This document shows, one piece after another, positions 1-38,543 of a DNA stretch of 38,543 nt. The stretch comes from a virus, in the IMG/VR virus record IMGVR_UViG_3300032291_000551, positions 1 to 38,543 of that record. One strand, written 5' to 3'. The translations under genes and the position numbers were made by a program. Below the pieces are notes generated by a model. It saw only the letters and a program-made list of their open reading frames with translations, was not told the origin of the DNA and searched no databases. The first letter of the stretch is position 1. Each line of letters starts with the position of its first letter.

Positions 1-123
1 ATGATTCCTTTCTCTTGGTTAACACCACCCCAAGAACCACGGGTTGCCGTGGCGGGGTCATACGGCAAGCCGTGTGCATACACTGCTAACTGCATGGCAA
101 TTTTATTTGGGTAGGAAATACTA
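1..123. repeat. Terminal direct repeat, left copy
   Basis: These 123 bases are identical to 38421-38543. The exonuclease reading frame is continuous when the copies are merged, so this is the overlap of a circular, circularly permuted or terminally redundant genome. A biological terminal repeat cannot be told from an assembly overlap by sequence alone. Confidence 0.95.
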
Positions 124-632
124 CCAGTCTTTAGGTCAGAGATATACAACTCGCCATTGTACTCAACTACACGGTCAGGTGTACCTGCAATCTTGTACTT
201 GTCTAGTACGCAGAACTGTTCAATGAATACATTTTTAAACTTCTTTGTTGCATCTGCATATGCTTGTATGTCTGCAACATATTCGTCAGGTATGACACCC
301 AAGTCTTCACCTCGGTCATACTTTTCTGTGAGCGTATGAATAGCAGTACCAATGTTAGCCTGTGCTGTAGCACCTGCTGCTTCCATTGCATCTTCAACTA
401 ACTTATCCATCTCTAACTTGTTATCTCTATTGGCTGATGCTGCTAGCAATAGGTCAGAGCGCAGCGTTAATCCTGCTGCAGCCATGCGTAACTTCCACGC
501 TACTAATGCAGTGCCATCATCTAGTGAACCTGCAACTGTTGTTGTTCTTGTATACGGTATAGGTTTGCCACCCTTCGGTGGCACAACCATTGGTCTACCG
601 TATCTATCTCTTGGAACTTCTACTTCTGACAT
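1..632 (-). CDS. RecB/Cas4-like PD-(D/E)XK exonuclease, N-terminal part (gene wraps the contig end)
   Basis: The gene starts at 632 (ATG preceded by AAGGGAGACGT) and is open to base 1. Merging the terminal repeat continues it in frame to a stop at 38276, giving 258 residues. Motifs typical of RecB/Cas4-family nucleases are visible: a GTAIH..TE motif (H99, E103), TPD with D153, ISDLKTG with D166 and K168, and Q181 in the QLAVYA helix. By family knowledge this is a metal-dependent DNA exonuclease acting in replication or recombination. Its neighbours downstream are a Zn-ribbon protein, a RecA-type ATPase, a Hjc-like nuclease and a primase, which supports a recombination role. The C-terminal 48 or so residues lie at the other end of the window. 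Confidence 0.9.
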   Translation of the reverse strand, partial: MSEVEVPRDRYGRPMVVPPKGGKPIPYTRTTTVAGSLDDGTALVAWKLRMAAAGLTLRSDLLLAASANRDNKLEMDKLVEDAMEAAGATAQANIGTAIHTLTEKYDRGEDLGVIPDEYVADIQAYADATKKFKNVFIEQFCVLDKYKIAGTPDRVVEYNGELYISDLKTGSISYPNKIAMQLAVYAHGLPYDPATATRGSWGGVNQEKGI

Positions 633-650
633 ACGTCTCCCTTGTTAATA

Positions 651-699
651 GGTTGGGGAGCAGGAACAAGGAGAGAGCCGAAACCCTGCTACCCCAACC
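651..699 (-). other. Long imperfect hairpin between leftward genes
   Basis: GGTTGGGG plus AGCAGG (651-664) pairs with CCTGCT, a bulged A, and CCCCAACC (685-699). This gives a 14-bp stem with a loop of about 20 nt, between the stop of the winged-helix gene at 724 and the exonuclease start at 632. No T-tract follows on the minus strand, so it is not a canonical intrinsic terminator. It may be an attenuator, a processing or stability element, or a binding site. Confidence 0.5.
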
Positions 700-723
700 C
701 ACTCATCTTAGCATAGGTGACGG

Positions 724-1104
724 CTATGCGTTGATGTCATTGCCGCAATGCGGACAAAGTTTTTCTCGCTTCTTGTATACTTCATGTATTACTTGGTCTT
801 TGTAATCTTGATGCACATATATCTTGCATCTGTTGCGTGCCTTTACAGCACGCACTATAGCACCTGACTGGTGCAACACTGACAATATACCACTAGCACT
901 ACCGTGATGCCAGCCTGTGCCTTCGGCTAACTCTTTCCAAGTCATACCATTAACACCTGCTAGTTTTAAATATGACAATGCTCTGACTTGGTTGTTTGCT
1001 TCTTGACCAGATGTAATGTTGTTTATAGCACGAGCCTTTGATGTATCAGTGCCTGACCATCCAGCCGTACCTTTGTATGGTTTATAAGGTACGTACTCTG
1101 CCAT
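724..1104 (-). CDS. Winged-helix DNA-binding protein
   Basis: This is a 126-aa protein. Residues of about 40-105 read as a winged helix-turn-helix: ALSYLKLAG, then GMTWKELAEGTGWHHGSAS, then SGILSVLHQSGAIVRA and a basic wing. The HHGSASG..S.LH.AG-type recognition helix is a pattern common in actinophage HTH proteins (recalled family knowledge). A short C-terminal CPHCG could bind metal with another chain or be a remnant half-ribbon. The start codon overlaps the stop of the gene upstream (TAATG), so translation is probably coupled. It is a likely phage regulator or DNA-end/origin-binding protein; the target is unknown. Confidence 0.75.
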   Translation of the reverse strand: MAEYVPYKPYKGTAGWSGTDTSKARAINNITSGQEANNQVRALSYLKLAGVNGMTWKELAEGTGWHHGSASGILSVLHQSGAIVRAVKARNRCKIYVHQDYKDQVIHEVYKKREKLCPHCGNDINA

Positions 1105-1505
1105 TAGTTATCTTCTTCCATGTCCAGTACTTCTACCTGGTCAACATCAATGTCACCATCATAGAAGTCAACTGTTACATTGTCTGTAAAGATAGCCTCT
1201 GCATCTTCAGCACTCTCAGCATCTACGCTGAAGGTACCAGTGATTGTGTATGAGGCACGGTATGTAGATGTAAGTCGGTGGGCACCAATAGATTCGAGTA
1301 AGTTATTGATGTCTTCTTTACTTGCTGAGAACTCACCGTCATCCCATTGACCTTCACTAAAGAAGTCACGGACTTTATGACGATTGTCAATTGCGTTTTG
1401 TTTGAAGGCATCTAACTCATCTACTTTCTGTATGAATCGTAATACTTCTGATTCTGTATAGTTAATTACTGCACCAGATTCTATTGTAACTTGGATTGTG
1501 TTCAT
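1104..1505 (-). CDS. Hypothetical 133-aa acidic protein
   Basis: The start at 1505 is chosen because GAGAGGAACAC lies just before this ATG. A longer reading from 1544 has no such site. The protein starts MNTIQVTIESGAVINYTES and is acidic throughout. Its C-terminal half (SYTITGTFSVDAESAEDAEAIF) has the look of a small alpha/beta domain that ends in an acidic tail. No family is recognised. It is coupled to the winged-helix gene downstream through TAATG. Confidence 0.7.
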   Translation of the reverse strand: MNTIQVTIESGAVINYTESEVLRFIQKVDELDAFKQNAIDNRHKVRDFFSEGQWDDGEFSASKEDINNLLESIGAHRLTSTYRASYTITGTFSVDAESAEDAEAIFTDNVTVDFYDGDIDVDQVEVLDMEEDN

Positions 1506-1533
1506 GTGTTCCTCTCGTTGTTTAGGTAAGCAG

Positions 1534-1562
1534 TTTATACACATGCTCAGGTGTTGACATAA
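1534..1562 (-). promoter_or_regulatory. Possible sigma70-like promoter for the 1505 gene
   Basis: Read on the minus strand, a TATAAA -10 box (1539-1534) preceded by TGTG sits about 28 nt before the ATG at 1505. The hexamer 17 nt upstream (TTATGT, 1562-1557) is a poor -35. The case rests on the extended -10 and on lying in one of the few gaps of the leftward arm (1506-1658). Confidence 0.25.
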
Positions 1563-1658
1563 ACTACCTGCATTTCAAGGGCAACTATCGGAAGACCTTT
1601 TACGCTGGTTCATTATGTCTATGGCGCTATCGCTGCTATTGCAGTATGCATACCAATA

Positions 1659-2654
1659 CTATACTAACAGAGATAAAGCCTTAGTCTTTACTCTGTCATT
1701 GCGTCCACTGAGGGTGGCGGCTGCCAAGCGTTCAGCGCCGCCCGTTGCATAGTGGTCAGCAAATTCTACCACTGCATGCCATGCACCAAAGGCTGTACCT
1801 CTGATGTTCTCTTGTGTTTCTGATTCATTGTAGATAGCCCACGCTTTAGCGCGTGCTTCTTTAGCAATGGTTTGTTGTTTGCGCTCACCACGTGTAAGCA
1901 AATCGTATGGTTTATCTTCTACTGTAGTAGGTAGTGCCCATACTTTCTTAAAGAAGTTTACTGCTTGCTCACGTGAGAAGTCAATGTCAAGTAGACGGTT
2001 GGCTGTTAACTCGTAGTCATCTATAGCCTGATATGTTAGGTTAGTAATGTTACGGATGTCGGCAATAGATAACTCTTGGTTAGTGCTGTGTGTCATGCGG
2101 TATGTGTACTCATTATACTTACGATTCTGTAAGTTGCTAATCAAACCGTTGACTTGATTAGCACAGAACAAACGTTCAATGATTGGCTTGATAACAACAG
2201 ATGATGAACCATCATGTGATGTCTTAACCAATAAGAACGCAGCGTGCGGGTCATTGGCTACTGATACACCACGTGGTAGTTCTAGTACCATCCAGATGTT
2301 AGAGCCACCATTGAACTCACCTGCTGCTGCATAGCGAGCATCACCTGCATCTACCAGTGTATCTAATGCGTTAAAGACTTCCATGTTTTGTACTACCTTG
2401 TATTTAGTACCAACAATACCAATGACTGAGTTGTTATCCTCACGGATAATACCCTGTTTTTTTGGTACGTCTATATATGTGGCTGGTGTTACACCTTCAC
2501 TGTCAATCAGTAATGGTGTTGACTCTGCCATCAGTGGTGCTGTGCGTACAGTCCAGTTAAGTCCTGCCTGTGTGGCTGCATCTGATGCTGAGTTGGCAGT
2601 TACTGCTGTACCACCACGTACCCATGCTGATTTGTTTTTACTTAGTGTTGTCAT
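1659..2654 (-). CDS. DUF932 / phage-plasmid-like protein
   Basis: A 331-aa protein of the DUF932 (TIGR03299 phage/plasmid-like) type. Recognisable stretches are the N-terminal PLMAES and YIDVPKKQGIIREDN region, VIGIVGTKYKVVQNMEVF at about residues 123-140, and FCANQVNGL with following basic residues in the middle. The usual length of the family is about 300-360 aa, so it is complete. The biochemical role of the family is not established. Phage copies normally sit with replication or anti-host genes, as here. The start overlaps the stop of the gene upstream (2638). Confidence 0.85.
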   Translation of the reverse strand: MTTLSKNKSAWVRGGTAVTANSASDAATQAGLNWTVRTAPLMAESTPLLIDSEGVTPATYIDVPKKQGIIREDNNSVIGIVGTKYKVVQNMEVFNALDTLVDAGDARYAAAGEFNGGSNIWMVLELPRGVSVANDPHAAFLLVKTSHDGSSSVVIKPIIERLFCANQVNGLISNLQNRKYNEYTYRMTHSTNQELSIADIRNITNLTYQAIDDYELTANRLLDIDFSREQAVNFFKKVWALPTTVEDKPYDLLTRGERKQQTIAKEARAKAWAIYNESETQENIRGTAFGAWHAVVEFADHYATGGAERLAAATLSGRNDRVKTKALSLLV

Positions 2655-2871
2655 CTTCTACATCCTTAGCGAACTTAAGTACTGCATATGAATTGTTCTC
2701 ATTTAGTTTATCTATAAAGCCTTCTTCTTTCATAAGACTTATAAATGTATCTACTAACATACCAGATAGTACACCTTCAGGCAATGCCATAAGACGGTGT
2801 GTCATTGGATGTGCTACGCTGAACTCTGTTACTAGTTCAATTGTATGCGGAACTTTAATTGTTTGTGTCAT
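2638..2871 (-). CDS. Hypothetical 77-aa protein
   Basis: The start at 2871 follows AAGGGAGAAACAA, a good ribosome site. The longer upstream reading lacks one. The protein begins MTQTIKVPHTIELVTEF, is mostly helical with an acidic C-terminus (AKDVEDDNTK), and has no recognised domain. It overlaps the DUF932 start by 17 bases. Confidence 0.65.
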   Translation of the reverse strand: MTQTIKVPHTIELVTEFSVAHPMTHRLMALPEGVLSGMLVDTFISLMKEEGFIDKLNENNSYAVLKFAKDVEDDNTK

Positions 2872-3031
2872 TTGTTTCTCCCTTGTTTGTTTGTGTTGTG
2901 TATATCCATGCCCATTCCATAGGGTATGTACTTCTTGGCAAGCCATCTCTGACTACATCCAATGCTGTATCATCATCTTCTGCATATACAGTAAAGACTA
3001 TGCATACATCATATGTTTCAGTACCAACCAT
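2855..3031 (-). CDS. Hypothetical 58-aa protein
   Basis: The start at 3031 has GGAGGAAGC directly upstream, which decides it over the ATGs further 5'. It reads MVGTETYDVCIVFTVYAEDDD and then a short amphipathic helix with PRSTYPMEWAWIY. No family is recognised. It overlaps the transglycosylase stop by 14 bases and the next start by 17. Confidence 0.6.
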   Translation of the reverse strand: MVGTETYDVCIVFTVYAEDDDTALDVVRDGLPRSTYPMEWAWIYTTQTNKGETNDTNN

Positions 3032-3446
3032 GCTTCCTCCAATGTGACCATGCAATTGATGGCTTGTCATACCGATGAACGATATACTCCAGCCCCCGCG
3101 CAACTTGTTGCGGGGCTGGGGTACCAGGCTTAGTGTTCAACACTTGTGCTATACCATAGGCTGTTGACTCAGGGTTATCCGCATCATGTTTCCATGCTGA
3201 CTCTTTACCCCATAGTTTCATCAGTGCTTTATGTTCGCTGCGGTTCCACTCAGGGAACCACATCTTCATGTATGAAACTGCATACATCTTGGCTGCGTAT
3301 GGTGTCCATACTTTAGGTAGTCTGTGTTCGTTATAACATAGGTCGTTAACATATTGTGAGTATTGCTTGAACGGCAGACCTACTAGTGTGGTTACTGTTA
3401 TTAGCATAGTACCGCCAATAGCAATCCACTTTCTTATGTTCTTCAT
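3018..3446 (-). CDS. Membrane-anchored lytic transglycosylase-like protein
   Basis: A 142-aa protein with a basic N-terminus and one hydrophobic segment (about residues 7-25), so it is either exported or anchored. Residues of about 70-140 match the short SLT/lysozyme-like domain: KLWGKESAW with candidate catalytic E82, then AYGIAQ (96-101), a GLEYI helix and SHWRKHGWY at the end. By family knowledge it would cut the glycan strand of peptidoglycan. It lies in the leftward (early-type) arm, far from the endolysin and holin candidates. It may act in entry, be a virion component expressed from the other arm, or modify the wall during infection. Confidence 0.75.
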   Translation of the reverse strand: MKNIRKWIAIGGTMLITVTTLVGLPFKQYSQYVNDLCYNEHRLPKVWTPYAAKMYAVSYMKMWFPEWNRSEHKALMKLWGKESAWKHDADNPESTAYGIAQVLNTKPGTPAPQQVARGLEYIVHRYDKPSIAWSHWRKHGWY

Positions 3447-3455
3447 GACTATCTC

Positions 3456-3581
3456 CTAGTCTTCATCTCCGTACATACGGTCAGGCTCACTGCATACACA
3501 CTCAAAGATAAAGCATCCACAGTCTGAACACTCCGCATCTTTGTCTAATGCAATGTCGTCATCTTCTCTTGGTTCACTCAT
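3456..3581 (-). CDS. Tiny Cys-rich acidic protein (41 aa)
   Basis: The start at 3581 has AAGGGTGCAGTG upstream and overlaps the stop of the Cys-rich gene before it by 8 bases (ATGAGTGA). Cysteines form CSDCGC and CVC (positions 18-30) in an acidic background, consistent with a small metal-binding knuckle. The function is unknown. Confidence 0.6.
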   Translation of the reverse strand: MSEPREDDDIALDKDAECSDCGCFIFECVCSEPDRMYGDED

Positions 3582-3702
3582 CACTGCACCCTTCGCAATC
3601 ATTAGTAACTTCTTTACATTCTTTACATAATCCACAGTCATCACATGTGAAGTTGAACTGCTCGCATACTTCACAAAATGGCGGTCCGTATATGACACTC
3701 AC
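3574..3702 (-). CDS. Tiny protein with four CxxC motifs (42 aa)
   Basis: A short frame found by reading the junction. It starts at GTG 3702, just after the stop at 3706, and ends in TGA at 3574, overlapping the next ATG. It has CEVC, CDDC, CKEC and CEGC in 42 residues, a spacing well suited to two zinc sites. The regular CxxC pattern is strong evidence that the frame is translated. The ribosome site is weak, so coupling to the upstream gene is likely. The function is unknown. Confidence 0.6.
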   Translation of the reverse strand: MSVIYGPPFCEVCEQFNFTCDDCGLCKECKEVTNDCEGCSDE

Positions 3703-3705
3703 TGC

Positions 3706-4062
3706 TTACCAACTAGCCTGATACTCGAACATAGCGTCATCAACACTCTGGTCTAACGCATCATTTAGTTTATCAATTGTATCGTTAATGTCTTGCCAAT
3801 ACCATTCGTCTACTTCTGTGCTACCAAAGAAGAAACCTGATGATGGTGGCAGCATTTCTTGTGCATACTCTGGTGTACCATTGTTTAGTACTTTCATACA
3901 TAACTCACGCAGGTCAATTAAGTCCTGCTTGGTTAGACTGATAGGCGTGCAGTCATCTACTGCACCAGTGTGGTTGATAATCCACCCGTGAATTGCATTA
4001 GCCTTACGCCAGTATGCAACCTCATGTACTTGCTTTTCATACAGATACATGTCTAGTCCCAT
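3706..4062 (-). CDS. Conserved phage protein of the GLDMYL / YWRKANAIH type
   Basis: A 118-aa protein starting MGLDMYLYEKQV, with EVAYWRKANAIHGWI at about residues 14-28 and a mid-domain GFFFGSTEVDEWYW. This combination recurs in many phage and bacterial proteins of unknown role (recalled family knowledge). It is mainly helical with no membrane segment. The start is supported by AAGGAGAGTAAC. The conserved WRKxNxIH..W motif looks like a binding surface, but no activity can be named. Confidence 0.75.
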   Translation of the reverse strand: MGLDMYLYEKQVHEVAYWRKANAIHGWIINHTGAVDDCTPISLTKQDLIDLRELCMKVLNNGTPEYAQEMLPPSSGFFFGSTEVDEWYWQDINDTIDKLNDALDQSVDDAMFEYQASW

Positions 4063-4063
4063 G

Positions 4064-4273
4064 TTACTCTCCTTGTTTTAGTACTTCAATAGATACTGTT
4101 TTAATGAATGGCTTGGTCATGTTAACCCAGTCCACTCCATATTCATCAGCCAGTCGCTCCCATGCTGCTGTCTCAACATCACGCTGGTCAGGACTGAACT
4201 CTGTTTCAATAGTAGTGACCATTATAAAATGGTCGGCTGCAAATAGAACATCAGTTGTAATTATGTTACTCAT
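4064..4273 (-). CDS. Hypothetical 69-aa protein
   Basis: It begins MSNIITTDVLFAADHF and has AAGGGATAACAA before the ATG. It is soluble and mixed alpha/beta with no recognised family. It overlaps the stop of the upstream Cys protein by 8 bases and ends just before the ribosome site of the next gene. Confidence 0.65.
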   Translation of the reverse strand: MSNIITTDVLFAADHFIMVTTIETEFSPDQRDVETAAWERLADEYGVDWVNMTKPFIKTVSIEVLKQGE

Positions 4274-4427
4274 TTGTTATCCCTTCTATTGTAGTATTGC
4301 AATCGTCACAGGTGTATCCATCTGGATAACCTGCTGCTTCTTCTTCTATTAGTAGTGCTAAGTCATAGTCTTCTACACAATCAGGACATATGACTGAGCC
4401 TTCTATGCAGTATCCGTAGCCGTTCAT
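4266..4427 (-). CDS. Small zinc-ribbon-like protein (53 aa)
   Basis: The start at 4427 is set by a TAATG stop-start overlap with the membrane protein gene upstream. The longer reading from 4469 would lie inside that gene without a ribosome site. It has CPDC and CDDC pairs (about residues 14-17 and 39-42) separated by an acidic helix, so two half-sites of a zinc ribbon are present. The function is unknown. Confidence 0.65.
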   Translation of the reverse strand: MNGYGYCIEGSVICPDCVEDYDLALLIEEEAAGYPDGYTCDDCNTTIEGITNE

Positions 4428-4603
4428 TAGAACGGTACTTCTACATGGTTTTCGCATGACTTGCGCCATGCTCGTAGCCTGCGTCGCAGGTATCTGTTTT
4501 CCTCTATTAGTTTTGCATTGGCATAAGCCAATACCATAATCATTACTAGGCTGGTACCTAATGCTATAGTTATACCAGCGACCATTGCTGTATCTAAATA
4601 CAT
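4427..4603 (-). CDS. Small single-pass membrane protein (58 aa)
   Basis: Found by reading upstream of the zinc-ribbon gene. The ATG at 4603 is preceded by AAGGGAGAACTAC, a strong site, and the stop overlaps the next ATG as TAATG. Residues of about 6-28 form a hydrophobic segment (MVAGITIALGTSLVMIMVLA). A basic helix rich in Arg follows (EENRYLRRRLRAWR), so the C-terminus is probably cytoplasmic. It might be an early inner-membrane effector. No family is recognised. Confidence 0.7.
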   Translation of the reverse strand: MYLDTAMVAGITIALGTSLVMIMVLAYANAKLIEENRYLRRRLRAWRKSCENHVEVPF

Positions 4604-4678
4604 GTAGTTCTCCCTTGTAGTTATAATAATATCATGGACTTGTAGTTATCCGCTGAGGCTACGGTTCCCCAGGCGCAG

Positions 4679-4722
4679 AAAAAAAGGGCAAGTGAGTGAC
4701 TGCTTGAGCCACCCACCTGCCC
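4679..4722 (-). terminator. Rho-independent terminator after the SSB-like gene
   Basis: On the minus strand a 16-bp stem (three G-T wobbles) is made by 4722-4707 and 4701-4686, with a 5-nt loop. Seven T residues follow (AAAAAAA at 4679-4685 on the plus strand). It lies directly after the stop at 4729, so it ends or attenuates the first leftward transcript. Confidence 0.85.
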
Positions 4723-4728
4723 TATCTT

Positions 4729-5073
4729 TTAGTTCTGAGTTACCTCAAACACCTCAAGTTGTAATTGAGGTGCTCGGCGGTCTGTTTCTGACACATTCTG
4801 ACGGCGGTCAAAGCGTGTAACCAAGCGACCCTTAAGCGTAACTAGTTCGGATTGTTCAGCACCTGCTCGCGTTACCCCTAGGATTTCACCTACGGTTGAG
4901 TCATCTAGTGCCACGATATTGATACCACATACATATACCTGACGGTCAGCCTCCCCATTAGAGAACGCTGATACTTCACGCTGGTCAAACCAGCCTGTCA
5001 CCATAGTACCCTTTGAACCTGAGTACTGCTTTACATTCTTAATCTTACCTGTGATGATTACTTCGTTGTTCAT
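4729..5073 (-). CDS. Putative OB-fold single-stranded DNA-binding protein
   Basis: A 114-aa protein starting MNNEVIITGKIKNVKQY, which resembles the first beta strands of an SSB OB fold. Alternating short strands follow (VTGWFD, QVYVCGINIVAL, LVTLKGRLVTRFDRR) and an acidic/aromatic end, LQLEVFEVTQ. The classic acidic DDxPF tip of bacterial SSB is absent. The ribosome site AAGGAGATAAC is strong. SSB function is inferred from fold-like pattern and placement near the start of the early arm. Another OB-fold role is possible. Confidence 0.55.
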   Translation of the reverse strand: MNNEVIITGKIKNVKQYSGSKGTMVTGWFDQREVSAFSNGEADRQVYVCGINIVALDDSTVGEILGVTRAGAEQSELVTLKGRLVTRFDRRQNVSETDRRAPQLQLEVFEVTQN

Positions 5074-5111
5074 GTTATCTCCTTGTTTAGTTGGTTAGTT
5101 TCGTTAGTGGA

Positions 5112-5143
5112 AGGTTGCCCTGCCGTAGGCAACAGGGCAACCT
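5112..5143 (-). other. Perfect 11-bp hairpin between first two leftward genes
   Basis: AGGTTGCCCTG (5112-5122) is an exact inverted repeat of CAGGGCAACCT (5133-5143) around a 10-nt loop. It lies between the stop at 5152 and the start at 5073. No T-tract follows on the minus strand, so it could be an attenuator, an RNase-protection stem or a protein-binding site. Confidence 0.6.
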
Positions 5144-5151
5144 GTAACTAA

Positions 5152-5544
5152 TTATCTTACATTGTGTTCTAGTATGCCGTCACAGTCTTGGCACTGGTTG
5201 AATATCTTAGGAGTCAAGATGTGGCACCATTGGCACTCTACCTCGCGTGAACGCTGACGCTCATCCTCTAACTCCCATAGTTCCTCGTATACTCCACCGT
5301 CATGAAGCATGACGACTGGTTCTTTGTACTCACCGTCTCTACCTGTCCAGTCATGTCCGCTGATGTCCTCGATTGGGCGCAACCAGTTACGCTTGTACTG
5401 CATGTTGCCCTCATCAACGAGTTGATGGGCAACTACAGAGTCACGGGCTTCTTTGGTTTCCTCGCAGTTGAGACATACTGTGTCGAGCATCATGCAGTCG
5501 TAGCATTGTGTGGTAACGCTGATGCCTTGTGTGTATTCTGTCAT
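5152..5544 (-). CDS. Cys-rich protein with two zinc-knuckle-like clusters
   Basis: A 130-aa protein, the first gene of the leftward arm. It has two metal-binding-like clusters: CYDC plus CLNC at about residues 14-27, and CQWC plus CQDC at about residues 104-120. They are joined by an acidic region rich in Glu, Asp and Trp. AAAAGGATAAGAC precedes the ATG. Placement next to the divergent control region suggests a very early protein, perhaps a regulator or host-takeover factor (inference). No family is recognised. Confidence 0.7.
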   Translation of the reverse strand: MTEYTQGISVTTQCYDCMMLDTVCLNCEETKEARDSVVAHQLVDEGNMQYKRNWLRPIEDISGHDWTGRDGEYKEPVVMLHDGGVYEELWELEDERQRSREVECQWCHILTPKIFNQCQDCDGILEHNVR

Positions 5545-5591
5545 TGTCTTATCCTTTTCTTAGTAGTAATTCAACAGCACATACTGTCGGG

Positions 5592-5965
5592 TAACCGCGA
5601 CATCCCGCTGTCACTCTTGCCCTGTCTGGCGAAAAGCCAGACGTTTAGGGCGACAGTCGGCTGATGCCGACTTGACAGCGCGGTGTAAGGTTAAGCACGC
5701 TTGCGAGCAGCCGTTAAGCCGAGCCAGAGCGAGGTAGGCTGCGAGTGTAGGCTTGAGCAATATTGGCGATAGCCAGCGAAAGCCGTGGCGTGCGTCCGAC
5801 TGTGTGTGATGTTAGGTGAGCGTATTGCGCGGAGGGGCTGTGCACCGTAGCGCTTGGAGCGAACACAACCCGCTTAGACAGACAGGCATGAGGCTATGCC
5901 GAATGGCTGGCACGCTTTGGCTAAGCGGAACATTAGAACCCTAATGCTGCCAAGGCATTAGTTCA
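5592..5965 (+). ncRNA. Candidate large structured non-coding RNA
   Basis: This region has no gene, is visibly richer in GC than the flanking genes, and is full of nested perfect inverted repeats. CGCTGTCA (5606-5613) pairs with TGACAGCG (5673-5680). It encloses GCCCT-GTCTGGC/GCCAGAC-AGGGC (5619-5651, loop GAAAA) and AGTCGGC/GCCGACT (5655-5672, loop TGAT), which make a three-way junction. TAACC/GGTTA (5592-5596, 5689-5693) can close it. Further helices are GCAGCC/GGCTGC (5707-5742), TGGC-GATA-GCCA (5764-5775), CCGCTTAG/CTAAGCGG (5870-5928) around GGCAT/ATGCC, and CTAATGC/GCATTAG (5941-5961). The loops GAAAA and GCGAAAGC favour the plus strand, but the strand and the exact ends are uncertain. 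Confidence 0.45.
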
Positions 5966-6214
5966 TAGACGGACAGTCCGAGTATATTCATTTAGTTATA
6001 CTGTCTGTATCAGACTGGCTCCCAGTCTGCAGGCAGATAGTACACCGTCAGACAACAGTCAGTATATACTCCTGTCTGTCCTATAGTAGTTCTGTCTATA
6101 GTCTATGACCCCCAGTCTTTTAACTAGCAGCAATATTATATACTGTATCTCTACAAACAAATATTTCTGTATATAGTTACAGGGGGGTAGATACAGTCTG
6201 ACCAGCACTTTTAT

Positions 6215-6286
6215 AAATAGTTCTGTAGAAATAGTTCGTTTAGGTACTTTGAACGGATTAATACTATATAGAGAGTAAAATAGTTC
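6215..6286 (+). repeat. Three AAATAGTTC direct repeats
   Basis: The nonamer AAATAGTTC occurs at 6215-6223, 6229-6237 and 6278-6286, upstream of the terminase gene. A related TAGTTCTGT is near 6087. These could be binding sites for a phage regulator or part of phage-specific late promoters. Confidence 0.55.
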
Positions 6287-6308
6287 AGAACTCTTTTATT
6301 AGAGTTCT
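6287..6308. other. Hairpin upstream of terminase
   Basis: AGAACTCT (6287-6294) and AGAGTTCT (6301-6308) form a perfect 8-bp inverted repeat with loop TTTATT. It starts at the end of the third AAATAGTTC repeat and lies about 70 bases before the terminase start. It could be a leader stem or an operator. Confidence 0.5.
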
Positions 6309-6380
6309 TCACTCTGTTACAGAATACTGTACAAACAACTATCTGTAGGGCGGGGGGACTCTGCCACAAGGAGGATGAAC

Positions 6381-8285
6381 GTGGCTACACCAGCGCACAA
6401 GGGATTCAAAAAGGGCGGGGAACACCACCTCGCCAAGGGGGTCGCCCAGGCTAAAGCCGATGTACTCGACAGGGTACGTCAAGGGGTAAGTGTCCAAGCC
6501 GCTATGGTTGCGGCGGGTAAAAAACCAGACACCGTTCGTCAGTGGATGAACCGAGACCCCGAGTTTGCCCGTAACTTGGAAGAAGCCAAGGAAGAGGGAA
6601 GCAAGCAATCCTTTACCGCCATGGGCGTTGAGAAGGAATCTATCCCATTTGCTGATTTCTCTAAAATGTTTTTTGACCAGACGGTCTTTCCCCATCATCA
6701 GGACTGGGTAGACCTACTGGAGGGTAGGGAACCTTCGTGGCTCCACCCTAATATGATTTATGAGCCAGGTGAAGGGAACCGCCTGCTTATCAATGTGCCT
6801 CCTGAGCACGCTAAATCCACCGTGGTTACGGTGAACTATCCGACTTACCGCATCGCCCTCAATCCCAACATCCGCATCATCGTGGTATCAAAGACATTGA
6901 ATAAGGCACGCGAGTTCGTATACGCTATCAAGCAACGATTGTCTCATCCCCGCTGGCTCAAGTTACAGACCGCATACGGTCCTGAGGGCGGATGGAAAGA
7001 AGACGCAGATACTTGGCGTACCGATACTGTCTATCTTGGCGGCGATGCGCGTAACTCTTCAGAAAAAGACCCAACGCTTCAGGCACTGGGTATGGGTGGT
7101 CAGATTTACGGCGCCCGTGCTGACCTGATTATTCTTGACGACTGTATCACTACCGCTAACGCCCATGAGTGGGAACAGCAAATGAACTGGCTACAGAAGG
7201 AAGTTATTACTCGTTTGGGTAAGAACGGTAAACTTCTAGTAGTAGGGACTCGAATTGCGGCAAACGACCTTTACAAAGAACTTCGTAATCCTAAGCACTG
7301 GTCTGGCGGTAAGACACCGTTTACCTATATGGGTATGCCTGCGGTTCTTGAATATGCTGAGAAACCCGAAGACTGGGAAACCCTATGGGCTGAGTCGGAT
7401 GTTCCGTGGGATGGTGATTCGGATACTCCGAAAGAAAATGGATTCTATCCTAAGTGGGACGGACCAGCGTTATTCAAGCGCAGAAGTGAAGTTACGCCTT
7501 CAACATGGGCACTTGTCTACCAACAAGAAGACATCCAAGAAGACTCAATCTTCCCGCCAATCCTTGTACAAGGAGCAACCAATGGGATGCGCAAAAGAGG
7601 TCCACTACGGGCAGGGGCAGTGGGACACCCACCGCAAGTAGAAGGTCACACTGTTATTGGCTTTGACCCTGCTATGGCAGGTAACGCTGCATTTGTTGTG
7701 TGTACCTACAACAGAGCAGATGGACGCATTTATGTGTTGGACTGCATTAACATGGAAGAACCAACACCACAGAAGATTCGGGCGACAATTGAAGAACTTG
7801 TTACTAGGTACAGACCACAAGAGTTCCGAGTTGAAATCAACGCCCACCAAAAAGCCTACTCACTTGATGACGACTTACGAAACTGGCTTGCTGCATACGG
7901 CGTACGCCTTGACGCACACTTCACTGGGAAAAACAAATGGGACACTTCGTTTGGTGTTGCATCAATGTCTAACCTCTTTGGCACTGTCCGTGAAGACAAG
8001 TTTCAAAAGAACAACATATTAGAACTACCTTCATCTGAAGGTTCTGAAGGTATCAAAGCCTTGACTCAGCAACTATTAACATGGAAGCCAGAGACTAGGG
8101 GTAAGACAGATACCGTCATGGCTTTATGGTTTGCTGTGATTCGCATACGCGAACTAATGCAAATCAGTAGCCGTACTTCGCAGTACGCAACTAACCGCTG
8201 GGCTACTAGAGCGCAGATGGACCAACGAGTAGCAGTAAACCTCGATGAGATGTTTGCTGAACAATGGCAAGAAAACTTTGGATAA
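6381..8285 (+). CDS. Terminase large subunit with N-terminal HTH
   Basis: A 634-aa protein. GTG 6381 is chosen because AAGGAGG (6368-6374) ends six bases before it, while the ATG at 6375 touches the ribosome site. Residues of about 22-70 (VLDRVRQGVSVQAAMVAAG, DTVRQWMNRDPEFA) read as an HTH like that of small terminase subunits. The ATPase follows: a deviant Walker A VPPEHAKST (about 139-147), Walker B ADLIILDDC (about 246-254) and a VVGTRI coupling motif. The C-terminal nuclease has GFDPAMAG (about 426), RVEINAH and a late TDTVMALWFA. It cuts and packages DNA into the procapsid. No separate small terminase gene is seen nearby. Confidence 0.93.
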   Translation: MATPAHKGFKKGGEHHLAKGVAQAKADVLDRVRQGVSVQAAMVAAGKKPDTVRQWMNRDPEFARNLEEAKEEGSKQSFTAMGVEKESIPFADFSKMFFDQTVFPHHQDWVDLLEGREPSWLHPNMIYEPGEGNRLLINVPPEHAKSTVVTVNYPTYRIALNPNIRIIVVSKTLNKAREFVYAIKQRLSHPRWLKLQTAYGPEGGWKEDADTWRTDTVYLGGDARNSSEKDPTLQALGMGGQIYGARADLIILDDCITTANAHEWEQQMNWLQKEVITRLGKNGKLLVVGTRIAANDLYKELRNPKHWSGGKTPFTYMGMPAVLEYAEKPEDWETLWAESDVPWDGDSDTPKENGFYPKWDGPALFKRRSEVTPSTWALVYQQEDIQEDSIFPPILVQGATNGMRKRGPLRAGAVGHPPQVEGHTVIGFDPAMAGNAAFVVCTYNRADGRIYVLDCINMEEPTPQKIRATIEELVTRYRPQEFRVEINAHQKAYSLDDDLRNWLAAYGVRLDAHFTGKNKWDTSFGVASMSNLFGTVREDKFQKNNILELPSSEGSEGIKALTQQLLTWKPETRGKTDTVMALWFAVIRIRELMQISSRTSQYATNRWATRAQMDQRVAVNLDEMFAEQWQENFG

Positions 8286-8293
8286 GGATAATA

Positions 8294-10051
8294 ATGCTAT
8301 CAATGGAACAGATTGGCGCGAGAGTTCAGACTCTCCGCTACCGTGCGAATGGTCGTGACCAGCGCAACGGTGACGTGCAGATGGTGCGCCAAGGAAAGAT
8401 TAGTCAGGTATACCCTAACTTCTTTCCAGATGGCATTGACCAAAACGTAGTTGCTAACTTTATTGACATTGTTGCGCGTGACCTATCAGAAGTAATGGCA
8501 CCGCTTCCAGCGGTTAACTGCTCTGCGGCTAACCAAGTCAATGACCGTGCTCGTAAGTTTGCTGACAACCGTACACGCATTGCATCTAATTATTTTATAC
8601 ATTCAGATTTGCAAGTACAGATGTACAACGGTGCAGACATGTACATTACATATGGTTTCCTCCCGTTCATTATTGAATTGGATGAAGAAGCAAAGTTGCC
8701 ACGTATCCGACTAGAAAACCCAGTGGGCGCTTACCCAGAGTTTGACCGCTACGGACGTTGCGTTGCCTTTGCTAAGAGATACTCAATGACACTAGGTGAG
8801 TTAGTTGCCATGTTCCCAGAACATGAAAGCGGACTACTTGGTAGAGATGGGTACAAGCAAGACCTTAACGGCATGATTGAAATGATTCGTTATTACGATA
8901 AAGACCAAACAGTTCTTTATCTACCATCACGCAACAATATGTTATTGTCGCATGCGTCTAACCCAATGGGTAAAATGAACGTAATCATTGCACGCCGCCC
9001 TTCACCAGATGGTGAATTGCGCGGACAGTTTGATGATGTACTTGGTATTCAATTGCTTCGCAATCGTTTTGCATTACTTGCAATGGAAGCAGCAGAGAAG
9101 TCAGTACAAGCACCAATTGTTTTGCCACAGGATGTACAAGAACTACAACTTGGTGGAGATGCTGTTATTCGTACAGCAAACCCAGCAGGTGTACGCCGTG
9201 TTGAACTCACACTTCCACAAGGTGCATTTACTGAACAAACTATTCTTAACCAAGAATTACGCGTTGGTGCTCGTTATCCAGAATCTCGTACTGGAAACAT
9301 TGACGCAAGCATTGTCACAGGACAGGGTGTACAGGCTCTACTTGGTGCATTTGATACACAAGTTAAATCAGCACAGGCTATTTTTTCAGCAGCATTGCGT
9401 GATGTTATTTCGCTTTGTTTTGAAGTAGATGAGAAATTGTTTAATGAAGAAAAAACAATTCGTGGCGTAGATGCTGGTTCACCGTTTGTTGTTACATACA
9501 CACCAAGTAAAGACATTAAAAAAGATTATTCTGCAGATGTACGATACGGCATGTTGGCTGGATTAAACCCAGCACAAGGTCTTATTTTTATGTTGCAGGC
9601 ACTTGGAGGAGGACTTATCTCCAAGGACATGGCTATGCGTGAACTACCATTCGGCGTCAACGTAACTCTTGAACAAGAGAAAATTGAAATTGAAAAGATG
9701 CGAGACGCATTGGTTGGTTCATTAGCATCCATGGCACAAGCAATTCCTCAGATGGCTATGCAGGGACAAGACCCGTCAGCACTAGTGCGCAAAATGTCAG
9801 AAGTGATTAAAGCGCGTAAGGCTGGCAAGTCTATTGAAGAAGCCATTGAGGAAGTGTTTGAACCCGAGAATCCTCCTGCTGGCGCAGAAGCACAGTCTGA
9901 GCAACCTGTCCCCGCTGCTCCTGGTGCCGCACCAGCAGGAGGCTCTCCAATGCCACAGGGAAGACCAGACTTACAATCAATTCTTAGCACTATGACTGGT
10001 GAAGGTCAAGGTCGTAGCGCAGTACGGACAACTAGAGAACGAGCAGTCTAA
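8294..10051 (+). CDS. Portal protein
   Basis: The start at ATG 8294 (AAGGATAATA before it) gives 585 aa. The gene lies directly after the terminase. The N-terminal half carries the portal pattern: a VANFIDIVARDLSEVM helix, ASNYFIHSDLQVQMYNGADMYITYG and then a beta-rich wing (ENPVGAYPEFDRYGR). The middle has VARR-like DGELRGQFDDVLGIQLLRNRFAL and GARYPESRTGNI. The C-terminus is helical, then low-complexity Pro/Ala/Gly. Twelve copies would form the packaging and tail vertex. Position and length fit a podovirus or siphovirus portal. Confidence 0.88.
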   Translation: MLSMEQIGARVQTLRYRANGRDQRNGDVQMVRQGKISQVYPNFFPDGIDQNVVANFIDIVARDLSEVMAPLPAVNCSAANQVNDRARKFADNRTRIASNYFIHSDLQVQMYNGADMYITYGFLPFIIELDEEAKLPRIRLENPVGAYPEFDRYGRCVAFAKRYSMTLGELVAMFPEHESGLLGRDGYKQDLNGMIEMIRYYDKDQTVLYLPSRNNMLLSHASNPMGKMNVIIARRPSPDGELRGQFDDVLGIQLLRNRFALLAMEAAEKSVQAPIVLPQDVQELQLGGDAVIRTANPAGVRRVELTLPQGAFTEQTILNQELRVGARYPESRTGNIDASIVTGQGVQALLGAFDTQVKSAQAIFSAALRDVISLCFEVDEKLFNEEKTIRGVDAGSPFVVTYTPSKDIKKDYSADVRYGMLAGLNPAQGLIFMLQALGGGLISKDMAMRELPFGVNVTLEQEKIEIEKMRDALVGSLASMAQAIPQMAMQGQDPSALVRKMSEVIKARKAGKSIEEAIEEVFEPENPPAGAEAQSEQPVPAAPGAAPAGGSPMPQGRPDLQSILSTMTGEGQGRSAVRTTRERAV

Positions 10052-10061
10052 GGAGTAAATC

Positions 10062-10292
10062 ATGGCAACACCTCGTAAGAGAGCGATTAAAACAGTTGCT
10101 GATGAAAGTTACTCAAAGTTAGACCAGTATTGTATTTGGTTAAATGAATACTACCGCGCATTAAAGCGTGCGGGGTTTAATGAAGAAATGGCATTTTGGT
10201 TAATTACAAATAAGGACTCTTACCCTGATTGGGTTAATGGAGTTAGTGTAAAAGATATTATTGAGCATATTGAAGAGGAGGACGAAGAATGA
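10062..10292 (+). CDS. Small conserved-looking head-region protein (76 aa)
   Basis: AGGAGTAAATC precedes the ATG. The protein starts basic (MATPRKRAIKTV), has a helical core with aromatic residues (QYCIWLNEYYRALKRAGFNEEMAFWL), and ends acidic (IIEHIEEEDEE). It overlaps the next gene by 4 bases (ATGA). It lies between portal and giant virion protein genes. The role is unknown and could be assembly related. Confidence 0.75.
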   Translation: MATPRKRAIKTVADESYSKLDQYCIWLNEYYRALKRAGFNEEMAFWLITNKDSYPDWVNGVSVKDIIEHIEEEDEE

Positions 10293-10717
10293 CAACTGCA
10301 CCAGAAGGTCGTGGTGGTTACCGTCAACCTAATAATCCAGCACCTGTATCAGGACCAGGTTCGCTATCGCAGCGCACAGATGGTGGTGCTATTGATGGAA
10401 TGACACAACCACAACAGCAATACACAGGATTTAATTACGGTGAAGGTGGAGCAATTGCTGCGCAACAAAGCAGTGCACCGCTTGCTGGAGCAGGATTTCC
10501 TGACTTTAAGTTTACACCGCTAGACGCTCCAACAGAGCGCCCTAACCAACCAGTAACTGCTGGTATTGATTTAGGAGAAGGTGGTGGTTCAGAGTTAATG
10601 CGCGACCTTCCTAACTACGCGCCATCATTAACTGATACATTAAAGCGTCTTGCGCAATATGACCCATCGGGTGATGCAGAATTAATTTACAGACAACTAC
10701 TTGACAACGGGTACTAA
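10289..10717 (+). CDS. Disordered Gly/Pro/Gln-rich head-region protein (142 aa)
   Basis: Low-complexity and probably disordered over residues 1-105 (GGYRQPNN, QPQQQYTG, repeated GEGG). A short helical C-terminus follows (LTDTLKRLAQYDPSGDAELIYRQLL) that could dock to portal or to the next protein. GAGGAGG lies upstream, with ATGA overlap at the start and TAATG at the end. No family is recognised. Confidence 0.75.
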   Translation: MTTAPEGRGGYRQPNNPAPVSGPGSLSQRTDGGAIDGMTQPQQQYTGFNYGEGGAIAAQQSSAPLAGAGFPDFKFTPLDAPTERPNQPVTAGIDLGEGGGSELMRDLPNYAPSLTDTLKRLAQYDPSGDAELIYRQLLDNGY

Positions 10718-13700
10718 TGCCTCAGTACATTAAACCTGTTGTTGCTGAAGTTTCACCTAACCTTTATGCTGCTGCTAAATCTGCAGGTTTAAATGGCGTA
10801 GAAAAAAACCAAGTGGAACAGATGAGTTACACGATTAAGAAGCATCGTGAACTTGCTAAACTTGGCACAGAAGGTGCTCGTAAAGAGTTTGACCGTTTAG
10901 ATGCTGGTATTCAGGACCAATTAAAGTTTATGTTTAAAGATGCTGAATACATGCAGGAGCCACCAGATGCTACTGACCGTGTTAAAGGTGTTCTTGGAAC
11001 TGTTGGTAAAATAGTTGCTTCGCCTCTTATTGGTTTATTTAAATTAGGTGGACAATACAACCGTTTAATTAATGAACCTTATAAGGTTGCTCGTCAGGTT
11101 GCACAAGGTGCAGATTTGTTTTCCGCTAAAACATGGACTGATGCATGGGATGGTAGGAACCAATACGACCTTGGTGCGCTAAAAGAAGCAACAGATTATT
11201 TTGGTAAGTATGATGTTGAAGTTGCTAAAGGTTTACTTGCAGGTAAAACTCCTGGAGAAATTGTTCAAGACTTTGGCAAGGTAGACCCTGCATTACTTAA
11301 CTCAATTAAAAAAGCATATGATGAACCTGAAACATTTAAAACAATTTTAGATGGTGTTAAGTATGCACAGGTATCACCTGGACGAGACATTGCTCGCATG
11401 CTTGACCGCAAGCCACCTTCAAGTGGTGTTAGCGGTACTACTAAAAATGTATCTGGTGTTATTGACTTTATTTATCAGATTGCAGTAGACCCACTTACTT
11501 GGATGACAGGTGGATTAAGTAAGGGTGTTACTAAAGGTGAACGTATTGCTAACTCACTTACTGATGCAATCAACAAAGGCGTTCCAGTTGAAAAAGCCGT
11601 TGAGACTACATTTAAAGAACCATTAGTATTTGAACTGTGGAATAAAGGTATTGGTCCTGCAATTAAAAAAGTTGCAGATTCTACAACTCCTGGTGAGAAG
11701 TCACTAGCCCTTGACGATATTGCTAAAAACTTTCCAGGTTACAATGACAAAAATGCCATTAAAGTACTTGTTGATGGTAAAGCATTTGATGCTCCAAGCG
11801 CGCAAAAGTTTTTTGAAGACGCAGGTAATTTAAATCTATTGCTTGCTGGTCGTGTTGACGGTGTAACTTACATGCGCAACGGTGTGGCAGTTGCTCGTCA
11901 AAACCGTTTGATGTCTGATGCACTTGTGCGGTCACTTGATAAAACATTTAACAACATGTCTCGCACAGCAGCAGAACGCGATGAAGCGTTGGAACCAATT
12001 ACTGCTGCTCTTCTTAATACAGAAGATGCTTTGCAGCGTTTAATTAATCCTAATGCTGATATGTCTGTTGTACTAAAGGCTAATGAAGAAATTAGAGGGT
12101 GGAAGAAGATTGGGCAAATGGCTGCTCGTTCTCCACAAGGACTAGAAGTACGCATTGGCGTTAACGCTATTGATACTGCTGCTAACTTTACAGCGCGTGC
12201 TCGTCAGATTCTTCCTAAAGAAATGGCACAAGCATTAACTGTGCGTTTTCTTGAGTCAACTGCAGATGAGCAAATTGTTATTTTGCGTAACTTAGATGCT
12301 GCAACTATGTACTCAATGGGTCTTGGAGGTAGTGTTAAAGGTGAAGAACTTATTATTAAAACACTTCAAGACAAGTATGGTGACAAGGCAGGCTTTGCGA
12401 CTAAAAGAGACCTGGCTATTAACCCAGAACATGCTAAGTTTGCGCCAGCAAACTCTGTTCGCGAGTCTGAAACTGGATTATTTGTTAACACTGAAGGTCC
12501 AATTCAACCGTATCAGACAACATGGGCTGTTGGTTCATTACCTTACGATGTAATTGGCTCAACTATTTGGGAAATTAAATCTAAAAAGAATATTATTAAT
12601 GCGCTTGGTGGCGCAACACAAGGTAACTTCTCAAAAAAGTTGGTTGATAGTTGGTCTATCTTAACTTTGTTCCCACGTCTAGGTGTTCGTTCTGCAATTG
12701 ACGAAGCAACGATGTATTTATTATCTGCACCTACTAAAGATTTACGCAACTTTGCTTCATTGCAAGGTTTGCGTTTAGGAAATATGTCTCGTGCTGCTAC
12801 AGGTTCTAAATCTGCTACTGGTCCAGTGCGCAGAAGCATCCAAAAAGCACTAAAGTTTGCTCCTAATTCTAATGCTCCAATTCGACTTGGCAAGCAGCCA
12901 AGATATTCACATGAAGAAGCATTAACATTAATGGACCGTCAGAATATTATAGATGCTAAGGCTATTGAACTAGGTGTAGACCCAGCAATGCTGTCAAGTC
13001 TGGAAAAGCGTGAGGCTATTTCAGACCATGTGTCTAAAATGTACGGCACTTATGTTGATGAAGAATCTGCTGGTTATTTAATGCAGGCATTTATTAACTC
13101 ACCTGATGCATTAAACTCTATGGCTTCATCACTTGTTGCTAGCAGTGGTATTTCAGGTCGTTACGGCGATGAAGTTGCTGCATCAGTTATTACACCATCT
13201 ATGCTTGATATGGCTTTTGAAGCCATTGGCGTTAAGATGGGCAAGGGTACACGCACAGTTGATACTGGCATGTTGTCAGAACAAGAAGTTGCATTAGCAC
13301 ACTTTGAAAAATGGTTTAAGATGCTGGCTGGTAACAAGGCTAAGTTAAGCGATGAAGTTACTCTTAATCCAGCAGAAATATTCTTTAGATATAATGCGCT
13401 TAAGCCAGGAGAGATTGACCCTCGTACTGGTAAAGAAATGATGGAACTAGCACTTGATGCTGCTATGACTAAAATTGGTTTTAAGTTTGATGAGTTGACT
13501 AAGACTTGGCTTATTAAAGATGCTCCAGACCAAAAAACTGTTAATGCCTTTTTAGAACGTTCTATGTATACAGTGCAAGCCCGTGCTAGAGGTTTAGATG
13601 ACGAGCAAATTGCACGCGGTCAGTTGTTCCGTATGTTTACTGATATGTATGAAACTTTCCACGGTGATGCAAACAAATTTAACGAGACACTACTAGGCGT

Positions 13701-15834
13701 AGTTCAAAGCAGTTACCGTCAATTAGAGAAGATGGCTACTGATAGTGGTCGTATCCCATCATGGAATGAAGCAGTTGCTCGTATTCCATTAGATGAGTTC
13801 CAAGAGGCTAGCAAAGGATTCCGCATTAGCGGACCTATCAATACAGAACTAGCATTTGGTGACTTCAATGTAGAGTCTGTGTTCAGACGTTATGGCAATG
13901 CAATGATGGACATGATGGACCAGCAAGTAACAGGCATCTTCCGTCAACCAGCAATTATGGTTACATATACTGCACTTCGTAAGAAGTATGCGGGCATTGA
14001 GCGTGAGTTTGTACGTCAACAAGTACAACGTGAGATAGGTCCTTTTGCTGGTGCAACACAAAAGCAAATTGATGTTACTACTGAAAAATACAAAGCAATT
14101 GCAGAGAAACGATTTACTGAATTAGCGGTACGCGAAGCAGCAGATACTATCCTTAAGTTTGCTGACAACCCTAAGATTCGTTCTAACTTCTCATTTAGTT
14201 TGCGTACTGTAGGTCGTTATTACCGTGCAACTGAAGATTTCTACCGCCGTATTTATCGCATGAAAGATGTTGCACCACGTACACTATATCGTTTGCGTTT
14301 ATCTAATGTTGGTATCGAGTCTAGTGGTGCTATCCATGAAGACCAGAATGGCGAACCATATGTAGTAATGCCTATGGATAATGTAATCTTTAAAGCAACT
14401 GATGGTGCGTTCCGCGCACTAACAGGTAATACTGGATATAGCCAGCCATTGTTTAACGAGTTTACTTTTAAACTTCGTATGGTTAACCCATCGTTTTCAC
14501 AAGATGCAGGTCTTCCTACATTATCTGGTCCTGTTGCAGGACTAGGTGTTATTGCTGTTAAGAACTTACTAGGTGTAGTACCAGGCAAGATTCCGTTTAT
14601 TGGTGGTACATTGCAACCATACTCACAGCAACTAGGTGAAAGTATCGACACATTTGCACTAGGTAACATTGGCGATAACGTAGATGTTTTCCGTGCCGTA
14701 GTACCTTCTTCGTTGCAACGTGTGTGGGGTATGCTGCCATTTGATGAAAAGTCTCGTCAAGAGACAACTGCTGCTATGCAAGCAATTGCTTATAATGCAG
14801 CAAATGGCGTAGGTATTGACCCTAATGCTAGCGATATAGAGAAGGCTAAGTATCTAGATAACATTCGTATCTCGGCACATAATGTGTTGTTTATGCGTCA
14901 CTTTTTAGGACTGTTGTCACCTGTTGCTCCTACTGTTATGGAGTCTGTAGGCGTTCCTGATTACATTAAGGACACAGGTATTACTAGTCTGCGTTCAGAG
15001 TTCTTCGACATTCTTAATGGCGTAATTGCTTCTAGCAATGGAGACATTACAGACCCATATGAACAGGCACTTGTTACATATATTGGTAACAACCCAGGCA
15101 AACTTATCTACACAGTATCTCGTGAGGATAAGCAGACTAGAGTTCTTATCAAGAACACAGATAAGTTAAAAGACTGGGGCATTAAAAATGCCAAGTTAAT
15201 AGAGCAGTATGGTGAAGCAGCCTATATCTTTGCACCGCAAATTGGTGACTTTAATGCTGCTACATACAACTGGATTCAATCAGCAGGACTTGTTAAGAGC
15301 AAGAGCCTTGAAAAGTACTACAAGGATTTGCAGACAGCAGAAGATAAGCAGAAGTATTACGACATTGCACGCCAAGAAAAAGAAATCTTAGCGGAAATGT
15401 CAGACCCAGAATTGCGTGCTAATGTAATTAAGGCAGCAACGCAACAGCGTGTTGCGCTTAAGGCTAATAACCCATTGCTTAACTCAGCGCTTATTGGTGA
15501 AGGTAACACCATTGGTAACGAACAAGTGCTTATGAATAGCGTAGAGCAAATGATTAGCAACCCTGACGTTAAGATTAATCCAGCAACACGTCAGCGTATG
15601 GCACTAGCAATTAAGATGATACGTGAGTTTATTGCTTTTTCTACTGACCCAGAACTAAAGAATGTAACTAATGCGCCACAGTTAAAGGCTGCACGTAAGG
15701 CACAGATTGAGGCTAACTTGAATGAACTAATGCTGGGTGACCTGTATGTAACAGAAGCAAACCGAGCAATCTTTAAGTCAATCCTTAATTTTTATTCACG
15801 TGATTCATACTACGCTTATAAGGAGTTAAAGTAA
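10717..15834 (+). CDS. Giant 1705-aa virion protein, probable internal/ejection protein
   Basis: The longest gene, coupled by TAATG to its neighbours on both sides. It is largely alpha-helical and Ala/Lys/Glu-rich over its whole length. There are amphipathic segments such as GKIVASPLIGLFKLGG (about residue 90) and VIDFIYQIAVDPLTWMTGG (about 245-265), and one hydrophobic, Gly-rich stretch near residues 1270-1300. It is not a tape-measure gene by position, since it precedes scaffold and capsid. In podoviruses, very large helical proteins are usually packed inside the head and ejected to form a channel. That role fits here but is inferred. No transglycosylase or MuF motif was found by eye. Confidence 0.75.
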   Translation: MPQYIKPVVAEVSPNLYAAAKSAGLNGVEKNQVEQMSYTIKKHRELAKLGTEGARKEFDRLDAGIQDQLKFMFKDAEYMQEPPDATDRVKGVLGTVGKIVASPLIGLFKLGGQYNRLINEPYKVARQVAQGADLFSAKTWTDAWDGRNQYDLGALKEATDYFGKYDVEVAKGLLAGKTPGEIVQDFGKVDPALLNSIKKAYDEPETFKTILDGVKYAQVSPGRDIARMLDRKPPSSGVSGTTKNVSGVIDFIYQIAVDPLTWMTGGLSKGVTKGERIANSLTDAINKGVPVEKAVETTFKEPLVFELWNKGIGPAIKKVADSTTPGEKSLALDDIAKNFPGYNDKNAIKVLVDGKAFDAPSAQKFFEDAGNLNLLLAGRVDGVTYMRNGVAVARQNRLMSDALVRSLDKTFNNMSRTAAERDEALEPITAALLNTEDALQRLINPNADMSVVLKANEEIRGWKKIGQMAARSPQGLEVRIGVNAIDTAANFTARARQILPKEMAQALTVRFLESTADEQIVILRNLDAATMYSMGLGGSVKGEELIIKTLQDKYGDKAGFATKRDLAINPEHAKFAPANSVRESETGLFVNTEGPIQPYQTTWAVGSLPYDVIGSTIWEIKSKKNIINALGGATQGNFSKKLVDSWSILTLFPRLGVRSAIDEATMYLLSAPTKDLRNFASLQGLRLGNMSRAATGSKSATGPVRRSIQKALKFAPNSNAPIRLGKQPRYSHEEALTLMDRQNIIDAKAIELGVDPAMLSSLEKREAISDHVSKMYGTYVDEESAGYLMQAFINSPDALNSMASSLVASSGISGRYGDEVAASVITPSMLDMAFEAIGVKMGKGTRTVDTGMLSEQEVALAHFEKWFKMLAGNKAKLSDEVTLNPAEIFFRYNALKPGEIDPRTGKEMMELALDAAMTKIGFKFDELTKTWLIKDAPDQKTVNAFLERSMYTVQARARGLDDEQIARGQLFRMFTDMYETFHGDANKFNETLLGVVQSSYRQLEKMATDSGRIPSWNEAVARIPLDEFQEASKGFRISGPINTELAFGDFNVESVFRRYGNAMMDMMDQQVTGIFRQPAIMVTYTALRKKYAGIEREFVRQQVQREIGPFAGATQKQIDVTTEKYKAIAEKRFTELAVREAADTILKFADNPKIRSNFSFSLRTVGRYYRATEDFYRRIYRMKDVAPRTLYRLRLSNVGIESSGAIHEDQNGEPYVVMPMDNVIFKATDGAFRALTGNTGYSQPLFNEFTFKLRMVNPSFSQDAGLPTLSGPVAGLGVIAVKNLLGVVPGKIPFIGGTLQPYSQQLGESIDTFALGNIGDNVDVFRAVVPSSLQRVWGMLPFDEKSRQETTAAMQAIAYNAANGVGIDPNASDIEKAKYLDNIRISAHNVLFMRHFLGLLSPVAPTVMESVGVPDYIKDTGITSLRSEFFDILNGVIASSNGDITDPYEQALVTYIGNNPGKLIYTVSREDKQTRVLIKNTDKLKDWGIKNAKLIEQYGEAAYIFAPQIGDFNAATYNWIQSAGLVKSKSLEKYYKDLQTAEDKQKYYDIARQEKEILAEMSDPELRANVIKAATQQRVALKANNPLLNSALIGEGNTIGNEQVLMNSVEQMISNPDVKINPATRQRMALAIKMIREFIAFSTDPELKNVTNAPQLKAARKAQIEANLNELMLGDLYVTEANRAIFKSILNFYSRDSYYAYKELK

Positions 15835-17438
15835 TGGCTAAGTATTCAGATGATGCTAAATACGTTAGCGCTTATAACCGTGGTCTAAAAGCGGCTAACC
15901 AGGCTAAGTTATTATTAGCAGAACTTAATAGGGCTAAACCTGGCACACCAGAACATACATCTCTTAAGGCTAAGTATGATGCTGCTAAGGCTGCTTTTAC
16001 TACAGCAGAAAATGAGCGCATCAAGCGCAAACAAGAAATTGATACCGCTGTTACTAATGAAAAAAAGGATAAGGCTGCAGCAAAAGATAAATCTTCAGCA
16101 AAGGCTGATATTCCTCAACTTCAGTACGAACTACAGGCTGCCCAAAATGAAGGTAATCCTGATAAGATTAAGTCTGCTGAAGCAGCGCTTAAGGCAGCAC
16201 AGGAAAAAGTTAAAGGTAACAAAACACCAACATTAGGTTCAGAAACTGTTATTAAAGATGATGGTCAAGAAGAAGTAGCCGATAATAAATATAAAGATTA
16301 TACAATTAATAGTGATGGCAGTGTTGTAAAACCTGGTGGAGTTCGTGCTTATTTTGTAAGCACAAAAAATGCTGATGGTTCATCTACAATGCAGGAGTAC
16401 ACAAGCGTTGCTACTGCTCGTGATGCATTCATTAAGAATTACTCGGCACCAGGTGCTTTAGATAAACTAAAGCAACAGTTGCGTTCTAAGAATTATATTA
16501 CTTCAGAACAATTAAAAACTGGTGACTGGATTCGCGGTCTTGATGACATGTTGGGTGATTACACCCGAGATGCTGTTACTGCTGTTAAGTATGGCGGGGC
16601 TAAAGAGTCACCATTAATTGACTCATGGTTTGGTAAAGCAACTGGTGGTTCTGGCACTGGAACAGAAAGTAAGGCAGGTACCTGGAAAGATACAGACCTT
16701 GACCTAACTACTGTTGGTGATGCATACAGAGAAATCAATGATTACATGATTGATGCTTTGGGTAGACCAGCAACTCAAGAGGAAAAAGATGCCTACTACC
16801 AAGACATTAACAAGCGTGAGAAAGCATCAGCAGTTAAAACTGTTGATGTAAGAGATGCAACTGGAAAGATTACTAGCACTACACGCACTGGTGACTTTGT
16901 TACAGCAGAAGAGCGCCTTAGCGCACAGAACGCTATTGTTATTAAAGCACTAGAAGGTACTGATGCTGGTGAACTTCTTAAGTCTGCTAAGGGCAGCCAA
17001 GTTGCCGTTCAGATTGGTGCACTACAAAAGGCTAGTGCTGAATATGGACAACCAATATCTGCAGGTGAAGCACTTAAGTATGTTATTGAAGGTGGTCCTG
17101 AAAAGGACGCTTTAAAGAAGCAAACAGAACGCATGCGTCTTAATGCTATGACTATGTACGGAAACCTTAAAGACCATATCAGAGACGGTGGAAATGTTAA
17201 AGACATTGCAGACCAGTACGCTTTGATTAAGGCTAAAAAACTAGGTATACCTGTAACTGATGCATTTAATGACAACGATATTAAAACAGCATTAACTAAA
17301 GAAGGCGGTCTTATGAGCACCGCAGAGTTCGCAAGACAGATGCAAGCAAACCCACTATGGCGTCAGACAGAAGAAGCACGCAACACTGCTTCTAATTTTG
17401 CTGATACTATACTTAAGTCGTTTGGATTCATGGGCTAA
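15834..17438 (+). CDS. Helical virion protein (534 aa), probable ejection partner
   Basis: Starts by TAATG overlap after AAGGAG. The N-terminal 130 residues are Lys/Ala/Glu-rich coiled coil. The middle has a compact region around TINSDGSVVKPGGVRAYFVSTKN. The C-terminal half has helices with TVGDAYREINDYMIDALGRPATQEEKD, and the end is LWRQTEEARNTASNFADTILKSFGF. Composition and position match those of the giant gene before it and the 403-aa gene after it, which suggests three parts of one internal virion complex (inference). Confidence 0.7.
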   Translation: MAKYSDDAKYVSAYNRGLKAANQAKLLLAELNRAKPGTPEHTSLKAKYDAAKAAFTTAENERIKRKQEIDTAVTNEKKDKAAAKDKSSAKADIPQLQYELQAAQNEGNPDKIKSAEAALKAAQEKVKGNKTPTLGSETVIKDDGQEEVADNKYKDYTINSDGSVVKPGGVRAYFVSTKNADGSSTMQEYTSVATARDAFIKNYSAPGALDKLKQQLRSKNYITSEQLKTGDWIRGLDDMLGDYTRDAVTAVKYGGAKESPLIDSWFGKATGGSGTGTESKAGTWKDTDLDLTTVGDAYREINDYMIDALGRPATQEEKDAYYQDINKREKASAVKTVDVRDATGKITSTTRTGDFVTAEERLSAQNAIVIKALEGTDAGELLKSAKGSQVAVQIGALQKASAEYGQPISAGEALKYVIEGGPEKDALKKQTERMRLNAMTMYGNLKDHIRDGGNVKDIADQYALIKAKKLGIPVTDAFNDNDIKTALTKEGGLMSTAEFARQMQANPLWRQTEEARNTASNFADTILKSFGFMG

Positions 17439-18649
17439 TGGCACAAACAGCAGCGCAAAAGGCAGCAGCGGCAGCCTTAAAACAAGCACAGGCATTACTT
17501 GCTAAGCAAAAGAAATCTTTAGGCACCCTAGAGGCGCAAAAGAAAACAATGGATGCTGATAAGGAAGCCCTTGAAAAGCAAATAAAAGAAGATGCTTTTT
17601 ATACGCAAAAAGTAGGAACAACTGGTAAGACTCAAGCCCAGTTAGAAACAGCCGCTAATGCATTAGAGGTGGCAAAATCCATAGGTGCGACAATAGACCC
17701 TCAGACTGGTTATGTTGTTAAACCTGGAACAAAGTCAGAAGTAGACCCAGATGGTGATGGAACCCCTGACAAAAACAAACCAAAAGAAATTAGTGACGCA
17801 ACGCGTGATGCTTTTGCAATGCTTACAGATTTGTTTGCATCATATGGGCTTGAAAGCCTAGCGGGTGAAATTGCTGGTTATATGACATCAGGTTTAACTG
17901 CATCAGAAGCATTGATTAAACTTAAGACTAACCCTACTGGTGCTTATGCTAAACGTTTTGCTGGTAACTTTACCCGTGTAAAAAATGGGCTTAATGCTAT
18001 ATCAGAGGCTGAATATGTTAGTAATGAAAAGGCGTATGCCGAAACACTTAAAGCATACGGCTTGGGTAACATGCTTAGCCTTAACCGTGAAGATAACTAT
18101 AAGAAGTTTGCTGACTATATTGCAGGAGATGTATCTCCTGATGAGTTCAAGGACCGTGTTAAGACAGTTGTAACTCGTGTGCAGAACTCAGACCCAACAA
18201 TTAAAGCAACACTTAAAAACTTTTATCCTGAAATTACTGACAATGACTTGGTTAGTTATTTCCTTAATCCAAAGGAAAACCTACCTAAGTTACAAGAAAA
18301 GGTAACAGCATCTGAGATTGGTGCTGCTGCGTTAGGTGCAGGTGGAGGGCTTACTACAAATGTAGGCACAGCAACTGAACTTGCCAAGTATGGCATAGAC
18401 CAAGCAGCAGCCCGTGAAGGGTATGCAACAATTGCTAGCGTATTGCCAACTTCTACAAAACTTAGCGATATTTATAATGAGACTGGTGTTAAGTACGCAC
18501 AGGCTGAAGGTGAAGCCGAGTTCTTTAAAGGTAATCAAGATGCAGCAACTAAGCGTAAGCGCTTAGCCTCTATGGAACGAGCCGCCTTTAGCGGCAGTTC
18601 TGGCACAGGACAATCAAGCCTAACAAGAAGTACACAAGGCTTACTCTAA
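17438..18649 (+). CDS. Helical virion protein (403 aa), probable ejection partner
   Basis: Starts by TAATG overlap. Residues 1-60 are a strong coiled coil (repeated AALKQAQALLAKQKK type). A Ca-site-like DPDGDGTPDKNKP follows at about residues 104-117. Then come helices with LASYGLESLAGEIAGYM, an LNPKENLPKLQEKVTA segment, an Ala/Gly stretch, and a basic then Ser-rich tail (KRKRLASMERAAFSGSSGTG). The family is not recognised. It is the last of three large helical proteins before the scaffold. Confidence 0.7.
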   Translation: MAQTAAQKAAAAALKQAQALLAKQKKSLGTLEAQKKTMDADKEALEKQIKEDAFYTQKVGTTGKTQAQLETAANALEVAKSIGATIDPQTGYVVKPGTKSEVDPDGDGTPDKNKPKEISDATRDAFAMLTDLFASYGLESLAGEIAGYMTSGLTASEALIKLKTNPTGAYAKRFAGNFTRVKNGLNAISEAEYVSNEKAYAETLKAYGLGNMLSLNREDNYKKFADYIAGDVSPDEFKDRVKTVVTRVQNSDPTIKATLKNFYPEITDNDLVSYFLNPKENLPKLQEKVTASEIGAAALGAGGGLTTNVGTATELAKYGIDQAAAREGYATIASVLPTSTKLSDIYNETGVKYAQAEGEAEFFKGNQDAATKRKRLASMERAAFSGSSGTGQSSLTRSTQGLL

Positions 18650-18778
18650 AAAATAAAATCCAGATGTGGACCCACCAGCCCCACCTGCGTATAAGACTGG
18701 TAGTAGAAGCCAGACGGTATTCCCCAATGCCGAAACTGTGGTCTGCGATTCAACTAATGAGATGGGAGAACGGTTGCT

Positions 18779-19252
18779 ATGAGCAACAACTACTGGGACG
18801 AAGAAGAAGACGACATCGATACAACTCCAACCACTGAAGAAGGTGCAATGAAATCATTGCGCAAGGCTAAGCGTGCGGATGAAAAGCGTATCAAGGAGTT
18901 AACTGAGCAACTTGAAACATTCACTAAAGCGCAACGTGAAGCAGTTATCAAGAAAGTCCTAGAAACAAAAGGCGTAAGTCCTAAAGCAGCACGATTAGTA
19001 GCACGAGAAATTGAAGGCGACTTCACTGAAGAGACAGTTTCTAACTGGCTTGATGATAACGCTGAGGTCTTTGGACTACAAGTGCAGCAGGAACAGCCTG
19101 CTAACACCCTTGACCGAGCAGCCTTACGGCAGCAGGACATTGTAACTCAGCAGGCTTTAACGCCTGATGCCGACATGAACATGGCTAACAGAATAGATAA
19201 CGCTTCGGAAGAAGAACTACTCAACATGATTTATTCGGGCAAACTTAATTAA
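18779..19252 (+). CDS. Scaffolding protein
   Basis: A 157-aa acidic, helical protein just before the major capsid gene, the usual scaffold position. It opens with an acidic stretch (YWDEEEDDIDTT) and continues with a Lys/Glu coiled coil (SLRKAKRADEKRIKELTEQLETF). After a Gln-rich linker it ends in a short helix, EEELLNMIYSGKLN, that may bind capsid subunits. GGGAG lies 10 bases before the ATG. The function is inferred from context and composition. Confidence 0.75.
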   Translation: MSNNYWDEEEDDIDTTPTTEEGAMKSLRKAKRADEKRIKELTEQLETFTKAQREAVIKKVLETKGVSPKAARLVAREIEGDFTEETVSNWLDDNAEVFGLQVQQEQPANTLDRAALRQQDIVTQQALTPDADMNMANRIDNASEEELLNMIYSGKLN

Positions 19253-19292
19253 CAACAACCGAATCTAATACCCTCATAAGGAGGTGCAATAA

Positions 19293-20489
19293 ATGGCTAA
19301 TGCATATACAACCACAGGCTCCAACTCGCTTGGAGGTACCGTTGGTGGTGCTGGTCTCGTACAAAAGGCGTATGACCGTCTAATCGAGTTCGCACTCCGT
19401 GCACAACCACTAATCCGTTCAGTTGCCGATAAGACACCTGCACGTCAAAGCATCCCTGGTTCATCAGTTGTTTTGCAGCGTTATGTTGACTTAACAAAGA
19501 AGACAGCAACACTAACAGAAACAGTTGACCCAGATGCAGTAGCGTTGGCAACACCAACCTACACAACTATTACTCTTGCTGAGTATGGTAACGCAGTACT
19601 TGTAACACGTGCGTTGGAACTCTTCTCTCTTGCAGACGTAGACCCAGCAATCGCTAACATCATTGCGTTCAACATGGCAGACTCAATGGACGAAGTTGCT
19701 CAGACAGTGCTACGCGCTGGTGAGAATGTACTTCGTGGCGGAACTGCTACATCACGCGCTGCGCTTACATCATCTGATGTATTCACTTCAGCACTTGCAC
19801 GTAAGGCAACTGCAAAGTTGCGTTCAAACAAGGCTATCCCACGCAAGGGTTCACTATACTGGGCTGGTATCCACCCAGAAGTTTCACATGACCTTCGCGC
19901 CGAAACAGGCGTAGGTTCATGGCGTCAGCCACATGAGTATCAGTCAAATGATGCTATCTGGGCAGGCGAAATTGGTACTTACGAAGGTGCATTCTATGTT
20001 GAATCACCACGTATGTACTCAGATAAGTTAGGTGCAGACCGCACAGCACTTGCAACTACAGCAGTAACTGTAGCAGCAGCATCAGCAGCAACATCATTTG
20101 GTATTGCTGCTTCTTCTGTTATCGCTACAACTGCACAGCCTGGAGATAAGATTTCAGGAACAGGAATTGCTTCTGGTTCTCTTATCGTATCTATTACAAC
20201 AGATGGCTCAACATCTACAGTTACTGTTGACACAGCATTCTCTGCTGCAGTTACAGCAACAACAACTATTACTGTTACACCTGAGACAAAGGTATTCAAT
20301 ACCTACTTCGCAGGACAGCAAGCACTTGCTGAAGCAGTAGCAGAAGAGCCACACGTTGTTATCGGACCAGTCGTTGACAAGTTGATGCGTCATCGTCCAC
20401 TCGGATGGTACGGCGTACTTGGTCAGGCTATCTACCGTGAAGAAGCACTCTACCGCGTAGAGACATCTTCATCAATTGACTTTGTGTAA
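19293..20489 (+). CDS. Major capsid protein, N4-gp56-like HK97 fold
   Basis: A 398-aa protein with the best ribosome site in the window (AAGGAGGT). N-terminal VQKAYDRLIEFALRAQPLIRSVADKTPARQSIPGSSV is followed by TYTTITLAEYGNAVLVT and a long spine-type helix (IANIIAFNMADSMDEVAQTVL). Then come LYWAGIHPEVSHDLRAETG and IGTYEGAFYVESPRMY, as in N4-gp56-family capsid proteins. Residues of about 250-332 are an Ala/Thr/Val-rich, Ig-like insertion. The chain then returns to VFNTYFAGQQALAEAV and a beta-rich end. About 400 copies would form the shell. Confidence 0.88.
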   Translation: MANAYTTTGSNSLGGTVGGAGLVQKAYDRLIEFALRAQPLIRSVADKTPARQSIPGSSVVLQRYVDLTKKTATLTETVDPDAVALATPTYTTITLAEYGNAVLVTRALELFSLADVDPAIANIIAFNMADSMDEVAQTVLRAGENVLRGGTATSRAALTSSDVFTSALARKATAKLRSNKAIPRKGSLYWAGIHPEVSHDLRAETGVGSWRQPHEYQSNDAIWAGEIGTYEGAFYVESPRMYSDKLGADRTALATTAVTVAAASAATSFGIAASSVIATTAQPGDKISGTGIASGSLIVSITTDGSTSTVTVDTAFSAAVTATTTITVTPETKVFNTYFAGQQALAEAVAEEPHVVIGPVVDKLMRHRPLGWYGVLGQAIYREEALYRVETSSSIDFV

Positions 20490-20510
20490 GCAATAGTTAA
20501 CTGACGACAG

Positions 20511-20540
20511 AGCAGGGGTTGCACGTGCGCCCCTGCTTTG
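20511..20540 (+). terminator. Hairpin terminator/attenuator after capsid gene
   Basis: AGCAGGGG (20511-20518) pairs exactly with CCCCTGCT (20530-20537), loop of 11 nt, followed by only a short TTTG. It lies 22 bases after the capsid stop and could reduce expression of later genes relative to capsid. The T-tract is weak. Confidence 0.55.
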
Positions 20541-20563
20541 TAGTAAGTCAACTAAGGAGACTA

Positions 20564-20824
20564 ATGACTAAGTACATTTTAACTACTCCAACAGAAGAGT
20601 ACGGTCCAGCAGGCGGTGGACGTTTGTTCATCCGCTATCGCTTGACACGAGCCATCAGTCTCATGCGCAACAATGGCGTTTGGTCTGAGATTAGATTTCC
20701 CACCGAAGATATTATTAAAGCGGCTGACAAGTTTTATGTTGGTGGCAGTGAGTATGAAATATCACAACCAACATACCAATCATTAATTGACCAGGGATAT
20801 GGACAATACGTAAGGGAAGAATAA
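20564..20824 (+). CDS. Hypothetical 86-aa head/neck protein
   Basis: The start at 20564 is set by CTAAGGAGACTA. The longer frame from 20519 would start inside the hairpin. It reads MTKYILTTPTEEYGPAGGGRLFIRYRLTR and is mixed alpha/beta. The C-terminal half has YVGGSEYEISQPTYQSLIDQGYGQYV. It is soluble with no known family. It follows capsid and is coupled to the next gene (TAATG), so a virion or assembly role is likely. Confidence 0.7.
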   Translation: MTKYILTTPTEEYGPAGGGRLFIRYRLTRAISLMRNNGVWSEIRFPTEDIIKAADKFYVGGSEYEISQPTYQSLIDQGYGQYVREE

Positions 20825-21267
20825 TGGAGCATCAGCATATAAGCAAGGTGCTTGAATGGGGATTCAGCGCAGAGCATAACTTTGAAGTAGCCCTATGGGG
20901 TTGCGTGTTATGTGACATAACAGCAGATAAGCCATTTGAGTATGAAGACATCTCAATTGACCACACTAAGTGTGATAATGATTGTTTTGGTTGCAAGGCT
21001 AAAGGACTTCAATTAGCAACAGGTGATGCTGCTGGCAATATTATTGCCAGTGGTACCACACAAAAGAAGTGGGACAAAGAACTAGATTTCTATAAGCAAG
21101 CAAGAGCACAAGGTGTACAACCTGAAGGCACATCTCGCAAGGCTGTAGAAAAAGCACTTGATGCATCGGCTACTTTAAACAGAGCCTACAATGCAGAAAA
21201 GATGCCCAAGGCAAACCAAATCACTAAAGAAGCCGTAGCAGTAATGAAAGAGATAGGACAAATCTAA
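20824..21267 (+). CDS. Hypothetical 147-aa protein with N-terminal Cys cluster
   Basis: The N-terminal half has GCVLCD at about residues 26-31 and HTKCDNDCFGCKAKG at about 47-61, enough ligands for one zinc site. The C-terminal half is a Lys/Ala-rich helix (KWDKELDFYKQARAQG, RKAVEKALDASATLNRAYNAEK). It is coupled by TAATG on both sides. It could be a DNA- or protein-binding virion component. No family is recognised. Confidence 0.7.
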   Translation: MEHQHISKVLEWGFSAEHNFEVALWGCVLCDITADKPFEYEDISIDHTKCDNDCFGCKAKGLQLATGDAAGNIIASGTTQKKWDKELDFYKQARAQGVQPEGTSRKAVEKALDASATLNRAYNAEKMPKANQITKEAVAVMKEIGQI

Positions 21268-21488
21268 TGGCAGCAATGAAGAAGGCAGTAGCAAAAAAGG
21301 CAGCCGCCGCGTTAATTAAAAAAGACATGGTGCAGGATGCAAGAATGTTAAGAGGCATGAAGCCAGCGCAACAGTCCGCCTTCAAGAAGGCTGACAAGAA
21401 GATGGATGCTAAGCGACCTACTGCTAAAGCAGACAAGCGTATGGACATGGCGCTTCGTAAGCGTATCATGGCAAAGAAGGGCATGTAA
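21267..21488 (+). CDS. Lys/Ala-rich basic mini-protein (73 aa)
   Basis: Strongly basic, with AAMKKAVAKKAAAALIKK at the start and several K-K pairs through to RIMAKKGM. There are few acidic residues. The composition resembles that of histone-H1-like or DNA-condensing tails. It is the first of a run of very small basic proteins between capsid and adaptor genes. The function is inferred only. Confidence 0.65.
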   Translation: MAAMKKAVAKKAAAALIKKDMVQDARMLRGMKPAQQSAFKKADKKMDAKRPTAKADKRMDMALRKRIMAKKGM

Positions 21489-21490
21489 TT

Positions 21491-21685
21491 ATGTGCACAG
21501 CATGTGGATGTAAAGATACAGCAGTAACTATTGACGCACCAGTGCGTAACAGTACAAAGCCAGCAGCAGGAGCAATCCCTGGCTACACACAAGGTTCATC
21601 TATTGGTGGACAAGAACTTCATCGCTCAGATGCAAGTGTAATTAAGGGTTGGAATGTTCCAGCACCATACGGAAAAGGAAAGTAA
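21491..21685 (+). CDS. Small protein with N-terminal CTACGC (64 aa)
   Basis: It starts MCTACGCKDTAVTID and continues as a Gly/Ser/Pro-rich, probably disordered chain ending NVPAPYGKGK. The CxxCxC at the N-terminus may bind a metal or form a disulfide link. It lies 2 bases after the previous stop, and no strong ribosome site is seen apart from GGGCATG upstream. Confidence 0.6.
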   Translation: MCTACGCKDTAVTIDAPVRNSTKPAAGAIPGYTQGSSIGGQELHRSDASVIKGWNVPAPYGKGK

Positions 21686-21687
21686 CA

Positions 21688-21921
21688 ATGGCTAACGAAT
21701 ATATGAAATCAAACGACAACGCTGCAGGTCTTGTTATTCCTGTAAAGATGCGCAAGGCAGCGACAGATAAGTCATCAGTCAACAAAAATTTTGGTGGCGG
21801 AGTAGGACCAGGAGTAGCACCTATGTCTGCACCTCGTTCAGGTAAGGGAACTGCTAATGGACCATCACAGGTTATTAAGGGCGTATATACACAGCCTGTA
21901 GCAGGTGGCGGTAAGTTCTAA
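21688..21921 (+). CDS. Small Gly/Lys-rich protein (77 aa)
   Basis: The start at 21688 has GGAAAGTAAC upstream and follows the previous stop by two bases, which favours it over an ATG at 21649 inside the previous gene. It reads MANEYMKSNDNAAGLVIPVKMRKAATDK, then a Gly-rich stretch (GGGVGPGVAP) and a Gly/Lys end. No family is recognised. It overlaps the next start (TAATG). Confidence 0.6.
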   Translation: MANEYMKSNDNAAGLVIPVKMRKAATDKSSVNKNFGGGVGPGVAPMSAPRSGKGTANGPSQVIKGVYTQPVAGGGKF

Positions 21922-22205
21922 TGGCAGGTACACGCCGCGTAGCGGATGACCGTTCAAACATGAATGTTCTTTACAAGCCAATTGGTTACTTTACCAATGC
22001 TGCAAAAGAAACTGGACAATATGCTAAGGCTGTTGTTAAGGATATTCTTGATGCAGACAAGGCTAAGAACACGCCACGCATGACACCTAAAGGTGTTGTC
22101 ATGGGTGTTAAGGCTAAAGACAATAAGGCTAAGGCTGAGTTTGGTCAAGCAGTTGGAGCAATTGTAAAAGGTCGCCGTTATGACAAGAATGGCATGCAAA
22201 AATAA
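21921..22205 (+). CDS. Basic small protein (94 aa)
   Basis: It begins MAGTRRVADDRSNMNVLYKPIGYF and has a helix (AAKETGQYAKAVVKDILDADK) followed by a Lys-rich tail (KGVVMGVKAKDNKAKAEFG) and a KGRRYDKNGMQK end. It has a net positive charge and TAATG junctions at both ends. The role is unknown, possibly a DNA-associated virion component. Confidence 0.6.
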   Translation: MAGTRRVADDRSNMNVLYKPIGYFTNAAKETGQYAKAVVKDILDADKAKNTPRMTPKGVVMGVKAKDNKAKAEFGQAVGAIVKGRRYDKNGMQK

Positions 22206-22360
22206 TGGCAAAAGGTATGGGCTTTAAAGCCGCACAGAAGAGCATCGCAAAAAAGAGCGGTGTGTCAATGAAGTCTGCTGGTGCAATCCTTGCATCATCT
22301 ACACGCAAGGCAAGTCCAGCAGCAAAGAAAAAGAATCCAAATCTAAAAAAGGTTAACTAA
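22205..22360 (+). CDS. Lys-rich mini-protein (51 aa)
   Basis: A short frame read from the TAATG at 22203-22207 to TAA at 22358-22360. It reads MAKGMGFKAAQKSIAKKSG, then a Ser/Ala helix and an AAKKKNPNLKK tail. About one residue in four is Lys, like the genes on both sides. The next ATG begins immediately after the stop. The tight stop-start chain is the main evidence that it is a gene. Confidence 0.65.
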   Translation: MAKGMGFKAAQKSIAKKSGVSMKSAGAILASSTRKASPAAKKKNPNLKKVN

Positions 22361-22618
22361 ATGACAGACCCTAGACTAAAGCGAGCAGGAGTGTCAGGCT
22401 TTAACAAGCCTAAGCGCACACCCAACCACCCAAAGAAGAGCCATGTAGTTGTGGCTAAAGAAGGTAGTACGGTCAAGACTATTCGCTTTGGTCAACAGGG
22501 CGTTACTGGAGATAGACAACCAACTGCACGACAGGCTTCATTCAAAGCCCGTCATGCTAAAAACATTGCTAAAGGCAAAATGAGCGCAGCATACTGGGCA
22601 GATAAGGTTAAATGGTAA
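22361..22618 (+). CDS. Basic conserved-looking phage protein (85 aa)
   Basis: It reads MTDPRLKRAGVSGFNKPKRTPNHPKKSH and then a short strand, VKTIRFGQQGVTG. It ends with FKARHAKNIAKGKMSAAYWADKVKW. The GFNKPKRTPNHPKKSH and FKARHAKNI...SAAYWA pair resembles conserved small virion-region proteins of many podoviruses (recalled). It is strongly basic, so contact with DNA is likely. No enzymatic motif was seen. Confidence 0.72.
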   Translation: MTDPRLKRAGVSGFNKPKRTPNHPKKSHVVVAKEGSTVKTIRFGQQGVTGDRQPTARQASFKARHAKNIAKGKMSAAYWADKVKW

Positions 22619-22776
22619 TGGTTAAAAAAGTTTGGGAAAAACCTAATCCTAAGAAAAAATCAACACCACTATCACCTGCTGCTAAAGCATCAGCCAAGGC
22701 TGCTGCTAAAAAGGCTGGCAGAAAATATCCGAATCTTGTAGACAATATGAGAGCCGCACAGCAGAAAGGTAAGTAA
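22618..22776 (+). CDS. Lys-rich mini-protein (52 aa)
   Basis: Read from TAATG at 22616-22620 to TAA, which overlaps the ATG of the next gene. MVKKVWEKPNPKKKS is followed by an Ala/Lys helix (AAKASAKAAAKKAGRKYP) like an H1-type tail. It is too short to assign by motif. Chain position and composition support it as a real gene. Confidence 0.65.
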   Translation: MVKKVWEKPNPKKKSTPLSPAAKASAKAAAKKAGRKYPNLVDNMRAAQQKGK

Positions 22777-23108
22777 TGACTACATATGGAACCGCAACTT
22801 ACAATGGCACTACTTATACCCTTTACGGTTTTCCTGGGTCTACACTTCGTGACGAACTCAATCGCCTTGCTAATGGGGGCGAATACCCAGCACGCACAGC
22901 GTATCTTGACGAAGACGGAGCAGTCAATAACTGGGTTGGAACGCCATCAGGCACACCACTAGCGGCTGCTCTTAATTATAAGTCAGACCCTAATCGTCCA
23001 TACACAGCCTTCAAGGGCAACAACGCTGCTGCATGTGAGATTGCTGGCATTACAGACCCAGCCAAATACATTGAGATTGTTACTGCACTGAGAACGGTTG
23101 CTTCCTAA
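22776..23108 (+). CDS. Hypothetical 110-aa protein before the tail adaptor
   Basis: It opens with a beta hairpin rich in Tyr and Thr (YGTATYNGTTYTLYGFPG), then RDELNRLANGGEYPARTAYLDEDGAVNNWVG. A helical end, EIAGITDPAKYIEIVTALRTV, follows. The composition differs from the basic cluster before it. It is coupled to genes on both sides by TAATG. It may be a head-completion or neck protein by position; no family is recognised. Confidence 0.7.
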   Translation: MTTYGTATYNGTTYTLYGFPGSTLRDELNRLANGGEYPARTAYLDEDGAVNNWVGTPSGTPLAAALNYKSDPNRPYTAFKGNNAAACEIAGITDPAKYIEIVTALRTVAS

Positions 23109-24001
23109 TGACAACATTAAATAATTTAATTGACGATGTACAGTTAGACCTTGCAGGTTTTACTTACCGTCAAGACCGAGCAACGTACTTAGTATCTGGT
23201 GTTACTACTTCAGACCTAGTACTTAATGTTGCTACCACCGACAATATTGCTAAAGGCATTATTGAAATTGATGATGAAATGATGTGGGTAGATTCTTATG
23301 ACCGTCAAGCAAACACTGTTACTATCGCTCCTTTTGGGCGCGGATACAATGGCACTACTATTGCTGCTCATAACACTAATGCAAAAGTAACCATCACTCC
23401 TACTTTTCCACGTCAAGTAGTTAAGCGTGCAATCAACGATACAATTGGTTCAGTATACCCAAAGGTATTTGCAACTGGTTACACCTCTACATATTTTTTG
23501 GCTAGCCGTACAACTTACGCAGTACCAGCAGAAGCCATTCAAATTCTTTCAATGGCATGGGAATCAGTAGGACCAACAAAAGAATGGCTACCAATCCGCC
23601 AATGGCGTTGGGACCCAATTGCTTTCCCTGCGTCTTTTCCTACAGGTAAAACTGTATCAATCTACGACAACATTCTTCCAGGTCGTACTATGAATATTAT
23701 TTACTCACACATGCCAGTTGCATTGAACAACAACTCAGATGATTTTGAAACTGTATCAGGACTGCCTACTTCAATGAGAGACGTAATTATTTACGGTGCC
23801 TCATGGCGTTTGTCTTCATACCTTGACCCAGCACGTAACTCAATTACTACACCTTCATCAGATGAAATTGATACTAAACGTCCATACGGCACAGGCACAA
23901 CAGTTACAAAAAACTTGCAAGCGTTGTACTTACAACGCCTTGAAGAAGAATCCCTGAAGCAAAAACTTCAGTTCCCTACCCGCGTCCACTATTCACGATA
24001 G
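23108..24001 (+). CDS. Head-tail adaptor / tail tubular-A-like protein
   Basis: A 297-aa protein. An N-terminal helix (LNNLIDDVQLDLAGFTYRQDRATYL) leads into a beta domain with EIDDEMMWVDSYD and FGRGYNGTT (about residues 50-80). Helices follow with VVKRAINDTIGSVYPKVF, then a Trp-rich region (LSMAWESVGPTKEWLPIRQWRWDP) and a C-terminal helix, LQALYLQRLEEESLKQKLQ. The arrangement fits podovirus adaptor proteins that join portal to the tail. The assignment is by pattern and place and could be another neck protein. Confidence 0.65.
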   Translation: MTTLNNLIDDVQLDLAGFTYRQDRATYLVSGVTTSDLVLNVATTDNIAKGIIEIDDEMMWVDSYDRQANTVTIAPFGRGYNGTTIAAHNTNAKVTITPTFPRQVVKRAINDTIGSVYPKVFATGYTSTYFLASRTTYAVPAEAIQILSMAWESVGPTKEWLPIRQWRWDPIAFPASFPTGKTVSIYDNILPGRTMNIIYSHMPVALNNNSDDFETVSGLPTSMRDVIIYGASWRLSSYLDPARNSITTPSSDEIDTKRPYGTGTTVTKNLQALYLQRLEEESLKQKLQFPTRVHYSR

Positions 24002-24009
24002 GCGAATAA

Positions 24010-25842
24010 ATGACAGTACGTAAGTATACCTCCCGCTCACAGCAAACAACACTGTCATCAGCAGTTACCTCTGGTGCTACTGTTCTTTCAGTAACGAATG
24101 CTTCTACGCTTCTTGCTGGCACAACTATCTCTGCTGGTCAAACCTTTGTAGTTGTTATTGACCCAGATACTGCACTTGAAGAAATTGTAGAAATTACCTC
24201 TGCGTCCTCTAACAATCTGACAGTAACTCGCGCTGTTGATATGTCTGGTGCATCAGCACAAGACCACTCATCAGGTGCTGTAGTACGTCACATGATTATT
24301 GGACGTGACCTTCGTGAATCAAACCTACACATTGAAGCAACTGGTGCTTACAATGATGGAACTAGCACACACGCTATGCATGGACTTGGTGCATCAGATG
24401 GTGTTGTAGTTGGTACTACTGCTACTCAGACTCTTACTAACAAAACTCTTACTGCTCCAGTTCTTACTGGTGCTGGCGTAGATGCAAGCATTGTGTTTGA
24501 AGGTTCTACTGCCGATGCTTATGAAACTACACTTACAGTAGTTGACCCAACTCAAGACAATACAATTACTCTGCCTAACACAACAGGCACTGTTGCTATT
24601 CTTACTGCTACACAAACAATGACTAATAAAACTTTAACAAGTCCTACTATTTCTGGTAGCCCAGTTATTACTGGTTTGTCTTCTGCTGGAATGTCAGCAT
24701 CATCTGCTGCTCCTAAAGATTATGTTGACGCAATTCTTGTTTTACAAGAAGCATCTGCTGCTTCATCTGCAGTTAGTGCCGCTTCTTCAGCGGCTAGTGC
24801 AACTGCTGCTGCTACATCTGCTACATCAGCGGCGGCTTCTGCCACCGCTGCTGCTACCAGCGCTACAAGCGCTGCTGCTTCTGCTACTACTGCTGCTGCT
24901 TCTGTAGCCAGTATAGCAACCTATGCAAGCAACGCGCTGGCAAGCCAGACCGCGGCGGCTACATCTGCTACCAGTGCTGCAGCCTCTGCTACGGCTGCTG
25001 CTACAAGTGCCACCAGTGCCGCTGCAAGCGCCACTACAGCCTCTAATTCGGCTTCTACGGCTACTACACAGGCTGCTGCTGCTTCAACTTCAGCAACCTC
25101 TGCAGCCGCTTCTGCTACTGCAGCAGCCACATCTGCTACCTCTGCTGCTGCATCAGTATCTGCTGTGGCTACATCTGCAGCCTCTGCTTTAACTAGCCAA
25201 ACTGCTGCTGCTACTTCGGCTACTTCTGCTGCAGCATCTCAGACCGCAGCAGCAACATCAGCCTCAAGTGCTGCTACCTCAGCATCTAGTGCTGCAACTA
25301 GCGCATCATCTGCCGCTACAACTTATGACAACTTTGATGACCGTTATCTTGGTAGTAAGTCAACTGCTCCTACTGTAGACAATGATGGCAATACACTTCT
25401 TGTAGGTGCTATTTATTGGAATGATGTTCTTAATAATATGTATGTATGGTCAGGTTCTACTTGGGTACAAATTGCTACTACTAGCGTTTATTCAGCGCCT
25501 ACTCTTGGTAGCACAACTATTGCTTCCGCTACTACATATACAAATGTTGATGGGTTAACTATTAACTCAACTACTATTCCAACATCTAAAACTTTAGTTG
25601 CTACTGATTCAACACAATATGTAGTGCCAAGCCAGTCAGGTCAATCAGGTAAATACTTAACAACTGATGGAACAACATCATCTTGGGGTACAGTTGCTGG
25701 ATACAGTGCACCAACACTAGGCACAACAGTGGTAACGTCTGGCGTTACTATTACAACAATTTCAGGATTAACAGACGTAGTACTTAACGGTCCAGGAAGT
25801 GTGACAGATGAACTGACACTACTTCTTATGGGCGCACTCTAA
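24010..25842 (+). CDS. Tail fibre with Ala/Ser/Thr repeat shaft
   Basis: A 610-aa protein. Residues 1-110 form a beta-rich virion-binding region (TISAGQTFVVVIDPDTALEEIVEITS). Repeated TQTLTNKTLTAP / TQTMTNKTLTSP elements follow (about residues 138-210), as in many phage fibres. Residues of about 247-437 are Ala/Ser/Thr repeats. Then a YDNFDDRYLGSKS module and GNTLLVGAIYWNDVLNNMYVWSGSTWVQ (about 438-495), a common fibre element, lead to a beta-rich tip. It would form trimeric fibres that touch the host cell. AGGCGAATAA precedes the ATG. Confidence 0.85.
   Translation: MTVRKYTSRSQQTTLSSAVTSGATVLSVTNASTLLAGTTISAGQTFVVVIDPDTALEEIVEITSASSNNLTVTRAVDMSGASAQDHSSGAVVRHMIIGRDLRESNLHIEATGAYNDGTSTHAMHGLGASDGVVVGTTATQTLTNKTLTAPVLTGAGVDASIVFEGSTADAYETTLTVVDPTQDNTITLPNTTGTVAILTATQTMTNKTLTSPTISGSPVITGLSSAGMSASSAAPKDYVDAILVLQEASAASSAVSAASSAASATAAATSATSAAASATAAATSATSAAASATTAAASVASIATYASNALASQTAAATSATSAAASATAAATSATSAAASATTASNSASTATTQAAAASTSATSAAASATAAATSATSAAASVSAVATSAASALTSQTAAATSATSAAASQTAAATSASSAATSASSAATSASSAATTYDNFDDRYLGSKSTAPTVDNDGNTLLVGAIYWNDVLNNMYVWSGSTWVQIATTSVYSAPTLGSTTIASATTYTNVDGLTINSTTIPTSKTLVATDSTQYVVPSQSGQSGKYLTTDGTTSSWGTVAGYSAPTLGTTVVTSGVTITTISGLTDVVLNGPGSVTDELTLLLMGAL
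24750..25320 (+). repeat. Degenerate tandem repeats coding an Ala/Ser/Thr shaft
   Basis: GCT/TCT/ACT codon repeats encode ATAAATSATSAAAS units of 14 residues (42 nt) with many variants. The block covers residues of about 247-437 of the tail fibre. Synonymous third positions vary, so the copies are not recent exact duplications, and unequal recombination could change shaft length. Confidence 0.8.
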
Positions 25843-25857
25843 GAAAGGGAGTAAGTT

Positions 25858-26160
25858 ATGGCAACAACAACTAAAGTGCTGGCTCGTACAGCAGCAGCAA
25901 CATCAAGTACAACTCTATATACAGTGCCATCTGCAACAACAGCGGTAGTAAGTAATATTGTTATTACAAATACTGCTGGTTCAGCAGGCACATTTACACT
26001 TGCACTCAATGGTGTAGCACTAGCATCAGCAGTATCTGTTGCTGCTAATAGCATTACAGCCATTGACCTTAAGCAAGTACTTACAGCAACCCAAACAATT
26101 ACTGGTCTTGCTTCAGCAACAACTATTAATTATCACATCAGCGGAGTGGAGATTTCCTAA
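25858..26160 (+). CDS. Beta-rich tail accessory protein (100 aa)
   Basis: AAAGGGAGTAAGTT precedes the ATG. It is Ala/Thr/Val-rich with alternating strands (TLYTVPSATTAVVSNIVITN, GTFTLALNGVALA) and looks like a small Ig or jelly-roll domain. It lies between two fibre-type genes and overlaps the next start (TAATG), so it may be a fibre tip or decoration protein. No exact family is named. Confidence 0.7.
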   Translation: MATTTKVLARTAAATSSTTLYTVPSATTAVVSNIVITNTAGSAGTFTLALNGVALASAVSVAANSITAIDLKQVLTATQTITGLASATTINYHISGVEIS

Positions 26161-27071
26161 TGGCTATTGATAGAATTCCTGGAGTTGGTCCTCAAAACTC
26201 TGATATTGCTACAGCAGTATCAACTGCTGTTCCTACTATTGCTCAGATTACATCTGCGGTAACAAGCAACGCTGCTTCTGCAGGTGTAACTATTGCTGCA
26301 ATTACCTCTGCTGGTAACACTGCTGGTTGGGGCGCTACTGGTGGTGTAACTCAAAAAGTTCAAGCATTTACAAGCACTGGTTCATTTGTAACTCCATCTA
26401 ATTGCACGGCAGTAGAAGTTTTTCTTGTTGGTGGCGGTGGTGGCGGTGGTAGCAGTGCTGGTGGTTCGGCTGCAGGTGGTGGTGGAGGTGGTGGAGTAAT
26501 CAATAGAACAATCTCTGTTACAGCAGGAACTACTTATACAGTTACTATTGGCGGTGCTGGTGCTGGCGGTGGTGGTGGTGCTAGCGGAAGCAATGGTGGA
26601 AATACTACTTTTGGTGGGCTTGCACAAGCAACTGGTGGTGGCGGTGGTGGCGGTGGAGGTATTAACGGACTTGAAGGTGGCTGCGGTGGTGGCGCTGGTA
26701 GTAATAACCCAAGTCGTGGTGGCGGTGGTGGCGGTGGAAACGCTGGCACTGGCGGTGGTTATACATGGAGTACTAATGGTATTAACTTTGTTGGAGGTAG
26801 AGGTACACAAGGTTCAAGCGGAGGTTTTGCTGCTGCCGACAATAATGGTGCTGGTAGTCATGGTGGCGTGGGTATATTTGGTTTTGGTGGTGGTGGAGGT
26901 GGCGGTGGTCCTATTGGTGGTCGAGGTTCATCAAGCGGTGGTAATGGTGGCGCCAATGCTGGAGGTTTCTCGGCAGATACAAACTCAGGCAGTGGCGGTG
27001 GTGGCGGTGGAAACGGTAACAATGGTGGCAATGGTGGTTCAGGTTATGCACAAGTTACATATTGGTCATAA
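26160..27071 (+). CDS. Glycine-rich tail protein
   Basis: A 303-aa protein. The first 75 residues are Ala/Thr-rich (DIATAVSTAVPTIAQITSAVTS). A KVQAFTSTGSFVTPSNCTAVEVFLVGGGGGG motif then opens the glycine-rich domain known in phage tail and adhesin proteins (recalled family). From residue 92 to the end there are long Gly tracts with TISVTAGTTYTVTIGGAG and a final GSGYAQVTYWS. Such domains probably form polyglycine-II-type sheets that display variable loops. A receptor-contact role is likely, but the target is unknown. Confidence 0.8.
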   Translation: MAIDRIPGVGPQNSDIATAVSTAVPTIAQITSAVTSNAASAGVTIAAITSAGNTAGWGATGGVTQKVQAFTSTGSFVTPSNCTAVEVFLVGGGGGGGSSAGGSAAGGGGGGGVINRTISVTAGTTYTVTIGGAGAGGGGGASGSNGGNTTFGGLAQATGGGGGGGGGINGLEGGCGGGAGSNNPSRGGGGGGGNAGTGGGYTWSTNGINFVGGRGTQGSSGGFAAADNNGAGSHGGVGIFGFGGGGGGGGPIGGRGSSSGGNGGANAGGFSADTNSGSGGGGGGNGNNGGNGGSGYAQVTYWS

Positions 27072-27082
27072 GGAGAAAAATT

Positions 27083-27325
27083 ATGGAACAACACTACGTA
27101 TTTCTTAAAGACAATCGAGTTGTACAAATTGCAGTATTTGCTTTACAAGATGAAACACTTGCTAACGCAGTTGCACACGAAAACGGATTTGATGACGCAA
27201 TATGGGTAGGAACAAATACTCCTGCCATGTGGTCAACTTATGACGGTACAACATTTACTCCTCCAACTAATGAGTATTTAATTTCTACTGGGATTCTTAT
27301 ACCAGTAATAGAAGTAATAGAATAA
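27083..27325 (+). CDS. Small tail-region protein (80 aa)
   Basis: The start at 27083 is preceded by AAGGAGAAAAATT, better than the ATG at 27062 inside the previous gene. It reads MEQHYVFLKDNRVVQIAVFALQDETLAN and has AIWVGTNTPAMWSTYDGTTFTPPT near the middle, a pattern like that of small fibre-assembly or tail-tip chaperone proteins. The exact role is not known. Confidence 0.65.
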   Translation: MEQHYVFLKDNRVVQIAVFALQDETLANAVAHENGFDDAIWVGTNTPAMWSTYDGTTFTPPTNEYLISTGILIPVIEVIE

Positions 27326-27335
27326 TACTTACCCC

Positions 27336-27358
27336 TGAGCACGGATTAAAACTGCTCA
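27336..27358 (+). terminator. Weak hairpin before the tail hub gene
   Basis: TGAGCA (27336-27341) and TGCTCA (27353-27358) form a 6-bp stem with an 11-nt AT-rich loop, followed by AACTAATTTTAT. It is in a 61-bp gap. The stem is short and the T run is interrupted, so it is at most an attenuator. Confidence 0.3.
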
Positions 27359-27386
27359 ACTAATTTTATAACTTAAAGGAGATACG

Positions 27387-29651
27387 GTGGCAGGCAGAGA
27401 TATTACGGATGGTCGCGCTAGTCGGGCTATTGCTGTTGACCTTGGTATTGGTACAGGTACCATTTGGCAAAACACTGGCATAGCATATGACGTAGCCATT
27501 GCAGGTATTCCGTTCTTCTTAGGTATTAAAGATGAACGTCCTTACGAACGTGCTACTGCACCGTTTCGTAAAGAGCAGTTTGATTCACAGACTAACCCAG
27601 GTGAGCAATCGCTTACTGGTTGGTGGTTACGTAGTCAGAACTCATTTCATACTGGTGAAGGTATTTACTTTTACGACCCGCTATCTAACCCATACGCTAC
27701 AACTATTTCTACTAACTCGTACCGTTTTGCAGACAGTCAAGGGGTAAATGTATTTGATGAAGGAGAAGTAACACTTCTTAAAAGTGTAGTTAACACACAC
27801 CCTACTACTGGCGCAGTTGTAGGTACAGACCATCAACATGTTAATCAGCATGCACGTTCTATTCAATGGTCTGGTGTTAATGGCGTGCTATTGCATGATG
27901 AGTTCGATGTAGATAAAATCTATTCAGCAATTACTGTATCAATAACCAACAAAGCCTTAACTAGTAACGTAGCAACTCTTACTACATCCGCAACGCATGG
28001 GCTTACAATTGGTATGACCATTACAATCACAGGTGTAGATGCTACATTTAATGGGGAATATCGTATTACTAGTGTACCTACAACTACGACTTTTACCTAT
28101 GCTAAGACGGCATCTAATGTGCCATTTACCGCTGTATCTCCAGTAGGTACTGGTGTAACTAGTCCAGTAATTCATTTCATTGATTATTTATCTGGTACAG
28201 ACCGTAAAGTTTACGCTATCTGTGATGATGGAGTCTACGCTTACTGGATAACAAACAAAACTGCAGGTGGAGCAGAGCGCCTTACCATGTTTAAGAAGCC
28301 ATTAACTGGCGACTCAACTACTGGCTCATCTAACCCATCTGCAACAGGTGACGTTACACAGATGTTCCAAAGTGGAGATGAAGAAATCTTTTATGCAACA
28401 ATGGAGTTCATCAAGGACCGTATTGTTCTTTGTGTCAATAATAAAGTTTACGAATTCCCTACCAACACTGACGCATTTGGTGATGGTAATCTTGTCTTTA
28501 CTAATCAAAATATTAACTATCATTATACAAGTGTTGCTGCTTCTGGTCCTGCTATTTATACTGCTGGACATTCTGGTATTTATTCTACAATTCAAAAGTA
28601 TACACTAACAACAGCAGGTGCAATGCCTACGCTTACATCTGCCGTAGTTGCAGCAGAACTACCTGCTGGTGAAATTGTAGAAAAGTTGTACTACTACCTT
28701 GGCTATATGTGCATTGGAACTAATAAAGGTATTCGAGTTGCAAGTGTTAATGACCAAGATGGTTCACTTAATTATGGTCCACTTATTGTTGAAACATCAC
28801 AATCAGTCTATGATTTTGCTGGTAGAGATAGATTTATTTGGGCAGCATCAGGTATAGGTGCTTTAGATGGTGGACTTATTCGTGTTGATTTAGGAACAGA
28901 AATAGAATCATTGCGTTTTGCATATGCAAATGATTTACAGATACAACAAAGCACAGAACATTACACAACAGGTGTAGCATTTTTAGGTGTTACTAATCGT
29001 CTTACATTTACTACAGCCTATAAGGTAACAGATGGTGCAATTTACTTAGAGTCACCTACAGAATTAGTAACCAATGGTTACTTAACTACTGGTTATATTA
29101 GGTATAACACATTAGAACATAAACACTTCAAGCGTCTTGTTGGATTAGGTAACTTTGATTATGGCTCCATGAGCCTACAAACGGTTGATTTTGATGGTAC
29201 TGTTTATGATGTTAACTCATACGATGCTGCTATTGGTAATCCTGAATCTACAATTACACAACCAACTGGTCCACAAGATGCAATTGCTTTGCGGTTTGTG
29301 TTATTTCGTGATGCAACAGACACTACTAAGGGTCCTGAATTTAAGGGCTATCAACTTAAAGCGTTGCCTGCTAACCCGCGTAACAGAATTATTAAAGTAC
29401 CTTTGATGAACTTTGATATTGAAACAGATAAGTACAACACAACTGTTGGCTACGAAGGCAGAGCCTTCGATAGATTGGCAGCACTAGAAACTGCTGAGAG
29501 CAATGGTGACATTGTGTCTTGGCAAGACTTCCGCACTGGAGAAACACAACAAGTACTAATTGAACAGGTACTGTTTAATGATGTTACCCCTCCCGATAAG
29601 AAACTTACTGGCTTCGGCGGTACGATTTCTCTAACCATTAGAACGGTATAA
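27387..29651 (+). CDS. Large tail hub/nozzle-like protein (754 aa)
   Basis: GTG 27387 is chosen because AAAGGAGATACG precedes it. The protein opens with MAGRDITDGRASRAIAVDLG and TIWQNTGIAYDVAIAGIPFF. It holds an inserted Ig-like module (ALTSNVATLTTSATHGL to ATFNGEYRITSVPTTTTF, about residues 190-235), then many short beta strands with propeller-like spacing (RKVYAICDDGVYAYWIT, GEIVEKLYYYLGYMCIGTNKG). The C-terminus is beta-rich. Length and beta content fit a podovirus nozzle of T7 gp12 type, but the homology is not proven by eye. Confidence 0.65.
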   Translation: MAGRDITDGRASRAIAVDLGIGTGTIWQNTGIAYDVAIAGIPFFLGIKDERPYERATAPFRKEQFDSQTNPGEQSLTGWWLRSQNSFHTGEGIYFYDPLSNPYATTISTNSYRFADSQGVNVFDEGEVTLLKSVVNTHPTTGAVVGTDHQHVNQHARSIQWSGVNGVLLHDEFDVDKIYSAITVSITNKALTSNVATLTTSATHGLTIGMTITITGVDATFNGEYRITSVPTTTTFTYAKTASNVPFTAVSPVGTGVTSPVIHFIDYLSGTDRKVYAICDDGVYAYWITNKTAGGAERLTMFKKPLTGDSTTGSSNPSATGDVTQMFQSGDEEIFYATMEFIKDRIVLCVNNKVYEFPTNTDAFGDGNLVFTNQNINYHYTSVAASGPAIYTAGHSGIYSTIQKYTLTTAGAMPTLTSAVVAAELPAGEIVEKLYYYLGYMCIGTNKGIRVASVNDQDGSLNYGPLIVETSQSVYDFAGRDRFIWAASGIGALDGGLIRVDLGTEIESLRFAYANDLQIQQSTEHYTTGVAFLGVTNRLTFTTAYKVTDGAIYLESPTELVTNGYLTTGYIRYNTLEHKHFKRLVGLGNFDYGSMSLQTVDFDGTVYDVNSYDAAIGNPESTITQPTGPQDAIALRFVLFRDATDTTKGPEFKGYQLKALPANPRNRIIKVPLMNFDIETDKYNTTVGYEGRAFDRLAALETAESNGDIVSWQDFRTGETQQVLIEQVLFNDVTPPDKKLTGFGGTISLTIRTV

Positions 29652-29655
29652 CACT

Positions 29656-29874
29656 ATGTCATTACAAGACTGGGCTGCATTTGCTCTATCAATTACATCA
29701 TTAGTTGGTGCATTTGCTGTGATGATTCGCTGGATGGTCAAGCATTATCTAGCAGAACTAAAACCCAATGGTGGCAGTTCATTAAAAGACTCAGTTAATG
29801 TTAATACTGAAAGATTAAACCGCGTTGAACAACGCGTTGATGATATATATAAATTGTTATGTGAGAAGCAGTAA
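29656..29874 (+). CDS. Small membrane protein with coiled-coil tail (72 aa)
   Basis: Residues of about 5-28 are hydrophobic (WAAFALSITSLVGAFAVMIRWMV), one membrane span. The rest is a soluble helix, NTERLNRVEQRVDDIYKLLCEK. This layout is typical of the small membrane proteins next to actinophage lysis genes. The ribosome site is weak. It lies just after the tail hub and overlaps the next small gene by TAATG. It could be a holin accessory or an anti-holin. Confidence 0.65.
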   Translation: MSLQDWAAFALSITSLVGAFAVMIRWMVKHYLAELKPNGGSSLKDSVNVNTERLNRVEQRVDDIYKLLCEKQ

Positions 29875-29969
29875 TGGGATTTACTACAATAATTCCCGAA
29901 CCGCTGTGGGGACAGCCAACACCTAATGTTAACCCAAGTGATTGGGAAGACGAAGAGGATGACGACTAA
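29874..29969 (+). CDS. Acidic mini-protein (31 aa)
   Basis: Read from the TAATG at 29872-29876. It has MGFTTIIPEPLWGQPTPNVNP followed by DWEDEEDDD. Its ATG uses the TAATG junction and its stop is 18 bases before the next gene. The strong acidic end and tight packing make it plausible, but 31 residues are too few for a firm call. Confidence 0.5.
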   Translation: MGFTTIIPEPLWGQPTPNVNPSDWEDEEDDD

Positions 29970-29987
29970 CTAACCCGAAAGGTACAA

Positions 29988-31346
29988 GTGAAACTTCCCC
30001 GTTTACTTGCAGTATGGTTTCTAGTATTAGGAACTTCTATATTTTGTTTACCATTTGCTAATGCAGAAAACACAGGTCAGATAACTGTTACTTGCGGCAA
30101 TGAGGCTGGCGAATCAAGAGTATTTAATGTTGGCTGGGATACAACAACTCAATTTTTTGAAGGCAAAGGAAACATTGCTGCATTGTTTTGCTCTATTGCA
30201 ACACAAGGAAAATGGAAAACTTTTGTATCTACAACTGCACCTGAAAGCACATGGTATTACAACGGCGTAGCACCTACGCCTGAGCCAACTCCAGAACCTT
30301 TACCTTCTCCTTCACCCGAACCAACTCCAACTCCGAGTCCTGAACCCTCAGTTGAGCCGAGTCCAACGCCAACTGTAGAGACGCCAACCGTGACTTCTCC
30401 AGTTCCAGATGTGACTCTAACTCCTGTATCTTCTGACACAAGTACTGTTGTGAGTAATGCATCTCCAACTCCTATTTCTTTACCTGATACCAGTACAGCA
30501 ACGCCAGTACTGCCAGAGCAACCGATAACCCCAGAACCACAGCCTACACCCCTTCCTGAGCCAATGCCTGTGCCACCTGCTGTTCAAGTTCCTGCTGTAC
30601 CAATCGAGCCAGTTCCCGTTCCTGTTCAGGAACCAGCCCCAGTGCAACCTGACCCCGTTCCAGAACCACCTGTTGCAGTCCCGCTGCCAGAGCCAAGTCC
30701 AGAACCTGCGCCTGAACCAGCGCCAGTGCCTGTTGAGCCATCTCCAGTAGAGCCTTCAGCCCCTGAGCCTGCCCCTGAACCTGTTCCAGTAGAACCAGAA
30801 CCTCCTGTGCTCGCTCCTGAACCACCCGTTGTGGCTCCCGAGCATCCACCAGAGGCAATTCCTGCTCCTGTAATTCCTGCACCTGCTCCTGTACCTGCAC
30901 CTGAACCTCCTGTTGTAGCACCTGCGCCACCTCCCGTGGCTACAGTTAATTCTACACCAGAACAACGTGCAGCCATAGCAGAAACGCTGATAGAAAGTGC
31001 GCAAGGCGCACCCGTAACAGCACAAGCAATTGCAGCAGCAGGTCTTGAATACAAAGATTTGCCAGCCGAAACACCAGTTGAAGTCCGTGAGGATGAAGAT
31101 GGTAATGAGGTTGTTATTACTGCCGAAGTAGCAGCAGCCCTTGTTGTACTTGAAAATCCTGCTGAATTACTTAACGCAATTCTAACTGACCCAACCCAAG
31201 CACTGCTTGCACTAACAAACATCGGCGCTGACATGTCAGTTGAAGAACGTGAAGAGTCAGAGAAAATTATTATCGCATCAGTCATTGCTGGGCAGGCTGC
31301 GGTAGGCGCAGCAGGCATGGCAGCAGCCTATAGGAGAAACCCATGA
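29988..31346 (+). CDS. Secreted Pro-rich protein in lysis region (452 aa)
   Basis: GTG start, with AAAGGTACAA upstream. Residues 1-26 are a signal peptide (MKLPRLLAVWFLVLGTSIFC and then ANA before ENTG). A small Cys-containing domain follows (about residues 27-95: ITVTCGNEAGESRVFNV, NIAALFCSIATQ), then a long proline stalk of PEP, PTP and PVP repeats (about 98-322). A helical Ala/Glu-rich region comes next (TPEQRAAIAETLIESAQG), and a hydrophobic end (IIIASVIAGQAAVGAAGMAAAY) before RRNP. It could span the actinobacterial wall as an anchored or spanin-like protein. The role is inferred. Confidence 0.7.
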   Translation: MKLPRLLAVWFLVLGTSIFCLPFANAENTGQITVTCGNEAGESRVFNVGWDTTTQFFEGKGNIAALFCSIATQGKWKTFVSTTAPESTWYYNGVAPTPEPTPEPLPSPSPEPTPTPSPEPSVEPSPTPTVETPTVTSPVPDVTLTPVSSDTSTVVSNASPTPISLPDTSTATPVLPEQPITPEPQPTPLPEPMPVPPAVQVPAVPIEPVPVPVQEPAPVQPDPVPEPPVAVPLPEPSPEPAPEPAPVPVEPSPVEPSAPEPAPEPVPVEPEPPVLAPEPPVVAPEHPPEAIPAPVIPAPAPVPAPEPPVVAPAPPPVATVNSTPEQRAAIAETLIESAQGAPVTAQAIAAAGLEYKDLPAETPVEVREDEDGNEVVITAEVAAALVVLENPAELLNAILTDPTQALLALTNIGADMSVEEREESEKIIIASVIAGQAAVGAAGMAAAYRRNP

Positions 31347-31510
31347 AGAAGATAATGAAAGATATGATTGACCAACTATGGACACTACTCGGCATGTTTA
31401 TTGCATGGGTTGTTCTTGATGGTTCAGCCAAGACTGTAGTTGGATATGCAATTGTAGGTACATTGGTTGCATGGGCAGTTACATACCCACTACGTAACCC
31501 AAAGGAATAA
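31343..31510 (+). CDS. Small two-span membrane protein, holin candidate (55 aa)
   Basis: A short frame found from the ATGA overlap with the Pro-rich gene. TAGGAGAAACCC precedes its ATG. MKKIMKDMIDQLWTLLG is followed by two hydrophobic segments (about 16-25 and 33-47: MFIAWVVLDG, VVGYAIVGTLVAWAVTY) and a basic end. It is directly before a second holin-like gene and the endolysin, so a holin or anti-holin role is likely. Confidence 0.7.
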   Translation: MKKIMKDMIDQLWTLLGMFIAWVVLDGSAKTVVGYAIVGTLVAWAVTYPLRNPKE

Positions 31511-31512
31511 CA

Positions 31513-31755
31513 ATGGATACATTTAAAAATGTAATGATGCGTATTCTTGCAGTCATTGCAGCCGAAGCACTAGGAGTTATTGGTGCTGGCTCATTGGTTG
31601 GAATTGAAGTATGGCAGGCAGCAGTACTAGCGGGCGCGCTTGGCGCAGCCCGTGTACTTGAGGCATTAGCCCGCTTTTTCCTAGCAGATGGCAACTTATC
31701 AGCAGAAGAAATTAACGCAGCCTTTGCTAAGGTTGACAAGAAAGCGAGTGAATAA
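31513..31755 (+). CDS. Holin (r1t-like layout)
   Basis: An 80-aa protein with a short N-terminal helix, a hydrophobic stretch over about residues 11-33 (ILAVIAAEALGVIGAGSLVGI) and a second at about 36-55 (VLAGALGAARVLEALARFF). A charged tail follows (AEEINAAFAKVDKKASE). The pattern is like that of small actinophage holins of the r1t type. It ends in TAATG with the endolysin start, the usual holin-endolysin order. It would open the membrane at the end of infection. Confidence 0.75.
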   Translation: MDTFKNVMMRILAVIAAEALGVIGAGSLVGIEVWQAAVLAGALGAARVLEALARFFLADGNLSAEEINAAFAKVDKKASE

Positions 31756-32267
31756 TGGGACAACGTGCAGACTTTATTGCAGTAGCAAAGACTGAACTTG
31801 GTGTTATTGAAGGACCAAAAGATAACGAAACAAAGTATGGCGCATTTACTAAGGCTAACTTCTTGCCTTGGTGTGGTTCATTTGTGAACTGGTGTGCTAA
31901 TGAAGTAGGGCTAAAGATTCCTAACTGTGTATCTACAGTTGCAGGTGCTAAGGCTTTTGAAAAGAAGGGTCAATGGGAACTTGCTAGCGACACAGCAACA
32001 CCGCTACCAGGAGACATTGTGTTTTTTGATTTCCCGAACGATGGCGTTGACCGCATCTCCCATGTGGGAATTGTAGTCAAGGACAATGGTGACGGAACGG
32101 TTACCTGTGTTGAGGGCAATACTGCTCCAGACAAGAAAGGTGACCAGCGTAACGGAGGGCAAGTCTGCCTAAAGGTGCGTGCGTTTAAGAAGAAGAATGG
32201 CTCAAAGTTGCGTAAGTCACAAGCCGTGACTGTTGTTGGTTTTGGTAAGCCAGTATTCAAATCATAA
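31755..32267 (+). CDS. CHAP-domain endolysin
   Basis: A 170-aa protein with the CHAP (NlpC/P60-like) catalytic set: WCGSFVNWC with nucleophile C40, ISHVGIVV with H103, and VEGNT with E120/N122 as candidate third residue. LPGDIVFFDF at about 84-93 is the typical strand before the histidine. It has no signal peptide, so export depends on the holin. CHAP enzymes are amidases or endopeptidases of peptidoglycan. No separate wall-binding domain is seen, so its basic Lys-rich C-terminus (FKKKNGSKLRKSQ) may help bind the wall. Confidence 0.9.
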   Translation: MGQRADFIAVAKTELGVIEGPKDNETKYGAFTKANFLPWCGSFVNWCANEVGLKIPNCVSTVAGAKAFEKKGQWELASDTATPLPGDIVFFDFPNDGVDRISHVGIVVKDNGDGTVTCVEGNTAPDKKGDQRNGGQVCLKVRAFKKKNGSKLRKSQAVTVVGFGKPVFKS

Positions 32268-32275
32268 GGAGAAAC

Positions 32276-32467
32276 ATGTTCGACCTAGAAAAGATGAAGC
32301 AAATTGGTCTGTCATATGTACGTGCAGCAGCAGCATCTGCTTTTGCACTATACACAGCAGGCATCCACGACCCTAAGACATTGGCACTAGCCTTTGTTTC
32401 AGGTCTTGTTGGTCCAATTATGAAGGCGCTAGACAAATCAGCACCTCAGTTCGGACTAAAGAAGTAA
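32276..32467 (+). CDS. Small membrane protein after the endolysin (63 aa)
   Basis: AAGGAGAAAC precedes the ATG. It reads MFDLEKMKQIGLSYVRAAAASAFALYTAG and has a second weakly hydrophobic helix (TLALAFVSGLVGPIMKAL), ending in a basic segment. It resembles small phage membrane proteins often found beside holins. It is the last rightward gene before the terminator. It might be a third lysis protein. Confidence 0.65.
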   Translation: MFDLEKMKQIGLSYVRAAAASAFALYTAGIHDPKTLALAFVSGLVGPIMKALDKSAPQFGLKK

Positions 32468-32475
32468 CGATTTAA

Positions 32476-32491
32476 GGGGCTTAGCAGCCCC
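32476..32491 (+). other. Small GC hairpin before main terminator
   Basis: GGGGCT-TAGC-AGCCCC is a perfect 6-bp stem with a 4-nt loop, right after the last rightward gene. With the next hairpin it forms a tandem end-of-operon signal, perhaps a back-up stop or a 3' stability stem. Confidence 0.6.
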
Positions 32492-32505
32492 GTAGAGACA
32501 AGAAG

Positions 32506-32557
32506 CCCCCGCCAGGTACATTAACCTACCTGGCGGGGGTCTTTTTCTATTTTATGC
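32506..32557 (+). terminator. Strong intrinsic terminator between the converging arms
   Basis: CCCCCGCCAGGTA (32506-32518) pairs perfectly with TACCTGGCGGGGG (32527-32539) through an 8-nt loop, followed by TCTTTTTCTATTTTA. It ends the rightward late transcript. The WhiB gene on the minus strand stops at 32552, so the stem may also act on leftward transcripts, although the T-run on that side is weak (CTTCTTG). Confidence 0.92.
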
Positions 32558-32812
32558 GTAAGTTAAATACAAAGGTGTTGGGGTTATGTTACGTGCTTGT
32601 CGTATTCTACGGCGTTGGTGTTCAGTAGTGTTGCCCCAGTAACCCAGTACATTGTAGTTAAGAGCATACTCAAGACATTCATTCTGAACTACGCATGAAC
32701 CGCAAATCTTTTTAAGCATCTTAAGGTGTTTATACGTAGACTCTCCATCTTGTACAAAGAACAATTCGTTATCTGTTGATGCACAATTAGGGGTATCACT
32801 GGGTCTGTACAC
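32552..32812 (-). CDS. whiB: WhiB-family regulator
   Basis: An 86-aa protein. GTG start, with GGAGGCTAA directly upstream. It carries the four WhiB cysteines C10, C37, C40 and C46 for a 4Fe-4S cluster, then GYWGNTT (57-63) and the basic tail HQRRRIRQ. The family is limited to actinobacteria and their phages, so it strongly supports the host group. By family knowledge it binds the housekeeping sigma factor and changes promoter use. It is the last gene of the leftward arm. A phage sigma factor is encoded three genes upstream, so the two may act together (inference). Confidence 0.9.
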   Translation of the reverse strand: MYRPSDTPNCASTDNELFFVQDGESTYKHLKMLKKICGSCVVQNECLEYALNYNVLGYWGNTTEHQRRRIRQARNITPTPLYLTYA

Positions 32813-32995
32813 TTAGCCTCCTGTTGAATAGAAACCAGAGCCTTTAAACTTTACCGCTGGTGGTGAAGTCCATACTCTAGTCATTACCATTTGACAACAC
32901 GTAGGTTCACGGTCATCTCCAAACTCACGATACACCTCTTGTGTCATGTTGCACAAGTCGCACTTGTAATCATAGTTAGGCACAATCATCTCCAT
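32813..32995 (-). CDS. FmdB-type zinc ribbon protein (60 aa)
   Basis: It opens with PNYDYKCDLCNMTQEVYREF, the N-terminal half of FmdB-like zinc ribbons, and the second knuckle has adjacent cysteines (EPTCCQMVMTRVW). It ends FKGSGFYSTGG, as FmdB proteins often do. The second CxxC is altered to CC, so metal binding may be imperfect. ATG 32995 is used; another ATG two codons later is possible. It directly precedes WhiB. Confidence 0.75.
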   Translation of the reverse strand: MEMIVPNYDYKCDLCNMTQEVYREFGDDREPTCCQMVMTRVWTSPPAVKFKGSGFYSTGG

Positions 32996-33158
32996 CTATC
33001 TCAGTGGGCGCAGTTGTAATTGTCCCACACTCTATACATTCTTGGGCTAAATCATACCAGCCAACTGCTCTAGTATCTTCATCCCACATAACCGTAACCC
33101 TAAACATCTTGCAGCCACAAATGCAAGCAAAGGTTGGTTCACCTCTAAGGTCGTTCAC
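32976..33158 (-). CDS. Small zinc-ribbon-like protein (60 aa)
   Basis: GTG 33158 is preferred: GGAATAGCAAAC lies upstream and the start overlaps the glycosyltransferase stop by 14 bases. The longer reading from 33203 would lie deep in that gene. The protein has ACICGCKMFRV and QECIECGTIT with CxC and CxxC pairs (about residues 12-15 and 40-43), fitting one zinc ribbon. The start is uncertain and the function unknown. Confidence 0.6.
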   Translation of the reverse strand: MNDLRGEPTFACICGCKMFRVTVMWDEDTRAVGWYDLAQECIECGTITTAPTEIDGDDCA

Positions 33159-33894
33159 GTTTGCTATTCCAGTACATCTTGTAGTACTCAATGTCAAGAG
33201 CAAAGCGTTTCATGTGTTTAACTAATGCACCAGTATGTGTGTACAAAGGTACACCTGCTTTGTGCATCATGCGGAAGAAGTTTATATCTTCCGATACAAA
33301 CTGCTCGCCAACTCCAGTCTCGTTAAAGTATGGGATAGCACCATGCACTTTTCGCATTTCTGTGACTGCGTTGCGGTGCATAAGCACGAATCCAAAACCC
33401 GCTGAACCGACTTTAATGAGCGCATTAACTGGTAGCGGGTGGAGATATTGAATCTTATAATCATCATCAGTCCAATTGAATACAGCAGGATACGGTGCCA
33501 TAACTGCTTGTTCGTTTTCTTTAGAGATGAAGTAAACACCTGTAACTACTGGTCTTTCCTTTGGGTTTGCTACACCCCATACTAATTGAAGTGCTTCTTC
33601 TGTTAGTACTATGTCGCTATCTACCCATAGAATCCAGTCAAAGTCTGTCTTGTCGTACCAAAAATCTAATGCTTGTTGGCGTTGTCTTCCAATCTGATTA
33701 CCTTGTACACGCATGGCTGACTTAATAGGTAACTTAGAAGTAAGTGCTGCATACACAACGCCTTCAGTAAACTTGCCATCGGTGGAACCACCATCACACC
33801 AGCATAAAATTATCTGGTCATTCGGTTCCGTCTTCGGTCTGCTTGACATCTGTTGATTGTGATACAGCGGTGTCTTCTTGGTTGTCTTGGTCAT
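33145..33894 (-). CDS. GT-A-fold glycosyltransferase
   Basis: Up to 249 aa. IILCWCDGGSTDGKFTEG opens a GT2-like fold, and DFDWILWVDSDIV gives the DxD sugar-nucleotide/metal motif (D92, D94). NALIKVGSAGFGFVLMHR and FVSEDINFFRMMHKAG (SED acceptor/catalytic region) follow, with HMKR at the end. This matches phage and bacterial glycosyltransferases that decorate DNA bases, virion proteins or host glycans. The target is not visible here. The start at 33894 (GGAAG upstream) overlaps the sigma gene by 77 bases; 33849 is an alternative. Confidence 0.75.
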   Translation of the reverse strand: MTKTTKKTPLYHNQQMSSRPKTEPNDQIILCWCDGGSTDGKFTEGVVYAALTSKLPIKSAMRVQGNQIGRQRQQALDFWYDKTDFDWILWVDSDIVLTEEALQLVWGVANPKERPVVTGVYFISKENEQAVMAPYPAVFNWTDDDYKIQYLHPLPVNALIKVGSAGFGFVLMHRNAVTEMRKVHGAIPYFNETGVGEQFVSEDINFFRMMHKAGVPLYTHTGALVKHMKRFALDIEYYKMYWNSKRERP

Positions 33895-34492
33895 GGTATG
33901 GCTTCCACCCTCCTAGGTGTTTGACTAATGAGTTAAGCGCACGCTGCACCTTCATGCGTGCTCCGTCTGGCGTGCTGTCCATATCTTTAGATAGCATTGT
34001 CCAGTCAGGTGAGTCTACGCTAAAGCGTAGGCGCAGAACATTTTGTTTTTGTTCTGATAGTTTGTAAAAGGCTGCTGCTATATCTGAGCGTAATGATAAC
34101 CAGTTGTTGCCATCCGCTGCTGCACCACTACCAAACTTAGCATTAAGGTCTTGAATCTTAGTAGGGATTTCATAAGTCTCTCCGATGATTGAAGGCAAGA
34201 AGGCTTCTACTACTGACACATCATAGTAATACAAGTCTGATGTATCGTAGCCAATCTTGCGTGCTTTTTCTCGCTCACAAAACTTAAGCGCTGCATTACG
34301 CAGCGACTTGGCAATTAATTTGTCGCGGTCTTTTTGTTCAAGGACAGACCATTCTTTGTACTTACGGGGATGACCGACAAACCATACCCACAACTCTTGT
34401 CCTATATCATCACGCTCTAACATAGAGTAACGCTTAGAGTATTCGGATGCGAGTTGCTGTACTAACTCATTGTATTCTTCAATGTAATTCAT
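33818..34492 (-). CDS. Phage-encoded RNA polymerase sigma factor
   Basis: A 224-aa protein. Residues of about 5-75 look like sigma region 2 (YNELVQQLASEYSKRY, DDIGQELWVWFVG, LRNAALKFCEREKARK). Residues of about 145-200 look like region 4 with an HTH (FYKLSEQKQNVLRLRFSVD, MLSKDMDSTPDGARMKVQRALNSLV). There is no region 1.1 or 3. Thus it is of ECF-like size and would redirect host RNA polymerase, most simply to the late rightward arm (inference). The start is by TAATG overlap with the phosphoesterase. Its acidic tail overlaps the glycosyltransferase gene. Confidence 0.8.
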   Translation of the reverse strand: MNYIEEYNELVQQLASEYSKRYSMLERDDIGQELWVWFVGHPRKYKEWSVLEQKDRDKLIAKSLRNAALKFCEREKARKIGYDTSDLYYYDVSVVEAFLPSIIGETYEIPTKIQDLNAKFGSGAAADGNNWLSLRSDIAAAFYKLSEQKQNVLRLRFSVDSPDWTMLSKDMDSTPDGARMKVQRALNSLVKHLGGWKPYHDQDNQEDTAVSQSTDVKQTEDGTE

Positions 34493-35229
34493 TATGGAAT
34501 AATGACCTCGCCATTTACAATTGGCACTGCAAATGGTGTGACCTTGCGGTTGTGTTCAACAAGGATACCCATGCCCGTCTGCCAGTTGGCAGAGCCTGAT
34601 GTAAGGTAAGATGCCTGTTTAATATCCATCATGTGACCCACCTCTAACCCGTATAAAGTACTGGTTTTTCCGTAAAATCCTGTGGTCTCATGTTGTAAAC
34701 CCACGCGATGCGTGTGTCCACACACTACTGATTTACCTAAACGTTTGGCTAGGTTTAATGCGGTAGCCCCTGGTGCACGATTAAGTGCGCCTTCATCTCC
34801 GTGTGCCATTACCCAACCAGGTAATAACTCATGCATCTTATGTAAGTAATTAATCTTTAACTTGCCATAGCCTAGTAGTTCTTCAATCTCTAATGACTTG
34901 AGTGACATAAAGGCTGGCGCATACTTGCGTATGTATGTATCTATACGGTCAGTATGGTTACTGCGTTGAATGTAAAATGGCTTGTTACCTAATGCTTTGC
35001 GGTAACGAGCCATGATGTCGTGCGTTAAATCAATACTATCTTGTAAGGTATCGGCATATTCTCCTGCCATTCCTTTGTTCCAACGTGATGGTTCTGGTGC
35101 ATCTAGTTCATCTCCTACACACCAGAGTTCATCTGGTTTATAGTCTTGGATAAACTCTAATGTGGCATCTACAGTTTTGTCGTGTTGATACGGTATCTGT
35201 AAATCGCTTAATACGACTACTCGTTTCAC
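34492..35229 (-). CDS. Calcineurin-like metallophosphoesterase
   Basis: GTG 35229 is chosen because TGGAGAATAGAT precedes it; this gives 245 aa and overlaps no gene. Metal motifs appear in order: LSDLQIPYQH (D9, with Q11 where His is usual), VGDELD (D40), SNHTDR (N91, H92), AHGDEG (H143) and CGHTHR (H172, H174). The fold would hydrolyse phosphoesters: nucleotides, DNA ends or cyclic nucleotides. The H-to-Q change in the first motif is notable but may be normal for this phage subfamily. It is adjacent to the sigma factor and the Nmad1-like gene. Confidence 0.85.
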   Translation of the reverse strand: MKRVVVLSDLQIPYQHDKTVDATLEFIQDYKPDELWCVGDELDAPEPSRWNKGMAGEYADTLQDSIDLTHDIMARYRKALGNKPFYIQRSNHTDRIDTYIRKYAPAFMSLKSLEIEELLGYGKLKINYLHKMHELLPGWVMAHGDEGALNRAPGATALNLAKRLGKSVVCGHTHRVGLQHETTGFYGKTSTLYGLEVGHMMDIKQASYLTSGSANWQTGMGILVEHNRKVTPFAVPIVNGEVIIP

Positions 35230-35231
35230 AT

Positions 35232-35522
35232 CTATTCTCCATTCGGGATACCTTCCCACTGTCCGCGCTGGACTAGTAACCCAATTATGGCATAATTTGC
35301 AAGGTCAATTAGTGTATCTTCGATACTTTCGTAGTTCGGCGTGTCGCCTGTATCTACTAGATTGTTAAGGCGTGCAAGTTTGTCATACATACGAACGCGT
35401 AACCCGTTCATTGGTCCGCCAGGTGCTCCCGATATATTCATAGGACCGTAGTCGGCATGCTTCTTGAGCATGGTGGTGTGCAAATGTAAAAAGATTCCTT
35501 GTAGGTCATCAGGATTCTTCAT
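35232..35522 (-). CDS. Nmad1/DUF1599-like protein
   Basis: A 96-aa helical protein with KKHADYGPMNISGAPGG, RMYDKLARLNNLVD and TLIDLANYAIIGLLV. This run of motifs (H.DYG, R..DK..RL, D.l.DLANYA) matches the DUF1599 / nucleotide-modification-associated domain 1 group. The family is tied to modified-base phage genes by gene context, with no proven activity known to me. AAGGAGATATTAG precedes the ATG. Together with the glycosyltransferase and the phosphoesterase it hints at nucleotide chemistry (inference). Confidence 0.75.
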   Translation of the reverse strand: MKNPDDLQGIFLHLHTTMLKKHADYGPMNISGAPGGPMNGLRVRMYDKLARLNNLVDTGDTPNYESIEDTLIDLANYAIIGLLVQRGQWEGIPNGE

Positions 35523-35823
35523 CTAATATCTCCTTCATGTGGTCGTCAAAGTTAACCATTGCTTCTTTGATTGAGAACTCTTCCCATACTTCGTTTGCCT
35601 TGCCGTATTTGCTTGCTACTAGAATAGCAGCCAATGCTGTAGTACACATCTTAGCATCTTCTAAGTCACCTCTAACTAAGGTGTCATAAATATCATGCAA
35701 TGCTCCGACAACATCAAGCAATCTATCTTCTGATACTTGAATACCAATTGCAAAATCTAAATGCTCAATATGTTCCCAAAATGTATGGTCAAGCGGGGGT
35801 AACGCACTCTCTGATTCGTTCAT
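35509..35823 (-). CDS. Hypothetical helical acidic protein (104 aa)
   Basis: It has MNESESALPPLDHTFWEHIEHL, then helices such as EDRLLDVVGALHDIYDTLV and DAKMCTTALAAILVASKYG, and an acidic end, DDHMKEILDEES. The start overlaps the primase stop by 35 bases, with AAGGAAGTGAG 13 bases upstream. No family is recognised. It is expressed between primase and Nmad1-like genes, so a role in nucleotide or replication control is possible. Confidence 0.65.
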   Translation of the reverse strand: MNESESALPPLDHTFWEHIEHLDFAIGIQVSEDRLLDVVGALHDIYDTLVRGDLEDAKMCTTALAAILVASKYGKANEVWEEFSIKEAMVNFDDHMKEILDEES

Positions 35824-36433
35824 CTAGCCACTCACTTCCTTGTTTAATCATCATACTATTGACATCTTCGCCATCAGGCATACTGATGATATTGACATTG
35901 CCTAATTCTCTACTGATTTTCTTGCCGAACTCTAGCCCTGCTGCATCACCATCTGCTAGCACAATAACGACATCAAAGTCGTCAAGTATCTTGGCATAGT
36001 GTGGCTTCCAATTGTTAGCCCCTGGTATACCAATAGTAGGATGATTTGTTTTAACTGTCATCATGATGCAATCAAATTCACCTTCGGTGACACAAATGTA
36101 TTTGTCTGCGACAAAGCACGCTTGCGTGTTGAACATGGTTGTCTTAGCACCCACTAGACCCATGTACTTAGGGTCTTCACCGTGCATACTACGGAATCTA
36201 ATATCAACTACACCTGACGGTGTAATGTATGGGATAGCAAGCCTACCCTTGTAAGGCTCATGCCCTGGAAGCGGTTCGTCTACCACCCCCAGATGAAAGA
36301 TGCTTGCCTCTTCTACCGAGAGTTGACGGCTTGCCAGATATTCCTCTGCGAGATTTATCTTGGTTGCGTATCTCTGTGTTGCCTGAAGTAAGAACTGACG
36401 CTGCGAATTTGACAGCCTCACGATAATCACCAC
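35789..36433 (-). CDS. Primase TOPRIM-domain part
   Basis: Up to 214 aa from GTG 36433. The middle has EEYLASRQLSVEEASIFHLG and PLPGHEPYKGRLAIPYITPSG, the linker typical of primases. The TOPRIM motifs are VTEGEFD (E117) and VVIVLADGDAAGLEF (D161, D163). It is the catalytic half of a primase, while the zinc-binding half lies in an overlapping, different frame upstream. The first 25 or so residues read without clear support, so translation may begin later, or ribosomes may enter by a +1 shift from the other frame. Confidence 0.82.
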   Translation of the reverse strand: MVIIVRLSNSQRQFLLQATQRYATKINLAEEYLASRQLSVEEASIFHLGVVDEPLPGHEPYKGRLAIPYITPSGVVDIRFRSMHGEDPKYMGLVGAKTTMFNTQACFVADKYICVTEGEFDCIMMTVKTNHPTIGIPGANNWKPHYAKILDDFDVVIVLADGDAAGLEFGKKISRELGNVNIISMPDGEDVNSMMIKQGSEWLDERIRECVTPA

Positions 36434-36641
36434 CTTCTTTGTACATAATTAGGGAATAAGTATCGCCCTTAACTCCACAACCGTGGCAGATAAAGGCGTT
36501 CTTATCAAAGTTAACTGCTGCTGATGCATGTGAATCTATATGAAACGGACACTTCATCTTGCGCCAACCGCTGCCCATAGCAGGCACGGTGGCGCCTATG
36601 TAGTGGAGGTACTCACCAATATCAGGCTTGTCCCTTTCCAA
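36258..36641 (-). CDS. Primase zinc-binding (CHC2) part
   Basis: A 127-aa protein. Residues of about 25-65 are the CHC2 zinc domain: CPFHIDSHAS with C31 and H34, then FICHGCGVKGD with C52 and C55. Conserved SLIMYKEGGDYREAVKFA follows. After residue 80 the frame loses protein-like sequence and turns Arg/Ser/Gly-rich, while the TOPRIM gene is read in the other frame over the same 176 bases. By family knowledge this domain helps bind the template for primer synthesis. Whether it works alone or as a fusion with the TOPRIM part is open. Confidence 0.82.
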   Translation of the reverse strand: MERDKPDIGEYLHYIGATVPAMGSGWRKMKCPFHIDSHASAAVNFDKNAFICHGCGVKGDTYSLIMYKEGGDYREAVKFAASVLTSGNTEIRNQDKSRRGISGKPSTLGRRGKHLSSGGGRRTASRA

Positions 36642-36969
36642 TTGCTCTCCTTAATAAATCTACATATACATAGCCAGGCATGGTGCAGTACCAATCTTCA
36701 GGGCTTCCCCTACCCTTACGCTTGTGCCACACCACGCCTGTCCATGCGTTGTCGTTAGCCATTTCGACTATCAACTCTTCTGTCCACCCTGCTAAGTCCA
36801 TCTTAGCGTGGTTCTTTATCTCTATCGTGACTCCAGGTATACCTGATATGTCACCTTTATCTAGGGTTGCACCAGCCAAGCGTCTGTCTACATAAGGGAA
36901 CCATTGCTTGAGGTACTTAACTACATCTCGCTCTGCTCCTGAGCCTTTTGCTTTGGCTGCGCTACCCAT
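36622..36969 (-). CDS. Hjc-like Holliday junction resolvase / PD-(D/E)XK nuclease
   Basis: A 115-aa protein with the resolvase pattern: KGSGAERDVVKYLKQWFP with E13, RRLAGATLDKGDISGIPG with D40, then VTIEIKNH with E50 and K52. A late helix, GWTEELIVEMANDNAWTG, follows. It matches archaeal Hjc/VRR-type nucleases in length and motif order. The product would cut branched DNA before packaging or in recombination. It overlaps primase by 20 bases and is adjacent to the RecA-type ATPase. Confidence 0.85.
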   Translation of the reverse strand: MGSAAKAKGSGAERDVVKYLKQWFPYVDRRLAGATLDKGDISGIPGVTIEIKNHAKMDLAGWTEELIVEMANDNAWTGVVWHKRKGRGSPEDWYCTMPGYVYVDLLRRAIGKGQA

Positions 36970-37784
36970 TACACTTTCATCTCTACTTGTCTGTAGTCTC
37001 TTACTACATCCTCTAAGTACATAGAGGCTGGGTCAAATGATAGTGATACATATGTGTTACCAGTAAAGTCTGCTTTACCATAACGGTTTTTAACAGGGGC
37101 TACACATAGGTATGCGTCTGGTCCCTGCATCATCTGTCCTACTGTTAGTACCATAGCAGGTACCTGACTAACCATACCTTGCAACGCTGAGCGTGGCTGA
37201 CATGGGAAACCTTGAGCACCTTCTTTAGTATGGTGTAACACTAGTACACATGCATTGGTATCTCTTGCAAGATACTTGAGTTCTTTCATGACCTGTCGCA
37301 TAGCAGCAAACTCTTCGCCACCATCAACAGCAATATCCATAAGGTTATCTACTACGATAAGCGTAGGACTTCTACCCCACATAGTTTCAAATGCAGATAC
37401 CTCTGCATCTAAATCGTTAAGGGTTGGGCTGGGTTCAAACGACCAGTACAAATTAGAGAACTCTCGCAAGAGTTCTTCTGCTTTGGCTGGCTCTGTCTTA
37501 AGCATATGTTCTGCATGCGCTTGACTTATTTTTGCTTTCATAGCAAGTAAGCGCATAGCCATAGTGTGTGCATTAGTATCAGCAGAGAAGTATAGTGTCG
37601 GTTGTTTTAGCCTTGCTGCGATATGTAATGCAATAGATGACTTACCTGCGCCAGGAGTACCAGCAATCACTGATACTTCTGCACGGCGTAGGATAATGCC
37701 TTCCCGTTGGAACGCCTGAAAGGGAGCGGGTAATGGTTCTCCGCCTACCTCTGGCTTACCAATACTACGGCGTAATGTTTTCAT
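36969..37784 (-). CDS. RecA/DnaB-type ATPase (replicative helicase-like)
   Basis: A 271-aa protein. Walker A AGTPGAGKSS (about 41-50) is followed by LYFSADTNAHTMAMRLLAM as in DnaB-family helicases. Walker B is TLIVVDNLMD (about 141-150), and the sensor region is VLVLHHTKEG (181-189). PRSALQGMVSQVPAM and VKNRYGKAD come near the end. It lacks the DnaB N-terminal domain, so it is the motor domain only, close to RepA or RadA-type size. It unwinds DNA or loads recombinase by family knowledge. It sits in the replication block next to primase. Confidence 0.85.
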   Translation of the reverse strand: MKTLRRSIGKPEVGGEPLPAPFQAFQREGIILRRAEVSVIAGTPGAGKSSIALHIAARLKQPTLYFSADTNAHTMAMRLLAMKAKISQAHAEHMLKTEPAKAEELLREFSNLYWSFEPSPTLNDLDAEVSAFETMWGRSPTLIVVDNLMDIAVDGGEEFAAMRQVMKELKYLARDTNACVLVLHHTKEGAQGFPCQPRSALQGMVSQVPAMVLTVGQMMQGPDAYLCVAPVKNRYGKADFTGNTYVSLSFDPASMYLEDVVRDYRQVEMKV

Positions 37785-38275
37785 TATGCCTTGGTCTGGT
37801 CAGGTACGAATGAGTTCCACTCTGCTTGGTTCTGCTTGATGTACTGAGTTGTACACTTAGTTGGGTCATTTTGTTTAGCAGGACAGAAGTAACCTTTGTA
37901 TGGGCCGAACTTACCTGTTAGTCCATGGATGCGTGTCATTGTACCGTGAGGGCAGTTGCGTGAACCTGCACCCATTGCTGGTGGATTACTTGGTGCGTCT
38001 GAAGTCCATGATTGACCAGATGGTGACAGGCTTGCAGTTGGTTCGTTAATAACTGTGCCACCAAATGATGTAGCAATAGATGCTACATGTGGATTAGGTG
38101 GTACTGCTGCATTGGTGCCACGCACTGCTGTTTCTACCTCACTAATTGCTTCTGTAATCTGAAAGATTGCAGATGTTAGTGCAGTAAATTCATCAGGTGT
38201 ATTAGCGCGTAGTGTTAACTGTGTTAGCCCTGATGCTGATTTAAGATTGATGCTGATTGGTGCTTCGCTGTGCAT
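37784..38275 (-). CDS. Zn-ribbon protein of the replication block (163 aa)
   Basis: The N-terminal half (MHSEAPISINLKSASGLTQLTLRA, TALTSAIFQITEAISEVET) is a small alpha/beta domain. The middle is a disordered Pro/Ser/Gly linker. The C-terminus has NCPHGTMTRIHG, GPYKGYFCPAKQ and PTKCTTQYIK, a Cys/His set like the Zn-ribbon ends of actinophage proteins (recalled). It overlaps both neighbours by a base or so and lies between exonuclease and ATPase, so ssDNA or recombination binding is plausible. No proven activity is known to me. Confidence 0.7.
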   Translation of the reverse strand: MHSEAPISINLKSASGLTQLTLRANTPDEFTALTSAIFQITEAISEVETAVRGTNAAVPPNPHVASIATSFGGTVINEPTASLSPSGQSWTSDAPSNPPAMGAGSRNCPHGTMTRIHGLTGKFGPYKGYFCPAKQNDPTKCTTQYIKQNQAEWNSFVPDQTKA

Positions 38276-38543
38276 TTATTCTCCTTGAATAGGTGTTACT
38301 AGGGATTTTTTTGTGTCTCGGAAGGCACGGACTTTCATTGCTAACTCTATACCTTTCCAACCTTGTTTGATGTCAACGAAATGCAGTTCACATTTACCAC
38401 TACCTGCTGGTAGGTGGACGATGATTCCTTTCTCTTGGTTAACACCACCCCAAGAACCACGGGTTGCCGTGGCGGGGTCATACGGCAAGCCGTGTGCATA
38501 CACTGCTAACTGCATGGCAATTTTATTTGGGTAGGAAATACTA
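38276..38543 (-). CDS. RecB/Cas4-like PD-(D/E)XK exonuclease, C-terminal part (gene wraps the contig end)
   Basis: This is the other end of the gene that begins at 632. Across the terminal repeat it continues in frame (QLAVYAHGLPYDP, SWGGVNQEKGIIVHLPAGSG, LHFVDIKQGWKGIELAM), then a short Lys/Arg-rich end and a stop at 38276. The conserved Q181 of the nuclease lies in this copy too, because 38421-38543 duplicates 1-123. It should be merged with the 1-632 entry as a single 777-bp gene. Confidence 0.9.
   Translation of the reverse strand, partial: SISYPNKIAMQLAVYAHGLPYDPATATRGSWGGVNQEKGIIVHLPAGSGKCELHFVDIKQGWKGIELAMKVRAFRDTKKSLVTPIQGE
38421..38543. repeat. Terminal direct repeat, right copy
   Basis: Identical to 1-123; see the left copy. 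The unique circular length is therefore 38,420 bp. Confidence 0.95.

Follow-up and report, generated by a model that had tools for sequence, protein, structure and literature searches.

Which molecule, if any, is encoded between a leftward 130-aa gene and the rightward large terminase gene (terL) of a 38.5-kb virus record, here called the window (the whole 38,543 nucleotides analyzed), and what might it do for the phage? An earlier note, made from the letters of the window, had pointed to dense inverted repeats at 5585-5965 and proposed a large structured RNA. Compensatory changes in relatives and an excess of folding stability back that proposal, and we conclude that the stretch at about 5572-5965 is an RNA gene, non-coding and elaborately folded into several domains, ~390 nt long in its window form.

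A probable multi-domain RNA gene upstream of terL

The features of the locus are collected in Table 1. Nearly all of the inverted repeats listed earlier are used in the minimum-energy fold. That is, the repeat CGCTGTCA/TGACAGCG pairs as 5606-5613/5673-5680; the helix described as 5+7 bp is predicted as TTGCCCT (5617-5623/5647-5653) plus GTCTGGC (5624-5630/5636-5642) with the loop GAAAA; and the 7-bp helix is AGTCGGC/GCCGACT (5655-5661/5666-5672). The three-way junction read from these repeats thus has its helices in the prediction and, in addition, the backing of covariation in relatives. TAACC/GGTTA (5592-5596/5689-5693), GCAGCC/GGCTGC (5707-5712/5737-5742), TGGC/GCCA (5764-5775), CCGCTTAG/CTAAGCGG (5870-5877/5921-5928) and the 3′ hairpin TAATGC/GCATTA (5942-5948/5954-5960) are likewise part of the predicted fold, the exception being TGTG/CACA (5835-5871), which goes unused while another small domain folds there. 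Overlooked before was an outer helix, in which 5574-5576, 5578-5584 and 5586-5591 are predicted to pair with 5795-5800, 5802-5808 and 5810-5812; with this closing helix, the RNA would begin at about 5572 and end at 5931-5965. In the predicted fold, three domains are followed by the 3′ hairpin.

Table 1. Features of the pre-terL locus, in window coordinates
Feature	Position	Strand	Evidence or remark
Divergent 130-aa cysteine-rich gene	5152..5544	-	Start codon ~28 nt from RNA 5′ end
Conserved RNA body, window subfamily W	5572..5931	+	Alignment with L133, L134, L141, L142
Domain 1, closed by P0 (5574-5591 with 5795-5812)	5574..5812	+	MFE of 5574-5965; consensus fold, five relatives
5′ three-way-junction arm: TAACC/GGTTA, P1 5600-5604/5682-5686, P2 5606-5613/5673-5680	5592..5693	+	Covariation
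Two-part junction helix, apical pentaloop GAAAA (GAAUA in several relatives)	5617..5653	+	Covarying pairs
Third junction helix AGTCGGC/GCCGACT, then family motif TTGAC	5655..5672	+	Covarying pairs
Domain 1 second arm: GCACGCT/GGCGTGC; GCAGCC/GGCTGC; GGCTT/AAGCC; TGGC/GCCA	5695..5793	+	MFE fold
Domain 2 hairpin	5816..5866	+	Matched changes in relatives
Domain 3, CCGCTTAG/CTAAGCGG	5870..5928	+	MFE fold; conserved in 4/5 W relatives
3′ hairpin (loop motif TGCCAAGGC), where the RNA probably ends	5936..5964	+	Motif recurrence in A and W forms
AT-rich control region between RNA and terL, outside the RNA	5966..6374	.	Conserved in relatives with and without RNA
terL, large terminase, fixed downstream landmark	6375..8285	+	phrog_38 (E 8e-70), phrog_4044, phrog_1482

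The shuffling comparison proposed earlier gave a z-score of -4.08 for the plus strand, with 0/100 shuffles folding as well, and a weaker excess (z -2.17) for the minus strand of the same stretch. A repeat with 50 shuffles returned -4.65 and -1.74, respectively, and the whole gap (5545-6374) reached -7.5. A translated gene conserved over the same bases had been named as what would speak against an RNA; there is none. The RNA body holds no long ORF, and close relatives carry 1-nt indels in the helix-2 bulge, which excludes a reading frame there.

As for the neighbors, the cysteine-rich 130-aa gene is without a Pfam or PHROG match. The N-terminal segment of TerL matches the small-terminase families phrog_4044 and phrog_1482, which suggests a fused or relocated DNA-recognition domain. 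Within the AT-rich region lies a near-palindrome (GTTCG...TTTGAACGG, 6234-6260, ~120 nt before terL) that nearly all relatives retain and of which the cultured phages E7 and F5, introduced below, have a similar version; it is a probable operator or promoter. A hairpin at 6287-6308 (AGAACTC/GAGTTCT) resembles a terminator on the minus strand, and in relatives its arms have changed in step (GTAAG/CTTAC, GGAAG/CTTCC). A scan for promoters and terminators turned up no convincing plus-strand promoter in the short spacer (~28 nt) that separates the RNA from the divergent start codon; downstream of the RNA, it found no plus-strand T-run terminator.

Base pairing is maintained by matched changes in relatives

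Searching viral contigs with terL yielded 80 loci, most of which contain a GC-rich, stably folding stretch within the same gap. Nearly all of these loci retain the AT-rich 5966-6374, and 5572-5947 usually cannot be aligned. Compensatory changes were evident when four of them (L002, L016, L021 and L048) were compared with the window. Further members were found by sequence patterns, one for the shared helix and one for the window junction; wherever a match carried the family motif and its sequence also included terL, it lay on the terL strand, 374-1059 nt upstream of that gene. Eight pattern matches (L095, L102-L104, L114, L115, L117 and L118) were dropped since they shared a different, unrelated sequence context.

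The family comprises the window form W (~390 nt) and a longer form A of about 400-610 nt. W similarity begins at CAACAGCACATAC (5572) and stops at GGCTAAGCGGAA (~5931), both flanks diverging in L133, L134, L141 and L142. The two forms are linked by L111: P1 (ATACTCC...GGAGTAT in A), P2 (GTCA...TGAC) and the AATC...GATTTGAC helix are common, and the inserted arms differ. A motif, CCAT(T/C)GCCA(A/G)GGC, recurs at the 3′ end of A and W forms, though it is less conserved within W. Our model R1 recovered nothing beyond its five training members when applied to the first 83 sources and is therefore narrow; A is tied to W via the motifs and L111, not via R1.

The check for compensatory change raised by the earlier note came out clearly, with pairing kept by matched changes above controls. 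In the W junction (11 sequences), 97.2% of cells are paired and 8 of the 29 pairs have changed on both sides, in 20 such cells; none of 500 shuffles reached the observed value, and slid partners gave at most 2 pairs. An example is P1, whose sequences are unrelated across W sub-types but which is still paired in 8/9 sequences tested; in the exception, L016, the helix-walking script halted at a T.T mismatch in P2, and AATGC/GCATT is visible beyond it. Similarly, pairing holds in 91% of cells across the A form (14 sequences), where 41 pairs covary, as against maxima of 28 in 100 shuffles and 15 when slid. Many of the relatives are similar, so these counts are not of independent events.

Individual helices illustrate the same point. 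In the two-part junction helix, GTCTGGC-GCCAGAC becomes GTCTGCC-GGCAGAC, and the third junction helix occurs as A(G)TCGGC, ATTGGC, ATCGCC or ATCGCG. Within the W subfamily, domains 1 and 2 have likewise changed in a matched way: in the second arm of domain 1, GAGCAGCC/GGCTGC is replaced by GAGTAGCC/GGCTAC in L134 and L141, and in domain 2, GCGC/GCGC by GCGT/ACGC in L134, L141 and L142, while L133 has at this place an unrelated yet self-complementary GTAATCT...AGATTAC hairpin. The base pairing of the RNA is under selection. Separately, an additional shared module rich in GC, AACAGCAGACGCTTTG...GCGTAGCGTGCAG, comes after the W-type RNA in four loci (L048, L133, L134 and L141) and looks like a further structured RNA arranged in tandem.

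The plus strand is favored

The plus strand, already preferred in the earlier note, is backed by a strand-symmetric mismatch test and by folding excess. A column-wise count of G.U against A.C in the alignments showed no strand preference but is limited by alignment quality and conditioning, and we therefore used single interruptions inside Watson-Crick helices that are predicted by both strands without G.U. In three non-hairpin groups, G.U outnumbered A.C by 10:3, 7:2 and 12:3 (total 29:8) and G.A outnumbered C.U by 20:1, 8:1 and 14:4 (total 42:6), with the caveats that the purine skew of the plus strand explains part of this asymmetry and that the sequences are related; the coding-DNA control from the window gave 8:8 and 8:7. 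In addition, the plus strand is the more stable in 16/16 members and has the better z-score in 12/16 (mean -6.0 versus -4.7), and unpaired positions are purine-rich on it. Given those two caveats, we stop short of certainty and consider it very probable that the structured RNA is the plus strand, read rightward toward terL.

The RNA is accessory and exchanged between phages

Similarity of the RNA does not follow that of terL. In L002, L001 and L003, terL DNA is 93-95% identical to the window, yet alignable RNA covers 26%, 0% and 0% of the window's RNA, respectively. Conversely, L134, L141, L142 and L133, whose terL is 68-80% identical (L134 and L142 being alignable in short pieces only) and whose AT-rich flanks are 65-70% identical or unalignable, carry the window's RNA at 82-93% identity over 94-99% of its length. 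From this mismatch and the sharp similarity edges at about 5572 and 5931, it follows that the locus changes by recombinational replacement, not simply by fast mutation.

Of the upstream regions, 72 span 1000 nt or more; of these, 34 contain the window RNA family by motif, 7 a giant hairpin and 31 neither. Some of these 31 fold far beyond chance (z -6.9 in L022, -4.6 in L051 and -4.3 in L049; 12 shuffles each), so that other structured RNAs may fill the site in some relatives. The RNA is thus accessory, being exchanged between phages and absent in some relatives.

The giant-hairpin class (~850 nt) deserves mention in its own right. In L018, L026, L028, L032, L040, L058 and L070, the same pre-terL site is filled by a near-continuous hairpin of ~820-1070 nt, with minimum free energies of about -430 to -540 kcal/mol and z-scores of about -17 to -30 on the plus strand. 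A genuine leftward gene of 128-145 aa, showing third-codon-position bias, has the 5′ arm as its antisense; covariation is seen at 100 of the 327 pairs, where 49.6 are expected and shuffles reach at most 63. A coding gene and an RNA fold constrained over the same bases are an unusual combination.

Comparison with known RNAs

A likeness to GOLLD and ROOL, suggested in the earlier note, holds as a loose analogy, in that the RNA is large, many-branched, phage-borne and accessory; the proposed Rfam check (GOLLD, ROOL, HEARO, OLE) found no family match. At gathering score, cmscan of the window and related loci returned no GOLLD, ROOL, OLE or HEARO, focused lenient scans gave nothing or weak unrelated matches, none credible, and phi29 pRNA was absent from the Rfam matches. 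BLASTN of the gap and of one relative's RNA against public phages had no match. A pattern scan of bacterial genomes hit four scattered sequences without the family flanks, which we judged to be chance, and R1 found nothing in 297 genomes, a sample of one actinobacterial class without a positive control. By the defining tests, then, the RNA is neither ROOL, GOLLD, OLE, HEARO nor pRNA, and judged against Rfam families it appears to represent an undescribed family.

ROOL, GOLLD and OLE form homo-oligomeric RNA-only complexes (cage or dimer), and ROOL and GOLLD are abundant stand-alone transcripts. Like ROOL, the window RNA is large, many-branched, non-coding, borne by phages or prophages and dispensable. 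ROOL and GOLLD often lie near tRNA islands, and ROOL is dispensable in at least one strain (PMC12286853). In contrast, the window RNA precedes terL in a 38.5-kb window with no tRNA, and its alleles are replaced wholesale. GOLLD, a large phage RNA from lake samples, similarly combines conserved and variable parts, but its members are often >800 nt, have a conserved 3′ region and lie near tRNAs (PMC12286853), as compared with ~390-610 nt here. The pRNA of phi29-type phages is a structured RNA with a three-way junction whose fold is kept despite sequence divergence, much as seen here; however, the window phage has an ordinary TerL, and relatives without the RNA still package.

Possible roles of the RNA

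With middling confidence, we favor a stand-alone, accessory, horizontally exchanged phage RNA that would act in trans, its transcription and function being our inference. The RNA would be made as a separate transcript during infection, fold into a stable scaffold and bind RNA or protein in trans, a mode of action also proposed for ROOL and GOLLD. Phages would swap it by recombination for other alleles or other structured RNAs at the pre-terL exchange site, and such swapping suggests that what the RNA targets, or how selective it is, differs from host to host or among competing phages. The lack of plus-strand promoter and terminator signals in the scan above tells somewhat against this reading.

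The fixed position beside terL could also fit a role in cis. A rightward leader of the late (terL) operon, such as a processive antiterminator like HK022 put or a nut-like site, would account for the plus strand, the constant placement upstream of late genes and the GNRNA-type pentaloop of the window and many relatives, whose GAAAA/GAAUA recalls lambda boxB. The pentaloop is not universal, though (UUAG in L131; other loops in L034 and L073), the distance to terL ranges over the 374-1059 nt given above, and the family is replaceable, much larger than put or nut and without an established boxA. Above all, between the RNA and terL lies a conserved control region that phages lacking the RNA retain as well, and we consider a cis leader unlikely. 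A regulator acting as antisense or decoy to the leftward early transcript, with allele replacement providing an incompatibility-like specificity as in plasmid copy control, seems to us slightly less likely still. With the divergent start codon so close, the locus is probably traversed by leftward transcription; the start of the early mRNA has to lie within the locus or to its right, so the leader of this mRNA would be complementary to the plus-strand RNA. Allele swapping and the antisense arm of the giant-hairpin class fit as well, but structure is selected mainly on one strand, and known copy-control RNAs are far smaller.

Two further readings deny the plus-strand RNA itself. That the structured molecule is instead transcribed leftward, forming a long 5′ leader on the early-operon mRNA, would suit the divergent gene geometry and the fact that the minus strand also beats shuffles (see the mean above), but the mismatch test, the purine-rich loops and the 12 members with better plus-strand z-scores make this improbable. 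We give still less credence to an element acting as DNA (replication origin, packaging site or cruciform), with matched changes arising by template switching at quasi-palindromes. The locus adjoins the terminase, and double changes outnumber G.U intermediates, as such an element would have it; against this, the excess of G.U over A.C and of G.A over C.U is strand-specific, related viable phages lack the element, and a long-range helix around a branched domain is atypical of cruciforms. The strand asymmetry in particular makes a role as DNA alone unlikely.

Returning to the trans-acting RNA, we also entertain, as a rather doubtful extension, that the pre-terL site is a dedicated exchange locus at which whole RNA alleles are swapped for allele-specific competition, immunity or counter-defence. 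If true, this would be an RNA-based specificity locus of a kind not known in phages.

Host range and implications

The nearest cultured relatives of the window phage are the Planktophila phages LanE43AprE7 and AprF5 (E7 and F5; OX376640/1), with terL 63% identical. Their hosts are 'Ca. Planktophila' of the order Nanopelagicales (PMC10202952), and by inference from them the host of the window phage is probably a freshwater actinobacterium; the RNA family is carried by freshwater phages, probably actinophages. No copy of the family was found by motif upstream of terL in E7 and F5, which indicates that the RNA is dispensable for the basic life cycle. Among small leftward genes some 900-1400 nt ahead of terL, both phages (L082 and L083) do have recurrent GC-rich hairpins, CTAGTGCCCCC...GGGGGCGG, which lie between the genes and may represent a repeated small RNA or a terminator.

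ROOL and GOLLD form striking cages whose function is, to our knowledge, not known. The family described here is frequent in abundant lake phages, its many alleles are exchangeable, and even close relatives differ in whether they have it, which makes the family a comparative handle on the purpose of large phage RNAs. Laboratory experiments may become feasible, since 'Ca. Planktophila' has already served to culture two phages belonging to this broader group (PMC10202952).
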